NCBI RefSeq assembly: GCF_947496855.1
Contig: NZ_CANMED010000008.1
Location: 202,509 to 266,508 of the forward strand
DNA length: 64,000 nt
Direction: 5' to 3'
DNA from: an uncultured Aquimarina sp.
GTDB lineage: Bacteria > Bacteroidota > Bacteroidia > Flavobacteriales > Flavobacteriaceae
Below are positions 1 through 64,000 of the stretch, one piece after another. Position 1 is the first letter of the stretch; each line of letters starts with the position of its first letter. The translations under genes were made by a program, and so were the position numbers. The notes beneath the pieces are model-generated. The model did not search any database and had not been told where the DNA came from. It saw only the letters and a list, made by a program, of their open reading frames with translations.

Positions 1-1
1 G

Positions 2-991
2 CAAGATTCCTGGACTTTTTCTATAGCTAAAACTAAGAACCTAGATTATGACTCAGAACTTAAAAATAAGTTAAAGAATACAATACATCTTGACCCTATT
101 AACTTACTTGTCTTTCATAATCAATATGGAGTCTGGCTGGGTTCTCAGGTGAAACAATTTCTTGAGGAAAACAATTTGAAAATAGATTTCGTTTCGAGTC
201 ACGGTCATACAGTTTATCATCAGCCAGAAATAGGATTAACCTATCAGATTGGCTCTGGTCAACATATCGCTAATTCATGTAATCAAAAAGTTATTTGTGA
301 CTTTAGAACTAATGATGTTGCACTTGGTGGTCAAGGAGCCCCCTTAGTTCCCATCGGAGACCAGTTGCTATTTAGTAATTATGATTTTTGCCTCAACTTG
401 GGTGGTATCAGTAATATTTCTTTCGAACTTAATAATAAAAGAATTGCTTATGATATTTCTCCAGCTAATATGTTACTAAATCTTATTTGCTCCAAAATAA
501 ATCTTGAATATGATGATCGAGGAAAATTAGCCAAAACCGGAACATTAAACAAAAAAGTATTAGAAGATTTAGATGAATTGACATATTACAAAGAACCATA
601 TCCCAAATCACTTGGATACGAATGGTTTGCTGAAAAAGTCGTTCCAATTATCAAAAACGCCAATGATTCTATTGAAAATTTATTATACACATCTGTTCAT
701 CATATTGCATCGCAAATCTCTAATGCAATAAAAGAAACTGGTAAAAAAAATTCGTCACTCCTCATCACTGGTGGTGGTGCCAAAAATGACTTTTTGATAG
801 AAATTTTACAACAAAAACTGCAAAAATTCTCTACAGTTGTTATACCTGGTACAAAAATCATTGATTATAAAGAGGCTTTAATTTTTGCATTCATGGGAGT
901 ATTAAGAGATAGAAATGAGGTGAACTCCTTAAAATCTGTTACTGGCGCAAAAAAAGATTCTTCGTCAGGAGTTATCTACTATCCACATTAA
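2..991 (+). CDS. anmK: Anhydro-N-acetylmuramic acid kinase, 5' end outside window
   Basis: AnmK phosphorylates and opens 1,6-anhydro-MurNAc to MurNAc-6-phosphate in cytoplasmic peptidoglycan recycling. The frame is open from base 2, so the true start lies upstream; the GTG at 149 is internal. Family blocks in order: SHGHTVYHQP, GGQGAPLVPIGD, NLGGISNIS, PKSLGYEWF, LLITGGGAKND and the C-terminal EALIFAFMGV and SVTGAKKDSSSG. About 329 residues are visible, against the family's usual 350-370, so only a short N-terminus is missing. It is followed by udk after about 100 bases that hold a promoter-like sequence. Confidence 0.93.
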   Translation, partial: QDSWTFSIAKTKNLDYDSELKNKLKNTIHLDPINLLVFHNQYGVWLGSQVKQFLEENNLKIDFVSSHGHTVYHQPEIGLTYQIGSGQHIANSCNQKVICDFRTNDVALGGQGAPLVPIGDQLLFSNYDFCLNLGGISNISFELNNKRIAYDISPANMLLNLICSKINLEYDDRGKLAKTGTLNKKVLEDLDELTYYKEPYPKSLGYEWFAEKVVPIIKNANDSIENLLYTSVHHIASQISNAIKETGKKNSSLLITGGGAKNDFLIEILQQKLQKFSTVVIPGTKIIDYKEALIFAFMGVLRDRNEVNSLKSVTGAKKDSSSGVIYYPH

Positions 992-1063
992 TGTTTCAAC
1001 CCATTCAAACTTTTTATAAAAAACTCTATCGATCAAAAAACTCGATAACTCAATAACTATTTC

Positions 1064-1071
1064 TAAATTTG
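1064..1071 (+). promoter_or_regulatory. Putative -7 element upstream of udk
   Basis: TAAATTTG matches the flavobacterial -7 consensus TAnnTTTG and lies 18 bases before the udk ATG at 1090. No convincing TTG is seen at the -33 position, so support is moderate. Confidence 0.35.
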
Positions 1072-1089
1072 TCAAAAAAATAATTGGGA

Positions 1090-1698
1090 ATGCTTATTAT
1101 TGGTATAGCTGGAGGAACAGGTTGTGGAAAAACTACTGTCGTTAATCAAATTGTTAATGAATTACCTGAAAATGAAGTATGTGTTATTTCACAGGATTCA
1201 TATTATAAAGACACTAGTCATCTTAGATACGAGGAAAGAACTAAAATCAACTTTGATCATCCACAATCTATAGATTTTGAGCTTTTAGGAGAACATCTTA
1301 ATGCTTTAAGAAAAGGAGAAACTATTGAGCAACCTGTGTATTCATTTGTCGAACACAATCGAACTAAGGAAACCATAAAAACTGAACCTAGCAAAGTAAT
1401 TATCGTAGAAGGAATTTTGATCCTTACAAATCCTAAGATTCGTGATATGTTTGACATCAAAATATATGTTCAAACAGATAGTGATGAGCGTCTAATTAGA
1501 CGATTAAAACGAGATATTGCAGAAAGAGGTCGAGACATGGAAGAAGTTTTAGATCGATACCAAAACACCTTAAAACCTATGCATCAGCAATTTATAGATC
1601 CCACGAAGGAGTTTGCTGATTTGATTATTCCAAATAATAATTACAATAATGTTGCCATCGATATTGTTCGTACCATTGTAAAAGAACGCTTGAATTAA
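1090..1698 (+). CDS. udk: Uridine kinase
   Basis: Phosphorylates uridine and cytidine to UMP and CMP in pyrimidine salvage. The Walker A motif GGTGCGKTT starts about residue 8 and is followed by the nucleoside-binding segment SQDSYYKD and by NFDHPQSID. FVEHNR, VIIVEGILIL and the lid-like RLKRDIAERGRD are also typical of the family. I chose ATG 1090 (protein begins MLIIGIAGG) over the in-frame TTG six bases upstream because family members normally start here. About 203 residues, normal length. The DivIC-like gene follows after 39 bases, probably in the same transcript. Confidence 0.95.
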   Translation: MLIIGIAGGTGCGKTTVVNQIVNELPENEVCVISQDSYYKDTSHLRYEERTKINFDHPQSIDFELLGEHLNALRKGETIEQPVYSFVEHNRTKETIKTEPSKVIIVEGILILTNPKIRDMFDIKIYVQTDSDERLIRRLKRDIAERGRDMEEVLDRYQNTLKPMHQQFIDPTKEFADLIIPNNNYNNVAIDIVRTIVKERLN

Positions 1699-1737
1699 CT
1701 TTTGTACCTTTATAAACTAAAAATTATTTGATTTAAA

Positions 1738-2097
1738 TTGAAGCCAAAACGCTATTTCGAAAAGCTAAAGAACACTCCTGCTCTAATACCTGTTTTTGCC
1801 ATATTTTTTAATAAATATGTGTTGATAATATTGGTATTTGTGGTATGGATCCTTTTTTTGGATACAAATTCGTGGCTTATTCATAGAGAATTAGATCAGG
1901 AAATCAAAGAATTAAACGATAACAAAGAATATTATAAAAAGGAAATTATAAAGGATCAAAAAGATATAAAAATTCTAAAAGACAGTAGTGAACTAGAAAA
2001 GTTTGCCAGAGAAGAATATTTTATGAAGCGCGATAATGAGGAGATCTACATTATTGAATACGAAGACAGTATTCCTAAAAAAGAAAAAGATGACTAA
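1738..2097 (+). CDS. FtsB/DivIC-type septum formation initiator
   Basis: A 119-residue bitopic membrane protein: short basic cytoplasmic N-terminus, one hydrophobic span at about residues 27-45, then a charged coiled-coil helix (about 50-85) and a FAREEYFMK segment typical of the DivIC/FtsB family. Family members bridge FtsL and FtsQ in the divisome. The start is TTG at 1738; no ATG gives a complete membrane span. The 3' end overlaps the start of the mutase small-subunit gene by 8 bases, suggesting translational coupling. Confidence 0.85.
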   Translation: MKPKRYFEKLKNTPALIPVFAIFFNKYVLIILVFVVWILFLDTNSWLIHRELDQEIKELNDNKEYYKKEIIKDQKDIKILKDSSELEKFAREEYFMKRDNEEIYIIEYEDSIPKKEKDD

Positions 2098-3457
2098 AAC
2101 TTTGTTTGATGGTTTTGATGAAATTTCTGCAAAAGAATGGAAGCAAAAAATTCAATTCGATTTAAAAGGAGCTGATTATAATGAAGCTCTAATATATAAA
2201 TCATATGAAGGAATTGATGTAAAACCTTTTTATAACGCTGAAGATATTGCCGAGGTGGATAATAACAACTCTCACCCTTCTACGTGGAAAAATTCTCTAA
2301 AAATTAAAGTTGACGATGCTATTGCTGGAAATAGTGCCGCCTTAAATGCTATTAAAAAGGGAGCGGAAAGTATTTATTTCATTATCGGGACAGAGAATAT
2401 AGAACCGCATATACTTTTATCTGATATCTCCCCAGAAATACCTGTCTATATTGAAACTTTATTTTTATCCTCTAATTATACCCAAAAGATAAATACTTAT
2501 GCTAGTAAATCGATGATTTCTATTCATTTACTAACAGACATCATTGGTAATTTAGCAAAAACTGGAAATTGGTTTAAAAATTTAAAAGAAGACCATCAGG
2601 TACTAGAAAATATTGCAAAAGAAACCAGTAATATAAACAACATTATCAGTGTAGACCTTGGTATGCTTCAAAATGCGGGAGCTACTATGATCCAACAATT
2701 AGCTTATGGATTAGCTCACGCAAATGAATATCTTAATCACTTTGAAAATCGACAAAATAATCCATTTCAGGAGAAAGCAATAATCTTTAAGGTTGCTATT
2801 GGGGGAAATTACTTCTTTGAAATTGCTAAACTAAGAGCTTTAAGGATATTATGGGATTCTTTGTCAGGAGAATATAAAATGTTAAAAAAATGTTATATAT
2901 TTGCGCATCCTTCACACAGAAATAAAACCATTTTAGATTATAATGTAAATATGCTTCGTACTACCACTGAGTGCATGAGTGCTATATTAGGTGGAGCAGA
3001 TACGATTCATAATTTGAGATATGATGATGTATATAATCTCGAAAATGATTTCGGAACAAGAATAGCAATCAATCAATTGCTAATTTTGAAAAACGAGAGT
3101 TCTTTTGATATTGTAAACAATCCTGCATCTGGATCTTATTATATCGAAAGCTTAACAAATCAGCTGGCTGAAAAAGCGCTGTCCCTATTTAAAAACATTG
3201 AAGAAGGCGGAGGCTATTTGAAACAATTAAAATCTGGAATCATTCAGAAAAAAATAAAAGAAAGTTCAGAGAAAGAACAAGAGCTTTTTGACAAAGAAGA
3301 AGTTATTTTAACAGGAGCTAATACCTACAGAAATCCTGAAGAAGTAACACCTTCGATGCAGAAAAATCCCTTTCTTGAAAAGAAAGTAAGAAAAACTTTG
3401 GTTAGTCCAATTATCAAAAGAAGATTGTGTGAAAAAATCGAGAAAAACAGTATATAA
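2090..3457 (+). CDS. mutA: Methylmalonyl-CoA mutase small (beta) subunit
   Basis: Non-catalytic partner of the B12-dependent mutase that interconverts methylmalonyl-CoA and succinyl-CoA (propionate, odd-chain and branched-chain catabolism). The 455-residue protein covers the TIM-barrel part of the family (AKEWKQKIQFDLKGADY near the N-terminus, NPASGSYYIESLT near the end) and ends before a cobalamin domain. No DxHxxG motif is present, as expected for a small subunit. ATG 2090 is preferred to the in-frame extension back to 2036, which would run deep into the DivIC gene. The large subunit lies 1.5 kb downstream, after two unrelated genes. Confidence 0.9.
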   Translation: MTKTLFDGFDEISAKEWKQKIQFDLKGADYNEALIYKSYEGIDVKPFYNAEDIAEVDNNNSHPSTWKNSLKIKVDDAIAGNSAALNAIKKGAESIYFIIGTENIEPHILLSDISPEIPVYIETLFLSSNYTQKINTYASKSMISIHLLTDIIGNLAKTGNWFKNLKEDHQVLENIAKETSNINNIISVDLGMLQNAGATMIQQLAYGLAHANEYLNHFENRQNNPFQEKAIIFKVAIGGNYFFEIAKLRALRILWDSLSGEYKMLKKCYIFAHPSHRNKTILDYNVNMLRTTTECMSAILGGADTIHNLRYDDVYNLENDFGTRIAINQLLILKNESSFDIVNNPASGSYYIESLTNQLAEKALSLFKNIEEGGGYLKQLKSGIIQKKIKESSEKEQELFDKEEVILTGANTYRNPEEVTPSMQKNPFLEKKVRKTLVSPIIKRRLCEKIEKNSI

Positions 3458-3542
3458 CGGAAATAATTCATAATTTATTGTTAACTTTCCAAAAAAAATT
3501 AACATTTAACAACAAATAATTAACAAAACTAAATCTTAATCG

Positions 3543-4175
3543 ATGCCCCAAATGATTAGATCTAGAATCATCATAGTAACTTTATTGCTTTTAACATCAA
3601 TTTGCTACTCTCAAAAAGGTATTAATTGCCTGAGCGTTGATAGTAGTGGACTCTACACTAAAGCATTCAATTCTTTCGAAAAAGACTTATTCGAATACTA
3701 CAAATTTGGAAATGATTCTATAAAAACATACCGTACATTCTTGGCAGAAGTAGCGAGTTTATCGCTAGATTTGAGAAAATTACCATCGGACAACTCTATC
3801 CAATTAGCACGCGTTTTTAAAAAGAAATCGAATGATCCTAATTCTATTTGGGTAAAACTTAGCGAATACGAAAATCACGAAGCAAGTAAAAAACCATCAC
3901 CATATACGCATCCTTCTAAAAAAGAAGAAGAAGAAATTCTAATTTTTAATTATAGAGGAGGACTTATTCAATGTCTAAAAAATAATAGTGATAGTGATGA
4001 CTTCCAAAATATCATTAGCACACTTGAACAGGATGGAAATGTAAGCACATCGTTAATCGCACAAAGAATTTATTATATTCCAGACAAAAAATTTCGTTCC
4101 TCAGAGATAAAAAAGTTTATTGCTTTTGATATTTATTTCTCTATTCTTATGGTTATCGAAAAAGCATTTGGTTGA
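3543..4175 (+). CDS. Exported protein of unknown function
   Basis: I do not recognise the family. The 210-residue product has a signal peptide (hydrophobic stretch, then SICYSQK as likely cleavage site) and a mature domain rich in charged and polar residues, with no obvious repeats or catalytic motif. An ATG nine bases downstream gives an equally good signal peptide. It follows mutA after 85 AT-rich bases and shares its orientation with the mutase genes, but nothing in it suggests a B12-related role. Confidence 0.7.
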   Translation: MPQMIRSRIIIVTLLLLTSICYSQKGINCLSVDSSGLYTKAFNSFEKDLFEYYKFGNDSIKTYRTFLAEVASLSLDLRKLPSDNSIQLARVFKKKSNDPNSIWVKLSEYENHEASKKPSPYTHPSKKEEEEILIFNYRGGLIQCLKNNSDSDDFQNIISTLEQDGNVSTSLIAQRIYYIPDKKFRSSEIKKFIAFDIYFSILMVIEKAFG

Positions 4176-4267
4176 TCATTATTGCAATATTCTTTATTAA
4201 CTGACTAACATAATTTATATTTTCTAAAATAGATCACTAATAAAACCGTAATTTTACGTTTTTATTA

Positions 4268-4921
4268 ATGTTTTCTTCAATGAGAATAAAACTATATCTT
4301 CTTATTGGTTCGTTATTGATCTTAATTTCGTGTAATACTGTTTTACAGGAAACCCAAAGTTGGATAGAAAAATCAAATAATAATACCAACCAAATATTAG
4401 AAGGGAATTACTTTCACCTAGAAAATGGATTGATTAAAACATTTCTTCCCAAAGGATTTAAACAACTCTCATTAGAAAATTATAAATCTATACTTGACTC
4501 CTCTATTACCAAGACACAGTTGAGTAATGAAATGAGAAGATTAGAAAGTATGAGGGATATGGAGGGGGATTTTTACTTATTCTTTGACTCTTATGCAAGA
4601 TCTACATATACTTTAAACACGCTTCCTTATATGAATTTTAGTAAACAAAATGCTGCTATGTTGCTTTCTATTATCAAACAAAAGAACAATCAAGTAAGCC
4701 TTGTTACTGATCTAAACTTTAAAAAACTCACTGCTGCTTATGCAAAAAACAAGGATTTTACAATGTTTAGATCTATATTTCAGGTTGATAATTTTGTAGA
4801 AAATATTCGGATGTTTAGTAATTTTTACATTATTACAGCTGACAAACAGACATTTATGATCAATCTTACAACTCCGTTTGAAGTAAATTTTGATGGATAT
4901 ATTGAACAAATGAAATTTTAA
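4268..4921 (+). CDS. Putative lipoprotein of unknown function
   Basis: The 217-residue product starts with a lipoprotein signal, a hydrophobic core ending in LISC, so Cys22 is the likely acylated residue. The mature part is mixed alpha/beta with no motif I recognise. An alternative ATG lies 12 bases downstream. The stop codon is two bases before the mutase large-subunit ATG, so the two genes are probably cotranscribed. Together with the preceding exported protein it splits the mutA-mutB pair. Confidence 0.7.
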
Positions 4922-4923
4922 AA

Positions 4924-7059
4924 ATGACCAGAAAAAATATTCAACATATTACGTTGCGTCCAGAGAGTAAAGCTTCCCATTCATCTTCTGAGAAAGAAAT
5001 ATTTACTACTTCGGAAGGAATTGAAATAAAATCTGAATATAGCAAAGACGATATAAAAAATCTTACCCATCTTAATTTCGTAGCTGGAATACCTCCCTAT
5101 TTGAGAGGCCCCTACTCTACCATGTATGTCAGAAGACCTTGGACTATTAGACAATATGCCGGATTCTCTACTGCAGAAGAAAGTAACGCATTTTATCGTA
5201 GAAATCTTGCGGCAGGTCAAAAAGGACTCTCTGTTGCTTTTGACCTCGCTACACATCGTGGATACGATAGTGATCATGAGAGAGTATTTGGAGATGTGGG
5301 CATGGCTGGAGTAGCAATAGACACGGTAGAAGATATGAAAGTACTCTTTGACCAGATACCATTAGATAAAATGTCTGTCTCTATGACAATGAATGGAGCG
5401 GTTTTACCAATAATGGCTTTTTATATTGTAGCAGCAGAAGAGCAAGGAGTAGATAAAAAATTATTATCAGGAACTATTCAAAATGATATCCTGAAGGAAT
5501 TTATGGTACGTAACACCTATATTTATCCTCCTACTCCATCAATGAGAATCATTAGCGATATTTTTAAATATTGTTCTAAAAACATGCCTAAATTTAATCC
5601 GATAAGTATTTCCGGATACCATATGCAAGAAGCGGGAGCGACTTGTGATATTGAATTGGCATATACATTAGCAGATGGATTAGAATATATAAGAAAAGGA
5701 ATCGAAGCAGGTTTGGATGTTGATTCATTTGCTCCTCGTTTATCATTTTTCTGGGCAATAGGAATGAATCACTTTATGGAAATTGCCAAAATGAGGGCTG
5801 CGCGTATGCTTTGGGCAAAACTTATTAGACAATTCAATCCTAAAAACCCAAAATCACTGATGCTCAGGACTCACTGTCAGACCAGTGGATGGAGTTTAAC
5901 TGCACAGGATCCCTTTAACAATGTAGCCAGAACCTGTATAGAAGCAAGTGCAGCAGCTTTTGGAGGTACCCAAAGTTTGCATACCAATGCATTGGATGAA
6001 GCTATTGCATTACCCACAGACTTCTCTGCTAGAATAGCCAGGAACACGCAAATATACCTTCAGGAAGAAACTCAGATAACGCGTACTGTTGATCCATGGG
6101 CTGGAAGCTATTATGTAGAATCTTTAACAAATGACATAGCAGAAAAAGCCTGGAAACTTATAGAAGAGGTCAAAGAATTAGGAGGAATGACTAAGGCGAT
6201 AGAAGCTGGAATTCCTAAAATGCGCATAGAAGAAGCTGCAGCTCGTAAGCAAGCTAGAATTGATAGTCAACAAGATTTAATTATCGGGGTTAATAAATTT
6301 CAACTAGAAGAAGAAGAATATATCGCTACTCTGAAAGTAGACAATAATGCCGTAAGAAAGCAACAAATTGACGGATTAAAGAAAGTTAAAAATTCTAGAG
6401 ATGAAAAAGCGGTGCAACAAGCACTACTTAATTTAACAAAAGCAACAAAAGATGATGAGAAAAATTTATTAGCTTTAGCCGTGGATGCTTCACGATTAAG
6501 AGCTACCTTAGGAGAAATTAGTGATGCTCTTGAAAAAGAATTTGGAAGATATAAAGCAGAAATTAAATCATTTACAGGAGTGTATGCCAAAGAGATAAAA
6601 AATGATAAGTCTTTTGCCAAAGCAAGAGAATTAGCTAACCAATATGCAGATCTCGAAGGTCGAAGACCTAGAATAATGATTGCAAAAATGGGACAAGACG
6701 GCCACGATCGTGGAGCTAAAGTAGTCGCTACTAGTTATGCTGATGTAGGTTTTGATGTAGATATAGGTCCCTTATTCCAAACTCCAGAAGAAGCTGCAAA
6801 ACAAGCTGTAGAAAATGATGTACATATTGTTGGTGTTTCATCGTTAGCTGGAGGACATAAAACTTTGGTTCCTCAGATTATTGCAGAATTAAAAAAATAC
6901 GAAAGAGAAGACATTATGGTTATTGTAGGCGGAGTCATTCCACCTGATGATTATGAATTTCTATTTCAGGAAGGAGCTGTTGCGATATTTGGTCCAGGAA
7001 CTAAAATAAGTGACGCAGCCATTACTATTCTAGAAATTTTAATTTCGACATTAGAATAA
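4924..7059 (+). CDS. mutB: Methylmalonyl-CoA mutase large (alpha) subunit
   Basis: Catalytic subunit of adenosylcobalamin-dependent methylmalonyl-CoA mutase. Of its 711 residues, the first ~530 form the substrate-binding TIM barrel ([47 protein letters not shown]). The last ~130 form the cobalamin domain with the DxHxxG cobalt-ligand motif as DGHDRG (Asp592, His594, Gly597), followed by [10 protein letters not shown] and [10 protein letters not shown]. Full length for the family. It forms the heterodimer with the product of the gene at 2090. A perfect 28-bp palindrome follows its stop codon. Confidence 0.97.
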
Positions 7060-7062
7060 CAC

Positions 7063-7090
7063 TAAAATACTATGCATGCATAGTATTTTA
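7063..7090. repeat. Perfect 28-bp palindrome without a spacer
   Basis: The half-site TAAAATACTATGCA is followed directly by its exact reverse complement, giving 28 bp of perfect dyad symmetry centred on TGCATGCA. It starts four bases after the mutB stop codon and ends 53 bases before the next ATG. Without a loop or a T-tract beyond the arm it is a poor intrinsic terminator. A weak promoter-like TAACTTTC lies at 7102-7109, so the palindrome could be an operator for a dimeric regulator of the downstream reductase gene. That role is inference. Confidence 0.6.
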
Positions 7091-7142
7091 AATATAAATT
7101 GTAACTTTCACAAAAATAACGTACGATATTAATACAAAACAT

Positions 7143-8024
7143 ATGAGTTATACTGATAAAATGCTTCGTGATGGAGCTTTGGAAGGAAAAAACATTGTAG
7201 TTACCGGTGGCGGTAGTGGATTGGGTAAATCAATGACTAAGTACTTTATGGAACTTGGTGCCAAAGTAGCTATTACCTCACGTAATCTCGAAAAACTCCA
7301 AGGTACTGTAAAAGAACTTGAAGAAGAAACAGGAGGAACCTGTATACCTGTACAATGTGATGTAAGGCATTATGATCAAGTAGAATCAATGAGAGATCAA
7401 GTTCTCGAAGCCTTTGGATCGGTAGATATATTACTAAACAATGCTGCAGGAAACTTTATCTCCCCAACCGAACGATTATCAGCTAATGCCTTTGACACTA
7501 TAATCGATATCGTATTAAAGGGAACTAAAAACTGTACACTTGCTTTTGGAAAACATTGGATAGATACCAAGTACGAAAATACTAATGTTCTAAATATAGT
7601 AACAACATATGCCTGGACAGGTTCTGCTTATGTAGTGCCAAGTGCCACTGCTAAAGCAGGTGTATTAGCTATGACACGATCACTAGCGGTAGAATGGGCT
7701 AAATACGGAATGCGATTTAATGCGATTGCTCCTGGACCTTTTCCTACTAAAGGTGCTTGGGATCGACTTTTACCTGGAGATATGAAAGATAAATTTGACC
7801 TTTCTAAGAAAGTACCTCTACAACGTTTAGGAGAACATCAAGAATTAGCAAACTTAGCAGCATACCTTGTTTCGGATTTTTCTGCATATGTTAACGGTGA
7901 AGTCATCACATTAGATGGAGGAGAATGGCTAAAAGGAGCTGGGCAATTCAACCTGTTGGATCAAGTTCCTGAGCAAATGTGGGATATGCTAGAAGCTGCA
8001 ATTCGAGCTAAAAAGAGCAAGTAA
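7143..8024 (+). CDS. SDR family oxidoreductase, 2,4-dienoyl-CoA reductase-like
   Basis: A 293-residue short-chain dehydrogenase. The nucleotide-binding motif TGGGSGLGKS (residues 21-30) and NNAAGNF are present. The classical YxxxK is replaced by the SAxAK-type site of mitochondrial 2,4-dienoyl-CoA reductase (VVPSATAKAG), followed by EWAKYGMRFNAIAPGP and TKGA as in that enzyme. Such enzymes use NADPH to reduce dienoyl-CoA in beta-oxidation of unsaturated fatty acids. Its position after the mutase fits acyl-CoA catabolism. A strong terminator follows. Other acyl-CoA substrates remain possible. Confidence 0.85.
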   Translation: MSYTDKMLRDGALEGKNIVVTGGGSGLGKSMTKYFMELGAKVAITSRNLEKLQGTVKELEEETGGTCIPVQCDVRHYDQVESMRDQVLEAFGSVDILLNNAAGNFISPTERLSANAFDTIIDIVLKGTKNCTLAFGKHWIDTKYENTNVLNIVTTYAWTGSAYVVPSATAKAGVLAMTRSLAVEWAKYGMRFNAIAPGPFPTKGAWDRLLPGDMKDKFDLSKKVPLQRLGEHQELANLAAYLVSDFSAYVNGEVITLDGGEWLKGAGQFNLLDQVPEQMWDMLEAAIRAKKSK

Positions 8025-8049
8025 AAAATCTCTGTTAAAATATTATTAC

Positions 8050-8087
8050 AACTGAATACCAGCTTTTCTGGTATTCAGTTTTTTTTT
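8050..8087 (+). terminator. Rho-independent terminator after the SDR gene
   Basis: A perfect 13-bp stem (8050-8062 with 8068-8080, left arm AACTGAATACCAG), a CTTTT loop and a run of nine T. It lies 26 bases after the stop codon. Confidence 0.93.
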
Positions 8088-8117
8088 GAAAATTTTATAT
8101 AAAAATAGTACCCAGAT

Positions 8118-8125
8118 TACATTTG
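8118..8125 (+). promoter_or_regulatory. Putative -7 element upstream of the M16 peptidase
   Basis: TACATTTG matches TAnnTTTG and is the best promoter-like match in the 297-base gap 8025-8321, but no good -33 element is seen. Use of this site would give a 5' leader of about 190 bases. The rest of the gap holds only a weak TCAACT/AGTTGA inverted repeat (8233-8254) and a poorer TACTTTTA at 8270-8277. Confidence 0.3.
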
Positions 8126-8321
8126 TATATAAAACAAAAACAACTATAAATTCATAAGAATATTAATCAAACGAATCATCTAGCTAGAAAAGATTTAGTT
8201 TGTATTACAAATAAAGCTACATTCAACCAATACTCAACTAAAAAAACAGTTGAATACCTGATTTTTAACTACTTTTAGACTTTATTATATTCAAAAACAA
8301 GTTTACACTAATAATTCATCA

Positions 8322-11174
8322 ATGATGATAAAAACAATTTCTAACACACTTATTGGAGCTTTTTTATGTAGTATCCCATTTACTGCAATTGCTCAAACAA
8401 CTAACAAAGAACTTGAAGTATCTACTAGTTTAGAAAATGAGGCTAAAATCCCAATAGACCCTAACGTAAAAATCGGGAAACTAGATAATGGTCTCACCTA
8501 TTACATCAGAAATAATGGAAAACCAGAAGATAAAGTAGAGTTACGACTAGTAGTAAATGCAGGATCCATTTTAGAAAATGAAAATCAATTAGGGCTTGCT
8601 CATTTTATGGAGCATATGAACTTTAATGGCACAAAGAATTTTAAAAAGAATGATCTGGTTGATTATCTACAGACTATCGGAGTTAAATTTGGTGCTGACT
8701 TAAATGCATATACCAGCTTTGATCAAACTGTGTATATTTTACCTATCCCTAGTGATGATCCTGAAAAATTAGAAAAAGGATTCCAAATTATAGAAGATTG
8801 GGCTCATAATGCGGAACTTACAGAAGAAGGTATTGATGGAGAAAGAGGTGTCGTGCTAGAAGAATATCGAATAGGTAAAGGTGCTAATGAAAGAATGCTT
8901 CAAAAATACTTACCTATAATTGCCTATAATTCTAAATATTCTGAACGTTTGCCTATAGGTACAAAAGAAAATCTAGAAAACTTTAAATATGAAGATGTAA
9001 GAAGCTTTTATAAAGATTGGTACAGACCAGATCTAATGTCAGTAATTGCTGTTGGGGATCTAGATGTTGCAACTTTAGAACAAAAGATAAAAAATCATTT
9101 CAGTGGTATCCAAATGCCAGAAAATCCTAAAAAAAGAGAAACATATGATACACCAAATCATGAGGAAATTCTTATTGCTGTAGTTTCAGACAAAGAAGCA
9201 TCCAACTCTATTGTAAGATTAATGTATAAAGACAGAGAGGTTTCAGAACCAATGACTACGATAGGTGATTACAGAAAAGATATTGTAGAGGGCGTTTTTA
9301 CCCAAATGATGAATAACCGCCTTAATGAACTAAGAAACAAGCCTAATCCACCTTTCGTATTTGCGGGAAGCGGCCACAGTGGTGTTTTTGCAAGAAATAA
9401 AAAAGCATATCAGTCATTTGCTTTGACTTCTGAAACTGGGCAACTTAATGCTTTAAAAGTAATTCTACAAGAGAATAAAAGAGTACAACAGTATGGATTC
9501 AAAAAAGGAGAACTAGATCGAGCAAAAAAAGATGTTACTGCAAGATGGGAAAAGTTATTCAAGGATAAGGATAAAAGAGAATCTAATAGAATCATAGGAC
9601 AGTATATTAACAATTATCTGGAACAGGAACCTATTCCAGGAATCGAATGGGAATATCAATATACCATGTCACAATTACCAACTATTAATCTAGAAGAAGT
9701 AAATAAATTAATTAAGACCTTTTTACACGATGATAATCGTGCAGTAATAATGACTGGACCAGAAAAAGATGAACTAAAACAGGTAACGAAAGAAGAAATT
9801 CTTTCCGTATTAAAAGCAGTAGAAACTACTGAAATAGAAGATTACAAAGATACAGAAGTTCGTAAAAATCTAATCGTGAACATGCCAACTCCTGGAAAAA
9901 TTCTTTCTTCTAAAACTAATAAAAAATTAGGCTATACGGTTTTAGAATTAAGCAACGGAGCAAAAATCACTTATAAAAAAACTGATTTTAAAAACGATGA
10001 AATTTTATTTTCTGCATTTAGCTTTGGAGGAAATTCTTTGTATACCGATGAAGAATATATGCAAATTGCTTTTGGAAGAGGAAGTGTTTCGCAAACTGGT
10101 TTAGGTGGACTATCACGTAATGATATGAACAAAGTAATGTCTGGTAAAATCGTAGCATTAAGCCCTTACATCATTAATATTTCTGAAGGCTTTAATGGTT
10201 TTACTACGCCTAAAGATATGGAAATACTATTCCAACAACTATACTTATACTTTACGGATGTAAATGAAGATGAAAAAGCATTTAGAACAGAGCTGGAAAA
10301 ACAAAAAGGGTTTTTAGCGAATTATCTTTCTAATCCACAAAATTATTTCAATGAAGAGTTTAATAAATTTCAATATGGAGAAAGCCCGAGATATACTGGT
10401 TTTCCTACCTCAGAAAAATTAGACGCTGTTAACTACGAACTCGCATATCAGAAGTATAAAGAGCGATTTGCAGGTGCGGGTGGTTTCAATTTTTATCTAG
10501 TAGGGAATATTGATGATGCTAAACTAAAAGAATATGCAGAAAAGTATATTGCTAGTTTACCTGACACAGGTAAAGAAGAAACCTATAAAGTTTCTGATTT
10601 TAGGCCAATATTCGGAGCTCATGAAAAGATAGTATATAAAGGTAAAGATCCTAAAAGCTCTGTTAATATTATTTGGAGAGGCGAAACAGAATACAACAAA
10701 TCCGAAGATTTGGCCATAAAAGCCCTAGGAGAAATCCTTTCTATTAAATTAATTGAAAAATTGAGAGAAGAGGAAAGTGGTGTATATGGCGTTGGTGCCA
10801 GAGGAAAACTGAACAAACTCCCTTATGGAAGTTATAACTTTAGTATTAGTTTTCCTTGTGGACCGGAAAACGTAAAAAAATTAACTGATGCCGCTATTGC
10901 CGAATTAAAAAGGATCATAAAAGATGGACCAACCGATAAGGATCTTGCTAAAATTAAAGAATCTAGACTATTAGATTATAAAGAAAAAAGTAAACAAAAC
11001 TCCTTTTGGTTGAGCAATCTTCAGAGTGCTGATTATAATCAAACACCAATGCAACAAGAAGAAACCTATACTGAAGCTATTACAAAGTTATCCAAACAAG
11101 ATATTCAGAATGTGGCAAAAAAATACGTAGACACGGGATATATTTTGGGTGTATTAATGCCAGAAAAAGAATAA
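8322..11174 (+). CDS. Exported M16 (insulinase/PqqL-like) zinc metallopeptidase
   Basis: A 950-residue periplasmic or envelope peptidase. A signal peptide (residues 1-24, ending TAIAQ) precedes two M16 halves. The inverted zinc motif HFMEH is at His94-Glu97-His98, and VVLEEYR about 80 residues later supplies the usual downstream glutamate. The C-terminal half contains EKLREEESGVYGVG, the typical inactive-domain block. Length and two-lobe layout match PqqL-like peptidases of Bacteroidota, which degrade oligopeptides in a closed chamber; the substrate here is unknown. Flanked by a long leader and a terminator, so probably monocistronic. Confidence 0.92.
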   Translation: MMIKTISNTLIGAFLCSIPFTAIAQTTNKELEVSTSLENEAKIPIDPNVKIGKLDNGLTYYIRNNGKPEDKVELRLVVNAGSILENENQLGLAHFMEHMNFNGTKNFKKNDLVDYLQTIGVKFGADLNAYTSFDQTVYILPIPSDDPEKLEKGFQIIEDWAHNAELTEEGIDGERGVVLEEYRIGKGANERMLQKYLPIIAYNSKYSERLPIGTKENLENFKYEDVRSFYKDWYRPDLMSVIAVGDLDVATLEQKIKNHFSGIQMPENPKKRETYDTPNHEEILIAVVSDKEASNSIVRLMYKDREVSEPMTTIGDYRKDIVEGVFTQMMNNRLNELRNKPNPPFVFAGSGHSGVFARNKKAYQSFALTSETGQLNALKVILQENKRVQQYGFKKGELDRAKKDVTARWEKLFKDKDKRESNRIIGQYINNYLEQEPIPGIEWEYQYTMSQLPTINLEEVNKLIKTFLHDDNRAVIMTGPEKDELKQVTKEEILSVLKAVETTEIEDYKDTEVRKNLIVNMPTPGKILSSKTNKKLGYTVLELSNGAKITYKKTDFKNDEILFSAFSFGGNSLYTDEEYMQIAFGRGSVSQTGLGGLSRNDMNKVMSGKIVALSPYIINISEGFNGFTTPKDMEILFQQLYLYFTDVNEDEKAFRTELEKQKGFLANYLSNPQNYFNEEFNKFQYGESPRYTGFPTSEKLDAVNYELAYQKYKERFAGAGGFNFYLVGNIDDAKLKEYAEKYIASLPDTGKEETYKVSDFRPIFGAHEKIVYKGKDPKSSVNIIWRGETEYNKSEDLAIKALGEILSIKLIEKLREEESGVYGVGARGKLNKLPYGSYNFSISFPCGPENVKKLTDAAIAELKRIIKDGPTDKDLAKIKESRLLDYKEKSKQNSFWLSNLQSADYNQTPMQQEETYTEAITKLSKQDIQNVAKKYVDTGYILGVLMPEKE

Positions 11175-11196
11175 TTTACACTTATTATTCATCCCG

Positions 11197-11228
11197 AAGG
11201 CCATCAGTTTCAGCTAATGGCCTTTTTT
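11197..11228 (+). terminator. Rho-independent terminator after the M16 peptidase
   Basis: An 8-bp GC-rich stem AAGGCCAT/ATGGCCTT (11197-11204, 11217-11224) with a 12-base loop, running into six T. It lies 22 bases after the stop codon. Confidence 0.88.
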
Positions 11229-11307
11229 ATTAAACACTGTTAATATTTTTCATTTTTATAATGTATAATTAATTGTATTTTTATCGCTTAAATCCAAATC
11301 TCCCCAC

Positions 11308-12072
11308 ATGGGTAAAATAATAGCGATTGCCAATCAAAAAGGTGGTGTTGGTAAAACAACCACTTCTGTAAATTTAGCAGCTTCTCTAGGAGTATTAGAG
11401 AAAAAAGTACTACTTATAGATGCAGACCCTCAAGCCAATGCGACTTCAGGACTAGGACTAGATGTAGAAAGTATTGAAAAAGGAACCTATCAGATTCTGG
11501 AACATACTATTAAACCTGAAGAGGCAATATTAGAGACTAATTCTCCTAATGTAGATATTATACCAGCACATATTGATCTGGTAGCTATAGAGATTGAACT
11601 AGTAGATAAAGACGAACGAGAATATATGCTAAAGAAGGCTATTGAGCATCTTAAATCAGCATATGATTATATTTTAATCGATTGTGCGCCATCACTTGGA
11701 CTGTTAACACTTAATGCGCTTACAGCATCAGATTCAGTAATTATTCCTATTCAATGCGAATACTTTGCACTTGAAGGATTAGGTAAATTATTAAATACAA
11801 TAAAAAGTGTTCAGAAAATCCACAATCAACATCTCGATATCGAAGGGTTGTTATTAACAATGTATGATTCAAGATTGCGATTATCCAATCAAGTTGTCGA
11901 AGAAGTACAAAAACATTTTAATGAAATGGTTTTCAAAACAATCATTCAACGAAATATCCGTTTAAGCGAAGCACCTAGTTATGGTGAAAGTATAATAAAT
12001 TACGATGCTTCTAGTAAAGGTGCTAGCAATTACCTAAGTTTGGCGCACGAGATTATAAAGAAAAATAGTTAA
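11308..12072 (+). CDS. parA: Chromosome-partitioning ATPase ParA/Soj
   Basis: A 254-residue deviant-Walker ParA ATPase: KGGVGKTTTS at residues 11-20, LLIDADPQANATSGLG and LIDCAPSLGLLTLNAL. With ParB it segregates the replication-origin region on the nucleoid. The ParB gene follows after six bases. The cluster continues with dapB and lepB, an arrangement I associate with flavobacterial chromosomes rather than plasmids. Confidence 0.96.
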   Translation: MGKIIAIANQKGGVGKTTTSVNLAASLGVLEKKVLLIDADPQANATSGLGLDVESIEKGTYQILEHTIKPEEAILETNSPNVDIIPAHIDLVAIEIELVDKDEREYMLKKAIEHLKSAYDYILIDCAPSLGLLTLNALTASDSVIIPIQCEYFALEGLGKLLNTIKSVQKIHNQHLDIEGLLLTMYDSRLRLSNQVVEEVQKHFNEMVFKTIIQRNIRLSEAPSYGESIINYDASSKGASNYLSLAHEIIKKNS

Positions 12073-12078
12073 GGATTC

Positions 12079-12984
12079 ATGGCGAAGGCAACAAAAAAAC
12101 AAGCTTTAGGCAGAGGGCTATCGGCTTTACTGAAAGACCCGGAAAATGATATCAAATCGGCAGAGGATAAAAACGCTGATAAAGTGGTTGGAAACATTAT
12201 AGAATTGGATCTCAATAGTATTGAAGTAAATCCTTTTCAGCCCCGTACAAGTTTTAACGATGAGACACTTCAAGAACTTGCTACTTCTATAAAAGAAATA
12301 GGTGTAATTCAACCGATTACAGTTCGTAAATTAGATTTTGACAAGTATCAGCTAGTAAGTGGAGAAAGACGATTTAGAGCTTCTAAATTAGTTGGGTTAA
12401 AAACCATCCCTGCGTATATTCGTATTGCTAATGATCAGGAATCGTTGACAATGGCACTGGTAGAAAACATCCAACGTCAGGATCTAGACCCTATAGAAAT
12501 TTCATTATCGTATCAGAGATTAATTGATGAGATTCAATTAACTCAAGAACAATTAAGTGATCGTGTAGGTAAAAAAAGATCTACAATCGCTAATTACTTA
12601 AGATTATTAAAATTAGATCCTATTGTACAAACTGGTATTCGAGATGGGTTTATCACGATGGGTCACGGAAGAGCATTGATTAACATCCAGGATCAGCAAC
12701 AACAACTGGATATTTACGAAAAAATTATTGGAGATTCGTTATCCGTTCGTAACACTGAAAAATTAGTTAGGTCTTTAAACAATAAAGAAGAAAAACCTAC
12801 TACTGAAAAATCGGAAAGTAAAGCTCCCCAATATATATTAAAAGGAATCAAAGATTTCTCGGAATATTTTGGAGCAAAGATTGACGTAAAGGTTTCCAGT
12901 AACGGACGTGGGAAATTGATTATCCCGTTTTCTTCAGAAGAAGATTTTAAACGCCTAAAGAAACTCATTGACAGTGAAAATTAA
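12079..12984 (+). CDS. parB: Chromosome-partitioning protein ParB
   Basis: A 301-residue ParB CTPase and DNA clamp. The N-terminal segment ALGRGLSALL is the usual ParA-stimulating peptide region. NPFQPRTSF and GERRFRASKLVGL form the CTP-binding domain, a helix-turn-helix (TQEQLSDRVGKKRSTIANYLRLLKL region) binds parS, and MGHGRALI follows. The C-terminal ~75 residues are the dimerisation region. Its 3' end overlaps the next gene. I did not find a full parS near the locus. Confidence 0.96.
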   Translation: MAKATKKQALGRGLSALLKDPENDIKSAEDKNADKVVGNIIELDLNSIEVNPFQPRTSFNDETLQELATSIKEIGVIQPITVRKLDFDKYQLVSGERRFRASKLVGLKTIPAYIRIANDQESLTMALVENIQRQDLDPIEISLSYQRLIDEIQLTQEQLSDRVGKKRSTIANYLRLLKLDPIVQTGIRDGFITMGHGRALINIQDQQQQLDIYEKIIGDSLSVRNTEKLVRSLNNKEEKPTTEKSESKAPQYILKGIKDFSEYFGAKIDVKVSSNGRGKLIIPFSSEEDFKRLKKLIDSEN

Positions 12985-13576
12985 GTCCTTTTATATTATT
13001 TTATTCTTATTTTTTTGTATTCATCCTATTTTTTCTCAAGAGGAAAATGAAAACGAAGAACTAAAAGTGGTTACAGAAGAAGTAGCTGTTAAAAAGAAGA
13101 AAAAAAAGAAGAAAAAAATAATTCCTTATGAACCCTTAGCTCCTGCGAGAGCGGCTTTTTATTCAGCTATCTTACCAGGATTGGGACAAGCACATACCGG
13201 AAAATATTGGAAAATACCTATTGTTTATGGTGCGCTAGGAGCCGGAATATACTATTATAAATTTAATAATGATTTGTATATTGAAGCTCGTGACTTTTAC
13301 AAAGGAAGATTAGCAGGTCTTCCCGACGGAGACAATAGATTATCTATTCTTGATAATGAACAATTAATAGATCGACAACGACGCTTTAGAAAAGATCAGG
13401 AATTATCAATAATGATTACGGTAGGTCTGTATGTATTAAATATCATTGATGCAAACGTAACTGCTCATTTACAGCAATTTAACGTTTCTAAAGACTTAAC
13501 TTTTGAACCAAAAATAAATTTTAACGAATTAGGCGGCAAACCAAATTACGGTATGTCACTAAATTATAGTTTCTAA
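12974..13576 (+). CDS. DUF5683 membrane-associated protein
   Basis: About 200 residues: signal peptide (FYIILFLFFCIHPIFSQ), a lysine-rich low-complexity stretch (KKKKKKKKK near residue 44), then the DUF5683 block PARAAFYSAILPGLGQ with hydrophobic segments around VYGALGAGIYYY. Function is unknown; the domain is typical of Bacteroidota and usually sits next to parAB and dapB as here. I chose GTG 12974 (MKIKSFY) over TTG 12968; either start overlaps the end of parB. Confidence 0.82.
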   Translation: MKIKSFYIILFLFFCIHPIFSQEENENEELKVVTEEVAVKKKKKKKKKIIPYEPLAPARAAFYSAILPGLGQAHTGKYWKIPIVYGALGAGIYYYKFNNDLYIEARDFYKGRLAGLPDGDNRLSILDNEQLIDRQRRFRKDQELSIMITVGLYVLNIIDANVTAHLQQFNVSKDLTFEPKINFNELGGKPNYGMSLNYSF

Positions 13577-13602
13577 ATTTTATAACCACCATCACCAAAA
13601 AT

Positions 13603-14301
13603 ATGAAGATTGCGCTACTAGGATATGGCAGAATGGGCAAAACCATAGAAAAAATTGCAACCGACAGAGGTCATACTATTGTACTCACCGTAGACAAAGA
13701 CGATACAGCATATGATGTATCTGTGGCTGATGTAGCTATTGATTTTAGTATTCCTTCCGCAGCAGTAAATAATATTACTAACTGCTTTAATGCTCATGTG
13801 CCTATTGTATCTGGAACTACAGGTTGGTTAGATCATTATGATCATATCATATCATTATGCGAAGAAAAAAAAGGGGGGTTTATTTACGCATCAAATTATA
13901 GTTTAGGGGTTAATTTGTTTTTTGAATTAAACAAAAAATTAGCCAAAATGATGAATCCAATAGAAGGATATAACATTCACATGGAAGAAATTCATCATAC
14001 TCAGAAATTGGATGCTCCTAGCGGAACCGCAATTACCTTAGCAGAAGGTATTATAGAAAACACTGATAAAGATGCTTGGCAATTAGACAAAGGAAACGAT
14101 AATGAGATTCCTATTGTAGCAAAAAGAATAGAAAACGTTCCGGGTACTCATACTGTTACCTATACATCAGCAGTAGATGATATAGAAATTAAGCATACTG
14201 CACATAATCGTCAGGGATTCGCTCTTGGTGCTGTTGTAGCTGCAGAATGGTTATCTGGTAAAACAGGAGTTTTCGGGATGAAAGACGTTTTAGGTCTATA
14301 A
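13603..14301 (+). CDS. dapB: 4-hydroxy-tetrahydrodipicolinate reductase
   Basis: Reduces hydroxy-tetrahydrodipicolinate with NAD(P)H in the diaminopimelate/lysine pathway. The 232-residue protein has the nucleotide-binding GYGRMGKTIE near the N-terminus, SGTTGW, SNYSLGVN and the catalytic signature EIHHTQKLDAPSGTA. The length is short compared with the enterobacterial enzyme (about 270) but typical for Bacteroidota. It lies between the DUF5683 gene and lepB in a same-strand cluster. Confidence 0.96.
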   Translation: MKIALLGYGRMGKTIEKIATDRGHTIVLTVDKDDTAYDVSVADVAIDFSIPSAAVNNITNCFNAHVPIVSGTTGWLDHYDHIISLCEEKKGGFIYASNYSLGVNLFFELNKKLAKMMNPIEGYNIHMEEIHHTQKLDAPSGTAITLAEGIIENTDKDAWQLDKGNDNEIPIVAKRIENVPGTHTVTYTSAVDDIEIKHTAHNRQGFALGAVVAAEWLSGKTGVFGMKDVLGL

Positions 14302-14365
14302 CTAAAAAAAGAAAAAGTGTAACACTTTTGATGTTACTTACACTTATACTAAAAACATATATAGA

Positions 14366-15943
14366 ATGACACTATCAGAATGGTTTATATTTTTCGTGGC
14401 GGTACAAGTAATACATTTCTTAGGAACTTGGAAATTATACGTTAAAGCAGGAAGAAAAGCTTGGGAAGCAGGAGTACCAGTATACAATGCAGTAGTATTA
14501 ATGAAAATAATTAATCGTCCGTGGTGGTGGGTTATATTATTGTTTATCCCTGTGATCAATGTAATCATGCTTCCTGTAATATGGGTAGAAACCATTAGAA
14601 GTTTTGGAAAAAACACCACAACAGATACTATACTTGTAATCGTAACATTAGGATTCTATATCTACTATGTAAACTATATGCTAGATGTTAAACACATAGA
14701 AGATAGAGATCTAAAACCGAAAACTGGTACTGGAGAATGGATAAGCTCTATTCTTTTTGCAGTAGTTGCAGCTACGCTAGTGCACACATACTTTATGCAA
14801 CCATATACCATACCAACGGGGTCTTTAGAAAGAACGCTATTAGTTGGTGATTTCTTATTTGTAAGTAAATTTCATTATGGAGCTAGAACACCTATGACTG
14901 CGGTTTCTTTTCCTATGGTTCACGATACTATTCCGTTAGTTAGGACTAAATCATATAATAGCGATATACAATATCCATATTTCAGATTACCCGGTTTTCA
15001 AAAAATAAAGCGTAATGATATTGTAGTATTTAGCTGGCCAGTGGATACCGTACGCTTTTTTAGAGACCCATCTGGAATCAATGTCTATAAACCTATCGAT
15101 AAAAAATCAAATTATGTAAAACGTTGCGTAGGTATACCAGGCGACTCCTTATCAGTAGTAGATGGATATGTTCATATTAATGGGAAACAAACCGAATTAC
15201 CAGATAGAGCCCAATTACAATTTTCATATAGTGGAACTACAAAAGGAAGTCGATTTAATCCTCAAACATTATATGATAGATACAAAATAAAAGCAAAAAA
15301 CCCTCAAGAATTCGGATATAACGAGGAACGATTTTTTATTAAAGGTATCACTAAGGAATCCGCAAATAAATTTAAAAACCATCCAAACGTTGCTTCTATA
15401 AAAAGAGATATTGCTCCTAAAGGGGAAAAAGCTTATGGGGTTTTTCCTAACAACGGAAAAGTAAACTGGAATTATGATAATTTTGGTGCTATTTATATTC
15501 CTGAAGAGGGAAAAACAGTAAAAATGGATCTAAAAAGTTTTTCATTATATCGAAGAGTTATCGAAGTATATGAAGGTTCAGAAATGGGAATTGACAATAA
15601 GTTATCTGTAAATGGAACTCAGGTATTATTAAATGGAAATCCTATTGATACTTATACCTTTAAGCAAGATTACTACTGGATGATGGGTGATAATCGTCAT
15701 AATAGTGAAGATAGTCGTGCTTGGGGATATGTACCAGCAAATCACGTTGTTGGAAAACCTGTTTTTATATGGATGAGTTGGGATACCGATGCCAAAGGGC
15801 TTTTTAATAAAATAAGATGGGAACGTTTATTTACTACTGTTGGTGGTAGCGGCAAACCAGTATCGTATTTCTATTACTTCTTGATCGCACTGATTGGTTA
15901 TATAGTTTTCAGTAAATATCGTAAGAGAAAGAAATCAGCGTAA
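14366..15943 (+). CDS. lepB: Signal peptidase I (catalytically complete copy)
   Basis: Inner-membrane protease that removes Sec/Tat signal peptides. The 525-residue protein has several hydrophobic segments in the first ~105 residues, another around 128-142, then the S26 domain. The dyad is intact: Ser153 in IPTGSLERTLLVGD and Lys252 in YVKRCVGIPGD. MMGDNRHNSEDSR is the family's box E, and a C-terminal membrane span (FYYFLIALIGYIVF) follows. The long N-terminus and large insert between boxes are usual in Bacteroidota. A paralogue lacking the dyad starts three bases downstream. Confidence 0.95.
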   Translation: MTLSEWFIFFVAVQVIHFLGTWKLYVKAGRKAWEAGVPVYNAVVLMKIINRPWWWVILLFIPVINVIMLPVIWVETIRSFGKNTTTDTILVIVTLGFYIYYVNYMLDVKHIEDRDLKPKTGTGEWISSILFAVVAATLVHTYFMQPYTIPTGSLERTLLVGDFLFVSKFHYGARTPMTAVSFPMVHDTIPLVRTKSYNSDIQYPYFRLPGFQKIKRNDIVVFSWPVDTVRFFRDPSGINVYKPIDKKSNYVKRCVGIPGDSLSVVDGYVHINGKQTELPDRAQLQFSYSGTTKGSRFNPQTLYDRYKIKAKNPQEFGYNEERFFIKGITKESANKFKNHPNVASIKRDIAPKGEKAYGVFPNNGKVNWNYDNFGAIYIPEEGKTVKMDLKSFSLYRRVIEVYEGSEMGIDNKLSVNGTQVLLNGNPIDTYTFKQDYYWMMGDNRHNSEDSRAWGYVPANHVVGKPVFIWMSWDTDAKGLFNKIRWERLFTTVGGSGKPVSYFYYFLIALIGYIVFSKYRKRKKSA

Positions 15944-15946
15944 TTC

Positions 15947-16633
15947 ATGAACAGAAATGGAAAAATACTTATTGGTGCTAGTATCATAGTAATTGGTTTT
16001 TTTCTATTCATAGTTTATGGAACGGATTTATGTCGATATTATCAGAACGCTAGTACTGCAAATGCTCCTACATTACCTATAGGAAGTAGAATGTTAGTTT
16101 CATCACTGGTAAAACCTAATCGATTAGATTTTGTAACCTTTAAAATAGGAGATTCTTCGTTTGGAAGAGGCAGAATAATTCAAAGATTAGTTGGCATTCC
16201 TAATGATACTTTAGAAATAAAAAATGGAGATTTACATGTCAATGGGGATAATATAGATATTTCTATTAATTTAGCCCACAGGTATAGAATTCCTTTAAAA
16301 ACAGCTGAATTAATTAAAGAAGATTTATTGTATATGTATGATGGATCACCATATTATTATCCAAATAATGACACTGTCATTTTATTTATTCCAAAGAATA
16401 TCGCAGCTAGTAATAATCTAGAAAATTATCGTGTTATTGAGAATAAAGATAATTTTGATAGCCACATCTTTTCTGTTTATAATCAGAAATGGAATAAAGA
16501 TAATTTTGGTCCTCTAATATTGAAAGAGAATGAATATTTTGTTTTGGGAGATAACAGAGATAATTCTAACGATTCTAGATACACTGGACCAATTCTTCAA
16601 GAGCAAATTGTAGGAAAAGCTGTTAGATTCTAA
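15947..16633 (+). CDS. LepB-like S26 paralogue lacking the Ser/Lys dyad
   Basis: A 228-residue signal-peptidase-I-like protein with one N-terminal membrane span (about residues 7-24) and a recognisable S26 fold. In the box B equivalent STANAPTL the nucleophile position is Ala38, where the full-length LepB has Ser in GSLERTL. In RIIQRLVGIPND the general base is Gln79 instead of the Lys of VKRCVGIPGD. Box E, LGDNRDNSNDSR, is intact. It therefore looks like a pseudoprotease, perhaps structural or regulatory for the LepB three bases upstream. This reading rests on motif alignment by eye. Confidence 0.85.
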   Translation: MNRNGKILIGASIIVIGFFLFIVYGTDLCRYYQNASTANAPTLPIGSRMLVSSLVKPNRLDFVTFKIGDSSFGRGRIIQRLVGIPNDTLEIKNGDLHVNGDNIDISINLAHRYRIPLKTAELIKEDLLYMYDGSPYYYPNNDTVILFIPKNIAASNNLENYRVIENKDNFDSHIFSVYNQKWNKDNFGPLILKENEYFVLGDNRDNSNDSRYTGPILQEQIVGKAVRF

Positions 16634-16638
16634 ACACC

Positions 16639-17262
16639 ATGAAAACCACCCTACTCCATCCTATGTATTTTGGATCCATTGAGCAATATGTTACAATGGC
16701 TCAATCAGATTCGATTGTTTTTGAAAATGAAGATAACTATCAAAAACAAACCTATCGCAATAGAACTTACATCTATGGAGCTAATGGTAAACTCTTATTA
16801 ACCATACCCATAAAACATATAGGTAATGGAACGAAACAATTATATAAGAATGTCCGTATAGAAAATGAATTCCCTTGGCAATTACACCATTGGAAATCCC
16901 TTCAGTCTGCTTATAGAACCTCTCCTTTTTTTGAATATTATGAAGATGAATTAATTCATCTTTTCGAAAAAAGAAAAGATTTTTTACTGGATTTTAATTA
17001 CGAATGTATGGAGGTTATTTTTGATTGCCTTCAATCAAGCACTTCATACTCCAAAACAAGAGATTATCAAAAAGATCATGAAGATCGCAATGATATGAGA
17101 ATCTTAGTCAGTTCTAAAAAAGAAGATACGTACGAATTAGATACATACATTCAGGTATTTTCGGACAAACATGGTTTTATTCCTAATCTTTCTATTTTGG
17201 ACCTTTTATTTAATGAAGGAACAAATACACTTACTTATCTAGAAAATCAATCAATTTCTTGA
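16639..17262 (+). CDS. WbqC-like family protein
   Basis: A 207-residue soluble protein of the WbqC family, seen in the N-terminal HPMYFGSIEQYVTM, DNYQKQTYRNRTYI and LLTIPIKH and in LDLLFNEG near the end. Members occur in O-antigen clusters and next to lepB in Bacteroidota. The biochemical activity is not established. Five bases separate it from the LepB paralogue, and its TGA overlaps the next ATG by one base. Confidence 0.85.
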   Translation: MKTTLLHPMYFGSIEQYVTMAQSDSIVFENEDNYQKQTYRNRTYIYGANGKLLLTIPIKHIGNGTKQLYKNVRIENEFPWQLHHWKSLQSAYRTSPFFEYYEDELIHLFEKRKDFLLDFNYECMEVIFDCLQSSTSYSKTRDYQKDHEDRNDMRILVSSKKEDTYELDTYIQVFSDKHGFIPNLSILDLLFNEGTNTLTYLENQSIS

Positions 17263-17570
17263 TGTTTCGACTAATTATACATTACGGATTTCATTTTTTA
17301 ATCCCTTTAGCTATTGCTTTACTTTTTTTTCCTAAACATTGGAAAAAAGTATACCTCATTTTTCTTGGAGCCATGTTGATTGATATAGATCACCTCTTAG
17401 CAGATCCAATTTTTGATCCAAATCGATGTAGTATTGGATTTCACATTTTACACGGTTTGTATGCCATAATCATATATACTCTTTTATTATTTCCTAAAAA
17501 AACAAGAGTTGTGGGTATAGCACTACTTTGGCATATTATTACAGATCAATTAGACTGTTGGATGATGTAA
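17262..17570 (+). CDS. DUF6122 small membrane protein
   Basis: A 102-residue, strongly hydrophobic protein with about four membrane segments and conserved polar positions (HYGFHFLIP, LIDIDHLLADPIFDP, HILHGLYA, WHIITDQLD). These histidines and aspartates resemble membrane metal-dependent hydrolases such as YdjM, but the function is unknown. ATG 17262 overlaps the WbqC stop codon (TGATG), indicating translational coupling at the end of the parAB-lepB cluster. Confidence 0.78.
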   Translation: MFRLIIHYGFHFLIPLAIALLFFPKHWKKVYLIFLGAMLIDIDHLLADPIFDPNRCSIGFHILHGLYAIIIYTLLLFPKKTRVVGIALLWHIITDQLDCWMM

Positions 17571-17648
17571 ATGTGCTTATTTAGAAAATATTCTTTACAT
17601 TTAGTACAAAACTAGTTGTACATATTTCTTTTTTAATCCTCTTTACTT

Positions 17649-18419
17649 ATGAATAGATTTCTACTTTTTATCATTTTAATAAGCTTTTTCTCTTGTGGAA
17701 AACAAACTAAAGAATCAAAAGAATATTCTAAAAATCAAGCAGAAAATATTAAAGTATTACCCATACAAAAACATGCTTCAATACCAATGGACACAACATT
17801 GGCTAGAAAACTTTCTAAAAAAGAGATGAATACTATTTTCTCTAATAGGAGACAAATTCAATTGGGTGTTTCTAACCCATTATATCAAGCATATAATTAT
17901 AAAGATAGTTCTGGCGAATATTATTTATTACTAACTGATCATAAAAATGTTGTAAACGAAGAAAAAGACACTTTATATGATAATATATATGCATTAAACT
18001 TAAGAGTAGAAAAAAATCAGTTTAAGAAAAGATCAACAATCAAAGATGAAATTGATCAAGAATGGGAAGCTTCAATCGGTTTTTGGAATCAATACTCGCA
18101 ATTATCAGATCTTGATGGTGATGGTGAAATAGATCCTATAATTATCTACGGTACCACGACGCATAGTATGTATGAAGATGGTAGATTGAAAATCGTAGCT
18201 TATTATAAAAAAAGTAGAGTAACTATTAAACATCAGAACAGTGAAATTCCCGATGGGAGACTTACAAAAATTAATAAAAAACTCTACACTTTTCCAGTAC
18301 AAATACAAGAAGCTGTAATAGAAAAAATGAAGTTAATGACGAAAAATGGTCATGCAGTTTTTGCCGAAGACTGGGAGAAAAACATAAAAAACAAAGCTAC
18401 TCGTTTAGAAAACAAATAA
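17649..18419 (+). CDS. Putative lipoprotein with a calcium-loop-like motif
   Basis: A 256-residue product with a lipoprotein signal ending FFSC (Cys16). The mature domain is not one I can name. It contains SDLDGDGEIDPIIIY at about residue 155, an EF-hand/FG-GAP-like acidic loop that commonly binds Ca2+. The gene is 78 bases beyond the DUF6122 gene and ends 12 bases before a convergent gene; the short junction has only a 6-bp inverted repeat ACTATA/TATAGT. Confidence 0.7.
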   Translation: MNRFLLFIILISFFSCGKQTKESKEYSKNQAENIKVLPIQKHASIPMDTTLARKLSKKEMNTIFSNRRQIQLGVSNPLYQAYNYKDSSGEYYLLLTDHKNVVNEEKDTLYDNIYALNLRVEKNQFKKRSTIKDEIDQEWEASIGFWNQYSQLSDLDGDGEIDPIIIYGTTTHSMYEDGRLKIVAYYKKSRVTIKHQNSEIPDGRLTKINKKLYTFPVQIQEAVIEKMKLMTKNGHAVFAEDWEKNIKNKATRLENK

Positions 18420-18431
18420 TACTATAAAAAA

Positions 18432-19448
18432 CTATAGTTTAATTCTTGAAAATATAGGATAATGATCAGAAAGTTCTTTATCAAAGCTTTTAAAAGCTAC
18501 TACTTCTGAATCTTCTGGTACTAAAATAAAATCGATTCTGGCAGGAAATAGCTCAAAATTAAAGGTTTTCCCAAACCCTTTCCCTGCCTCTTTAAAGGTG
18601 TCCTGAAGGTTTTCTGATTTGATCTTATCATATATATAAGAATACGCTGTATTATTAAAATCACCCATTACAATATTGCGATATGGTGATGATTTCATAT
18701 GTGCGATAAGCTGTTCTACTTGGCTTTGTTGTTTTTTGAAAGAAACCTGTATCCGTTTGAATAATTTTTGCGAATCTGCTTTTGCTAAATCATCAGTTTT
18801 GGTACTAATTCCGTGAGATTGTAGATGAACATTGTACACTCTTATTGTGTCTGAAGATACAGCAATATCTGCGAAAATTACATTATTAGCAGTATTCTCA
18901 AAGCTTAAAGAACCTTTATTTACAAAAGGATATTTAGAAAGAATAACCAATGCCAGTTCTTGACTACGGTGATGAAAATGTTCATACTTATGTTCGTATT
19001 GGCTAAAATCTATATCTGAATTATTATAAAACTCTTGCGCACAAAATACATCAGGGTTTTCATCTTTTACCAATTTAGAAATTTCCTTTGGTATAACGTC
19101 AGAATCAATCCATTTAAACCGATTAAAAGCATGTACATTAAAACTAAACAATGAAAGTGTACCATCAACTGCATCAGAAGATTTTCCTCTTAATTTATAC
19201 AAGGAAGATACATGAGAAATTCCAAGAACTAGTACAATTAATGACAATAGCATCTTACGTTTTAGGAGTATTGCCCAATACAATAGAAACAGTACATTAA
19301 TAAGAATTAAAACGGGTACTGTAAGGCTCAACACGGATAACAATGGAAATGTTTGCGGAGAAATATATGGCAATAGATATGACATCAACAAGGCGAAAGC
19401 CACTAAAGAATTGATAAAAAATATAATCTTATTAACCAGTTTTCTCAT
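18432..19448 (-). CDS. Endonuclease/exonuclease/phosphatase family membrane protein
   Basis: A 338-residue protein with three hydrophobic segments in the first ~90 residues, then an EEP (DNase I-like) fold. Visible catalytic blocks are FNVHAFNR, FCAQEFYNN, VYNVHLQSHG, IVMGDFNNT and LSDHYPIFSRI, with the metal and general-base residues of the family (Glu in QEF, Asp and Asn in GDFN, Asp and His in SDHYP). The domain is probably extracytoplasmic; the substrate could be a phosphodiester, phospholipid or nucleic acid. Last gene of the minus-strand mutL-rhomboid cluster. Confidence 0.87.
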   Translation of the reverse strand: MRKLVNKIIFFINSLVAFALLMSYLLPYISPQTFPLLSVLSLTVPVLILINVLFLLYWAILLKRKMLLSLIVLVLGISHVSSLYKLRGKSSDAVDGTLSLFSFNVHAFNRFKWIDSDVIPKEISKLVKDENPDVFCAQEFYNNSDIDFSQYEHKYEHFHHRSQELALVILSKYPFVNKGSLSFENTANNVIFADIAVSSDTIRVYNVHLQSHGISTKTDDLAKADSQKLFKRIQVSFKKQQSQVEQLIAHMKSSPYRNIVMGDFNNTAYSYIYDKIKSENLQDTFKEAGKGFGKTFNFELFPARIDFILVPEDSEVVAFKSFDKELSDHYPIFSRIKL

Positions 19449-19450
19449 GA

Positions 19451-20344
19451 CTAATCTTTGCCCGCTTTAAACAAAAAGTCTTTTTCTTGTTTGGTTAAAC
19501 TATCATAGCCGCTTTTACTAATTTTATCAAGTATCGCATCTATCTGAGCTTGATTAGGGTTTTTAGTTGCTGATAAAGTTGTTTTTCTAGTAGTGTTTTT
19601 TGATTTCTTAGCTTTATGAACTGTTTTTAAAGGACTTTTCTTTCTAGGCTTAAAAAGACTTATCACTGCATCCATCAATTTCTCAAACCAACTTCCTATA
19701 TCATTTCCTTTCTTTAGTTGACTAGCATATAAATATCCAAATAATGCTCCTCCAAGATGGGCAATATGTCCTCCCGAATTGTTAGCGGGTATTTGGATTA
19801 GATCCATTATTACAAAGAAAGCTGCTATCCACCAGAACTTAATACTACCAATAAACATCAATCTAATGCTCATATTAGGTATATACGTCGCAGTGGCTAT
19901 TAGTATTGCCATTACTGAAGCTGAAGCTCCTAACAATACAGAATCACCAATATCAGAAAACGCTGGGAACAAATTATACGACAACATATAAAGTAAAGCA
20001 CCAAAAATTGCTCCTAAAAAATAAACCGTTAACACTCGCTTTCCTGTAAGATAAGAGACAAAATATCTCCCAGAAAAGTACAGAATAATCATATTCGAAG
20101 CTATATGCCAAAGACCACTATGTAAAAAAGCATAGGTTATAATTGACCAAGGTTGTGTCAAAAAGCTACCAAACTCTTTTGGGAAAACGAACCAATCCAT
20201 CAAAAAACCACTGGAAGCATTAAACAAAAATGCGAACGTATTCAGTAGGTAAAAAGATACAAATACAACAATATTGATCACTATTAATTTCTCTACAATA
20301 GTAAATCTCTTAAACTTCAATTTTAAATCGTCTATCTGTGACAT
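19451..20344 (-). CDS. Rhomboid intramembrane serine protease with C-terminal tail
   Basis: A 297-residue polytopic protein. The rhomboid nucleophile motif is GASASVMAIL and the catalytic histidine lies in GHIAHLGGALFGYLY. HSGLWHIASNMIILYFSG is the conserved His/Asn region. A basic linker leads to a soluble C-terminal segment (AQIDAILDKISKSG... LTKQEKDFLF) seen on Bacteroidota rhomboids as DUF6576. I chose ATG 20344 over an upstream TTG because it overlaps the preceding stop codon by one base (TAATG), implying coupling to the upstream rhomboid. Confidence 0.92.
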   Translation of the reverse strand: MSQIDDLKLKFKRFTIVEKLIVINIVVFVSFYLLNTFAFLFNASSGFLMDWFVFPKEFGSFLTQPWSIITYAFLHSGLWHIASNMIILYFSGRYFVSYLTGKRVLTVYFLGAIFGALLYMLSYNLFPAFSDIGDSVLLGASASVMAILIATATYIPNMSIRLMFIGSIKFWWIAAFFVIMDLIQIPANNSGGHIAHLGGALFGYLYASQLKKGNDIGSWFEKLMDAVISLFKPRKKSPLKTVHKAKKSKNTTRKTTLSATKNPNQAQIDAILDKISKSGYDSLTKQEKDFLFKAGKD

Positions 20345-21099
20345 TAATTCCAACGATTTTGATTAAACGAATTCTTTTTCCAATACCACATAGTAATAAA
20401 TCCAATTACTGCCCCACCTATATGTGCCCAGTGAGCAATGTTTGTAGCTCCATAAATACTTTGTCCAGTAATTCCACCAAATAAATCTAATACAAAATAC
20501 CCAGCTACTAAATATTTTGCCTTAATAGGGATAGGAATAAACATTAAATATAATGGTAAATTAGGGTATAAAACTGCAAAAGCCGCTATGACTCCTGCAA
20601 TCGCTCCAGAAGCACCAACCATTGGAATTGCATACGAATCTATTAATGATTCGGTAACATTTACTGGTACAGATTTGTATGAATAATAAACTCTATTGAT
20701 AGTTGCCTCATCCAACATTTCAAGGATACTACTCAACGGTATACCTGATTGTAAATGAGCCTCAAGAGCAGGCTTAAATTGAATATAATGAAAAAGCAAC
20801 TGTAATCCTGCTGCCCCCAATCCAGCAGAAAAATATAAAAACAAGAACTTCTTTTGACCTATTGAATTTTCCAGATGACTACCGAACATGTATAAAACAA
20901 ACATATTAAAGAAAATATGTGTTCCATTTCCGTGCATAAACATGTGCGTAATAACTTGCCATATTTGGAAATTTTTATTTTCCGGATACCATAAAGCAAA
21001 TAATTGATCAGATGCGTATCCTCCAATACCCAATGCCCCAACAAAGACTATAACGTTAATTATCAATAAAACCTTTACTGTATCTGTAATTCTACCCAT
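20344..21099 (-). CDS. Rhomboid family intramembrane serine protease
   Basis: A 251-residue polytopic protein with catalytic Ser in GASGAIAGVIAAF, catalytic His in IAHWAHIGGAVIGF, and MFMHGNGTHIFFNMFVLYMFGS in the L1-TM2 region. It has no soluble tail, unlike the paralogue directly downstream. Rhomboids cleave transmembrane helices; natural substrates here are unknown. It follows mutL by six bases. Both copies look catalytically competent. Confidence 0.93.
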   Translation of the reverse strand: MGRITDTVKVLLIINVIVFVGALGIGGYASDQLFALWYPENKNFQIWQVITHMFMHGNGTHIFFNMFVLYMFGSHLENSIGQKKFLFLYFSAGLGAAGLQLLFHYIQFKPALEAHLQSGIPLSSILEMLDEATINRVYYSYKSVPVNVTESLIDSYAIPMVGASGAIAGVIAAFAVLYPNLPLYLMFIPIPIKAKYLVAGYFVLDLFGGITGQSIYGATNIAHWAHIGGAVIGFITMWYWKKNSFNQNRWN

Positions 21100-21105
21100 T
21101 TATTT

Positions 21106-22983
21106 TTAAAATTTTTTATCTATATCATCTACTGTTAACGTGATGAAAGTTGGCTTATTATCTGGTGTTATTGTTGGTTCTGTGCAGGCAAAAAGACTAT
21201 TCACTATATGTTGTTGTTGCTCTTTAGCCAAATCCACTCCTGTTCTCACTGCGATACTCCCTGAAATAGATCTTGCCAATAAATCAGTTAAAGAAAATCC
21301 ACTATCCGGTACTTCCTGTTCTATATCACTAACCAATTTCTCCAAGAGCACAGAAACTTCACTCTCTGTAGTTACTGTAGGTATCCCCGAAATAGATATT
21401 TCTTCTCCCGAAATCTCTCCAAAAACGAAACCGGTATTTTCCAACTGTTCACGTACTGATTTTAACAATTCTATTTCTTGTTTAGAAAACAATAATTTTA
21501 GAGGAAATAATAACTGCTGACTCACAGCACTAGCCATGGTGATATTTCTTAATACTTCTTCATACAAGATCCTCTGATGGGCTCTGTGTTGATTAATAAT
21601 TACCATACCACTTTTAATGGTAGTCACAATATATTTTCGTCTTAACTGATATGTAGTATTATGTTCTAGCGCAGCCTGTTGATCTCCATTAAATAAAGAA
21701 CCAGTTACCTCTGCACTTTCAAACTGCATAGAAGAGAACTCACTTTCGGTAGATTTAGATGGTATTTCTGTAGTATCCAAACCAGCATATAGATTTTCCC
21801 AGCTACCCGTAGATTCCTTTTTAAAACTCGAATAACTTTTAGTAGAAGAGAATGATGAATCTTCTTTCTTTTCATCTTTAAAAGGATTAAAACTCCTATC
21901 AACCTCTATGGTTGGAGTTTTTACCATTTTGCTTTTATACTCATATGGAGTATCCATAGATGAATCTCTGTTAAAATCTAATACAGGTGCTACATTAAAC
22001 TGTCCTAAACTATGTTTTATCGTAGATCTTAACATTGCATATAATGCATGTTCATCATCAAATTTAATTTCAGTTTTTGTAGGGTGAATATTAATATCAA
22101 TTGATGTTGGATCTACTGTTAGGTAAATAAAATAACTAGGATGTGTTTTTTCTTTTAGTAATCCTTCGAATGCCGAATTAACTCCGTGATTAAGATAGGC
22201 ACTTTTTATAAATCTATTATTTACAAAAAAGAACTGCTCTCCTCGAGTTCGTTTTGCATACTCAGGTTTACAGACAAATCCTGTGATACTCACCAAATCA
22301 GTTTCTTCATCAACTGGAACCAGCTTTTCATTAGTTTTTCCTCCAAAAATATGTACAATTCGCTGTCGACAATTAGAAATTGGTAAACTAAAAACTTCAC
22401 TCCCGTTATGATAAAAATCAAATTTAATATCAGCGTGCACCATCGCTACTCTATGAAATTCATCAATAATATGACGAAGCTCTACTGCATTTGATTTTAA
22501 AAAATTGCGACGTGCGGGAATGTTATAAAACAAATTCTTAACACTAATAGAAGTTCCTTTGGGAGTAACGCAAACTTCTTGAGCAACAACTTCGCTACCT
22601 TCTATTTTAATCTCTGTTCCAACCTCATCATCTTCTTGCTTGGTTTTTAACTCTACATGAGCAATCGCCGCAATAGATGCAAGTGCTTCTCCTCTAAACC
22701 CTTTGGTATTAAGTTGAAAAAGATCTTCTGCTGTTTTTATTTTGGAAGTCGCGTGTCTTTCAAAACTGAGTCGTGCATCTGTGACACTCATGCCTGCACC
22801 ATCGTCAATCACTTGGATAAGTGTTTTTCCAGCTTCTTTAACAATTAATTTTATATGAGTAGCTTTGGCATCAATCGCGTTTTCTAATAGTTCTTTAACT
22901 ACAGAAGCTGGTCTCTGCACTACCTCTCCGGCAGCTATTTGATTGGCTACGTGATCCGGTAATAGTTGGATGATATCTGACAT
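21106..22983 (-). CDS. mutL: DNA mismatch repair protein MutL
   Basis: A 625-residue GHKL ATPase that links MutS mismatch recognition to downstream repair. ATPase motifs: ENAIDAKATHIK, DDGAGM, HATSKI and GFRGEALASIAAI; a variable linker spans about 330-430, then the dimerisation domain. The endonuclease motif DQHAxxExxxxE reads NQHRAHQRILYE (Asn464, Gln470), and the usual CPHGRP segment is TPDNKP, so the nicking activity of MutH-less MutLs is doubtful. The small gene upstream stops one base before the MutL ATG. The rhomboid gene follows after six bases. Confidence 0.96.
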   Translation of the reverse strand: MSDIIQLLPDHVANQIAAGEVVQRPASVVKELLENAIDAKATHIKLIVKEAGKTLIQVIDDGAGMSVTDARLSFERHATSKIKTAEDLFQLNTKGFRGEALASIAAIAHVELKTKQEDDEVGTEIKIEGSEVVAQEVCVTPKGTSISVKNLFYNIPARRNFLKSNAVELRHIIDEFHRVAMVHADIKFDFYHNGSEVFSLPISNCRQRIVHIFGGKTNEKLVPVDEETDLVSITGFVCKPEYAKRTRGEQFFFVNNRFIKSAYLNHGVNSAFEGLLKEKTHPSYFIYLTVDPTSIDINIHPTKTEIKFDDEHALYAMLRSTIKHSLGQFNVAPVLDFNRDSSMDTPYEYKSKMVKTPTIEVDRSFNPFKDEKKEDSSFSSTKSYSSFKKESTGSWENLYAGLDTTEIPSKSTESEFSSMQFESAEVTGSLFNGDQQAALEHNTTYQLRRKYIVTTIKSGMVIINQHRAHQRILYEEVLRNITMASAVSQQLLFPLKLLFSKQEIELLKSVREQLENTGFVFGEISGEEISISGIPTVTTESEVSVLLEKLVSDIEQEVPDSGFSLTDLLARSISGSIAVRTGVDLAKEQQQHIVNSLFACTEPTITPDNKPTFITLTVDDIDKKF

Positions 22984-23277
22984 TTATTGTCGGGCAGTAA
23001 ATATGGATAAATCAAAATCAATTAAATACAAAAAGATAAAGATTAACACAAACACAATATAAATAACTCTCTTGTTGATTTCTCGGTTTCCTCTATTACG
23101 GCTTGATTTCCGATCTTCACTCCACTGAGAACCAAAGTCTATTGCATTTCTAGTTTCGCGATATTTAGTAATTCTATTTTCGAAATCGTAGATATTTCCT
23201 TTACTCTTTCCTTCATAATACCTTGGAGTATAGTTATATCTTCGATTTGTTTTTCTCTTAGGGATACTTAATTTCAC
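22984..23277 (-). CDS. Small conserved membrane protein between ribH and mutL
   Basis: A 97-residue protein with a basic, tyrosine- and arginine-rich N-terminus and one membrane span (VIYIVFVLIFIFLYLI) near the C-terminus. Homologues in this position are, as I recall, often labelled riboflavin synthase subunit beta; nothing in the sequence supports that. The start is GTG 23277, preceded on the minus strand by AAAGGAG about seven bases upstream, a Shine-Dalgarno sequence rare in this phylum. Its stop abuts the mutL ATG. Confidence 0.75.
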   Translation of the reverse strand: MKLSIPKRKTNRRYNYTPRYYEGKSKGNIYDFENRITKYRETRNAIDFGSQWSEDRKSSRNRGNREINKRVIYIVFVLIFIFLYLIDFDLSIFTARQ

Positions 23278-23303
23278 GTGCTGCTCCTTTCTTTTATATT
23301 ATC

Positions 23304-23334
23304 CAAATATACTTAAAATGCATAGTAATCTAAA
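23304..23334 (-). promoter_or_regulatory. Putative promoter of the small-protein/mutL/rhomboid operon
   Basis: Reading the minus strand: TTTA, 19 bases, TATATTTG. The -7 element is a perfect TAnnTTTG and the -33 element is one base from TTTG. The -7 element ends 26 bases before the GTG start at 23277. Confidence 0.55.
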
Positions 23335-23439
23335 GCTTTTAGCATTACAATAACATTGAAAATATTAACAGCAAGTATAATGCCATTTTTCAGATTCTTG
23401 AAAAGTGAACGTGGTATAGAAAACGTACAATATAGTTTC

Positions 23440-23937
23440 TTAGAACTTAGCGTCTTTACGAAGTTGCGCCATTTTTATCGCAGCGATAGCAGCTTCTGTT
23501 CCTTTATTACCGTGTTTACCACCTGATCTATCTATCGATTGCTGCATATTATTATCGGTAAGAACGCAGAAGATAACAGGAATATCATTTTGGATATTTA
23601 AATCTTTAATTCCCTGAGTAACTCCATCGCATACAAAGTCAAAATGCTTAGTTTCTCCCTCAATAACACTACCAATAGCAATTACTGCATCCAGCATATC
23701 ATAGGATTCCTGCATCTTTTTGCAACCATAGATTAACTCAAAACTTCCTGGAACATTCCATCTTACAATGTTATCCTTGATAGCTCCACAATCAATTAGA
23801 GCATCAAAAGCCCCCTGAAAAAGACCTTCTGTTATAGTGTCATTCCATTCTGAAACAACAATCCCAAACCGAAAATTTTTCGAGTTTGGGATTGTAGCTT
23901 TATCGTATTGAGATAAATTTTTATTTTCTGTAGCCAT
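23440..23937 (-). CDS. ribH: 6,7-dimethyl-8-ribityllumazine synthase
   Basis: Condenses 5-amino-6-ribitylaminouracil with 3,4-dihydroxybutanone 4-phosphate, the penultimate riboflavin step. The 165-residue protein shows FGIVVSEWND, VPGSFELIYGCKKM, AVIAIGSVIEGETKHFDFVCDGV and the GNKGTEAAIAAIKMAQL helix. The phosphate-binding and catalytic His region (GETKHFDFV) is intact. Normal length. It lies 85 bases downstream of the TPR gene and probably shares its transcript. Confidence 0.96.
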   Translation of the reverse strand: MATENKNLSQYDKATIPNSKNFRFGIVVSEWNDTITEGLFQGAFDALIDCGAIKDNIVRWNVPGSFELIYGCKKMQESYDMLDAVIAIGSVIEGETKHFDFVCDGVTQGIKDLNIQNDIPVIFCVLTDNNMQQSIDRSGGKHGNKGTEAAIAAIKMAQLRKDAKF

Positions 23938-24022
23938 ATTTGGTTGACCGTTTATTGTTAGTAGTTGATAATTTCTATGACTTTGTTTTAAAAACTAAGA
24001 ACTAAAAACCAACAACTGTAAA

Positions 24023-24796
24023 CTACTTAAGCATTCCTTGAGCTCTTCCTAAATGCACATCAGCCTGATTAGCTTCTACACTTTTAGAAAACTCTTCTTT
24101 TATTCTTTCTAGGTATGTAATCGCCGCTTCTGGTTTTCCTAATGAAATTGCAGTGATCGCAGATTTTAATAAAAACTTAGGAGTGGTAAATTCATTATTC
24201 TTAGCTTTTACAGCTTTTTCGTAATAAGATAAAGCTTCACCCATTTGATCTAACTGGGCAAAAGCATCACCGATTCCTCCTAATGCCAAAGGGCCAAGCA
24301 TTTCGTCATCACTCTTAAACTTATCAAGATAGTCAATTGCTTCTTGATACTTATTCATGTTAAGATATGAAAAACCAGCATAATAATTAGCAAGATTAGA
24401 TGCCTTTGTTCCACTATAATTTTCTATAATTTCTAAAAATCCATATTTACCTTCTCCTCCGTTAAGAGCTAATGTATATAATGAATCACTAATAGTGGTA
24501 TTACCATTTACTGCATTATCAAAATATTGTTGCGCTTTAAACATCTCATTAGATGCTTCTAATTCTTTTGGCTCCTGGACATATTTCTGATATCCAAGAT
24601 ATCCTAAAACTACAACAGCGACAGCACCAACAATGATAAATATATATTTTTGATTAGCAGCAACCCATTCTTCAGTTCGGGAAGCACCTTCATCCAAAGT
24701 ATTAAATACTTCAGCGGTTGTAGAATTGTCTTCCAATTCCTCTACCTCTTCTGCTTTATTTTTTGGTTTGTATCCTCGTTTCTTATAAGTTGCCAT
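24023..24796 (-). CDS. TPR-containing membrane protein (YfgM/Tol-Pal-like)
   Basis: A 257-residue protein with a charged N-terminus, one membrane span at about residues 51-68 (IFIIVGAVAVVVLGYLGY) and an exported C-terminal domain of tetratricopeptide helices (ASNLANYYAGFSYLNMNKYQEA, LGGIGDAFAQLDQMGEALSYYEKA). The topology resembles YfgM, a periplasmic TPR partner of the Sec translocon, but similarity is at fold level only. It is the first gene before ribH and has a good promoter. Confidence 0.82.
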   Translation of the reverse strand: MATYKKRGYKPKNKAEEVEELEDNSTTAEVFNTLDEGASRTEEWVAANQKYIFIIVGAVAVVVLGYLGYQKYVQEPKELEASNEMFKAQQYFDNAVNGNTTISDSLYTLALNGGEGKYGFLEIIENYSGTKASNLANYYAGFSYLNMNKYQEAIDYLDKFKSDDEMLGPLALGGIGDAFAQLDQMGEALSYYEKAVKAKNNEFTTPKFLLKSAITAISLGKPEAAITYLERIKEEFSKSVEANQADVHLGRAQGMLK

Positions 24797-24816
24797 AAGT
24801 TGATTTTAATGAATCG

Positions 24817-24824
24817 CAAAAATA
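24817..24824 (-). promoter_or_regulatory. Putative -7 element of the TPR-ribH transcript
   Basis: On the minus strand TATTTTTG, followed by CG, matches TAnnTTTG and lies 20 bases before the start codon at 24796. The -33 region is only a T-rich match. Confidence 0.5.
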
Positions 24825-24932
24825 AAATTTTTATTCATAATTAAAAGCGAAAATATTTGTTATTTTTCAATATTTTGCACTTCCTATTTGAGAATTTCTA
24901 AAAAGTCGCGACTGGCTGACGATCAATATTTT

Positions 24933-26021
24933 ATGATTCTAAAATCACTTTCTTTAATTAATTACAAAAATTTTGAATCCGTCAATTTCGAATTTGATGA
25001 CAAGATTAATTGCCTTGTTGGCCACAATGGAGTAGGAAAAACTAATATTCTAGATGCCATTTATCATTTATCTTTTGGGAAAAGCTATTTCAACCCAATT
25101 ACTGGTCAAAACATAAAACATGACACTGATTTTTTTGTAGTTGAAGGGTTATACGAAAAATTAGATCGAGAAGAAAAAGTAATTGTTAGTGCTAAAAGGG
25201 GACAAAAAAAAGTAATAAAACGAAATGGCAAAGCCTATGACACTTTTAGTGAACATATTGGTTTTCTTCCACTGGTTATTATTTCTCCTGCCGATAGAGA
25301 CTTGATTACAGATGGAAGTGACACCCGTCGTAAATTTATAGATGGTGTGATTTCTCAGAGCGACACAGCGTATCTTTCTACTTTATTAAAGTACGCTAAA
25401 GTTATTTCTCAGCGTAATTCTCTTTTAAAGTATTTTGCTGCTAACAACACATTTGATTCAACTACCTTAGAAATTTACAATCAACAAATGGATGAATTTG
25501 GTAATATCATTCATAAAAAAAGGACTACTTTTCTCGAAACATTTATACCTATTTTTATAAATCGTTATGAAGCTATTAGTTCTGGAAAAGAGTCTGTTGC
25601 GCTAAGTTATCAAAGTAAATTATCGGAAAATGATTTATTAACACTTTTGGAACAAAACTTAGCAAAAGATCGCATGTTACAATACACAAGCGTAGGAGTT
25701 CATAAGGATGACTTATCTTTTGAGATAGAAGGACATCCAATAAAAAAGTTTGGGAGTCAAGGACAACAAAAATCATTTTTGATAGCATTAAAGCTTGCTC
25801 AATTCGATTTTATCAAAAAACAAAGTAAGGTAAATCCTTTATTACTATTAGATGACATTTTTGATAAGCTTGATGAAAAAAGGGTAGAACACATAATTCA
25901 GCTTGTAGATGATCAGAATTTTGGTCAGCTTTTTATTAGTGACACTCATGCAGATCGAACAGAAAATGTAGTCAAAAAAATATCTCAATCTTATAAGATC
26001 ATTAAGCTTGGGCTCGATTAA
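24933..26021 (+). CDS. recF: DNA replication and repair protein RecF
   Basis: A 362-residue SMC-like ATPase that loads RecA at single-strand gaps with RecO and RecR. Walker A is GHNGVGKTN near residue 31; the ABC-type signature region is [19 protein letters not shown], and Walker B is [13 protein letters not shown], followed by [12 protein letters not shown] chose ATG 24933 ([14 protein letters not shown]), where RecF proteins start, over a TTG 45 bases upstream. A lipoprotein gene and a DUF721 gene follow closely; DUF721 next to recF is a recurring arrangement. Confidence 0.95.
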
Positions 26022-26033
26022 AAAATAGAATTT

Positions 26034-26447
26034 ATGTCAAAAAATATTATATACTCTATAACACTCCTACTAATTTCATGTTCAAAACCAAATCCGGAAA
26101 CATTTATTAAACATATTAATGGATATTGGGAAATTGAAAAGGTGATTACTTCTGATGGTATTGAAAAGCAGTACAATTTTAATCAAAACATTGACTTCTT
26201 TGAAGTAGATAACCTGAAAGGAATTCGTAAAAAAGTACAACCACAATTAAACGGTAATTTTATCACGACCAGAGATAGCGAAACATTTACTATAGTAATC
26301 GAAAATGACAGTCTAAGAATGTATTATAAAACTCCACTATCAATCTGGAAAGAAACATTGATTTCTGCAAAAGAAAACCAGATGATCATAAGGAATGATA
26401 CAGGAAATCTTTACTTTTACAAACCATATACAAAGATTGAATTATAA
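26034..26447 (+). CDS. Small putative lipoprotein, lipocalin-like
   Basis: A 137-residue product with signal SITLLLISC (Cys16). The mature domain begins HINGYWEIEKVITSDG and continues with alternating strands (ETFTIVIENDSLRMYY), as in small lipocalin-like lipoproteins of Bacteroidota. No function can be assigned. It lies between recF (12 bases) and the DUF721 gene (0 bases), so all three are likely cotranscribed. Confidence 0.75.
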   Translation: MSKNIIYSITLLLISCSKPNPETFIKHINGYWEIEKVITSDGIEKQYNFNQNIDFFEVDNLKGIRKKVQPQLNGNFITTRDSETFTIVIENDSLRMYYKTPLSIWKETLISAKENQMIIRNDTGNLYFYKPYTKIEL

Positions 26448-26744
26448 ATGGCAAGGCGACAAAATGATCTTCAGAGTATAAACAATGTTCTCAAAGATTT
26501 TGTGAACGAAAACAAACTTCAGAAAGGTCTGGATAAGGTAGAAGTGCGCGATGTTTGGGAGCAAATCATGGGGCCTGCTATTAACAAATATACCAGGAAT
26601 ATTAAACTGGATCGAGAAACATTATATATAGAACTTACTTCTTCGGTACTTAGAGAAGAACTAAGCTATGGAAAAGAAAAAATTATCGCTAATCTTAATG
26701 AATGCCTGGAAAGAGAATTGATTAAGAAATTGATTTTGCGTTAG
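26448..26744 (+). CDS. DUF721 (DciA-like) protein
   Basis: A 98-residue protein of the DUF721 family: QSINNVLKDFVNENKLQKGLDK, VRDVWEQIMGPAINKYT, and LYIELTSSVLREELSYGKEKI. The family includes DciA, a loader of the DnaB helicase in bacteria without DnaC; this is a short KH-like-domain-only version, so a replication or repair role next to recF is plausible but inferred. It starts immediately after the preceding stop codon. Confidence 0.85.
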   Translation: MARRQNDLQSINNVLKDFVNENKLQKGLDKVEVRDVWEQIMGPAINKYTRNIKLDRETLYIELTSSVLREELSYGKEKIIANLNECLERELIKKLILR

Positions 26745-26960
26745 ATTAATTATTAAAATTGCGACAAACCTGAAACTTGGTATTATGATATGCCTTTGGA
26801 ATGTGACGTACATAATGTTGGTTAATCAAAATAACAAAAAATAAACAGAAGTTATCAAAGAAAGACAACTCTGTTTACTGATAAGTTCTAATCTAGTTTT
26901 CTCTATATTCTAATCATTCCAACCTTTTTAGTTAATTAAGAATAAATAAACGATATCCTA

Positions 26961-27353
26961 CTAGTTTTGCGCTAATCTATCTTTTACAAATTCGATTTTT
27001 GTTTTTCCGTGTGAAGCAGGTTTCCCATTTTTATCCAAATATACCATAGTAATGTTGTCTACTTTAATGATCGTTTTTCGAGTTAATTTGTTACGAACTT
27101 CGCATTTGAGTATTAAAGAAGAGTTACCAAATTTAACCACATCCATTCCTATTTCTACAATATCGCCCTGCATTGCAGAACTAACAAAATTAATCTCGGA
27201 CATATACTTGGTTACAACACGGTTACTTTCTAACTGAATCACTGCATATAATGCAGCTTCCTCGTCAATCCATTCTAACATTCGTCCTCCAAACAGAGTA
27301 TTGTTTGGATTTAAATCTCCCGGCTTCACTAGTTTTCTTGTATGATATCTCAT
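26961..27353 (-). CDS. Hotdog-fold acyl-CoA thioesterase
   Basis: A 130-residue YciA/BFIT-type thioesterase. The hallmark NPNNTLFGGRMLEWIDEEAA carries the Asn and Asp/Glu of the active site, and the strand block MQGDIVEIGMDVVKFGNSSL completes the fold. Family members hydrolyse acyl-CoA to free acid and CoA in the cytoplasm; chain-length preference cannot be read. The gene is convergent with the recF-DUF721 group and separated from it by 216 bases with no further ORF. Confidence 0.88.
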   Translation of the reverse strand: MRYHTRKLVKPGDLNPNNTLFGGRMLEWIDEEAALYAVIQLESNRVVTKYMSEINFVSSAMQGDIVEIGMDVVKFGNSSLILKCEVRNKLTRKTIIKVDNITMVYLDKNGKPASHGKTKIEFVKDRLAQN

Positions 27354-27527
27354 ATTCCTTTACTTTTTTACAAAGTTACTGAAACACCCTATTTTTTCTA
27401 TAAATTAAGTCCCTTCAAGGAAAGAATTATCTTATTCGAAATTTCACGAAAGGATTACTATTAAATTAGAAAATTTGAATACGGAATATTACTACTTACA
27501 CACTTTAATGCCTTCTAAAAACGTGAC

Positions 27528-29003
27528 TTACTCAATTACTAGTTGCTCACAAAACTCGGCTCCATCTGGACAAGTATCCGTTTCTGCTCTAATACAAATT
27601 TCATAGGTTCCTGGATCAAATTGGAAAAAGAACATATTATCCCCCTCTTGTCCGCCATCCTGTTCTATAATATCCCCATTTATTTCCCATTGGTAGGTTA
27701 CAGTATCAATATTTTCGAAATTTGCTGTAAAATTATAACTGGGAGTGTTTCCTTCTTGTTCTATTGTAAAAAACAAATTAGGACAAATCGGCTCAACGAT
27801 TATCTCTTTACAAAACTCAGCTCCGTTAGGACAAGAAGGAGTTTCTGTTCTAATGCAAACCACGTGTTCTCCTGGCGATAAATTAGAAAACAACATATTA
27901 TCTCCATTAGCTCCTCCATCATTTTCTATAAGCTCATTATCTATATACCATTGATAATTTAACTCCTCCATATTCGAAAAACTTGATGTAAAAGTATATC
28001 CTAATGTTCCTTGTTCTTGTTCAAAATCAAAAAACAATTCTGGACAAAAAGCAGTAACTTCTATCTGTTTACAAAACGTTATACCCTCAGGGCAATCAGC
28101 AGTTTCAGCTTTTATACAAACTTCATAAGTACCTGGTGAATCAAAATTACGTATCAATACATTATCACCTTGATTATTGGGTCCATCACTCTCTATAAAT
28201 TGACCACCTACAAACCAATCATAAACCCCTACTTCTTCTATATCAGGAAAATCTGCAGTAAACTGATACCCTAAATTAAATTGATCTGTGAGATCAGAAG
28301 TAAAACTTAGGCTCGGACATCTACTTTCGCAAGATTCTATTAGTCTATAAAAACCAAAATATGTTTCTATTGTGTTACTTTCAAAATTCGGAGATACTAA
28401 TACATTAACTGGAAATTTAAAACTGGGCTGATAAGCTGTTCCTTGCTCTTGATAAAAAATTCTAAACGCATCATCTGTTGTAATTTCAGTTTCTTCTCCA
28501 GTCATATTAAAAAAAGTTATTGGATAATCAAACTTAAAGCACCCATTAAAAAATTGGTCAAAGTCATCTCTGATTGTATCGAACTGGCATTCGCTTAAGA
28601 CAGTTAACAAAGCTACCTCATTCGAAATAGATAGCATCGTATCTGTATTTCTAAAAATTATATTAATTGGAAATTCTAATCCTGTGACATTAAAATTAGC
28701 TCCTTGGCTTGAAATCACATCTACTAATCCATCATAACTTTCAATCTTTATGGTAGAATCTGTATTATACCCAAGTGTAATAGGATATACAAATCTAAAA
28801 CATTGTTCATTTTCTGAGAGAAAAGTTGTGGTAGTATCAAAGTTATTAAGAACCGTTACTAGAGCGGCACTTGATATAACATTACCTGTGTTTTCTTCAG
28901 GAAAGAACGAGTCATCAGTAACACAACTACTAAAGAATGATAACATTATCAGTAATGCGTATAACGGTATATATGTGTTGAAATTCTTCAAAATAATTTG
29001 CAT
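27528..29003 (-). CDS. Exported Cys-rich repeat lipoprotein A (three C-terminal repeats)
   Basis: A 491-residue product with lipoprotein signal MLSFFSSC. Residues about 40-230 hold two copies of an unnamed domain, each beginning CF(R/K)FxYPIT, with a FP(I/V)N(I/V) strand, and ending at a Cys (LSEC, IESC). The rest holds three ~90-residue PKD/Ig-like repeats of pattern CPxLxF ... W ... PGTYEVCIKAET.xCPxGxxFC. Four cysteines per repeat suggest two disulfides outside the cytoplasm. An ECF-type promoter element ends only 12 bases before this ATG, so TTG 28991 (MKNFNTY) may be the real start. No enzymatic motif; probably a surface or binding protein. Confidence 0.82.
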   Translation of the reverse strand: MQIILKNFNTYIPLYALLIMLSFFSSCVTDDSFFPEENTGNVISSAALVTVLNNFDTTTTFLSENEQCFRFVYPITLGYNTDSTIKIESYDGLVDVISSQGANFNVTGLEFPINIIFRNTDTMLSISNEVALLTVLSECQFDTIRDDFDQFFNGCFKFDYPITFFNMTGEETEITTDDAFRIFYQEQGTAYQPSFKFPVNVLVSPNFESNTIETYFGFYRLIESCESRCPSLSFTSDLTDQFNLGYQFTADFPDIEEVGVYDWFVGGQFIESDGPNNQGDNVLIRNFDSPGTYEVCIKAETADCPEGITFCKQIEVTAFCPELFFDFEQEQGTLGYTFTSSFSNMEELNYQWYIDNELIENDGGANGDNMLFSNLSPGEHVVCIRTETPSCPNGAEFCKEIIVEPICPNLFFTIEQEGNTPSYNFTANFENIDTVTYQWEINGDIIEQDGGQEGDNMFFFQFDPGTYEICIRAETDTCPDGAEFCEQLVIE

Positions 29004-29014
29004 TTATATAAGTA

Positions 29015-29041
29015 AAACGTCTGAAAATCAGTCTACCCTAC
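29015..29041 (-). promoter_or_regulatory. ECF-type promoter element of repeat gene A
   Basis: Minus strand: GTAGGG (29036-29041), 16 bases, CGTTT (29015-29019) followed by TA. It matches the elements before the other two repeat genes and fecR in sequence and exact spacing. Confidence 0.7.
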
Positions 29042-29109
29042 CTTAAATCAAAATAAATTTTTCAATCTATTTCAATTCACAATCTAATACATCTTACTGG
29101 TATAACCAA

Positions 29110-29145
29110 AATTCCCTGGAAGAATGGCAATGCTTCCAGGGAATT
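29110..29145 (-). terminator. Hairpin terminator after repeat gene B
   Basis: A perfect 13-bp stem, AATTCCCTGGAAG with its complement (29110-29122, 29133-29145), with a 10-base loop. It lies 32 bases beyond the stop codon on the minus strand. The flank beyond the stem is only moderately T-rich. Confidence 0.8.
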
Positions 29146-29176
29146 AACCTAATTAATCTAACCTAACAAAAGTTGT

Positions 29177-30610
29177 TTATTCGATCACTAATGTTTTACA
29201 AAATGTAGTTCCATTAGGACAGTTTGGTGTTTCTGCGGTAATACAGATTTCGTATGTCCCTGATCCGAATTGATAGTATAAATAATCATCTCTATCGTTA
29301 CTACCGATAATTTCTGAGTTTACAACGTCTCCATTGATTGTCCATTCATATGAAACATCATTCATCCCCCCAAATTCTGCCCAGAAATTATATCCAGGAG
29401 TATTTCCTTCTTGTTCAATATTGAAGAATAAATCAGGACAATCATTTTCTGATCCTTCGATTTCTATTACTTTACAAAATGTTACTCCTTCTGGACATTC
29501 TGGAGTTTCTACAGAAAGACATACCTCAAAACTACCTGCACTAAATTGGTAATAAAAAGGATCGTTATGACCTGAACTTGTTCCTATATAATCACCGTTA
29601 ACAGACCACTCTAATGTTACATCATCGATACCTTGAAAAGCGTTTGGATAAAAATAATACGCTAGATTATCACCATCTTGTTCTGCTTCAAAGAATAATT
29701 CTGGACACACAGTAGTATCTCCTTCAATTTCAATAATTTTACAGTAAGATGTTCCTTCTGGACATTCTGGAGTTTCTGTCTTTAAACACACTTCATATCT
29801 TCCAGGAGCAAACTGATAATACAATCTATTGTTATCTCCATTATTTGAATCTTCTACTAATTCTCCATCAATAAACCATCCTAACCACTCGAATTGATCT
29901 GCTCCTTCAAACTCTACTTGAAAATAATATGCTGGATTATCTCCATCTTGTTCAGCAATAAAAAATAATTCAGGACATCCTTCATCTACGTCTGCTTCTG
30001 CTATCTCAATAATCTTACAATAAGAAGTTCCGTTAGGACAATCTGGTGTCTCTGTTTTAATACATACTTCGTAACTACCTGGCTCATTAAATTCCCAAAA
30101 CAAATAATTATTCTCATTTTGGTTATCATTATCTACTACCTCTCCATCTATAAACCACTCATAACGAGTTTCTTCAATTTCTGGAAAGTCTGCTATAAAC
30201 TTATATTTATTTAATCTTTCATATTGTCTTGCTTCAAAAAATAGGTCAGGGCAAGGATCTGTTTCATCAATATCAACCTCAATCTCTTTACATACTTCTA
30301 TAGGGCATGTATCGCTTGCTACTTTTACACAAACAGTATATGTTCCTTCTTCGAATTGATATTCGAAAATCTGATTGGCTATATCATTTAGATTACCAGT
30401 ATCTATTTCTTCTCCATCAATAGACCAAGTAAGCCTTACATCCTCGATACCATCAAATTGAGCTGCAAATCGATACACTGCGCTACCAGAAACATTGTCT
30501 ACATTAATAGTAACATCTGGACAATTTTCTAATTCTTCAATCTCTTCACAAGAAATAAATCCTAACAGTAATGCAAAGATCATTACATACCAAATACTAA
30601 GTTTTTTCAT
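29177..30610 (-). CDS. Exported Cys-rich repeat lipoprotein B (five repeats)
   Basis: A 477-residue product with lipoprotein signal LLLGFISC (Cys21), followed by five tandem repeats of 85-95 residues that fill the mature protein. Each begins CP(D/E)(L/V)xF, has a central W(F/S)(I/V)(D/N)G strand, then G(T/S)(Y/F)EVC(I/L)KxET and CPxGxxxCKxIEI. The repeats resemble PKD/Ig domains with four conserved Cys; repeat 1 lacks the CPxG glycine. No membrane anchor or sorting domain follows the last repeat. Repeat 5 is closest to the last repeat of gene A (shared EQEGNTPxYNF), showing common origin. Confidence 0.83.
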   Translation of the reverse strand: MKKLSIWYVMIFALLLGFISCEEIEELENCPDVTINVDNVSGSAVYRFAAQFDGIEDVRLTWSIDGEEIDTGNLNDIANQIFEYQFEEGTYTVCVKVASDTCPIEVCKEIEVDIDETDPCPDLFFEARQYERLNKYKFIADFPEIEETRYEWFIDGEVVDNDNQNENNYLFWEFNEPGSYEVCIKTETPDCPNGTSYCKIIEIAEADVDEGCPELFFIAEQDGDNPAYYFQVEFEGADQFEWLGWFIDGELVEDSNNGDNNRLYYQFAPGRYEVCLKTETPECPEGTSYCKIIEIEGDTTVCPELFFEAEQDGDNLAYYFYPNAFQGIDDVTLEWSVNGDYIGTSSGHNDPFYYQFSAGSFEVCLSVETPECPEGVTFCKVIEIEGSENDCPDLFFNIEQEGNTPGYNFWAEFGGMNDVSYEWTINGDVVNSEIIGSNDRDDYLYYQFGSGTYEICITAETPNCPNGTTFCKTLVIE

Positions 30611-30678
30611 CTTTCTAATTTTTAGGGGTTGTCAATAATTAATTGTTTGAGAACTTTTTTATAAGTCCTACAATAATG

Positions 30679-30705
30679 AAACGCAGTTGAGAAAAAACAC
30701 CCTAC
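30679..30705 (-). promoter_or_regulatory. ECF-type promoter element of repeat gene B
   Basis: Minus strand: GTAGGG (30700-30705), 16 bases, CGTTT (30679-30683) followed by CA. It lies 69 bases before the start codon. Confidence 0.7.
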
Positions 30706-30763
30706 CCTTTCCTTCAAAAAAAATGTTAATTCTACTACTTTTTTTCCTAAAAAAATTAAATAA

Positions 30764-30793
30764 AATAAGGTCATACATCCATATGACCTTATT
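30764..30793 (-). terminator. Hairpin terminator after repeat gene C
   Basis: A 12-bp stem, AATAAGGTCATA with its complement (30764-30775, 30782-30793), with a 6-base loop; beyond it the minus strand is T-rich. It lies 38 bases after the stop codon. Confidence 0.85.
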
Positions 30794-30830
30794 AATAATA
30801 TTTGAAAAAAAATTGTTTGTTCCTATAAAT

Positions 30831-32255
30831 CTACATTTGATAATCTATCTGAATGCACTTCTCTAAATTACCACAAGTTTGAGAAACTGCTTTATAACAG
30901 ATTTCATATGTCCCTGATTGATTTACATGATCTATAAGCCTTAATACGCGAGGAGTTATAGGCGTAGTAGATGTTCCATTGATTGTCCATACTACAGAAT
31001 TCGGATCAATATCCGTTATAGATAATGCTGTTGCTATAGCAATCTTATCCTCATAGTTTATTACATCAAAAACCGAGCAATCAATACTTTGCGGTTCTGG
31101 TACTACAATACTTGCACAATATTCTGTTCCATTAGGACATTCGTTAGTTTCTGCTTTTATACAAACAGTATATGTCCCAGGGTTATAAGAACTTAAATCT
31201 AACATATCGTCTCTGTCCTGACTCTGTAAACTTTCTGTTTCTACTAATGTACCATCAACGAACCATTCATACACATCTAATTGATCAATTCCAGGAAAAC
31301 TAGCGAACATTAAAGTTCCTTCTTCTATAAATGATACATCTGGACAGTCATCTCCTCCATTATTATCATCTGTTACCTGAACTGATACACACGCCTCGAT
31401 TCCTTGAGAACAATCGTTAGAACTAAATTTTACACAAACTTCATAAGAACCTGGATTGTAATCGCTCAAATCTAATGTCACAACACTACCTTGAACCTGC
31501 AAGTCTTCAGCCGCTACAAGTTGGTTATTCACATACCATTTAAATAAATCGATATCATCGGTACCACTAATTGTAGCAATAACAATGTCTCCTTCTGAAC
31601 TAACCGAAAGATCAGGGCAAGCATCCTGTCCATCTCCATCGATAGTAATCTCTTCGCAATATTCTGTACTAGTACAAGTTGGGCTTTCTGAAATTAAACA
31701 AATACTATATGTTCCTTCTTCTAAATTAGCAAGAGAAAATTTATTATCTCCTTGGTTATCGGTTCCTTCATTCTCAATAATAGTTTCATTACCAAGAGTT
31801 TCTCCAGAAACTTGCCAAGCATAAAATTCTAATGTATCCATACCTTCAAAATCAGCTATTAGGTAATCCCCATCTCTTGTGAATTTTAATTCTGGACAAC
31901 CTTCCATATCTTCTCCTATAACTATCTCTTTACAAAACGCTATACCTGCAGGACAATCTGGTGTTTCTGCTTTGATACAAATAGTATAAGTACCAGGATT
32001 ATATTCTGAAATATCTAATACATTATCACGTTGATTTTCTAAGCTTTCAGTTTCTACCAATTCATCGTTTACAAACCACTCGTAAACGTCTAAACTGTTT
32101 ATTTCTTCAAAATTTGCAATTAATTTTCCACCATCTCTTTCAAAAGATAATTCTGGACACTCTGTATTCGAATCGCTATCATCGCTTTCTTCGCAAGAAA
32201 TAAATGTTAGCATAAGCCCTAGCATAAGTAGGCTAAGAATTTTAAGATTTTTCAT
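30831..32255 (-). CDS. Exported Cys-rich repeat lipoprotein C (five repeats)
   Basis: A 474-residue product with lipoprotein signal LMLTFISC (Cys21) and five repeats of the A/B type, more diverged. Repeats 1, 2 and 4 are clear (CPELSF, CPELKF and CPDVSF starts; VYEWFV cores; PGTYTxCIKAET ends). Repeat 3 loses the CP of its third Cys block (NDCSQG), and repeat 5 starts CSVFDV and ends SQTCGNLEKC. Frequent aspartate and glutamate make it very acidic. It is the gene nearest to, and divergent from, the ECF sigma gene. Confidence 0.83.
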   Translation of the reverse strand: MKNLKILSLLMLGLMLTFISCEESDDSDSNTECPELSFERDGGKLIANFEEINSLDVYEWFVNDELVETESLENQRDNVLDISEYNPGTYTICIKAETPDCPAGIAFCKEIVIGEDMEGCPELKFTRDGDYLIADFEGMDTLEFYAWQVSGETLGNETIIENEGTDNQGDNKFSLANLEEGTYSICLISESPTCTSTEYCEEITIDGDGQDACPDLSVSSEGDIVIATISGTDDIDLFKWYVNNQLVAAEDLQVQGSVVTLDLSDYNPGSYEVCVKFSSNDCSQGIEACVSVQVTDDNNGGDDCPDVSFIEEGTLMFASFPGIDQLDVYEWFVDGTLVETESLQSQDRDDMLDLSSYNPGTYTVCIKAETNECPNGTEYCASIVVPEPQSIDCSVFDVINYEDKIAIATALSITDIDPNSVVWTINGTSTTPITPRVLRLIDHVNQSGTYEICYKAVSQTCGNLEKCIQIDYQM

Positions 32256-32321
32256 TTTAAGATTTTAATTAAAGATTAAGTAAAACTCAATTGAGATATT
32301 TTGTGCGTTATAACACTAGTA

Positions 32322-32348
32322 AAACGTTAATCAATTGCCCTACCCCAC
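32322..32348 (-). promoter_or_regulatory. ECF-type promoter element of repeat gene C
   Basis: Minus strand: GTGGGG (32343-32348), 16 bases, CGTTT (32322-32326) followed by TA. One base differs from the GTAGGG of the other sites. It lies 67 bases before the start codon. Confidence 0.65.
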
Positions 32349-32380
32349 CCCAACTTTTATTTTTTTTATAATTTATTTTT

Positions 32381-32408
32381 TTTGGTATCAGAAAAAAATC
32401 TAGTTTTG
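32381..32408 (+). promoter_or_regulatory. Putative housekeeping promoter of the ECF sigma gene
   Basis: TTTG (32381-32384), 16 bases, TAGTTTTG (32401-32408), a perfect TAnnTTTG -7 element 20 bases before the sigma ATG. The spacing is about three bases shorter than usual. No GTAGGG-N16-CGTTT element precedes this gene, so the sigma gene seems not to be autoregulated through that element. Confidence 0.5.
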
Positions 32409-32428
32409 ACACTAAATTAATCCCCCAA

Positions 32429-32950
32429 ATGTCTGACAGTAAAAACTCTACTTGTGATGAACAAGCCTTTAATCAATTTTTCAAAAGTCATGCTAAACTT
32501 TTGAGGAGTTATCTATACTATAAATTTGGAGATCTTGATCAGGCGGAAGATATCGTGCAAGATTCTTTTATTAAATTATGGAATAATTGTGCAAAGGTCC
32601 CTTTAGACAAAGCAAAAAGTTATGTATATACGATTGCTACTAATTTGGGAATTAGTATTGCAAGACATCAACAAGTAAAGTTTAAACATCAAAAATATAT
32701 TACACAAAGAAAAAGTGATGTAACTAATGAATCTCCAGAGTTTGTTATGCTTGAAAAAGAATACATGGAGAAGCTAAAAAATGCTATAGCTGATTTACCC
32801 GATAGACAACGTGAAGTTTTTTTACTAAGTAGAATTGATAAAAAAACATATAGAGAAATTGCCGAGTTATCGAATGTATCGGTAAAAGCAATAGAAAAAC
32901 TAATGCACAAAGCTTTAGTGACTTTAAGAAAAAAAATTGGAAATATTTAA
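32429..32950 (+). CDS. ECF RNA polymerase sigma factor (FecI-like)
   Basis: A 173-residue extracytoplasmic-function sigma factor with only regions 2 and 4. Region 2 has LLRSYLYYKFGDLDQAEDI and VQDSFIKLWNN (-10 recognition); region 4 has LPDRQREVFLLSRIDKKTYREIAELS and SVKAIEKLMHKALVTLRKK as the -35-binding helix-turn-helix. The fecR-type gene and TonB-transducer gene follow, the standard Bacteroidota trio. The element GTAGGG-N16-CGTTT between this gene and fecR, and before the three repeat genes, is its most likely target. That is inference from co-location and shared spacing. Confidence 0.93.
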   Translation: MSDSKNSTCDEQAFNQFFKSHAKLLRSYLYYKFGDLDQAEDIVQDSFIKLWNNCAKVPLDKAKSYVYTIATNLGISIARHQQVKFKHQKYITQRKSDVTNESPEFVMLEKEYMEKLKNAIADLPDRQREVFLLSRIDKKTYREIAELSNVSVKAIEKLMHKALVTLRKKIGNI

Positions 32951-32957
32951 AACAAAG

Positions 32958-32984
32958 GTAGGGTAATAACCAACTTAAACGTTT
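32958..32984 (+). promoter_or_regulatory. ECF-type promoter element of the fecR-transducer operon
   Basis: GTAGGG (32958-32963), 16 bases, CGTTT (32980-32984), 20 bases before the fecR ATG and starting 7 bases after the sigma-gene stop. It has the same sequence and spacing as the three elements on the minus strand. Confidence 0.7.
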
Positions 32985-33004
32985 CTATTATATATAAGCA
33001 GATT

Positions 33005-33925
33005 ATGTTTGACGATAAAAAAGATGATATATTCTTATCTAGATGGGTTAATGGAGATCTTTCTCCTGAGGAACTTAATGAGTTTCAGTCTCATCCGGAA
33101 TACGAATATTATATGAAGATTTTAGCTGGTGCCGATACTTTAGATTTAACGGAGTATGATGTAGATACTGCTTTACGTAACATAAAATCAAATAAACAAA
33201 CTTCTTCCAATAAAACCTCTAAACCGGTTATTAAACTTTGGCCCTATTTAGCTGTAGCGGCTTCTATTGCAATTATATTTGGTTTATTTTTATTCAATAC
33301 TAATGACTCTTTTGCGACTTCTTATGGCGAACAATTAACAGTAATATTACCGGATGGTTCTGAAATGATACTAAATGCTAAGTCTGAGGCAAGTTTCGAT
33401 AAAAACAATTGGGATGCCAATCGAAACATATCCTTAGAGGGCGAAGCTTATTTTAAGGTAAAAAAAGGAAGTAAATTTACTGTTACTACTAAAAATGGGG
33501 ATGTCTCTGTATTAGGAACTCAATTTAATGTGCAATCACAAGCTTCATTTTTTGAAGCAGTTTGCTATGAAGGTAAGGTGAGTGTTACAAGTAAACAAGA
33601 GAATACAATTCTTACTGCCGGAAAAGCATACAGAAACATTACAAATACACCCCCTGAACATTGGACATTTGTAGCACAAGAACCTTCCTGGATTACTAAC
33701 ACTAGTTCGTTTAGAAGTGTGCCTTTACATTATGTTTTTAAAGAGCTAGAAGATCAATACAACATCTCCATAAATATAAAGAATCCAGATATAAATATCA
33801 ACACAATTTATACTGGAACTTTTCCTAATAATGACATGAACATTGCTCTTAAAACAGTTTTTAGTACCTTAGGTTTGCAATACCAACTATTGCAAAATGG
33901 TAAGACCGTGGTAGTAGAAAATTAA
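33005..33925 (+). CDS. FecR-type anti-sigma factor
   Basis: A 306-residue inner-membrane sigma regulator. A cytoplasmic N-terminal anti-sigma segment (DDIFLSRWVNGDLSPEELNEF), one membrane span at about residues 79-97 (WPYLAVAASIAIIFGLFLF), then the periplasmic FecR domain (LPDGSEMILNAKSEASFD, NISLEGEAYFKV, VLGTQFNVQS). The C-terminal DUF4974/STN-like region (SFRSVPLHYVFKELEDQYNISI) probably contacts the transducer. It lies 54 bases after the sigma gene, with an ECF-type promoter between them, and 4 bases before the receptor gene. Confidence 0.93.
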   Translation: MFDDKKDDIFLSRWVNGDLSPEELNEFQSHPEYEYYMKILAGADTLDLTEYDVDTALRNIKSNKQTSSNKTSKPVIKLWPYLAVAASIAIIFGLFLFNTNDSFATSYGEQLTVILPDGSEMILNAKSEASFDKNNWDANRNISLEGEAYFKVKKGSKFTVTTKNGDVSVLGTQFNVQSQASFFEAVCYEGKVSVTSKQENTILTAGKAYRNITNTPPEHWTFVAQEPSWITNTSSFRSVPLHYVFKELEDQYNISINIKNPDININTIYTGTFPNNDMNIALKTVFSTLGLQYQLLQNGKTVVVEN

Positions 33926-33929
33926 GAGC

Positions 33930-36482
33930 ATGACTAGATTCTTTTGTGTATGCATATTTTTGTGGAATATAGCTGTTTTTTCACAGGAAAAAGCAACTAT
34001 AATTGATGCAAAAAACTATCCCTTATCACAAATAATTCCATCTTTAGAAAAACAATTCAATGTAAAGTTCTCATATATTGATGTAACTATCATTAATAAA
34101 TTAGTCTCTTTACAGACTAATACCGAAACTAGTATAAAAGATGTTCTTGATAGTCTGGAACAACAATCCAAATTAAAGTTTGAAGTCACGGGAGAAAATT
34201 TTATTACCATTAGAAAATATTCTAAAAAGGATACTGTTACTGTCTGTGGTTATATTTATAATGAAAACTCAGAACCACTAGAAAAAATTCGTGTTTTTTT
34301 TAAAGCTTCCAGAACCAATATTACTACAAACGAAAAAGGGTATTTTGAGAATGAAGAAATACCTTTTAATTCAGCAATTTTGATAAGTGCTCCAGGCTTT
34401 CGGCAGAAAGTATTAAACACTTCAGAATTTGTTAGTAAAAACAATTGTATAAAGATCTACCTTACGAATACAATTGAAACACTGGATGAAGTGGTTATCC
34501 AAGAATACCTTACCAAAGGGATTACTCAAAACAAAAAAGTAGTAAATATTGATCTAAAAGATATTGAGATACTACCAGGTCTTACGGAACCAGATATTTT
34601 GCAAAGTGTTCAATTGACCCCCGGTGTTAATAGTCCGTTCGAGACAGCATCTGGATTATACGTCCGTGGTAGCACTCCTAATCAAAACTTAGTCCTTTGG
34701 AACGGTATCAAAACATACCATCAGGGTCATTTCTTCGGAATGCTATCTGCATTTAACCCTTATGTGGTTAAAGAAATAGATTTTTCTAAAAGTGGTGTAA
34801 GTGCTAAATACGGAGATAGGATCTCAGGTGTGATAGATATCAAAACTGAAAATGAAGTTGCAGAACATTTTACAGGAGGAGCCGGTTTTAATATGATCAA
34901 TGCAGATGCTGTTGTTCACGCTCCTATTATAAAGGATAAAGTGTCATTACAAGTCTCTGGAAGAAGATCATATACAGATCTTTTAGAAACATTTACCTAT
35001 AAAAAATTTGCAGATCGTGTTTTTCAGAACACAACTATCGCAGAAACTAACCCGCTTAATGAAGCTACAAATGATTTTTTTTATGGTGATTATAATGCTA
35101 ACCTAATTGCCAATATTTCTGATTTTGATAAAATTGAAGCGAATGCTTTATACAGCAAAAATGATCTCGACTTTAAGCGAAGTGATGATCTTATGTCTTT
35201 TAATGATCATTTAATTACTGAAAATGAAGGATATAACCTTAGTTGGAAACATAAATCAAATAATGGACTTAAGATTAAAACCAGTGGGTATTATACAAGA
35301 TATTTATTAAACTATCAGTTTATTACTGGAGCGTCTGGAAGTACTATAGAAACAGAAAGTAAGAAAAATAGTGTAAAAGACTTAGGAGCAGCCTTAGACC
35401 TCACTTATTCGTTATCTGATAATCATACTGTTCTGGGAGGATATCAATTTTCCAACAATACTATCAAGTATGCATTTGTAACGACTACACCAACCTATGA
35501 ATTAATTCTGGATCAAGATGATCGTCTTCTAAATACACACGCAATCTATGGTGAATACAAATACGAGGCTCCTCAAAACTTTTATCTTTCTGTCGGACTA
35601 CGCTTGAATAACTACGCTGAATTAGATAAATCATTTGTAGAACCTAGAGTTTTTGTACAAAAAAACTTATCAAAGTATTGGGAAGTTAATGCCACAGGAG
35701 AATATCGAAGTCAAGCTGTTAGCCAAATTAGAGAATCCGTTGTTAGTGATCTATCCTTAGAAAATCAAGTTTGGACATTAGCTAACAAAGAACAATTTCC
35801 TGTAATCACTAGTTATCAATTTACTTTGGGAAGTAGTTTTAAAAAAAATAAATGGTATTTTGATGTAGACACCTATTATAAGCAAATAGATGATATTACA
35901 TCACTTACAGCAGGTTTTATTAATCCAATTGATAACACCTATCATAATGGTGAAAGCAGGGTTTATGGAATTGATTTTTTTCTAAAGAAGCATTTTAAAA
36001 ACTATAAAACTTGGGTTAGCTATTCATACATCAATACTAAAAATAAATTTGATGGTATCAACAATAACGAATCTTTTCCTGGCAACTGGAATATAGAGCA
36101 TACAGTAAAATGGTCTCATTTTTATAAGATCAATAATTTTCAGTTTTCTTTAGGTTGGCTTTGGCATACCGGTAAAGCGTTCACCAATGTTGCTGGAGTT
36201 GATGAAAGTGGGAATCTGGTATTATTAGATTTCGGAGAAATCAACGGGAATAATTTACCCATTTATCATAGGTTGGACTTCTCCGCTATTTATGATTTTA
36301 AAATAAAATCAACTTCTAATATTAAATATCGATTAGGGCTTTCTGTTCTGAATCTATATGATAGAGAAAACTTACTTAATAGAGAATTCAGAACTACTAA
36401 TTCATTAAATAATCGTTTTGTAAATTCGGATATTGTTGCTTTGGGAATTACTCCTAATATCAGTTTTAGAGTATTTTGGTAG
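33930..36482 (+). CDS. TonB-dependent outer-membrane transducer with STN domain
   Basis: An 850-residue receptor. Signal peptide (1-18, ending AVFSQ), STN signalling domain (about 20-86, PLSQIIPSLEKQFNVKFSY), carboxypeptidase-like regulatory domain (about 107-185), TonB plug (DILQSVQLTPGVNS, GLYVRGSTPNQNLVLWNGI, KYGDRISGVIDIKTEN) and a 22-strand-type barrel ending in Trp. STN-bearing receptors pass ligand status through FecR to the sigma factor. There is no SusD gene next to it, so it is not a standard glycan-uptake pair. The ligand is unknown. It probably shares a transcript with fecR. Confidence 0.92.
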   Translation: MTRFFCVCIFLWNIAVFSQEKATIIDAKNYPLSQIIPSLEKQFNVKFSYIDVTIINKLVSLQTNTETSIKDVLDSLEQQSKLKFEVTGENFITIRKYSKKDTVTVCGYIYNENSEPLEKIRVFFKASRTNITTNEKGYFENEEIPFNSAILISAPGFRQKVLNTSEFVSKNNCIKIYLTNTIETLDEVVIQEYLTKGITQNKKVVNIDLKDIEILPGLTEPDILQSVQLTPGVNSPFETASGLYVRGSTPNQNLVLWNGIKTYHQGHFFGMLSAFNPYVVKEIDFSKSGVSAKYGDRISGVIDIKTENEVAEHFTGGAGFNMINADAVVHAPIIKDKVSLQVSGRRSYTDLLETFTYKKFADRVFQNTTIAETNPLNEATNDFFYGDYNANLIANISDFDKIEANALYSKNDLDFKRSDDLMSFNDHLITENEGYNLSWKHKSNNGLKIKTSGYYTRYLLNYQFITGASGSTIETESKKNSVKDLGAALDLTYSLSDNHTVLGGYQFSNNTIKYAFVTTTPTYELILDQDDRLLNTHAIYGEYKYEAPQNFYLSVGLRLNNYAELDKSFVEPRVFVQKNLSKYWEVNATGEYRSQAVSQIRESVVSDLSLENQVWTLANKEQFPVITSYQFTLGSSFKKNKWYFDVDTYYKQIDDITSLTAGFINPIDNTYHNGESRVYGIDFFLKKHFKNYKTWVSYSYINTKNKFDGINNNESFPGNWNIEHTVKWSHFYKINNFQFSLGWLWHTGKAFTNVAGVDESGNLVLLDFGEINGNNLPIYHRLDFSAIYDFKIKSTSNIKYRLGLSVLNLYDRENLLNREFRTTNSLNNRFVNSDIVALGITPNISFRVFW

Positions 36483-36507
36483 TCTCTTGTCAAAACAGAG
36501 ATTTTTT
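36483..36507 (+). terminator. Probable intrinsic terminator after the transducer gene
   Basis: TCTCTTGT pairs with ACAGAGA (one bulged T) around a short A-rich loop, followed by six T. It starts directly after the stop codon. Confidence 0.5.
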
Positions 36508-36691
36508 CTTACCTCATAACATACTAAAAAAGTATTATTCCATCTGATTTAGAAAAATCACGGTAATCTTAAACTTATTTACTGCCTTGTACTTTATTTT
36601 TTTTTAGTAAAAAAAGTAAAATTATATGGTAACAAATATTGGTTTCACGTCACTTAAAAGAAACCACAATTACTTTTTCAATTAAAAACTT

Positions 36692-37213
36692 ATGAAAAAC
36701 ACATTTATAGTACTTACTTTATCTTTCTTTTTTCTCTCTTGCAGTTCTGACGATGACCAAGGTTTCGATCCTGGAGAGCCTATAAATCTGGAGTACACTC
36801 AAGAAGAAAAAGATGCAGAATTGCAATGGATAGAAAACTATATATCAGACAATAACATTTCTGCTACAACAACGAATTCAGGATTATCTTATACTGTAAT
36901 TAGTGAAGGTAATGGATTAACTCCAATAGACGATGACACTGTGATATTTCACTTTAAAACTAGCATTGCAGAAACAGGTGAAGTTGTTGGAGAGTCCAAT
37001 AAAGAAAATAATGATTACGGAATCGCTGCACCAATGAGATCTCTTTTAGCAGGTGTTAGAGAAGGTTTTAAACAAGTTAATGAAGGTTCTAAAATTATTA
37101 TAATTGTACCTTCTTACTTAGCCTATGGAAAACTCGGTAGTTTTGATGGTTCTATACCACCAGAGACTATTATGATTTATGATATGGAATTAAATATTGT
37201 ACTGAAAAATTAA
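36692..37213 (+). CDS. FKBP-type peptidyl-prolyl isomerase lipoprotein
   Basis: A 173-residue lipoprotein (signal ending FFLSC, Cys17) with one FKBP domain: SGLSYTVISEGNG, DDDTVIFHFKTSIAETGEVV, GVREGFKQVNEGSKIIIIVPSYLAYG and IPPETIMIYDMEL. Some FKBP active-site aromatics are replaced, as in GldI-like proteins, so catalytic rate is uncertain and a chaperone role in the periplasm is likely. A 209-base gap with poly-A/T tracts but no clear promoter precedes it. Confidence 0.87.
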   Translation: MKNTFIVLTLSFFFLSCSSDDDQGFDPGEPINLEYTQEEKDAELQWIENYISDNNISATTTNSGLSYTVISEGNGLTPIDDDTVIFHFKTSIAETGEVVGESNKENNDYGIAAPMRSLLAGVREGFKQVNEGSKIIIIVPSYLAYGKLGSFDGSIPPETIMIYDMELNIVLKN

Positions 37214-37240
37214 AGAATTAATAAGATCTATTAAAACAAA

Positions 37241-37269
37241 AAAGCCATTCGCCTGAGACGGATGGCTTT
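37241..37269. terminator. Bidirectional terminator between FKBP and ndk
   Basis: Stem AAAGCCATTCG with CGGATGGCTTT (one G-T wobble), 7-base loop, flanked by an A-tract on the left. It lies between convergent genes, so it can serve both strands. Confidence 0.82.
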
Positions 37270-37294
37270 GAACACTATTATAGTATAATTTTTC

Positions 37295-37714
37295 TTAGAA
37301 CTGCTCTCTTCCTGAAAAATGAAAAGCACCCTCTATGGCTGCATTATCGTCACTATCACTTCCGTGAACAGCATTTTCACTAATAGAAGTAGCAAACTTC
37401 TTACGAATAGTTCCTTCTGCAGCTTCTTCTGGATTTGTAGCACCGATTAAGGTTCTAAAATCTTCTACAGCATTTTCTTTTTCAAGAATAGCTGCCACGA
37501 TTGGACCACTAGTCATATATTCTACTAATTCTCCATAAAAAGGACGCTCACTGTGCACAGCATAAAATGCTTTAGCATCATTAGTAGTTAATTGAGTTAA
37601 TTTCATTGCTACAATTCTAAAACCTGAAGCAGTAATTTGTTCAAGAATCGCACCGATGTAGCCTTTTCTTACCGCATCTGGCTTAAGCATTGTAAAAGTT
37701 CTATTTGTTGCCAT
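37295..37714 (-). CDS. ndk: Nucleoside diphosphate kinase
   Basis: Transfers the gamma phosphate of ATP to NDPs through a phosphohistidine. The 139-residue protein starts with [19 protein letters not shown] and contains [22 protein letters not shown] and [18 protein letters not shown]. The catalytic His lies in [12 protein letters not shown]. Normal length and complete motifs. It is transcribed alone, with a good promoter about 100 bases upstream. Confidence 0.97.
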
Positions 37715-37809
37715 TTTTAAAATTTGGTTTTTATCTTATTTCCTTTTAAAGGGAAACTTTATTCTTTAAATGTTTTTTTGACCATTTTGGCCAAATGCAA
37801 AATTTTGTG

Positions 37810-37839
37810 CAAAAGTATAGATAAAAGCATCAAAAACAA
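37810..37839 (-). promoter_or_regulatory. Putative ndk promoter
   Basis: Minus strand: TTG (37837-37839), 19 bases, TACTTTTG (37810-37817). Both elements and the spacing match the flavobacterial consensus. It leaves a leader of about 90 bases, which contains the short palindrome TTTGGCCAAA. Confidence 0.65.
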
Positions 37840-37889
37840 GAAATTTCCTCAGAAAGTACTGTCTTTTCCGAAATCCAAATAGAAAAATT

Positions 37890-38921
37890 CTAATTTTTAG
37901 GATATTGCTGTATTATTTCCTGTAAAATGGCATTGTTTTCACCACGCATCTGCATAGTTACTTCTTGAGTATCAAAATTAAATTTCAAAATCCCAAAACT
38001 TGGAATAAAAATTACTTCTCCTAGTCTATATTTATTAGGTTCTCCTGAATACTTGGTATACGCGTGTGTCAATCCACTAGATGTAAAATCAACTAATGGA
38101 TATGATAATTCTGATAAATTTATTTTTGAAAATTCCGAAATATGACGATCACCACTCAGTATAATAGCATTTTTAACATCATTATTTATAATCAATTGGT
38201 GTAAACGTTCCATCTCATCAGGAAAATTGGCCCAACACTCCCAACCATGTTCTCCTGATAAAAATTGCACACTACTTACTACAATATTAAAATCTGCTTT
38301 ACTTGACTTTAATTCATTTTCTAACCATAACCATTGTGTTTCTCCTAACATGGTTCCTTTACCGTTTTTATAAGGAAGATATCGTTTTTTACCTATACTA
38401 TCTTTTAGGAGTGGAGATCTAAAATATCGAGTATCCAGTGCAATCACTTTGATACTACCCTTTAATGTTTCAAAAACTCTAGAGGTATATATCCCTTCTT
38501 GCTTTCTTCTTTTATCCTCTTCGGAAACTCCAAGAAAATCTAAAAACAATCGCTGACTTTCTTTTTTCATCTTCCATTCTACTCCTGCATCGTTTTTGCC
38601 ATAATCATGATCATCCCAGGTAGCGAGAATCGGAACTTCCTTTTTTAGTTCTTGATAGCCTACATTGTCATTTTGAATTTTATAATCGTTTGCAATTTTA
38701 ACCATATTCTCAGAGTCACCATAAATATTATCACCTCCCCAAATAAACATATCAGGATTGTTTTTTAAGATCTCTTTCCAAAAAGGTTGAGGACTATTTT
38801 GTTTATTACAACTTCCAAAAGCAATAATGAAATCAGAAGTTTCGTTTTGTGGTATTGTTTGACAAATACTGCAATGAACCGTAAAAAATAAAGCAAAAAA
38901 TAAACTATTTTGAATTTTCAT
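37890..38921 (-). CDS. PhoD-like phosphatase/phosphodiesterase, exported
   Basis: A 343-residue exported metallophosphoesterase of the alkaline phosphatase D type. Signal peptide (1-20), then IAFGSCNKQ, MFIWGGDNIYGD, LATWDDHDYGKNDAG and ILSGDRHISEF, which carry the metal ligands. It lacks the long N-terminal domain of classical PhoD and resembles the shorter Bacteroidota versions. The substrate could be phosphomonoesters, phosphodiesters or teichoic-like polymers; only the fold is secure. It is the last gene before the divergent nrnA. Confidence 0.88.
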   Translation of the reverse strand: MKIQNSLFFALFFTVHCSICQTIPQNETSDFIIAFGSCNKQNSPQPFWKEILKNNPDMFIWGGDNIYGDSENMVKIANDYKIQNDNVGYQELKKEVPILATWDDHDYGKNDAGVEWKMKKESQRLFLDFLGVSEEDKRRKQEGIYTSRVFETLKGSIKVIALDTRYFRSPLLKDSIGKKRYLPYKNGKGTMLGETQWLWLENELKSSKADFNIVVSSVQFLSGEHGWECWANFPDEMERLHQLIINNDVKNAIILSGDRHISEFSKINLSELSYPLVDFTSSGLTHAYTKYSGEPNKYRLGEVIFIPSFGILKFNFDTQEVTMQMRGENNAILQEIIQQYPKN

Positions 38922-39000
38922 TTTAGAATAAATTAGAACTCTGTAAAATTAAGAATTCCTTTATTACCATATTATTAATAAATAGTATATTCGCTGATCT

Positions 39001-40017
39001 ATGAATACGAGTGAGATTAAAGAAATAAAAGTGCTTTTGAGCACTCCAAAAAAAATTGTTATTATTCCCCATAAAAATCCAGATGGAGATGCTATTGGAT
39101 CTACCTTAGCACTACATCATTACTTATCTGGATTAGGACATCATTCTTCTGTTATTACGCCTAATGATTACCCGAATTTTTTAAAATGGATTCCAGGAGA
39201 GAGTTCGATTATCAAACATGATAGTGATACTAATTTGGCAGTATCTAAAATTAAAGAAGCAGATATTATTTTCACTTTAGATTTTAATCATTTCTCCAGA
39301 ACTGGAAATATGGAAAATGTTTTGATCCAAACTGATACTACATTTATTATGATTGATCATCACCAGCAACCGGATGATTATGCAACATATACTTACAGTG
39401 ATGTTGGTATGAGTTCTACTTGTCAAATGATATATCATTTTATAGAAAAATTAGATGATCTCGATAAAATCAATGCTGATATCGCTACTTGTATTTATAT
39501 TGGTATCATGACGGATACGGGTTCATTTCGGTTTAGATCCACAACCAGTACCACACATAGAGTAATTGCAGATCTAATTGATCGCGGAGCTGACAATACT
39601 AGAATCCACGAAGATATTTATGATACCAACTCGCACTCCAGATTACAATTACAAGGAGTAGCGTTAAAAAATCTAAAAGTACTTCCGGAATACAAAACCG
39701 CTTATATTACTTTATCTCAAAAAGAATTAGATGATCATAATTTTAAGAAAGGAGATACAGAAGCATTCGTTAACATGGGGCTATCTCTAGAAGGAATAGT
39801 TTTTGCATTGATTTTTATTGAAAATAGAGGTGAAAACATTATAAAAATATCGCTGCGTTCTAAAGGTGATTTTTCTGTAAATGAGTTCTCCCGAAATCAT
39901 TTTGAAGGAGGAGGGCATCACAACGCTGCAGGGGGGAAAAGCAATCTTTCTCTTAAGGAAACTGTTGAGAAATTTATTAGTATATTACCCTCTTATAAAA
40001 ACGCACTAAATCCATGA
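39001..40017 (+). CDS. nrnA: DHH-family oligoribonuclease/pAp phosphatase
   Basis: A 338-residue NrnA-type protein that degrades nano-RNA and dephosphorylates 3'-phosphoadenosine 5'-phosphate. DHH-domain motifs: HKNPDGDAIGS, FTLDFNHFSR, IDHHQQPDDY and MTDTGSFRF; the DHHA1 substrate motif is GGGHHNAAGG near the C-terminus. The 3' end overlaps the gldI-type gene by four bases (ATGA), indicating coupling. Confidence 0.93.
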   Translation: MNTSEIKEIKVLLSTPKKIVIIPHKNPDGDAIGSTLALHHYLSGLGHHSSVITPNDYPNFLKWIPGESSIIKHDSDTNLAVSKIKEADIIFTLDFNHFSRTGNMENVLIQTDTTFIMIDHHQQPDDYATYTYSDVGMSSTCQMIYHFIEKLDDLDKINADIATCIYIGIMTDTGSFRFRSTTSTTHRVIADLIDRGADNTRIHEDIYDTNSHSRLQLQGVALKNLKVLPEYKTAYITLSQKELDDHNFKKGDTEAFVNMGLSLEGIVFALIFIENRGENIIKISLRSKGDFSVNEFSRNHFEGGGHHNAAGGKSNLSLKETVEKFISILPSYKNALNP

Positions 40018-40565
40018 GATATTTCCTTCTATTCTTAAGTGTTTTAACACTGCTTTTTTCTTGTAAAGCGCCAGAAGCAAGGAAACCGATTAGCATTTCA
40101 TCAGGGTCATTTATTAATGAATCAATAAATAGAAATAAAGAGCTCACTGCCAGAGAAGAAGCCAGGATTCAAAAAATTATTAAAGAAGATTCATTAAATA
40201 ATTATATTTCATCAGATGGTGGTTTCTGGTATTATTATGAGAAAAAAGACACCATTTCTTCTATTACACCTAAGTTTGGTGATATTGTAAACTTCAATTA
40301 CGATGTAAAAAACCTAAATGGTACTATCATCTACAATCAAAAAGAACTAGATACTGTAAATTATTCTATTGATCAGGAAGATCTTTTTTTTGGATTAAGA
40401 GAAGGTTTGAAACTAATGAAAGAAGGAGAAATAGCAACTTTTTTGTTCCCATCTTATCAAGCTTACGGTTATTATGGCGATGATCATAAGATTGGGACAA
40501 ATATTCCGTTAATATCAAGAGTAACACTTAATAAAATCACAAAACAATCAACAAAAGAAAATTAA
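40014..40565 (+). CDS. gldI: Gliding-motility-type FKBP lipoprotein GldI
   Basis: A 183-residue lipoprotein with signal ending LLFSC (Cys17) directly followed by KAPEARKPIS, as I recall for GldI of gliding flavobacteria. The FKBP-like domain covers about 60-175 (FGDIVNFNYDVKNLNGTIIY, FGLREGLKLMKEGEIATFLFPS). GldI is an isomerase/chaperone needed for gliding and type IX secretion components in Flavobacterium johnsoniae. The position between nrnA and another isomerase gene supports the call; orthology by sequence alone is good but not proven. Confidence 0.82.
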   Translation: MRYFLLFLSVLTLLFSCKAPEARKPISISSGSFINESINRNKELTAREEARIQKIIKEDSLNNYISSDGGFWYYYEKKDTISSITPKFGDIVNFNYDVKNLNGTIIYNQKELDTVNYSIDQEDLFFGLREGLKLMKEGEIATFLFPSYQAYGYYGDDHKIGTNIPLISRVTLNKITKQSTKEN

Positions 40566-40579
40566 ACCTTAACAAAAAA

Positions 40580-41713
40580 ATGAAAAAATTAAGTCTTTTA
40601 TTTTTAGCACTTATCGCCATTACTTTTACTAATTGCGAAGAAAAATACCCAGAACTTGGAGATGGAATCTATGCAGAAATTATTACCAATAAAGGAACTG
40701 CTATTGCTAAATTACACCACGAAGCAACACCATTAACCGTAGCTAATTTTGTTTCTCTAGCAGAGGGAACTAATACTTTGGTAGATAGTTTATATAAAGG
40801 AAAAAAATATTATAACGGCATCATATTCCATAGAATTATAAAAGATTTTATGATTCAGACAGGAGATCCTCTAGGAACCGGAACTGGAGATCCAGGATAT
40901 AAATTCCCAGATGAAATTGTAGACTCATTGACTCACAAGTCTAAAGGTATCTTATCTATGGCTAATTCTGGTCCAGCTACAAACGGAAGTCAATTTTTTA
41001 TAACTCTTAAAGAAACACCATGGTTAAATGGTAAGCATACCGTATTCGGAGAAATCGTTTCTGGACAAGATCTGATAGATAGCCTCGGAGTTGTAGAGAC
41101 AAAGAAGCCAGGAGACAAACCAGTTTCTGAAGTAAGAATGGAACAGGTAAATATTATTAGAAAAGGAAAGAGTGCTAAATCATTTGATGCCAATGCAGTT
41201 TTTGAAGGAAAACTAAAAGCATTAGAAGAAGAGAAATTAGAAAAGGAAAGAATTAAAAAAGAACAGAGTATTAAAACCGCTGCTAGATTTACTGAATTAA
41301 AAGAAAAAGCAACAAAACTAGAAAGTGGTTTAGAAATATATTTCATTAATAAAGGAGATGGAACACAACCTAAACAAGGACAAATAGTGAATCTCAATTA
41401 TCAAGGATACTTTACTGATGGAAGAATATTTGATACAAATATGGAAGAAGTAGCAAAAAAAACAGGAACGTGGGATAAGCGTCGTGCAGATCACCCAAAA
41501 GGATATGTTCCGATGGAGATGGCTTATTCTGCAGATGCTAAAATGATAGCTGGTTTTAAAGAAGGAGTACAACAAATGAAAACTGGAGATAAAGCTGTTA
41601 TATTTATTCCTTCTCATTTAGGATATGGAGAAAGAGGCAGAAACCCTATTCCTCCGAATACAGATTTGATTTTTGAACTTGATTTACTTGAAATCCAAGG
41701 AGGAGAGAAATAG
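40580..41713 (+). CDS. Cyclophilin-FKBP fusion peptidyl-prolyl isomerase lipoprotein
   Basis: A 377-residue exported lipoprotein (signal ending FTNC) that fuses two unrelated isomerase folds. Residues about 28-195 are cyclophilin (YYNGIIFHRIIKDFMIQTGDP, GILSMANSGPATNGSQFFIT, LNGKHTVFGEIVSG). A lysine/glutamate-rich helical linker covers about 200-250, and residues ~255-375 are FKBP (QGQIVNLNYQGYFTDGRIFD, GFKEGVQQMKTGDKAVIFIP, IPPNTDLIFELDLL). Active-site residues of both domains look intact. It lies 14 bases after gldI, probably cotranscribed. A likely envelope folding factor. Confidence 0.92.
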   Translation: MKKLSLLFLALIAITFTNCEEKYPELGDGIYAEIITNKGTAIAKLHHEATPLTVANFVSLAEGTNTLVDSLYKGKKYYNGIIFHRIIKDFMIQTGDPLGTGTGDPGYKFPDEIVDSLTHKSKGILSMANSGPATNGSQFFITLKETPWLNGKHTVFGEIVSGQDLIDSLGVVETKKPGDKPVSEVRMEQVNIIRKGKSAKSFDANAVFEGKLKALEEEKLEKERIKKEQSIKTAARFTELKEKATKLESGLEIYFINKGDGTQPKQGQIVNLNYQGYFTDGRIFDTNMEEVAKKTGTWDKRRADHPKGYVPMEMAYSADAKMIAGFKEGVQQMKTGDKAVIFIPSHLGYGERGRNPIPPNTDLIFELDLLEIQGGEK

Positions 41714-41732
41714 AATTAAATAACTAATAAAA

Positions 41733-41776
41733 TAAAGAGGCATCTCATTTGAAAATGAGATGCCTCTTTATTTTTG
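41733..41776. terminator. Bidirectional terminator, 18-bp stem
   Basis: A perfect 18-bp stem (41733-41750 with 41753-41770, core AGAGGCATCTCATTT) followed by a T-run and preceded by an A-run. It lies between convergent genes and serves both. Confidence 0.93.
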
Positions 41777-41790
41777 TAGAAATCCAAAAA

Positions 41791-43251
41791 TTACTTCAAT
41801 GGAATATTTTGTAAAATTTCCTTTACAAAACCCCAATATTTTTGAGCGGAAGAAATACTAGCTCGCTCATCAGGAGAATGCGCACCTAAAATAGTAGGCC
41901 CAAAAGATATCATATCCATATTAGGATAATTTTGCCCTAAGATACCACATTCCAATCCTGCGTGACAAGCAGCAATATGAGCCTTTTCTCCATTTATTTT
42001 TTGGTACAATTCATCTAGCACCGTTAATATAGCAGAATTCATATTTGGCGCCCAACCTGGATAATCTCCATCAGTTATAACCTCACATCCTATTAATTCG
42101 AAAGTTGCTCTTAATTTATTAACCAGATCTAATTTTGTAGATTCTACACTACTTCTCGTCAAACATTCAATCTTAATATTACCACTACCAATAGTTACTT
42201 TAGCAATATTATTAGAAGTTTCTACTAAATCAGGAATAGACAAACTCATTACATACACTCCGTTATGAGCTGCATACAAAGATTTCAGAACACCTTCCTG
42301 AACTCCTAATTCCATAACTTTATTTGGTAAATCCACAGGATTTAACTCAATTGACAAATTTGTATCAACCAAAGAGAGTTCTTTTTTTATAGTAGTAATT
42401 AATTCACCTACTTCAAATTCAAACGCTTTTGACTGTATCGAATCAACTACAATCGTAGCAAAACTTTCTCTTGGAATTGCATTTCGAAGACTACCTCCTT
42501 TAATTTCATGAATTCTAAGTCCAAAGTTCTCAAAACCATCAAACAACAACCTATTCATTATCCTATTAGCATTACCTAATCCTTTATGAATATCCATCCC
42601 AGAGTGTCCTCCATTAAGACCTGTTACCGAGATTGTATACGCTGTTTTTCCTTCTGGGACTTCCTCTTCTCTGTATGTTCTTTCTGCAGTTACATCCACT
42701 CCTCCTGCGCAACCTACACCGATTTCATCATCTTCCTCTGTATCCAAGTTTAAAAGAATATCTCCTTGTAGCCAATTTGGTTTTAAGCCCATCGCTCCAG
42801 TCATTCCTGTTTCTTCATCAATAGTAAACAAAGCTTCAATGGCAGGATGAGAAATATCATTTGATTCTAAAATAGCCATAATCGTTGCTACACCTAATCC
42901 ATTATCAGCTCCTAAAGTAGTTCCTTTAGCCCTTACCCAATCACCATCAACATACATTTCTATTCCTTGTGTATCAAAATTAAAAACGGTGTCCGCATTT
43001 TTTTGATGCACCATATCCAAATGAGACTGTATTACCACAGTTTTTCGATCCTCCATTCCAGATGTAGCTGGTTTACTAATCAAAACATTACCAACGTCAT
43101 CTACTTCTACAGGTAATCCCAAAGAATTCCCAAAATCCTTCATAAAAGCAATTACGCGTTCTTCTTTTTTAGAAGGTCTCGGAACCGCATTAAGATCTGC
43201 AAATTTATTCCAGAGTTCTTTAGGCTCCAGATTTCTTATTTCTGAATTCAT
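41791..43251 (-). CDS. pepD: M20 family aminoacyl-histidine dipeptidase
   Basis: A 486-residue zinc dipeptidase of the PepD type. Visible metal-site motifs: VVIQSHLDMVHQKN, TLGADNGLG and FTIDEETGMTGAMGL; GLNGGHSGMDIHKGLGNAN belongs to the dimerisation lid, and HAAC/GLECGILG and SFGPTILGAHSPDER to the C-terminal site. I chose ATG 43251 (MNSEIRNLEPKELW) over an ATG 30 bases upstream, because the family starts here. Cytosolic peptide turnover. A good promoter precedes it. Confidence 0.93.
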   Translation of the reverse strand: MNSEIRNLEPKELWNKFADLNAVPRPSKKEERVIAFMKDFGNSLGLPVEVDDVGNVLISKPATSGMEDRKTVVIQSHLDMVHQKNADTVFNFDTQGIEMYVDGDWVRAKGTTLGADNGLGVATIMAILESNDISHPAIEALFTIDEETGMTGAMGLKPNWLQGDILLNLDTEEDDEIGVGCAGGVDVTAERTYREEEVPEGKTAYTISVTGLNGGHSGMDIHKGLGNANRIMNRLLFDGFENFGLRIHEIKGGSLRNAIPRESFATIVVDSIQSKAFEFEVGELITTIKKELSLVDTNLSIELNPVDLPNKVMELGVQEGVLKSLYAAHNGVYVMSLSIPDLVETSNNIAKVTIGSGNIKIECLTRSSVESTKLDLVNKLRATFELIGCEVITDGDYPGWAPNMNSAILTVLDELYQKINGEKAHIAACHAGLECGILGQNYPNMDMISFGPTILGAHSPDERASISSAQKYWGFVKEILQNIPLK

Positions 43252-43270
43252 ATATGTATTGTGTTTTTGG

Positions 43271-43301
43271 CAAATGTACATTATGAAATGTGCATAATCA
43301 A
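43271..43301 (-). promoter_or_regulatory. Putative promoter of the dipeptidase gene
   Basis: Minus strand: TTG (43299-43301), 20 bases, TACATTTG (43271-43278). Perfect -7 element. It overlaps the alternative upstream start at 43281, which further favours ATG 43251. Confidence 0.62.
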
Positions 43302-43433
43302 GGATTTATGAATTAACCAAAATGTTTATTTATCGAATTCTATTTGACCTTCATATAATTTAAGAATGAAGAAATAAAAATCTTAATTCATAGGATATAT
43401 TAAATGTTGTAGTTTTACATTAGATTTAATTAT

Positions 43434-44498
43434 ATGCAATCCAAAACAAAATTATACCTTACTATTCTGCTTCCTATACAGGTTATAATTATTAAGATAT
43501 TATCTTTCTTTCCAGAATTTGTTGATCAGTTTTATAGTAATGGTTTATTTGTTTACACTTCTAAAGCTTTACGTTATGCTTTTGGGTGGCTTCCGTTTTC
43601 TTTTGGTGATATTGGATATAGTATTTTAATTATACTACTGATCAGATTTCTATTTAAAAAAGTCTTTCGAAAAAAAATACAATGGAAATCAGTGTTACTA
43701 GATACAGGAGCTACTTTATCTATTGTTTATGGTTGCTTCCATATCCTATGGGGAATGAATTACTACAGGTTACCGATGCATGAAATATTAGAGATCAATG
43801 ACCAATATAGCGAAGATGAACTTTTTTTAGTTTCAGAAAAATTAATAGACAAAGCCAATTTAATCCATACTAGCTTAGAACCTAATGATTCGTTATCCGT
43901 AGTGATGCCTTATAGTAAAGATGAAATATTCGAAAAAACAATTCCAGCATATCAGCAACTTAATAAGATCTTTCCAACGCTTAATTATTCTCCAAAAAGT
44001 ATTAAGAAATCTCTATTAAGTTTACCTCTTACATATATGGGATTTAGTGGTTATCTTAATCCAATTACAAATGAAGCACAAGTAAATGGATTAATTCTTA
44101 ATTATAAAACTCCAACTACTAGTTGTCATGAAGAAGCACATCAATTAGGCTTTGCTAAGGAAAATGAAGCTAATTTTATAGCAGCTTTAACTACAATGAA
44201 TTATGATGATCCTTATTTTAACTACAGTGGAACGACATTTGCGTTAAAGTTTTGTTTAAATGATCTATATCTTAGAGATGAGCAAAAAGCTTTTTGTTTA
44301 ATAGAAAAGTTAAGACCAGGAATTAGAAAAAATTATCAAGAAGTAAATGAATTCTGGATGAGTTATCAAAATCCATTAGAACCAATTTTTAAAAGCACCT
44401 ACGACACGTACTTAAAAGCAAATAACCAACCTAAAGGTATGGAAACCTATAGCTATGTAGTTGCTTTATTAGTAAACTACTATAAAGACAAGTTATAG
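43434..44498 (+). CDS. DUF3810 membrane protein with HExxH
   Basis: A 354-residue protein with two or three membrane spans in the first ~115 residues, then a domain with the zincin-like motif SCHEEAHQLGFAKENEANFIA. This HExxH plus downstream E(A)N pattern is typical of DUF3810 and suggests a membrane-bound zinc metallopeptidase, but activity is unproven. No neighbour gives context; it is divergent from the dipeptidase gene and 120 bases before the amidohydrolase pair. Confidence 0.85.
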   Translation: MQSKTKLYLTILLPIQVIIIKILSFFPEFVDQFYSNGLFVYTSKALRYAFGWLPFSFGDIGYSILIILLIRFLFKKVFRKKIQWKSVLLDTGATLSIVYGCFHILWGMNYYRLPMHEILEINDQYSEDELFLVSEKLIDKANLIHTSLEPNDSLSVVMPYSKDEIFEKTIPAYQQLNKIFPTLNYSPKSIKKSLLSLPLTYMGFSGYLNPITNEAQVNGLILNYKTPTTSCHEEAHQLGFAKENEANFIAALTTMNYDDPYFNYSGTTFALKFCLNDLYLRDEQKAFCLIEKLRPGIRKNYQEVNEFWMSYQNPLEPIFKSTYDTYLKANNQPKGMETYSYVVALLVNYYKDKL

Positions 44499-44617
44499 TT
44501 CTACAAACTATCTCTTGCTTACAATAGTAAATGAAGTTGTTAAAAAATTATTAATTCTTAAGGTCTTTCTATTGCAACGGTTATCTTTAAAACCAATTCA
44601 TCTTTACACAAACTCTT

Positions 44618-47605
44618 ATGAAAAAACTATTATTATCACTCTTTGTGATATTTATGGGATTTACTCTTAATGCTCAAGAATATTTCCCAAAAAATGATGG
44701 CGTAAAAACGTCTAACTCGAATTACACTGTTTTTACCAATGCGATAATTCATACATCTCCAGAAACAGAGATAAAAAATGGTACATTGATCATTCAAAAA
44801 GGAAAGATCAAACAGGTCGGGACTGCTCTAACTATTCCAAAAAATAGTGTAGTTATTGATTTAAAAGAAAAACATATATATGCTTCTTTTATTGACCCTT
44901 ATACCAATTTCGGTATTGAAAAACCAAAAACAAAAGGTAACTCTTTTAGAAGAAACCCTCAATACGATGCTTCTCGAGAAGGATATTATTGGAATGACCA
45001 TATTCGTCCTGAAACAAATCCACTCGAAGAATTCAAATATGATAACAAGAAAGCGGATGCCTTTATTAAGGAAGGGTATGGAGCACTAAACACTCACATG
45101 GCTGATGGAATCATTAGAGGAACTGGTTTTCTGGTAGCTCTTAATAATAAGGGTTCTGAAGGTGAACGTTTACTATCTGATGCGTCATCACAATTACTTT
45201 CTTTTACCAAAAGCAAAAAAAGTAATCAAGGATATCCTACCTCCTTAATGGGAGCTATGGCTTTATTGAGACAAGTTTATCTTGATGCCAGTTGGTATGC
45301 TAACGGAAATACCGATAACAGAGATTTATCTTTAGAAGCCTTAAACAGAAATAAAAAATTACCTCAAATTTTTGAAGCTGGAAGTAGAATCAACGGTTTT
45401 AGAGCGGATAAAATAGGAGACGAATTTAATATACAATACATTATCGTTGGTGGTGGGGATGAATATGCAAGAATCGATAAAGTAAAAGCTACAAATGCTA
45501 CTTACATTCTTCCACTAGATTTCCCAGAAGCTTATGATGTATCTGATCCATATATGTCAAATCTAGTAAGCCTTGGAGATATGCGTCATTGGAATCAAGC
45601 CCCATCTAATCCCTCTGTACTTGCTAAAAATGGGATACGATTTTCATTAACTACCCATAAATTAAAAAAGATAGCTGATCTTAAAACTAGGATAGAAAAA
45701 GCAATAGCATATGGTCTGGACAAGAAAACTGTGTTAGCTTCCTTAACTACAATTCCGGCAGAAATCCTAGGTAAAAGCGATGTGCTTGGTAGTTTAAAAA
45801 AAGGAGCGTATGCAAACTTCTTAATTACCAGTCAAGAATTGTTCTCTAAAGACAATATTATTTACGAAAACTGGGTACAGGGACATAAAAATATTGTTAA
45901 CGACATGGATACTGTTAACATTAATGGCACATATGAACTTACCATAGCTGGAAAAACATATGACCTATCCATATCCGGAAAATCCTCAACACCTAAGGCC
46001 GAAATAAAATTAGGAGAAACCAAATTAGGAAGTAAGATAAATTATAAAGATGATTGGGTATCTATAACATTTACTGATGCAGATACTACAAAAACACAAT
46101 ATACCAGAATCGTTACCGCAATAAACAATAATCCGAAATTTTGGAGTGGAAAAGCGATTCTTTCTAATGGTGTCGAAACAACTTTTATAGCAAAACAAAA
46201 ACCAAAAGAAGGCACCAAAAAGAATAAAAAGAAACCAGAAGATAAAAAGGAAGTCCCAAAAGTACTTCCTGTTACGTATCCAAATATTGCCTACGGAACT
46301 AGTAAATTACCTATATCCGAAAATCTCTTAATTAAAAACGCTACCGTTTGGACAAATGAATCTGACGGAATCCTAACCGAAACCGATATATTGGTTAAAA
46401 ACGGGAAAATTGCAGCAATTGGGAAAAACCTTAATATTGGAAATGCAAAAGTTATAGATGCTACAGGAAAGCACTTAACTAGTGGTATTATAGACGAACA
46501 CTCACATATTGCAGCGGCGGCTATAAATGAAGCTGGTCACAACTCTACTGCCGAAGTAACGATAGAGGATGTTGTAGCTCCTGATGACATTAATATCTAT
46601 CGTAACCTAGCGGGTGGAGTAACATCTATACAGATTCTTCATGGTTCTGCTAATCCAATTGGTGGTAGATCCGCCATTATAAAGCTAAAATGGGGAGAAA
46701 GTGCAGAAAACTTAATATATAATAACTCTCCAAAGTTCATCAAATTCGCCTTGGGAGAAAATGTAAAACAAAGTAATTGGGGTGACGCGGAAAGAATACG
46801 TTTCCCACAAACCCGTATGGGAGTAGAACAATTATATGTTGATTATTTTACTCGCGCCAAAGAATATGAAATATTAAAAAATAGTGGAAAAGTATATCGA
46901 AAGGATTTAGAAATGGAAACATTAGTGGAAATCCTTAATAGTAAGCGTTTTATTAGTTGTCACTCTTACGTTCAAAGTGAAATTAACATGTTAATAAAAG
47001 TCGCAGAGAAGTTTAATTTCAGAATAAATACATTCACACATATTTTAGAAGGATATAAAGTTGCTGATAAAATGGCTACTCACGGAGTTGGTGGATCAAC
47101 TTTTTCTGACTGGTGGGCATATAAGTATGAAGTAAATGATGCGATTCCATATAATGCAACCATTATGCATAATCAAGGAATAACAGTAGCTATTAATAGT
47201 GATGATGGCGAAATGTCTAGAAGATTAAACCAAGAAGCTGCAAAGTCCGTAAAATACGGAGGAGTAAGCGAAGAAGATGCCTGGAAGTTTGTAACACTTA
47301 ATCCAGCAAAACTTTTACATATTGATGACCGTGTCGGAAGTATTAAAGTAGGAAAAGATGCAGATCTAGTATTATGGACAGATCATCCACTATCTATTTA
47401 TGCAAAAGCTGAAAAAACAATTATTGAAGGAGCAATATATTTTGATCTTGAAAAAGACAAAGCAATGAGAAAAACTATTGCTCAAGAAAAGAATCAGCTT
47501 TCTACTATGTTACTAAAGGCAAAAAACAATGGTTTGAAAACACAACCTCCTAAGAAAAAAGAGAAACAACAATTTCATTGTGAAACTTTAGAAACAATAC
47601 ACTAA
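44618..47605 (+). CDS. Exported two-domain amidohydrolase, N-terminal domain degenerate
   Basis: A 995-residue protein with a signal peptide (1-20, ending LNAQ) and two tandem amidohydrolase-like domains. The first (about 36-430) has the entry pattern TNAIIHTSPETEIKNG, but its metal site reads ASFIDPYTNFGI instead of PGxIDxHxH. The second (about 570-965) keeps SGIIDEHSHIAA (His628, His630), SCHSYVQSEI, FTHILEGYKVADKMATHG and INSDDGEMSR, so it should bind metal. A KKNKKKPEDKKE-rich linker joins them. Probably a periplasmic hydrolase; substrate unknown. The next gene encodes a related protein after five bases. Confidence 0.88.
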   Translation: MKKLLLSLFVIFMGFTLNAQEYFPKNDGVKTSNSNYTVFTNAIIHTSPETEIKNGTLIIQKGKIKQVGTALTIPKNSVVIDLKEKHIYASFIDPYTNFGIEKPKTKGNSFRRNPQYDASREGYYWNDHIRPETNPLEEFKYDNKKADAFIKEGYGALNTHMADGIIRGTGFLVALNNKGSEGERLLSDASSQLLSFTKSKKSNQGYPTSLMGAMALLRQVYLDASWYANGNTDNRDLSLEALNRNKKLPQIFEAGSRINGFRADKIGDEFNIQYIIVGGGDEYARIDKVKATNATYILPLDFPEAYDVSDPYMSNLVSLGDMRHWNQAPSNPSVLAKNGIRFSLTTHKLKKIADLKTRIEKAIAYGLDKKTVLASLTTIPAEILGKSDVLGSLKKGAYANFLITSQELFSKDNIIYENWVQGHKNIVNDMDTVNINGTYELTIAGKTYDLSISGKSSTPKAEIKLGETKLGSKINYKDDWVSITFTDADTTKTQYTRIVTAINNNPKFWSGKAILSNGVETTFIAKQKPKEGTKKNKKKPEDKKEVPKVLPVTYPNIAYGTSKLPISENLLIKNATVWTNESDGILTETDILVKNGKIAAIGKNLNIGNAKVIDATGKHLTSGIIDEHSHIAAAAINEAGHNSTAEVTIEDVVAPDDINIYRNLAGGVTSIQILHGSANPIGGRSAIIKLKWGESAENLIYNNSPKFIKFALGENVKQSNWGDAERIRFPQTRMGVEQLYVDYFTRAKEYEILKNSGKVYRKDLEMETLVEILNSKRFISCHSYVQSEINMLIKVAEKFNFRINTFTHILEGYKVADKMATHGVGGSTFSDWWAYKYEVNDAIPYNATIMHNQGITVAINSDDGEMSRRLNQEAAKSVKYGGVSEEDAWKFVTLNPAKLLHIDDRVGSIKVGKDADLVLWTDHPLSIYAKAEKTIIEGAIYFDLEKDKAMRKTIAQEKNQLSTMLLKAKNNGLKTQPPKKKEKQQFHCETLETIH

Positions 47606-47610
47606 AATTA

Positions 47611-48915
47611 ATGAATCAAGACATGAAAAATATATCATACATATTGTTGTTACTACTATTTTCCTCAGGAAATATAATAGCACAGCAAACTCCTGCTAAG
47701 TCTCAAAATGAAGCAATTACAATTACAGGTGCAACGGCACACATAGGTAATGGTGAAGTTATAGAGAATAGTATCATTATTTTTGAAAACGGAAAAATAA
47801 CCAATATTGGTGTTAATGGAAGTACTACTGCTAAAGGAAAAGTAATAGATGCCTCTAGCAAACACGTATATCCTGGATTTATAGCTCCTAATTCGACTTT
47901 AGGGCTTGTAGAAATTGGAGCGGTAAGAGCAACTGACGATGATAGCGAAATAGGCGGTTTCAATCCACATATACGAAGTATTGTTGCCTACAATGCCGAA
48001 AGTAAAATTGTAGAAAGCATGAGGCCTAATGGTGTTTTAATTGCCCAAACCACACCTCGCGGAGGATCTATTTCTGGAACTTCTTCTATAGTTCAATTAG
48101 ATGCGTGGAACTGGGAAGACGCTAGTCTAAAAACGGATGATGGCATACATCTTAATTGGCCAAGTCCTTTTACTAGAGGAAGATGGTGGCTAGGAGAAGA
48201 TCCGGGATTTAAACCAAATAAAAAATACACCGAGCAGGTTGCAAAGATTAATGATTTCATAAATCAAGCAAAAGCTACCGTTCAATCAAATTCAGGTAAA
48301 AAAAACTTACCTCATTTGGCAATGAAAAAAATCTTTGATGGCTCTCAAACATTATTTGTCCATGTTAGCCCAGAAAAATCAATTCTTGATGTTCTTAGTT
48401 TTACCAAAAAACATGGAATACAAAAAGTGGTCTTAGTACATGCAGATGAAGCTTACAAAGTAGCGAATCAGTTAAAACAGCATAATATCCCTGTATTATT
48501 AACAAGAACTCATTCTACCCCTAATTATGAAGATGATGACTATGATCTACCGTACAAAAGTGCTAAGACACTAATGGATGCAGGAGTGTTAGTTGCATTA
48601 GAAAATAGTGGTCAGATGGAGCGTGCTAATGCTCGTAATCTTCCTTTTCAGGCAGGAACTGTAGCTGCTCACGGATTGGATAAAGAAAAAGCCCTGCAAT
48701 TAATTACAGGCAATACTGCCAAAATATTAGGCATTGATGACATGGTAGGTACATTAGAGGTAGGAAAAGATGCTACCTTGTTTATTAGTATCGGTGACGC
48801 TTTAGATATGCGAACAAATCAATTAGAAAAAGCTTTTATACAAGGTCGTGATATCAGTTTGGAAAGTCACCAGACTAAACTCTGGAAACGATACAGCAAT
48901 AAATACAGTAAATAA
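47611..48915 (+). CDS. Exported amidohydrolase-like protein lacking the HxH metal motif
   Basis: A 434-residue protein with a signal peptide (ending IIAQQ) and an amidohydrolase-like fold similar to the first domain of the upstream gene. The usual PGFIDxHxH reads PGFIAPNSTLGL, so two metal ligands are missing, while VVLVHADEAYKVANQL and LGIDDMVGTLEVGKDATL of the family remain. An in-frame ATG 12 bases downstream (MKNISYIL) is an alternative start. It may be a non-catalytic partner of the upstream enzyme. A terminator follows. Confidence 0.85.
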   Translation: MNQDMKNISYILLLLLFSSGNIIAQQTPAKSQNEAITITGATAHIGNGEVIENSIIIFENGKITNIGVNGSTTAKGKVIDASSKHVYPGFIAPNSTLGLVEIGAVRATDDDSEIGGFNPHIRSIVAYNAESKIVESMRPNGVLIAQTTPRGGSISGTSSIVQLDAWNWEDASLKTDDGIHLNWPSPFTRGRWWLGEDPGFKPNKKYTEQVAKINDFINQAKATVQSNSGKKNLPHLAMKKIFDGSQTLFVHVSPEKSILDVLSFTKKHGIQKVVLVHADEAYKVANQLKQHNIPVLLTRTHSTPNYEDDDYDLPYKSAKTLMDAGVLVALENSGQMERANARNLPFQAGTVAAHGLDKEKALQLITGNTAKILGIDDMVGTLEVGKDATLFISIGDALDMRTNQLEKAFIQGRDISLESHQTKLWKRYSNKYSK

Positions 48916-48941
48916 TTGAGTATACTGACATACTAAATAAA

Positions 48942-48970
48942 AAAGAGGCGCTTTTATCAAGCGCCTCTTT
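48942..48970. terminator. Bidirectional terminator after the amidohydrolase pair
   Basis: A 12-bp stem, AAAGAGGCGCTT with its complement (48942-48953, 48959-48970), 5-base loop, flanked by A and T tracts. It lies between convergent genes. Confidence 0.9.
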
Positions 48971-48974
48971 CTAT

Positions 48975-49292
48975 TTAAATTCCCAGCTTTACCATTTGGT
49001 GCTCACTTTTGTATTTGAGGGCTACCGTAACTCTTACCGATTCATATATTTCATCTCCTCCTTTTGATCTCCAAACTGCTTTAACACCTTCTTTTATCAA
49101 CCAGGATAATGAAGGCGTGTATGTTGGTCTAGGTACAAAATGCATTGCGTTTGAAGCCTCTAGCGCTTCTGCATACATTTCTGCCGCTAAATCTCCTAAA
49201 TCATCAGTTACATCATATTCTGAAATTGTACTATTAGGATAAAAAAAATTTAAGATTTCCGCAACCATAAGGTCATCGTGTAGTTTACTCAT
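48975..49292 (-). CDS. Small protein of unknown function
   Basis: A 105-residue soluble protein without signal peptide or membrane span, of a family I do not recognise. It opens MSKLHDDLMVAEILNFFYP, has an acidic middle (EYDVTDDLGDLAAEMYAEALEAS) and a basic C-terminus. Base composition matches the neighbours, and it has its own terminator, so it is likely a real gene. It is downstream of, and codirectional with, the aminotransferase gene at a distance of 120 bases. Confidence 0.65.
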   Translation of the reverse strand: MSKLHDDLMVAEILNFFYPNSTISEYDVTDDLGDLAAEMYAEALEASNAMHFVPRPTYTPSLSWLIKEGVKAVWRSKGGDEIYESVRVTVALKYKSEHQMVKLGI

Positions 49293-49412
49293 CGAATAAG
49301 GTTTTAAGAGATTAAAAAAAGATTAACTATTTCGTGTATACAAATTTTGCGAATTTAAATCTCAAATTTCACCCTGTTTTCAGTGAAATGTTACTCCCTA
49401 TTTTCCAGCATA

Positions 49413-50534
49413 TTAACTTTTAAACTCCTTCATATCCTGAAGTGCACTAACCAACATATTCACATGATTTGGTGTGCAACTTTCACCCATTATACCTATA
49501 CGCCATATTTTACCAGCAAAAGCTCCTAAACCACCTCCTACTTCAATATTGTAATCATTCAATAATCTTTTTCTTAGCAAAGCTTCATCATTTCCTTCAG
49601 GTAAAAAAACTGCATTTAAATTAGGCAACCTATATTGTTCTTCAACCAAATATCTAAATCCTAAATTCTCCAGTTTGGTTTTTAAAACCTGATGAACATC
49701 TTGATGTCTCTTCCATCTATTTTCTAGTCCTTCTTCCAAAACAATCCTAAGAGATTCCCTTAACGCATATACTGAAGAAACTGGTGCAGTATGATGATAT
49801 GCACGTTTGGCACCAGCCCAATAGTTTTTTACTAAACTTAAATCCAAAAACCAGCTTTGCACTTTTGTTTTTCTATTTTCCAAAGCCTTTAATGCATTAT
49901 CAGAAAAACTAACTGGAGATAGTCCTGGAGGTGCACTTAGATTTTTTTGTGTTCCGGTATATATTGCATCAATATTCCAATCATCAACTCTTAGTTCCAT
50001 TCCACAGTATGACGTCACTGCATCTACCATTAACAATCCACCTGCATTATGTACTAAGTCGCTTATTTCTTTTATTGGTTGTAATGCGCCTGTAGATGTT
50101 TCTGCATGAACTAATGCTACTAATTTTGGTTTTTTACATACATCCAATGCTTTTTTAATATCTTCTGGAGTAATTACAGTTCCCCAATCTACCTCAACTT
50201 TATGAACTTTAGCACCACATCTTTCTGCTATATCAGCCATTCTTCCTCCAAACACTCCATTAATACAAATAATTGCCTCATCTCCTGGTTCTAATAAATT
50301 AACCAAACAAGTTTCCATACCTGCACTTCCCGGAGCAGAAACGACAAATGTCATATTATTTTGAGTCATAAATGTATCTTGTACCATTGTTTTGACTTCA
50401 TCCATAATAGTTACAAATTCGGGATCTAAATGACCTATTAATGGAGTGGACATTGCTTTTAGTACTCTAGGATGTGCATCCGATGGTCCCGGCCCCATAA
50501 GTATCCTATTGCTTGTAGTAAGTTCTGTATACAT
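49413..50534 (-). CDS. Class V aminotransferase, alanine-glyoxylate type
   Basis: A 373-residue PLP enzyme of the alanine/serine-glyoxylate aminotransferase group. GPGPSDAHPRVLKAMSTPLIGH opens the protein; GSAGMETCLVNLLEPGD, HAETSTGALQPIKEI and LMVDAVTSYCGMELRVDDW follow, and the Schiff-base lysine is in YTGTQKNLSAPPGLSP. Preferred amino donor and acceptor cannot be read from sequence. A 303-base non-coding region lies upstream. Confidence 0.92.
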   Translation of the reverse strand: MYTELTTSNRILMGPGPSDAHPRVLKAMSTPLIGHLDPEFVTIMDEVKTMVQDTFMTQNNMTFVVSAPGSAGMETCLVNLLEPGDEAIICINGVFGGRMADIAERCGAKVHKVEVDWGTVITPEDIKKALDVCKKPKLVALVHAETSTGALQPIKEISDLVHNAGGLLMVDAVTSYCGMELRVDDWNIDAIYTGTQKNLSAPPGLSPVSFSDNALKALENRKTKVQSWFLDLSLVKNYWAGAKRAYHHTAPVSSVYALRESLRIVLEEGLENRWKRHQDVHQVLKTKLENLGFRYLVEEQYRLPNLNAVFLPEGNDEALLRKRLLNDYNIEVGGGLGAFAGKIWRIGIMGESCTPNHVNMLVSALQDMKEFKS

Positions 50535-50837
50535 AAAATTAGTTTTGCGTGTGTTACTATATCGTTTTCGTAAATAGAATTAGATAAAAGATATAAAATT
50601 AGTTAATTCTAAAAATGTACTCAAAGTGACTTTATTGTATTCCTGTTAAAAAGCCCATCAACAATGATTATTTCGCAATAAAAGAGTAGATTTTTTTCTT
50701 TAAATTATCAAATCCTAAAAATTGCATATATATTTTTATCAAAAAAGTTTTCGTTTTACTAATAAAGTAAAGAGCTCCACCAGTTTTTGACTAGTAGAGC
50801 TCTTTACACTTATAAAAGCTTATATTTTATATAAGAT
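50535..50837. other. Non-coding gap of about 300 bases
   Basis: The gap between the aminotransferase start and the end of the DUF6503 gene is AT-rich. I see no ORF, no RNA gene and no clear TAnnTTTG element in the orientation of the aminotransferase. Its right part holds the hairpin at 50767-50807. Confidence 0.6.
50767..50807 (-). terminator. Hairpin terminator after the DUF6503 gene
   Basis: An 11-bp stem, GTAAAGAGCTC with its complement (50767-50777, 50797-50807), enclosing a 19-base loop with a small inner AGT/ACT pairing. It lies 30 bases past the stop codon on the minus strand. Confidence 0.75.
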
Positions 50838-51632
50838 TTATTTTTCTTCTTTTGGTTTACTGAATATAGATGAATTCATTTTCTCTGTGCTTGCCGAAGC
50901 ATTTACAAAATTTCTTTCGCTTTTAATTTCGCCAACAACTCCATCTTCATATGTTCTCCATTTTAAGGTTTCAGGAAGTAATAAGCCATTAACGTCACTC
51001 CAATTAGTGTATTCTATCAAACTTATCTTTTCGCTACTTTCTTTACTAAAAAACGTTACTGTATATCCTAAATATTTCATCTTATAAGAATCCGCTTCAT
51101 AATACAAGAAATAGTTGTCTTTTGGAGAATCACCAATCGCTTCTCCATAAGATATTTTATAACCTGGATACGACGCATCGCCTACTTTAAGATCATCAAC
51201 TTTTTCATAAGAAATACCTTCATCTCCCAACACAAAAGGCATTGCATAAAAATAAAACATAAGATTATGATAAAAACGAGGGTTTCCTTTAAAATAAGTA
51301 GAATCTTGTTCAATCCAGGCTTCTTCCCCATCAAAACCTAATACAAATTTATCTGTTTCTATACGAGCATGTCTAGTCTTTAGGTCAGTAATATGTTTTT
51401 CATTACCCTCTGGGTTAGAAAGTTCAAAAACAAGTGTGTTCTGTTCATCAAAAGCTTTAATTCCGCCATGAGCTTTAAGAACAGCGGCTATATCTGTTGG
51501 GAAATCTTTAGAACGATTAGGAGTAATTACTTCTACTTTCTCTTCTACAACAATTTCTTTTTCTTCTTTAAGAGTTTCTTTACAAGAAAACAAAACACCT
51601 AAAATTACAGTGAATAATGTTATTTTTTTCAT
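50838..51632 (-). CDS. DUF6503 family lipoprotein
   Basis: A 264-residue lipoprotein (signal ending VLFSC, Cys17) with a glutamate/valine-rich linker, then the DUF6503 block AVLKAHGGIKAFDEQNTLVFEL. The long antiparallel-strand pattern (LGFDGEEAWIEQDSTYFKG, YPGYKISYGE, YYEADSYKMKYLGYTV) resembles LolA/LolB-like outer-membrane lipoprotein folds. Function unknown; the family is confined largely to Bacteroidota. It lies 72 bases after the gene at 51705 and may share its transcript. Confidence 0.82.
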   Translation of the reverse strand: MKKITLFTVILGVLFSCKETLKEEKEIVVEEKVEVITPNRSKDFPTDIAAVLKAHGGIKAFDEQNTLVFELSNPEGNEKHITDLKTRHARIETDKFVLGFDGEEAWIEQDSTYFKGNPRFYHNLMFYFYAMPFVLGDEGISYEKVDDLKVGDASYPGYKISYGEAIGDSPKDNYFLYYEADSYKMKYLGYTVTFFSKESSEKISLIEYTNWSDVNGLLLPETLKWRTYEDGVVGEIKSERNFVNASASTEKMNSSIFSKPKEEK

Positions 51633-51704
51633 TTTTGAATGGTTAAGGTTATAGTATAATTGACCATAGTCGTATTGTTTTCGTAACCTTACAAGAAAAA
51701 TAAA

Positions 51705-52985
51705 TTAAGTTTTCTGTTTCTTCTTTTTTGCAGCAGGAAATAGTACGTTATTAAGAATCAAACGATATCCAGGAGAATTAGGATGTAATTCTAATTCCGT
51801 TTTTGGATCTCCTACTCTATGTTGATAATCTTCAGGGTCGTGACCTCCATAAAAAGTAAAAAAACCTTTTCCTTTTATTCCATGAATGTATCTAGCTTCA
51901 TTATTAGTTCTATTTTCTCCCAATACTAATACATTGGATTTAATTTCGCTAGGATCATATGCAGTGGTTTGTCCCATAAATCCTTTCACCAACGCAGTGT
52001 GATTCTGACAAAGCATTGTAGGAATTGGATCCCATTTTGCCGAAAAATCCATTAGTGTAAAATAATCAGTGGTTTTAGAAATACGACGTTTCCTAGTCAT
52101 ATCAATAGAAGAAAACTCATAAACATTAGGACTACGTTCTAATGTAAAATCTTTAAACGCAAAGGTGTTATTATAATTAATTTTAGATTGGTATCCAGGC
52201 TCACTCGGATCTCCATCAAACATTGGTTCACATATGTCTACTCCTTCTGCCGCTAATGCTATCTCAAAACTATCTGTTGCGCTACACATAGCAAACATAA
52301 ACCCACCTCCCACAACATAATCTCTAATTTTTAAAGCAACGCCTAATTTTTCCTGAGAAACTTTTTGATATCCTAAATCACTTGCTAACTTTTCTGCTTG
52401 AGCCTTTTCTCTTATGTACCAAGGAGCTGCTCTATATGAAGAATAAAACTTACCATACTGTCCGGTAAAATCTTCGTGATGTAGATGTAACCAATCAAAT
52501 AATATTAAATTATCTTCTAATACTTCTTTATCATATACCGTTTCATAAGGGATTTCTGCAAAAGTAAGTACCATGGTTACTGCATCATCCCAAGGTTGAT
52601 TTCCTTTTGGAGAATATACCGCTATCTTTGGAGCTTTTTCTAATATAACCGCTTCCATATTCTTAGATGGGCTGCTAATTTCTGCTAGAATTTCCTCTGT
52701 ATTGGAATCACTTAACACTTCATACGAAACTCCTCTGATCGTACATTCTTTTCTAATATCTTCTGTATCAGGCAAAAGAAAAGATCCACCTCTATAATTA
52801 AGTAACCATTTTACTTTAAGATCTTTACTTAATGTCCAATAGGTAATTCCATAAGCTTTTAAGTGATTTTGTTGACTTTCAGCATCCATGGGTATTAATA
52901 CATACGAAGCATATGATTGGAATGAAAGAAAAAACAAAAAAATACAAATCGAAAACTTATACAGGTTTCTAGAAAGGAACGTCAT
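51705..52985 (-). CDS. Exported protein commonly mislabelled asparagine synthetase B
   Basis: About 426 residues with a signal peptide (FSICIFLFFLSFQSYAS). It opens the mature part with YVLIPMDAESQQNHLKAYG and contains NYRGGSFLLPD, WDDAVTMVLTFAEIPYE, LFDWLHLHHEDFTGQYGKFY and FTFYGGHDPEDYQHRVGDP. To my knowledge homologues in Bacteroidota carry the name asparagine synthetase B, but the glutaminase and AMP-forming motifs of AsnB are absent and the protein is exported. GGHDPEDYQH and LHHEDFTG may be ligand or metal sites. I chose ATG 52985; the gene overlaps the dnaB 3' end. Confidence 0.75.
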   Translation of the reverse strand: MTFLSRNLYKFSICIFLFFLSFQSYASYVLIPMDAESQQNHLKAYGITYWTLSKDLKVKWLLNYRGGSFLLPDTEDIRKECTIRGVSYEVLSDSNTEEILAEISSPSKNMEAVILEKAPKIAVYSPKGNQPWDDAVTMVLTFAEIPYETVYDKEVLEDNLILFDWLHLHHEDFTGQYGKFYSSYRAAPWYIREKAQAEKLASDLGYQKVSQEKLGVALKIRDYVVGGGFMFAMCSATDSFEIALAAEGVDICEPMFDGDPSEPGYQSKINYNNTFAFKDFTLERSPNVYEFSSIDMTRKRRISKTTDYFTLMDFSAKWDPIPTMLCQNHTALVKGFMGQTTAYDPSEIKSNVLVLGENRTNNEARYIHGIKGKGFFTFYGGHDPEDYQHRVGDPKTELELHPNSPGYRLILNNVLFPAAKKKKQKT

Positions 52986-54519
52986 CATCATTATTAGAAT
53001 CATTTATGCTACTCCCAAAAGCTTCATCGGCACTAGGAAGATGCTTTGCACTAAAAGGGTCTTCTTCTTGCTCTTTACCATCGTTCATTTTAGAATGAAA
53101 CTCAAAAGGAGTACTAAAGTCATCTAAGTTATCAAATTTACCTAAGTGACCAATGAACTTTAACCTAATATTTTCTAAACCACCATTACGGTGTTTCGCT
53201 ACAATAAACTCTCCTTGTCCTTGTGTGGGAGATCTTTCTTCATCATCCCATTCGTCTATCTTATAATATTCTGGTCTAAATATAAATGCTACAATATCTG
53301 CATCTTGCTCAATTGCTCCAGATTCCCTCAGGTCACTTAATAACGGTCGTTTACTCCCTCCACGAGTTTCTACTGCACGTGATAACTGTGATAATGCAAT
53401 AACTGGTATATTTAATTCTTTTGCTAACGCTTTGAGGTTACGAGAAATTGTTGAAATTTCTTGTTCACGATTTCCGTTCTTACCGCTTCCACCAGCAGTC
53501 ATCAACTGTAAATAATCTATTACAATCATTCGTATTCCATGCTGCGAAGCCAAACGTCTTGCCTTTGCCCTTAAATCAAATATAGAAAGAGAAGGTGTGT
53601 CATCTATAAACAGTGGTGCCTTTTCTAAATCTTTTACCTTTACATTAAGTTGTTCCCATTCATGTTTTTCTAACTTACCAGTACGCAATTTTTCAGAAGA
53701 AAGTCCCGTTTCAGAAGATATCAAACGTGTGATTAACTGTACAGAAGACATCTCTAATGAGAAGAACGCAACAGGAATATTAGCCCCAACAGACATATTT
53801 CGTGCCATCGATAATGTCAAAGCCGTTTTTCCCATACCCGGACGTGCTGCAACGATTATTAAATCACTGGGTTGCCAACCGGAAGTAAGTTTATCTAACT
53901 TATCAAACCCAGAAGGCACTCCACTCATTCCTTCTTTATTAGATATTTCCTGGATTTTTTTCTTAGCTTGGATTACCAAATTCTGGGCAGTCTCCGTGGA
54001 TCTTTTAATATTTCCTTGGGTTACTTCATATAATCTAGATTCTGCCATATCCAAGAGATCAAAAACATCAGTTGTCTCGTCATAGGACTCTTCTATAATT
54101 TCATTTGATATTTTAATGAGACTACGCTGAATATATTTCTGCAAAATTATACGTGCATGAAACTCGATATGTGCAGAAGATGCTACCTTTTGGGTTAATT
54201 GTATAAGATAAAATTCCCCACCCGCTAATTCTAGTTTTGCATCCTTCTTAAGTTGACTAGAAACCGTTAATAAGTCTATTGGTTCTGAATTTTCGAAGAG
54301 TTTGTAAATCGCTTCAAAAATGTGTTTATGAGACTCTCTGTAAAAAACATCAGGATTAAGAATGTCAATTATTTCATCAACTCCTTTCTTATCAATCATC
54401 ATTGCCCCAAGCACAACCTCCTCTAAATCAGTTGCTTGAGGAGGTATTTTTCCTTTTTCTAACGAAATTACGTTCCCCCGACCATAATTAGATTGCTTCC
54501 CTTCCTGTACTTTTTCCAT
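52969..54519 (-). CDS. dnaB: Replicative DNA helicase DnaB
   Basis: A 516-residue hexameric 5'-3' helicase. The N-terminal domain begins PPQATDLEEVVLGAMMIDKKG; the RecA-like motor has GFDKLDKLTSGWQPSDLIIV, Walker A AARPGMGKTALTLS, MIVIDYLQLMT and LSQLSRAVETRGGSKRP. The acidic C-terminus (SNNDDDVPF) is common in Bacteroidota. I chose ATG 54519 (MEKVQEGK) over GTG 54525. No intein is present. The gene at 51705 starts within its last codons. Confidence 0.96.
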   Translation of the reverse strand: MEKVQEGKQSNYGRGNVISLEKGKIPPQATDLEEVVLGAMMIDKKGVDEIIDILNPDVFYRESHKHIFEAIYKLFENSEPIDLLTVSSQLKKDAKLELAGGEFYLIQLTQKVASSAHIEFHARIILQKYIQRSLIKISNEIIEESYDETTDVFDLLDMAESRLYEVTQGNIKRSTETAQNLVIQAKKKIQEISNKEGMSGVPSGFDKLDKLTSGWQPSDLIIVAARPGMGKTALTLSMARNMSVGANIPVAFFSLEMSSVQLITRLISSETGLSSEKLRTGKLEKHEWEQLNVKVKDLEKAPLFIDDTPSLSIFDLRAKARRLASQHGIRMIVIDYLQLMTAGGSGKNGNREQEISTISRNLKALAKELNIPVIALSQLSRAVETRGGSKRPLLSDLRESGAIEQDADIVAFIFRPEYYKIDEWDDEERSPTQGQGEFIVAKHRNGGLENIRLKFIGHLGKFDNLDDFSTPFEFHSKMNDGKEQEEDPFSAKHLPSADEAFGSSINDSNNDDDVPF

Positions 54520-54631
54520 AACCACGAATGTAAAAAAATTGTAAAGAGATGGACCCTATACAACGATAATGAATGTCCACCGGTCATCAACAATTGAACT
54601 GTTGATAACTTAATTATATTGTTAATAAGCA

Positions 54632-54663
54632 TAAAAAAATCCGAAGTCAAAAACTTCAGATTT
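54632..54663 (-). terminator. Intrinsic terminator after accA
   Basis: Minus strand: AAATCTGAAGT, TTTTG loop, ACTTCGGATTT (one mismatch), then a T-run. It lies 25 bases past the accA stop codon and ahead of dnaB. Confidence 0.85.
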
Positions 54664-54687
54664 TTGTGTCAAGTGATTTATTAGGGG

Positions 54688-55641
54688 TTAGCCTTTAAAG
54701 ACTCCCATATTTGCATATTTATCCATACGTTTTTCCACCAATTCTTCTGGTGATAAGTTTTTCATCTCATCAAAAGACGATAAAATTTTGTCTCGTACTG
54801 TTTTAAATGTTTTTTCACGGTCATTATGTGCCCCACCAATTGGTTCTCTTACGATTTCGTCTACAACTTTAAGTTTAGCACTATCTTTTGCAGTTAATTT
54901 TAAAGCTTCTGCTGCAATTTCTTTTTGCTCCCAACTCCTCCATAATATAGAAGAACAGTTTTCTGGAGAAATAACAGAATACCAAGAATTCTCTAACATC
55001 AATACTTTATCACCTACTCCTATACCTAATGCTCCACCACTAGCACCTTCTCCAATAATAATAACAGTGATAGGTACTTTAAGACGAGTCATTTCAAGAA
55101 TATTTCTAGCAATAGCTTCGCCTTGTCCTCTTTCTTCTGCTTCTAAACCTGGATAGGCTCCAGGTGTATCTATAAAACTTACTACAGGAATATTAAATTT
55201 CTCTGCACTTTTCATTAATCGAAGTGCTTTTCTATAGCCTTCTGGATTAGCCATACCGAAGTTACGATATTGTCTTGTTTTCGTATTATACCCTTTTTGC
55301 TGGCCAATAAACATGAAGGTTTGGTCTCCGATTTTACCAAGACCTCCTATCATTGCCTTATCATCTTTAACATTACGATCTCCGTGTAACTCTAAAAAAG
55401 AATCACCACAGATTGCATTAATGTAATCCAAGGTATACGGTCTAGATGGATGTCTGGACAATTGTACTCTCTGCCAAGCAGTAAGGTTTTTATAAATTTC
55501 CTTTTTTGTCTCGTTTAACTTCTTTTCGATTTGCTTGCAGGTGTCAGTAACATCAACGTCACTTTCCGCTCCTATAGCACAAGCTTTCTCAAATTGTTCC
55601 TCGAGTTCTTTTATGGGGAGTTCAAATTCTAAATATTCCAT
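54688..55641 (-). CDS. accA: Acetyl-CoA carboxylase carboxyltransferase alpha subunit
   Basis: With AccD it transfers CO2 from carboxybiotin to acetyl-CoA to form malonyl-CoA, the first step of fatty-acid synthesis. The 317-residue protein begins [13 protein letters not shown] and contains [42 protein letters not shown]-type blocks (here [20 protein letters not shown]), [16 protein letters not shown] and [14 protein letters not shown]. Full length. It has its own promoter-like element and terminator, so it is probably monocistronic. Confidence 0.97.
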
Positions 55642-55680
55642 ATCAAGAATATGTTTTTAGGTTTAACTAGGGTTAGCAGG

Positions 55681-55688
55681 CAAATATA
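55681..55688 (-). promoter_or_regulatory. Putative -7 element of accA
   Basis: Minus strand TATATTTG, a perfect TAnnTTTG, 39 bases before the accA start codon. The -33 region is not convincing. Confidence 0.45.
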
Positions 55689-55711
55689 AAACAATACTTG
55701 TTAAACTAGTA

Positions 55712-56626
55712 TTAAGACCTTTGTCTTTTTATTTTTTTAATATTTTTAAATATTCCGTTTAACACGACAGTGCTTAGTATAATAAGGGCTCCGTAGTAAA
55801 ATTCAGGATTCATTTTTTCTGAATCTCCAAAAATTAAATACGCCAATACTATTCCATAAATTGGTTCCAGATTGATGGTTAACATTACTGTATAAGGACT
55901 TAAGTATTTCATTACCTGAACAGAACCAATAAAAGCATAAGCTGTACAAAAAGATGCCAAAATAATGAGATACACCCAATCCGAAGTTGACAATTGAAAA
56001 AAAGCTACTGAAAAACCGTCATTACCGTTTCCTAAAAAAGAAGCTCCCATTAAATAAATAGTTACAAAACCAACACCACTTAATAATTCGTAAAAAGAAA
56101 TCATCGATGGCGAATATTGCTGAGCTATCTTTCCGTTAATCAATGAAAAAACTGAAGACAGAAAAGCCGAACATATTGCATATATAATACCCAAAAAATA
56201 ATCTCCTTCTACATTAAAAATAATATAAAGTCCACAAATTACCATAAGACCAAATACAACTTCATACCATATCAGCTTACGTTTATAGAAAATAGGCTCC
56301 AAAATTGAAGTAAAAAACGCTCCTGTAGATAGTACAGCTAAAGTTATAGAAACATTAGATGCTTTTATTGCCGCAAAAAATGTAATCCAATGTAGCGCTA
56401 TGATTGCTCCTGCAAAACATAAGGTTACAAGAAGTTTTGCGGAAATGTTTAAAGAAATTTTTCTTAAATAAATATAGATATAAATAAATCCTGAAGCCAT
56501 TAACATTCGATACCATACTAAAGGTAATGCATCAATAGAAATTAATTCTCCAAGTATTGCAGTAAACCCCCATACAAATACGATAAAATGAAAATGCAGG
56601 TAATTTTGAAGCTTAACGTTTGGCAT
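55712..56626 (-). CDS. EamA/DMT-family transporter
   Basis: A 304-residue protein with about ten membrane helices arranged as two EamA repeats: the first opens HFHFIVFVWGFTAILGE, the second covers about 155-300 (ISFYELLSGVGFVTIYLMG, LSPYTVMLTINLEPIYGIVL, the usual signature of the second repeat). Family members export amino acids, nucleobases or other metabolites; the substrate is unknown. The start overlaps the end of the LptF/LptG gene by 14 bases, so it is the last gene of the tgt operon. Confidence 0.9.
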   Translation of the reverse strand: MPNVKLQNYLHFHFIVFVWGFTAILGELISIDALPLVWYRMLMASGFIYIYIYLRKISLNISAKLLVTLCFAGAIIALHWITFFAAIKASNVSITLAVLSTGAFFTSILEPIFYKRKLIWYEVVFGLMVICGLYIIFNVEGDYFLGIIYAICSAFLSSVFSLINGKIAQQYSPSMISFYELLSGVGFVTIYLMGASFLGNGNDGFSVAFFQLSTSDWVYLIILASFCTAYAFIGSVQVMKYLSPYTVMLTINLEPIYGIVLAYLIFGDSEKMNPEFYYGALIILSTVVLNGIFKNIKKIKRQRS

Positions 56627-57683
56627 TATACAATAGATAAATTGCTAAAATCCCGAAAGAAACATTAGGAAACCATACTGCCACTAAAGGTGGAAAATCA
56701 GATTGATTTGCCATCGTACCTAGTACTTTATCAAAAAAGATAAAAACAAAGGCTAATGAAATACCGACTGCAAGATTCACTCCCATTCCTCCTCTTCTTT
56801 TCATAGAAGAAACGGCAACTCCTATAACCGTTAGAATAAATGCCGAAACTGGAATACTCCATCTTTTATAAGCTACCACTTTGTAACGATTAATATCTGA
56901 TGATCCTCGTTTACTTTCTTTTTCTATAAACTCACTTAGTTCTACGTAATTAAGCGTTTCTGCTACGTAAGTCACTGGTGTAAATTCATCAATATTAAAA
57001 GGTAATACAGTATCTTTTTTTCTAGCTTTCTCAATTATATCTTCATTTTCTAAAACTGTTCGTTTTACAAAATCTCTTAGCTCATAAATACTATCCTTAA
57101 AGGTTATTGTTCTTGCAGAAATTTTGGTTACCAACTTATTACCATCAAAATACTCTAATGTGAAATTAGTAGCAGATTTTTTAAGCGGTTTAAAATCATT
57201 TGCATACAAAAATATACTATCATTTAATTGTCTATATACATTCCTGGTTTCTTGTACTTTTTTACCTTTCTTTAAATAAGTATATTTAAATTCATTAAAC
57301 CCCTGACTTGCTCTAGGTGCTAAAAACAAACCCATGGCCAAAGCTCCAGCACAAATTAAAATAGCTCCTATCATATAAGGTCTAAGAAATCTCCAAAACG
57401 AAACACCGGAACTTAAAAAGGCTATAATCTCTGTTTTATTTGCCAATTTAGAAGTAAACCAAATCACGGAAAGAAATACAAATAACGGGAATAATAGGTT
57501 TGCGAAATATATCGTAAAATCAAGATAATAAGATGCGACCGCAGCAAATGGTGCTTTGTGTTCTAATATATTATCAATTTTTTCTGAAAGGTCTACTATG
57601 ATACCGATTGGAATAAACATGAGAATCATTGTAAAAAATGTCCCCAAATATCTTTTAAGTATGTACCAGTCTAATATTTTCAA
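56613..57683 (-). CDS. LptF/LptG-family permease
   Basis: A 356-residue inner-membrane protein of the lipopolysaccharide export ABC transporter. Opening MKILDWYILKRYLGTFF is typical of the family, with three N-terminal and three C-terminal membrane spans (AFILTVIGVAVSSMKRRGG near the second set) around a periplasmic beta-jellyroll region (about 120-260). LptF and LptG are hard to separate by eye. Its stop is two bases from the tgt gene upstream in transcription, and it overlaps the EamA gene. Confidence 0.9.
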   Translation of the reverse strand: MKILDWYILKRYLGTFFTMILMFIPIGIIVDLSEKIDNILEHKAPFAAVASYYLDFTIYFANLLFPLFVFLSVIWFTSKLANKTEIIAFLSSGVSFWRFLRPYMIGAILICAGALAMGLFLAPRASQGFNEFKYTYLKKGKKVQETRNVYRQLNDSIFLYANDFKPLKKSATNFTLEYFDGNKLVTKISARTITFKDSIYELRDFVKRTVLENEDIIEKARKKDTVLPFNIDEFTPVTYVAETLNYVELSEFIEKESKRGSSDINRYKVVAYKRWSIPVSAFILTVIGVAVSSMKRRGGMGVNLAVGISLAFVFIFFDKVLGTMANQSDFPPLVAVWFPNVSFGILAIYLLYNAKR

Positions 57684-57684
57684 A

Positions 57685-58815
57685 TTATAATCTTTTATCC
57701 ATTTGTTTAACCATCATATTTTTCCAAGAATAAAAATCTCCCGCTAAGATATGTTTTCTTGCTTCTCGAGTCAACCATAAATAAAATCCTAAATTATGAA
57801 TGGTGGCTATTTGTTTTCCTAATAATTCATTTACCGAAAAAAGATGCTTTAAATATGCCTTAGAATATTCGGTATCTACAAACGTAATTCCCATTTCATC
57901 AATGGGTGAAAAATCATCTTCCCATTTTTTATTTTTCATATTAATAGTACCGTGAGCTGTAAAAAGCATTCCATTACGAGCATTACGAGTAGGCATAACA
58001 CAATCAAACATATCAATACCCAGTGCAATATTCTCTAAAATATTGATAGGTGTACCTACACCCATTAAATACCTAGGCTTATCTTCTGGTAAAATTTCTG
58101 TTACTACTTCTGTCATTGCATACATCTCTTCAGCTGGCTCACCTACAGATAAACCTCCTATTGCATTTCCTTCTGCACCTGCGTTTGCTATATATTCTGC
58201 TGACTGTCTTCTTAGGTCTTTATAAGTACTTCCTTGCACAATTGGAAAAAAAGTCTGATCATATCCATATTTAACAGGAATTTTTTCTAGATGTTGCATA
58301 CATCTATCTAACCATCTGTGTGTCATATGCATACTCCTTTTTGCATATCCATAATCACACGGATATGGAGTACATTCATCAAAAGCCATTATAATATCTG
58401 CTCCTATAGTACGCTGTATTTCCATCACATTCTCTGGAGTAAAAACATGATAAGAACCATCTATATGGGATTTAAATTTAACCCCTTCCTCCTTGATTTT
58501 TCGATTTGCTGATAAAGAATATACCTGATAACCTCCACTATCCGTAAGGATATTTCGATCCCAATTCATGAATTTATGCAAGCCTCCAGCTTTCTCTAAA
58601 ATAGGAGTTTGTGGTCTTAGGTATAAATGATAGGTATTTCCTAAAATAATATCAGGGTTGATATCATTCTTTAGCTCTCTCTGATGAACTCCTTTAACAG
58701 TCCCTACTGTACCAACTGGCATGAAAATTGGAGTCTCAATAACTCCGTGATCAGTGGTTATTTTTCCAGCTCTAGCTTTACTTTGAGGATCTGTAGATAA
58801 TAGGTCGAATTGCAT
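57685..58815 (-). CDS. tgt: Queuine tRNA-ribosyltransferase without zinc-site cysteines
   Basis: Exchanges guanine-34 of GUN-anticodon tRNAs for preQ1 in queuosine synthesis. The 376-residue protein has the complete catalytic core: FMPVGTVGTVKG, LGNTYHL, LTDSGGYQVYSLS, MAFDECTPYP, GLSVGEP and GIDMFDCVMPTRNARNG. The structural zinc site is altered: where CxCxxC is expected after DDFSPID the residues are Gly309, Thr311 and Asp314, while the His ligand (His340 in TIHNLGFYL) remains. I suspect this is a lineage feature. First gene of a three-gene operon with lptF/G and eamA. Confidence 0.95.
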   Translation of the reverse strand: MQFDLLSTDPQSKARAGKITTDHGVIETPIFMPVGTVGTVKGVHQRELKNDINPDIILGNTYHLYLRPQTPILEKAGGLHKFMNWDRNILTDSGGYQVYSLSANRKIKEEGVKFKSHIDGSYHVFTPENVMEIQRTIGADIIMAFDECTPYPCDYGYAKRSMHMTHRWLDRCMQHLEKIPVKYGYDQTFFPIVQGSTYKDLRRQSAEYIANAGAEGNAIGGLSVGEPAEEMYAMTEVVTEILPEDKPRYLMGVGTPINILENIALGIDMFDCVMPTRNARNGMLFTAHGTINMKNKKWEDDFSPIDEMGITFVDTEYSKAYLKHLFSVNELLGKQIATIHNLGFYLWLTREARKHILAGDFYSWKNMMVKQMDKRL

Positions 58816-58835
58816 AATTTTTATTTCGTAGAGCG

Positions 58836-58843
58836 CAAAGATA
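58836..58843 (-). promoter_or_regulatory. Putative -7 element of the tgt operon
   Basis: Minus strand TATCTTTG followed by CGC; perfect TAnnTTTG, 20 bases before the tgt ATG. The -33 region is T-rich but lacks a clear TTG. Confidence 0.5.
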
Positions 58844-58930
58844 ACTAACTAAAACTACTTTGATAAAATGAAGTTTCCGAAAACTTTTCGTTATTAACAA
58901 TAGGATCTTAATTAAAAGGTGTTCAGACAT

Positions 58931-58961
58931 TTTGCCACGGTAATCAAAACCTGTATTTTTG
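58931..58961 (+). promoter_or_regulatory. Putative promoter of the transketolase operon
   Basis: TTTG (58931-58934), 19 bases, TATTTTTG (58954-58961), then CGCC. Both elements match the Bacteroidota consensus exactly, 31 bases before the ATG at 58993. Confidence 0.75.
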
Positions 58962-58992
58962 CGCCTTAATCATTAAGCCAATTAGCATTACA

Positions 58993-59838
58993 ATGCCAAA
59001 AACACAACAATTAGAAGATTTTGTAACTCAGGTTCGTAGAGATATACTACGACAAGTTCACAAAGTAAACTCAGGACATCCAGGTGGTTCTCTGGGATGT
59101 ACAGAATTTTTTGTAGCTCTTTATCAAGAAATTCTAGAAAGAAAAGATGGATTTGATATGGATGGAAAAGAAGAAGATCTTTTTTTCTTATCTAATGGTC
59201 ATATTTCTCCCGTTTTTTATAGTGTATTAGCAAGAAGCGGATATTTTCCTGTAGAAGAGCTAAATACTTTTAGACTAATTAATAGCAGACTTCAAGGACA
59301 CCCTACGACACACGAAGGTCTTCCTGGTATTAGAATTGCATCGGGATCTTTAGGTCAAGGAATGTCTGTAGCTATTGGAGCAGCACAAGCTAAAAAATTA
59401 AACAATGACGATCACATTGTATATAGTCTTCACGGAGATGGAGAATTACAAGAAGGTCAGATTTGGGAAGCAGCTATGTATGCATCTGGAAAAAAAGTAG
59501 ATAATCTTATTTCTACTATAGATCTTAACGGACAACAAATTGACGGATCTACAGATGATGTTTTACCATTAGGTAGTCTAAGAGCTAAATTTGAAGCTTT
59601 TGGCTGGGATGTTATGGAAATCACAGAAGGAAACAATATTACTTCTGTTATAGAAGGTCTTAAAGAAGCAAAAACCAGAACAGGAAAAGGAAAACCCGTT
59701 TGTATTTTGATGCATACTGTTATGGGAAATGGAGTAGACTTCATGATGCATACTCATGCATGGCACGGTAAAGCTCCAAATGACGAGCAATTAGAAATAG
59801 GTTTAGCACAAAATCCTGAAACTTTAGGAGACTATTAG
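58993..59838 (+). CDS. Transketolase, N-terminal (ThDP-binding) subunit
   Basis: A 281-residue polypeptide equal to the first domain of transketolase: QVHKVNSGHPGGSLGCTEFF, LSNGHISPVFYSVLA, GSLGQGMSVAIGAA and the ThDP signature HGDGELQEGQIWEAAMYAS. It works with the C-terminal subunit encoded 50 bases downstream to interconvert pentose-phosphate sugars. Splitting into two genes is common in Bacteroidota and archaea and is not a frameshift: each half has its own start and stop, and the gap is non-coding. Confidence 0.95.
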   Translation: MPKTQQLEDFVTQVRRDILRQVHKVNSGHPGGSLGCTEFFVALYQEILERKDGFDMDGKEEDLFFLSNGHISPVFYSVLARSGYFPVEELNTFRLINSRLQGHPTTHEGLPGIRIASGSLGQGMSVAIGAAQAKKLNNDDHIVYSLHGDGELQEGQIWEAAMYASGKKVDNLISTIDLNGQQIDGSTDDVLPLGSLRAKFEAFGWDVMEITEGNNITSVIEGLKEAKTRTGKGKPVCILMHTVMGNGVDFMMHTHAWHGKAPNDEQLEIGLAQNPETLGDY

Positions 59839-59888
59839 GTCATAAAAAGAGATTTCTGCTTTACAGAAATCATTGAAAAAAAAGATAC

Positions 59889-60842
59889 ATGAAAAAATAT
59901 ATAGATACAGGAAAAAAAGATACACGCTCTGGTTTTGGAGTAGGTCTTGAAGTACTTGGAAAAACAAACGAAAATGTTGTAGCACTTTGTGCAGATCTTA
60001 TTGGTTCTCTAAAAATGGATGCTTTTATAGCAAATAATCCAGATCGTTTTTTTCAGATCGGAATTGCTGAAGCCAATATGATGGGTATTGCCGCAGGATT
60101 AACTATCGGAGGAAAGATTCCTTTTACAGGAACTTTTGCGAATTTTTCTACAGGTCGTGTTTATGATCAAATACGTCAGTCCATTGCATACAGTGGAAAG
60201 AATGTAAAAATATGTGCCTCTCATGCAGGTTTAACTCTTGGAGAAGATGGGGCTACTCATCAAATTTTAGAAGACATTGGATTAATGAAAATGTTACCAG
60301 GAATGGTAGTCATCAATCCTTGTGATTATAATCAAACGAAAGCAGCTACAATTGCAATAGCAGATTACGAAGGACCAGTATACTTGCGTTTTGGAAGACC
60401 TAAAGTAGCTAACTTTACTCCAGAAGATCAAAAGTTTGAAATCGGAAAGGCAGTTCATTTACAAGAAGGTACAGATGTTACAATTGTAGCCACAGGACAC
60501 TTGGTATGGGAAGCATTACTAGCTGCAGAAGCTTTACAGGAAAAAGGAATTAGCGCTGAAGTAATTAATATTCATACGATTAAACCTCTCGATAACGAAG
60601 CTATTTTAAACTCTGTTAAAAAGACAGGTTGTATAGTTACTGCAGAAGAGCATAACTTTTTAGGAGGACTAGGAGAAAGTGTATCCAGAGTATTGAGTCA
60701 AAACCATCCTACTCCACAAGAATTCATTGCTACTAATGATACTTTTGGAGAAAGTGGAACTCCTGATCAACTGATGGAAAAATATGGATTAAATGCTGAA
60801 TCCATAACTAACGCAGCAGAAAAAGTTATAAAGAGAAAATAA
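59889..60842 (+). CDS. Transketolase, C-terminal subunit
   Basis: A 317-residue polypeptide containing the pyrimidine-binding and C-terminal domains: ADLIGSLKM, FQIGIAEANMMGIAAGLTIGG (with the Glu that activates ThDP), CASHAGLTLGEDGATHQILED, VYLRFGRPK and VTAEEHNFLGGLGESVSRVL. Partner of the N-terminal subunit just upstream; both are needed for activity. Some members of this split family act as 1-deoxyxylulose-5-phosphate-synthase-like enzymes, but the neighbourhood and length favour transketolase. A terminator follows. Confidence 0.95.
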   Translation: MKKYIDTGKKDTRSGFGVGLEVLGKTNENVVALCADLIGSLKMDAFIANNPDRFFQIGIAEANMMGIAAGLTIGGKIPFTGTFANFSTGRVYDQIRQSIAYSGKNVKICASHAGLTLGEDGATHQILEDIGLMKMLPGMVVINPCDYNQTKAATIAIADYEGPVYLRFGRPKVANFTPEDQKFEIGKAVHLQEGTDVTIVATGHLVWEALLAAEALQEKGISAEVINIHTIKPLDNEAILNSVKKTGCIVTAEEHNFLGGLGESVSRVLSQNHPTPQEFIATNDTFGESGTPDQLMEKYGLNAESITNAAEKVIKRK

Positions 60843-60873
60843 TATTCTGCTCCTTAAATTAAATAAATATCTA

Positions 60874-60905
60874 AAGTCTTCTGTAAAATAACAGAAGGCT
60901 TTTTT
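60874..60905 (+). terminator. Intrinsic terminator after the transketolase genes
   Basis: Stem AAGTCTTCTGT with ACAGAAGGCTT (one G-T wobble), AAAATA loop, then six T. It lies 32 bases past the stop codon. Confidence 0.9.
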
Positions 60906-61007
60906 ATTACGCCTTAGAATAATCTGGAACCATTTTCGTTATAAAGAAAACACTAACCACCAAAAAAATAGTTTAATTATTTATTCATCTTTTAAAACGT
61001 ATTTAAA

Positions 61008-61625
61008 ATGAAAAATGTATTAGTGTTTTTAATTCTCTTCAACTCCTTAGGGCTTATCGCACAAGAAAAAGGAATAAACTTCGGTGTGAAAGCTGGTCTT
61101 AATTATGGGGATAATGGTAAAATTGAATTCAATGACGTCACAAATGCTGGAGGTAATCTGCTATCCGAAAATGCGGATGATCGTGTAGGATATCACATTG
61201 GAATTTTCTTAAGAGGAGATATTACTGATAGTTTTTATCTAAAACCAGAACTACAATATACTCAGAATAGTAGCTCGTATTCGTTTGACAATAGAAAACT
61301 AGATTATAATATAAAGAAACTAGATTTACCTATTTTGGCAGGAATATACCTTTTAGGACCTTTGCACGTATTTGGTGGCCCTTCTTTGCAATACATTATA
61401 GATAATGACTTAGAAGATGTACAACTAAGTGAGGTGAAAAATGAATTTACTGTTGGTCTTCAATTTGGAGTTGGGTTACAAATAAGGCGTCTTAATATAG
61501 ACCTAAGGTATGAAAGAGGAATTACCGAAAATCAAGCTCAAACAATTGATCAAAATACGGGTCAAACAATTAGAGTAGATTCCAGACCAAATCAATTTAT
61601 AATAAGTTTAGCTTTAGATTTATAG
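61008..61625 (+). CDS. Outer-membrane beta-barrel protein (PorT-like family)
   Basis: A 205-residue protein with a signal peptide (1-19, ending LIAQ) and an eight-stranded-type barrel with alternating polar/hydrophobic strands: INFGVKAGLNYGDNG near the start, DSFYLKPELQYTQNSSSYS, LPILAGIYLLGPLHVFGGPSLQY and LNIDLRYERGITE, ending FIISLALDL. The PorT/OMP_b-brl_2 pattern is clear, but this is a generic barrel and not necessarily PorT of type IX secretion. Convergent with the next gene across a strong terminator. Confidence 0.87.
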   Translation: MKNVLVFLILFNSLGLIAQEKGINFGVKAGLNYGDNGKIEFNDVTNAGGNLLSENADDRVGYHIGIFLRGDITDSFYLKPELQYTQNSSSYSFDNRKLDYNIKKLDLPILAGIYLLGPLHVFGGPSLQYIIDNDLEDVQLSEVKNEFTVGLQFGVGLQIRRLNIDLRYERGITENQAQTIDQNTGQTIRVDSRPNQFIISLALDL

Positions 61626-61638
61626 TTTTCCTAAAACT

Positions 61639-61682
61639 TGACTAGTCCTAAATAATCTGTATCGATTATTTAGGACTAGTCA
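61639..61682. terminator. Bidirectional terminator, perfect 19-bp stem
   Basis: Arm 61639-61657 (TGACTAGTCCTAAATAATC) pairs perfectly with 61664-61682 across a 6-base loop. It fills the gap between two convergent genes. The T-tract is weak, but stem strength is the highest in the window. Confidence 0.85.
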
Positions 61683-61686
61683 TCAT

Positions 61687-62940
61687 TTACAAAAACTCTC
61701 TCGATGTGGAGTCATCAGTATCAAGATAATTTGGTATACCATCTCCATCTGTATCATCATTGGTTGGGTCTCCATCACCTATATCGTTAGTAGGGTCTCC
61801 ATCACCATCTCGATCAACAGTTAAATCCTCATCAGGCTCTAAATCTTCATTTATAGTCAGTGTTCCATCACCATCATCATCTGGATCGAAAAAATTAGGA
61901 AAATTATCTGAATCCGTATCATCATTGGTTGGATCACGATCCCCGATATCATTAGTTGCGTCACCATCACCATCTCTATCAACACTTAAATCCGAATCAA
62001 GCTCTAAATCTTCTAAATACGAAGGTATACCGTCATTATCGTGATCAGATTCTACACTTCTATATAACTGGATACTAAATATAAGGGGTGAATATTGAGG
62101 GATACCCGTTTGTATTTCATCGAAATAAGCTAGTCCGGACGGCATAAATACTGTGAAATCACCAAAATCCATATTATAATCCACAGTGCCATTATCATCA
62201 TTTTCAATAAATCCTGACGCACCACTAACTTCTACTGTACCTTCTCTAAATCCCGGTAAAACCCCATTCAAATCAAACCATACTGGAGTGACAGCACTAT
62301 CAAAAACTCTTCTATCAGGATTATTATTATCCACCTGATCATTTTCATCTATAATCCCATCTCCATCACTATCTAATGAATCAGGATTATTATCAATATC
62401 AGAATCATCGGCAATTCCATCTCCATCACTATCCGTTTTAGTTTCAGAATCACTTAAAGCATCAGGCTCGTTATCTCCATCTGCATCCACATCTGCATTA
62501 TCAGGAATACCATCTCCATCCTGATCTACATTATCATAAAAAATCTCTCCTTTATATGTTACAAAAACTGAATCTGCAAAGGTTGGTTGACGCTCGGATG
62601 TCGCTCCAATATTTCGTTTCAAAAGATATAAAGTATAATCCACATCATTACGAGTAATCGTTTTCGTCTCAAGAAGCCCAGAATCCCAAATAGAAGTCTG
62701 ACCACTATTATCACCTGCAATAGTATCAAATTGTATGTTTTGATAATCAGGGTTCGCACTATTATCTACTAAAGTAAAAAAATGCGTCCTTAAGTAACTT
62801 TGTATTATAGGCTCTTCATCTTCTTGCTGTTCCGTCACATCCCTTGGCGGAATACTAACAAAACCATCATCATCATTACTACAGGCATAAAAGGCCGAAA
62901 CAACAACTCCTATGGCAAAAATATAACTTCTTACTTTCAT
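61687..62940 (-). CDS. FKBP lipoprotein interrupted by TSP3 calcium-binding repeats
   Basis: A 417-residue lipoprotein (signal ending AFYAC, Cys20). An FKBP domain is recognisable in two pieces: SVFVTYKGEIFYDN (124-137), then RVFDSAVTPVWFDLNGVLPGF, VFMPSGLAYFD and IPQYSPLIFSIQLY (211-293). Residues 138-210 between them are an insert of acidic DxDGDGIxD thrombospondin-type-3 repeats. A second TSP3 array (297-410) forms the tail and includes a 55-residue duplication. I chose ATG 62940 (MKVRSY) over a start 75 bases upstream that lacks a signal at its N-terminus. Probably a Ca2+-binding surface isomerase or chaperone. Confidence 0.85.
   Translation of the reverse strand: MKVRSYIFAIGVVVSAFYACSNDDDGFVSIPPRDVTEQQEDEEPIIQSYLRTHFFTLVDNSANPDYQNIQFDTIAGDNSGQTSIWDSGLLETKTITRNDVDYTLYLLKRNIGATSERQPTFADSVFVTYKGEIFYDNVDQDGDGIPDNADVDADGDNEPDALSDSETKTDSDGDGIADDSDIDNNPDSLDSDGDGIIDENDQVDNNNPDRRVFDSAVTPVWFDLNGVLPGFREGTVEVSGASGFIENDDNGTVDYNMDFGDFTVFMPSGLAYFDEIQTGIPQYSPLIFSIQLYRSVESDHDNDGIPSYLEDLELDSDLSVDRDGDGDATNDIGDRDPTNDDTDSDNFPNFFDPDDDGDGTLTINEDLEPDEDLTVDRDGDGDPTNDIGDGDPTNDDTDGDGIPNYLDTDDSTSREFL
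61751..62015 (-). repeat. 165-bp-period direct duplication inside the TSP3 tail
   Basis: Two copies of about 100 bases starting at 61751 and 61916 (offset 165 bp, 55 codons) encode VDRDGDGDxTNDIGDxDPTN blocks. Both copies are in the same frame of the FKBP-TSP3 gene. Confidence 0.75.
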
Positions 62941-62979
62941 CTGATTGCTTTTTTGAAGGCGCAAGATACAATTTTCTTG

Positions 62980-62987
62980 TACTTTTG
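62980..62987 (+). promoter_or_regulatory. Putative -7 element of the S4-protein gene
   Basis: TACTTTTG matches TAnnTTTG, 45 bases before the ATG at 63033. The -33 match is weak. Confidence 0.4.
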
Positions 62988-63032
62988 CTGAACTATTATT
63001 AGAGATAAAACGCATTTTTTAATCATTTTTTT

Positions 63033-63422
63033 ATGCGAGTTGATAAATATTTATGGTGTATCAGATATTTCAAGACACGTAGTATTGCTACAAAGGCTTG
63101 TAAGGACGGTAAAATTCGTGTAAACGGAGATATTGTAAAACCATCTAGAGAAATATACCCTACCGATAAAATTACTGTTCGTAAAAACCAACTTAATTAC
63201 GAACTAGTTGTTTTAGACACACCAAAAAGCCGACTTGGTGCTAAACTAGTCGACATATACCGTAAAGACGTAACTCCTGTCGAAGCGTTGCAAAAATTAG
63301 ATCTTTTAAATTACTCCAAAGACTATTATAGAAAAAAAGGTACTGGTAGGCCAACTAAAAAAGACAGAAGGGATATTGATGATTGGTTTGAAGAACCTGG
63401 TGATAAGGATAGCGAAGAATGA
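63033..63422 (+). CDS. S4-domain RNA-binding protein, Hsp15-like
   Basis: A 129-residue protein: S4 domain in the first ~60 residues (MRVDKYLWCIRYFKTRSIAT, CKDGKIRVNGDIVKPS) and a basic C-terminal extension (YYRKKGTGRPTKKDRRDID). Hsp15 in E. coli rescues stalled 50S subunits carrying peptidyl-tRNA; members in Bacteroidota probably have a related ribosome-associated role. Its stop overlaps the next ATG by four bases (ATGA). Confidence 0.9.
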   Translation: MRVDKYLWCIRYFKTRSIATKACKDGKIRVNGDIVKPSREIYPTDKITVRKNQLNYELVVLDTPKSRLGAKLVDIYRKDVTPVEALQKLDLLNYSKDYYRKKGTGRPTKKDRRDIDDWFEEPGDKDSEE

Positions 63423-64000
63423 AATTAGATGCGTATTTCTGGAGTAATAAATACAAACTACATCAAACGGGTTGGGATATTGGGCATGCCTCTCCTCCAA
63501 TCTCATCATATTTTGATCAATTAGATGATAAAGATCTTAAAATATTAATTCCTGGATGTGGAAATGCTTATGAAGCAATACTTTTATTTGAAAGAGGATT
63601 TAAAAACTTATATATATTAGATTTTGTAAAAGAAATACTTAATAAATTTGAAGAAAAACAACCTAATTTTCCTAAATCTCAAATATTAAATGAAGATTTT
63701 TTTAGCTTAGACGATCAATTCGATATTATTGTAGAACAAACATTTTTCTGCGCCTTATCACCTGATCAAAGAACAGCTTATGTTTCTAAAATGAAATCTC
63801 TATTAAAACCCGAAGGAAAACTAGTTGGTTTATTTTTTGATTATGATTTCAAAAAAACTGGCCCTCCATTTGGCGGAAATCAACAGAAATATTTAACACT
63901 ATTTTCTTCATCTTTCAAAATTAAAACATTGGAAAAATGTTATAATTCCATTCCTCCACGTATGGATAACGAACTCTTTTTTATCTTTGAGAATAATTGA
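63419..64000 (+). CDS. TPMT-family SAM-dependent methyltransferase
   Basis: A 193-residue class I methyltransferase of the thiopurine S-methyltransferase family. FWSNKYKLHQTGWDIGHASPP opens the protein, motif I is ILIPGCGNAYEA, followed by LYILDFVKE, IVEQTFFCALSP and the catalytic-loop GPPFGG. Members methylate thiols, thiopurines, halides or selenium/tellurium compounds; the substrate is unknown. The gene is complete, with its TGA being the last three bases of the window. Coupled to the S4-protein gene. Confidence 0.88.
   Translation: MKLDAYFWSNKYKLHQTGWDIGHASPPISSYFDQLDDKDLKILIPGCGNAYEAILLFERGFKNLYILDFVKEILNKFEEKQPNFPKSQILNEDFFSLDDQFDIIVEQTFFCALSPDQRTAYVSKMKSLLKPEGKLVGLFFDYDFKKTGPPFGGNQQKYLTLFSSSFKIKTLEKCYNSIPPRMDNELFFIFENN

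Follow-up and report, generated by a model that had tools for sequence, protein, structure and literature searches.

What controls three divergent genes for Cys-rich repeat lipoproteins that stand beside a gene set for cell-surface signalling, and does the sigma factor encoded next to them take part? The question is raised by a cluster in a window of 64,000 nucleotides (the whole stretch that was analysed) from an uncultured Aquimarina sp. In the FecIRA and FoxIRA systems, the receptor genes lie behind a sigma-dependent promoter, and the sigma factor is set free on ligand induction in a step that depends on proteolysis. These systems of E. coli and Pseudomonas combine an ECF sigma factor, a FecR-type anti-sigma factor and a TonB-dependent receptor with an N-terminal signalling domain (PMC11637429). 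The cluster resembles them in having an ECF sigma, a FecR protein, a receptor with a signalling domain and a predicted sigma-dependent promoter ahead of the receptor operon. We consider it probable, at roughly 0.86, that FecIRA-like cell-surface signalling operates here, in which the neighbouring sigma would read GTRGGGT-N15-CGTT promoters and thereby raise FecR, the transducer and the lipoproteins LP1-LP3.

Four promoter elements in one gene cluster

The original prediction placed four equally spaced elements at given positions and strands, and this was borne out exactly in all four cases. The window holds exactly four copies of GTRGGG-N16-CGTTT against an expectation of 0.04, at least four copies occurred in 0 of 100 shuffles, and relaxing the spacing to 15-17 brought no additional element anywhere in the window. 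One copy precedes each of the three Cys-rich repeat genes and the fourth lies in the 54-bp gap between the sigma gene and fecR, at distances of 11 to 68 bases from the annotated starts (Table 1). All four share the form GTRGGGT; they are correctly placed and far beyond chance.

Table 1. Features of the cluster, in window positions; functional and promoter assignments are predictions.
Feature	Position	Strand	Evidence or occurrence
LP1 lipoprotein	27528..29003	-	Pfam PKD_3 35.0 bits (cut-off 26.3); lipobox
ECF promoter element of LP1, GTAGGGT-N15-CGTTT	29015..29041	-	in 19/21 ortholog loci having LP1
LP2 lipoprotein, five Cys-rich PKD/Ig-like repeats	29177..30610	-	Pfam
ECF promoter element of LP2	30679..30705	-	in 22/22 ortholog loci having LP2
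LP3 lipoprotein, about five Cys-rich Ig-like repeats	30831..32255	-	Pfam
ECF promoter element of LP3, GTGGGGT form	32322..32348	-	in 9/9 ortholog loci having LP3
Housekeeping (sigmaA-type) promoter of the sigma gene, TTTG-N16-TAGTTTTG	32381..32408	+	window and 18/22 orthologs
ECF sigma factor, regions 2 and 4, region 2.4 word NLGISIARH	32429..32950	+	Pfam
ECF promoter element of the fecR-transducer operon	32958..32984	+	in 22/23 orthologs
FecR anti-sigma factor, FecR and FecR_C domains	33005..33925	+	Pfam
TonB-dependent transducer	33930..36482	+	Pfam

A search of the whole genome, which had been proposed as a check, found the element to be rare: 8 exact matches in 5.83 Mb, 4 of them within the 4-kb stretch of the cluster. 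A reversed control pattern has 4 matches genome-wide, equal to the number of element matches outside the cluster, which puts those scattered copies at background level. Among these, one (C5) lies inside a 288-codon open reading frame, another (C7) is intergenic and kept in close relatives, and a 6.2-kb contig (C13) carries two near-identical matches close to its ends.

Proteins encoded by the cluster

The sigma factor (173 aa) consists of regions 2 and 4 only (Pfam Sigma70_r2, 43.2 bits; Sigma70_r4_2, 54.6 bits). FecR (Pfam FecR, 70.0 bits; FecR_C, 35.4 bits) has a short N-terminal part and a single strong hydrophobic span at about 78-96, from which we infer a cytoplasmic N-terminal part and a periplasmic FecR domain. 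In the transducer, a signal peptide is followed by a FecR_C/STN-like signalling domain (28-92), a CarbopepD_reg-like domain, plug and barrel; residues 28-92 match the FecR_C type with 35.0 bits (cut-off 24.4), and STN with 16.1, below its cut-off of 28.4.

LP1 comprises two N-terminal domain copies (seen by eye, no family assigned) and three 4-Cys PKD/Ig-like repeats. The ORF finder places the LP1 ATG 11 bases downstream of the element; judging by eye from the reading frame in relatives, the true start is likely the TTG at 28991, which would leave LP1 a leader that by eye resembles that of fecR. The LP1 lipobox reads SSC-VTDDSFFP, with similar sequences in orthologs. A loose lipobox pattern fits 52 of 52 LP entries from 23 loci, and 51 of the 52 have 2-5 acidic residues among the 8 after the lipobox Cys, the sole exception (LP2 of locus L067) being a misplaced lipobox match. 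These residues are resembled by the export signals SDDFE and SDDDD (PMC5080379), and the lipobox with its acidic stretch fits a probable surface display of LP1-LP3. Predicted structures consist of all-beta repeats (mean pLDDT 60 for LP1 and 63 for LP2); most Foldseek matches of the LP1 model are unspecific FnIII/Ig arrays, at low TM-scores, and a sequence search for solved structures found no relative of LP2. Lipoproteins of the LP type, probably surface-exposed, were found in the genus Aquimarina only.

Conservation of the elements in related genomes

Comparison of orthologous loci, likewise proposed at the outset, found that 72 of 75 promoter regions (fecR, LP1, LP2 and LP3 at 23 loci) carry the element with its spacing unchanged, and that 74 do so when the spacer could shift by up to 2 bases; the reversed control occurred in 0 of the 75. 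The fecR ortholog that misses the exact spacing (L068) has a spacer one base longer. Across the genus, 43 genomes with this sigma class contain 184 strict matches (4.3 each; control 35), and 9 genomes without it contain 9 (1.0 each; control 1), 4 of which come from a single genome. Match enrichment thus tracks the presence of the sigma class (52 genomes; Mann-Whitney p 2.5e-5).

Conservation extends beyond CGTT, as it might if the words were sites of a DNA-binding activator or part of an mRNA leader rather than a sigma promoter. We regard this as very improbable: the element consists of two strand-specific blocks whose -35/-10 distance is near-invariant, 11 to 68 bases ahead of the starts annotated in the window; it also precedes small RNAs that carry no ORF; and its -10 class follows residues of sigma region 2.4 (see below).

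The ortholog loci also bear on whether the module serves mainly nutrient uptake, like a polysaccharide utilisation locus (PUL), with the lipoproteins as ligand-capturing partners of the receptor. In 8 of 23 loci, SusC/SusD-like pairs are inserted between LP1 and LP2 (a likeness judged from the translations of one pair), and Bacteroides glycan loci are under similar sigma/anti-sigma systems (PMC3878776). However, the inserted SusC-like genes are preceded by the element in 0 of 8 cases, a SusD gene was found neither in the window cluster nor in 15 of the 23 loci, and a Pfam scan of the cluster genes, set against the SusCD definition of such a locus, found no SusD-type lipoprotein and no enzyme gene for polymer breakdown. 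An uptake role is therefore unlikely, though it deserves some weight, and we continue with the signalling module.

The sigma gene's own promoter and a model of regulation

No ECF element lies upstream of the sigma gene. Instead, it is preceded by a housekeeping-type promoter, TTTG-N16/19-TAnnTTTG, at the loci counted in Table 1, for which mononucleotide shuffles predict 0.09 overall. With a promoter of this other type and no element, the sigma gene appears not to be under its own product: the sigma appears to drive the anti-sigma factor, the transducer and the lipoproteins, but not its own gene. The original prediction had assigned the fecR-receptor operon and the three lipoprotein genes to a sigma regulon. 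That membership stands on the conserved promoter regions, whereas the sigma gene appears to fall outside, and in this amended form the regulon is supported by the comparison.

In the model that we favour, the sigma gene would be transcribed from its housekeeping-type promoter and FecR would keep the product at the inner membrane. When a ligand engages the outer-membrane transducer, FecR would free the sigma, which would guide polymerase to GTRGGGT-N15-CGTT promoters. The promoter within the sigma's own operon would yield more FecR and transducer, a negative feedback that re-arms the sensor, and the other three would drive LP1-LP3, whose export to the cell surface is probable. A paralogous family would have the -35 and the spacing in common, with the base before GTT and its neighbours making each promoter private to its own sigma. 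The elements, their conservation, the matched promoter pairs, the promoter of the sigma gene and the domain composition are seen in the sequences themselves; from them we infer that the sigma reads these promoters, as well as the direction of signalling and the surface display of the lipoproteins.

Paralogous modules and a candidate -10 code

Of 68 other modules in the genus, 52 have the same -35 and spacing, with module-specific -10 words, and 22 of 28 modules sampled in other genera have the common -35 at exact spacing. In sixteen of the 90 modules of the genus no element of the GTRGGG type could be recognised, and one more has an AGTT form only. The base preceding GTT is C in the window module and T or G in others. 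Within a module, both promoters belong to one -10 class in 56 of 58 cases (shuffle mean 26.1); -10 words are unlike in the related modules L117 and L124 and in L146, from another genus.

So widely shared a -35 and spacing could mean that several FecI-like sigmas use the element as a general ECF promoter, with the cluster co-regulated by overlapping sigmas; in Flavobacterium psychrophilum, one CGT-type motif may serve several ECF sigmas (PMC9723704). Yet the -10 is matched within modules, CGTT matches are few where a C-class sigma is absent, though T-class sigmas exist in several such genomes, and of three paralogs read in the window genome only the element-bearing one (L070) uses TGTT, with no element at L071 and L072. 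A general promoter is therefore improbable, and promoters private to their modules are preferred.

Residues 75, 76 and 79 of sigma region 2.4 track the -10 class. The GTT -10 of Mtb sigmaH is read by region 2 residues and a specificity loop (PMC6411747); unlike in the -10 reading of Mtb sigmaH and E. coli sigmaE, the base before GTT here varies per module along with sigma residues 75-79. In the sigma tree, class changes on few branches, with the CGTT/CGTA side at 100/100 and a GGTT clade nested among TGTT at 100/100. Because 26 sigma columns separate the C from the T class, it is their location, and not statistics alone, that distinguishes the region 2.4 residues. Position 79 alone was rejected as the code, as Arg79 is present in three T-class sigmas. 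In genomes outside the rule-making set, the residue rule fitted the observed element in each of the 18 informative modules, mostly orthologs; exceptions are one C-class sigma without Gly74 and one Ser76 + Ala79 sigma without an element.

We propose, at even odds, that paralogous surface-signalling modules of Flavobacteriaceae are separated by a specificity code: a common -35 and spacer and a private -10 whose lead base is set by region 2.4 (C would go with Ile75/Ser76/Arg79, G with Asn76 plus Glu79, and T with Asn76, in most cases next to Ala79). As part of the same proposal, the C-class sigma would also have recruited a small RNA in part of the genus, a Bacteroidota counterpart of the sigmaE-driven small RNAs. 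Titles and abstract openings of the literature matches listed contained no description of this -10 code or module, although a motif for the ECF group may have been published, and no Bacteroidota promoter paper was among the matches listed for GTAGGGT with sigma.

A candidate small RNA and probable distant targets in relatives

The regulon had been pictured as a local switch, which holds for the cluster promoters but not for relatives, where the same promoter also precedes distant genes and small RNAs. One of these, the predicted sRNA-C, is conserved, terminator-ended and free of an ORF. MicA and RybB of E. coli are sigmaE-dependent small RNAs in which an ECF promoter stands ahead of a terminator-ended sRNA; the arrangement here is alike, and was found in relatives only. 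In 6 of 11 genomes, pairing of sRNA-C with the fecR start was the best among the 10-40 start regions compared, and in G016 a run of 17 pairs was made out by eye. Tests with dinucleotide-shuffled sRNA gave p values of 0.017-0.12 for 8 genomes and 0.41-0.81 for the other 3, uncorrected for the targets tried, and fecR is not put forward as a target.

The C7 site of the window genome (G000) was rejected as a small RNA, because conservation, in 6 genomes, covers the distal half alone; the search for C7 relatives matched 15 of 52 genomes, four by short weak matches only. In G017, a gene for 433 residues sits between a C7-type promoter and the distal half. Given this gene and the retention of the distal half only, C7 is more probably what remains of a target gene that has been lost.

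Relation to known systems and significance

Compared with FecIRA and FoxIRA, the cluster differs in its outputs, which are three repeat lipoproteins in place of an operon for iron uptake, in a sigma-dependent promoter predicted ahead of the anti-sigma gene itself, and in a sigma gene under a housekeeping-type promoter. With the Bacteroides ECF sigma/anti-sigma/SusC glycan loci (PMC3878776) it shares the phylum, the type of anti-sigma factor and receptor-coupled signalling; unlike theirs, the receptor is an 850-residue transducer without SusD, and the targets are lipoproteins. That 2013 regulon study described ECF promoter prediction as challenging and as requiring start-site data; here, promoter words are proposed. 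In F. psychrophilum, the genes of the SM6 ECF motif encode T9SS parts and other products at low nutrient supply, unlike the cluster targets, and in the main text on that motif FecR and TAGGG have 0 occurrences each (PMC9723704).

Comparison alone yielded a likely promoter for a FecI-like sigma here, including the -35, the spacer and the -10 base that discriminates. Because the promoter is readable in this way, it could become possible to predict the regulons of sigma/FecR/receptor modules in many flavobacteria. The modules would offer a natural collection of orthogonal sigma-promoter pairs, and the function of the probable surface lipoproteins, found in this genus only, and of a putative ECF-driven small RNA would become directly testable.

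Conservation of the promoter element

The original prediction placed GTRGGG-N16-CGTTT, a candidate ECF promoter with its -35 on the GTRGGG side and its -10 on the CGTTT side, before fecR and each of three divergent Cys-rich repeat lipoprotein genes (LP1, LP2 and LP3). The element indeed occurs four times in the window, which spans G000:C8:202509-266508 and has 32.7% G+C, at those places, with 0.04 occurrences expected. A search of the whole genome (5.83 Mb, 50 contigs) returned eight matches, four of them within the window cluster, and four for a reversed control pattern; freeing the last T and fixing the seventh base (GTRGGGT-N15-CGTT) gave seven matches, four in the cluster, and two for the control. 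Two near-identical matches lie close to both ends of a 6.2-kb contig (C13) and are possibly a repeat; words resembling them also occur in the relatives G002 and G073. For an exact element on contig C7, comparison with relatives points to the possible loss of a gene, of 433 residues in G017, from the interval separating promoter and conserved distal part.

FecR orthologs (51-82% identity) were found in 23 of the 32 other genus genomes searched, and no match was obtained at 1e-20 in 23 genomes from other families of the order. Most ortholog loci kept the order LP1-LP2-(LP3)-sigma-fecR-receptor, with ndk close downstream in 21 of 23; LP1 was undetected in L058 and L062, LP2 in L068 and the sigma ORF in L067. 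Comparison of these loci supports the predicted promoters: the exact-spacing element preceded fecR in 22/23, LP1 in 19/21, LP2 in 22/22 and LP3 in 9/9, and the reversed pattern matched 0 of 75 promoter regions. GTRGGG and CGTT were constant, and the fifth -10 base varied (T, C or A). The element of L068 fecR had one extra spacer base, that of L066 LP1 matched only at altered spacing, and that of L068 LP1 was absent. In eight loci (L055, L056, L058-L061, L063 and L069) a SusC/SusD-like pair lay between LP1 and LP2, and none of the eight SusC-like genes had the element upstream. A 126-aa ORF separated sigma from fecR in L057, with the fecR element retained downstream of it.

The 100 bases upstream of sigma lacked the element in all 22 orthologs. 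Instead, TTTG-N-TAnnTTTG occurred there in 18 of 22 (unmatched in L047, L048, L052 and L069) and in the window, where mononucleotide shuffling would give 0.09. PMC9723704 describes TAnnTTTG as the -7 box of sigmaA in flavobacteria.

Proteins of the cluster

The window sigma carried the Pfam domains Sigma70_r2 and r4, FecR had FecR and FecR_C domains and one hydrophobic span, and the receptor comprised an N-terminal FecR_C-type domain, plug and barrel, with a CarbopepD_reg_2 match (30.0 bits) slightly below the cut-off of 32.2. The lipoproteins matched PKD_3 or Y_Y_Y above cut-off. A Por_Secre_tail match at residues 333-371 of 474 in LP3 was read as one repeat cross-matching, because it is internal to the protein rather than at its end. 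Four Cys were invariant in four of five LP2 repeats (nine aligned sequences). Ortholog length varied (LP2, 205-583 residues; LP3, 384-492), and therefore so did repeat number. An LP2 search, which reaches close relatives only, returned eight named loci, all Aquimarina (62-91% identity), and on this ground the window genome is assigned to Aquimarina (Flavobacteriaceae). In a family-wide sample of 149 genomes with one genome for each genus, an LP2 profile at E 1e-10 had no match in the other 148. Searching the window genome with LP3 revealed no repeats outside the three lipoprotein genes.

A family of modules with matching promoters

FecR matches in the genus numbered 132, of which we analyzed the window, its 23 orthologs and 69 further loci, leaving out 39 lower-ranked ones. 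A sigma ORF stood beside fecR in 90 of 92 loci, orthologs included. The family element, NT(A/G)GGGT-N15-NGT(T/A), was present in 73 of 90 modules (orthologs 21/22, others 52/68): in the sigma-fecR gap in 57, before sigma in 14, and before the divergent gene in 61 of the 72 modules having one. Where sigma and fecR were at most 20 bases apart (14 modules), ten carried the element before sigma instead. Divergent outputs of four paralogous modules differed from LP1-3: a membrane protein that seems to join membrane helices to a domain of transglutaminase type (L102 and L126), a lipoprotein whose HEFGH motif resembles that of metalloproteases (L090), and, in L083, a repeat protein of 1127 residues whose tail looks T9SS-like.

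The base before GT(T/A) agreed between both promoters in 56 of 58 modules (C-C 20, T-T 32, G-G 4; the other two G-T); shuffled pairing gave a mean of 26.1, and 0 of 20,000 shuffles reached 56, the modules not being independent events because they are related. In the sigma tree, the C side formed one branch, GGTT a single clade within TGTT, and TGTA a single clade (each 100/100). Beyond the genus, FecR relatives at E 1e-25 occurred in 104 of 148 sampled genomes; among the top 29 loci, 28 had sigma and 23 the element, counting L149 with its shorter spacing and poor -35. There, 16 of 17 promoter pairs agreed (L146 had C versus T), and four loci besides the 23, namely L140, L143, L151 and L160, read by eye, had TGTC on both sides at the same distance.

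Sigma region 2.4 and the -10 base

Grouped by the base before GTT, C-class sigmas (n=24), the class of the window sigma, had Gly74 (24), Ile75 (23), Ser76 (24) and Arg79 (24); T-class sigmas (n=38) had Asn76 (38) and Ala79 (24) or Arg79 (3), and G-class sigmas (n=4) Asn76 and Glu79. We checked this rule on the best 30 sigmas with loci of a longer list, 24 of them from G056-G074, genomes outside the rule finding. Sixteen of these 24 were C-type, and 15 had the element, all reading C; both promoters of the single Glu79 sigma read GGTT, TGTT went with two Asn76/Ala79 sigmas, and five others lacked the element. Because the new sigmas are mostly orthologs, the check speaks for consistency of the predicted rule and not for independent invention. 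At this position NLTIDRIRKK is the aligned stretch of B. subtilis SigW, whose -10 is CGTA. Residues 75 and 76 presumably correspond to I91 and N92 of Mtb sigmaH. In a GTT -10 element, those two touch the base pair at -11, as PMC6411747 describes.

The 43 of 52 genus genomes with a C-class sigma held 184 GTRGGGT-N15-CGTTT matches (control 35), and the nine without held 9 (control 1), four of them in G073 alone. The Mann-Whitney p of 2.5e-5 (52 genomes) is a guide only, because genomes share kinship.

Predicted small RNAs behind the element

A conserved stretch that lacks an ORF, termed sRNA-C, follows the element in G002, G019 and G026. Among the 52 genus genomes, a DNA search at E 0.001 recovered it from 18, though not from the window genome; 15 had the element, 14 at exact spacing, and three of the four weakest matches (L227, L228 and L230) lacked it and were excluded. 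The fifteenth genome, G023 (89% complete), had one extra base and was the sole one of the 15 in which a C-class sigma was not found. In the stem before the U-run, 92.6% of cells were paired, and both sides had changed in 7 of 11 pairs, a count equalled in 3 of 500 shuffles; none of 500 shuffles reached the covariation score, and the number of pair types was ordinary (209 of 500). Rfam had no match at sRNA-C. Paralogous fecR genes, such as those of L080 (G019) and L105 (G001), have start regions with which the RNA is predicted to base-pair. A different sequence is repeated in G027, where each of copies 1-3 finishes with a T-run and a strong inverted repeat and the fourth has no terminator; two of the four, when folded, gave z of -4.9 and -3.6.

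Coordinates of elements, RNA genes and divergent outputs (L loci without genome positions are in oriented coordinates)
Feature	Position	Strand	Remarks
Exact element without ORF behind	L188:2177-2203 (G000:C7:110676-110702)	-	
Near-identical motif matches	G000:C13 (L079) 325-351 and 6074-6100		
sRNA-C gene	L213 (G026:C18:647939-648059)	+	Conserved, ~75 nt, terminator-ended, behind GTAGGGT-N15-CGTT; also 14 further genomes
Four tandem copies of same promoter and conserved sequence	L191:1462-1998 (G027:C6:170961-171497)	+	~170 bp apart
Small ORF between sigma and fecR	L057:8538-8918	+	
Divergent output	L102:2273-3850		
Divergent output	L126:2253-3821		
Divergent output	L090:2689-3681		
Divergent output	L083:256-3639		

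Proposed mechanism

In Pseudomonas, as set out in PMC11637429, the anti-sigma is shielded from proteolysis by a receptor signalling domain for as long as no signal has come. We assume by analogy that the window module would follow the same protect-until-signal logic. The best reading is that sigma would be supplied by housekeeping transcription and tethered by FecR, which the receptor would control, and that its outputs would be LP1-3 together with the module's own FecR and receptor.
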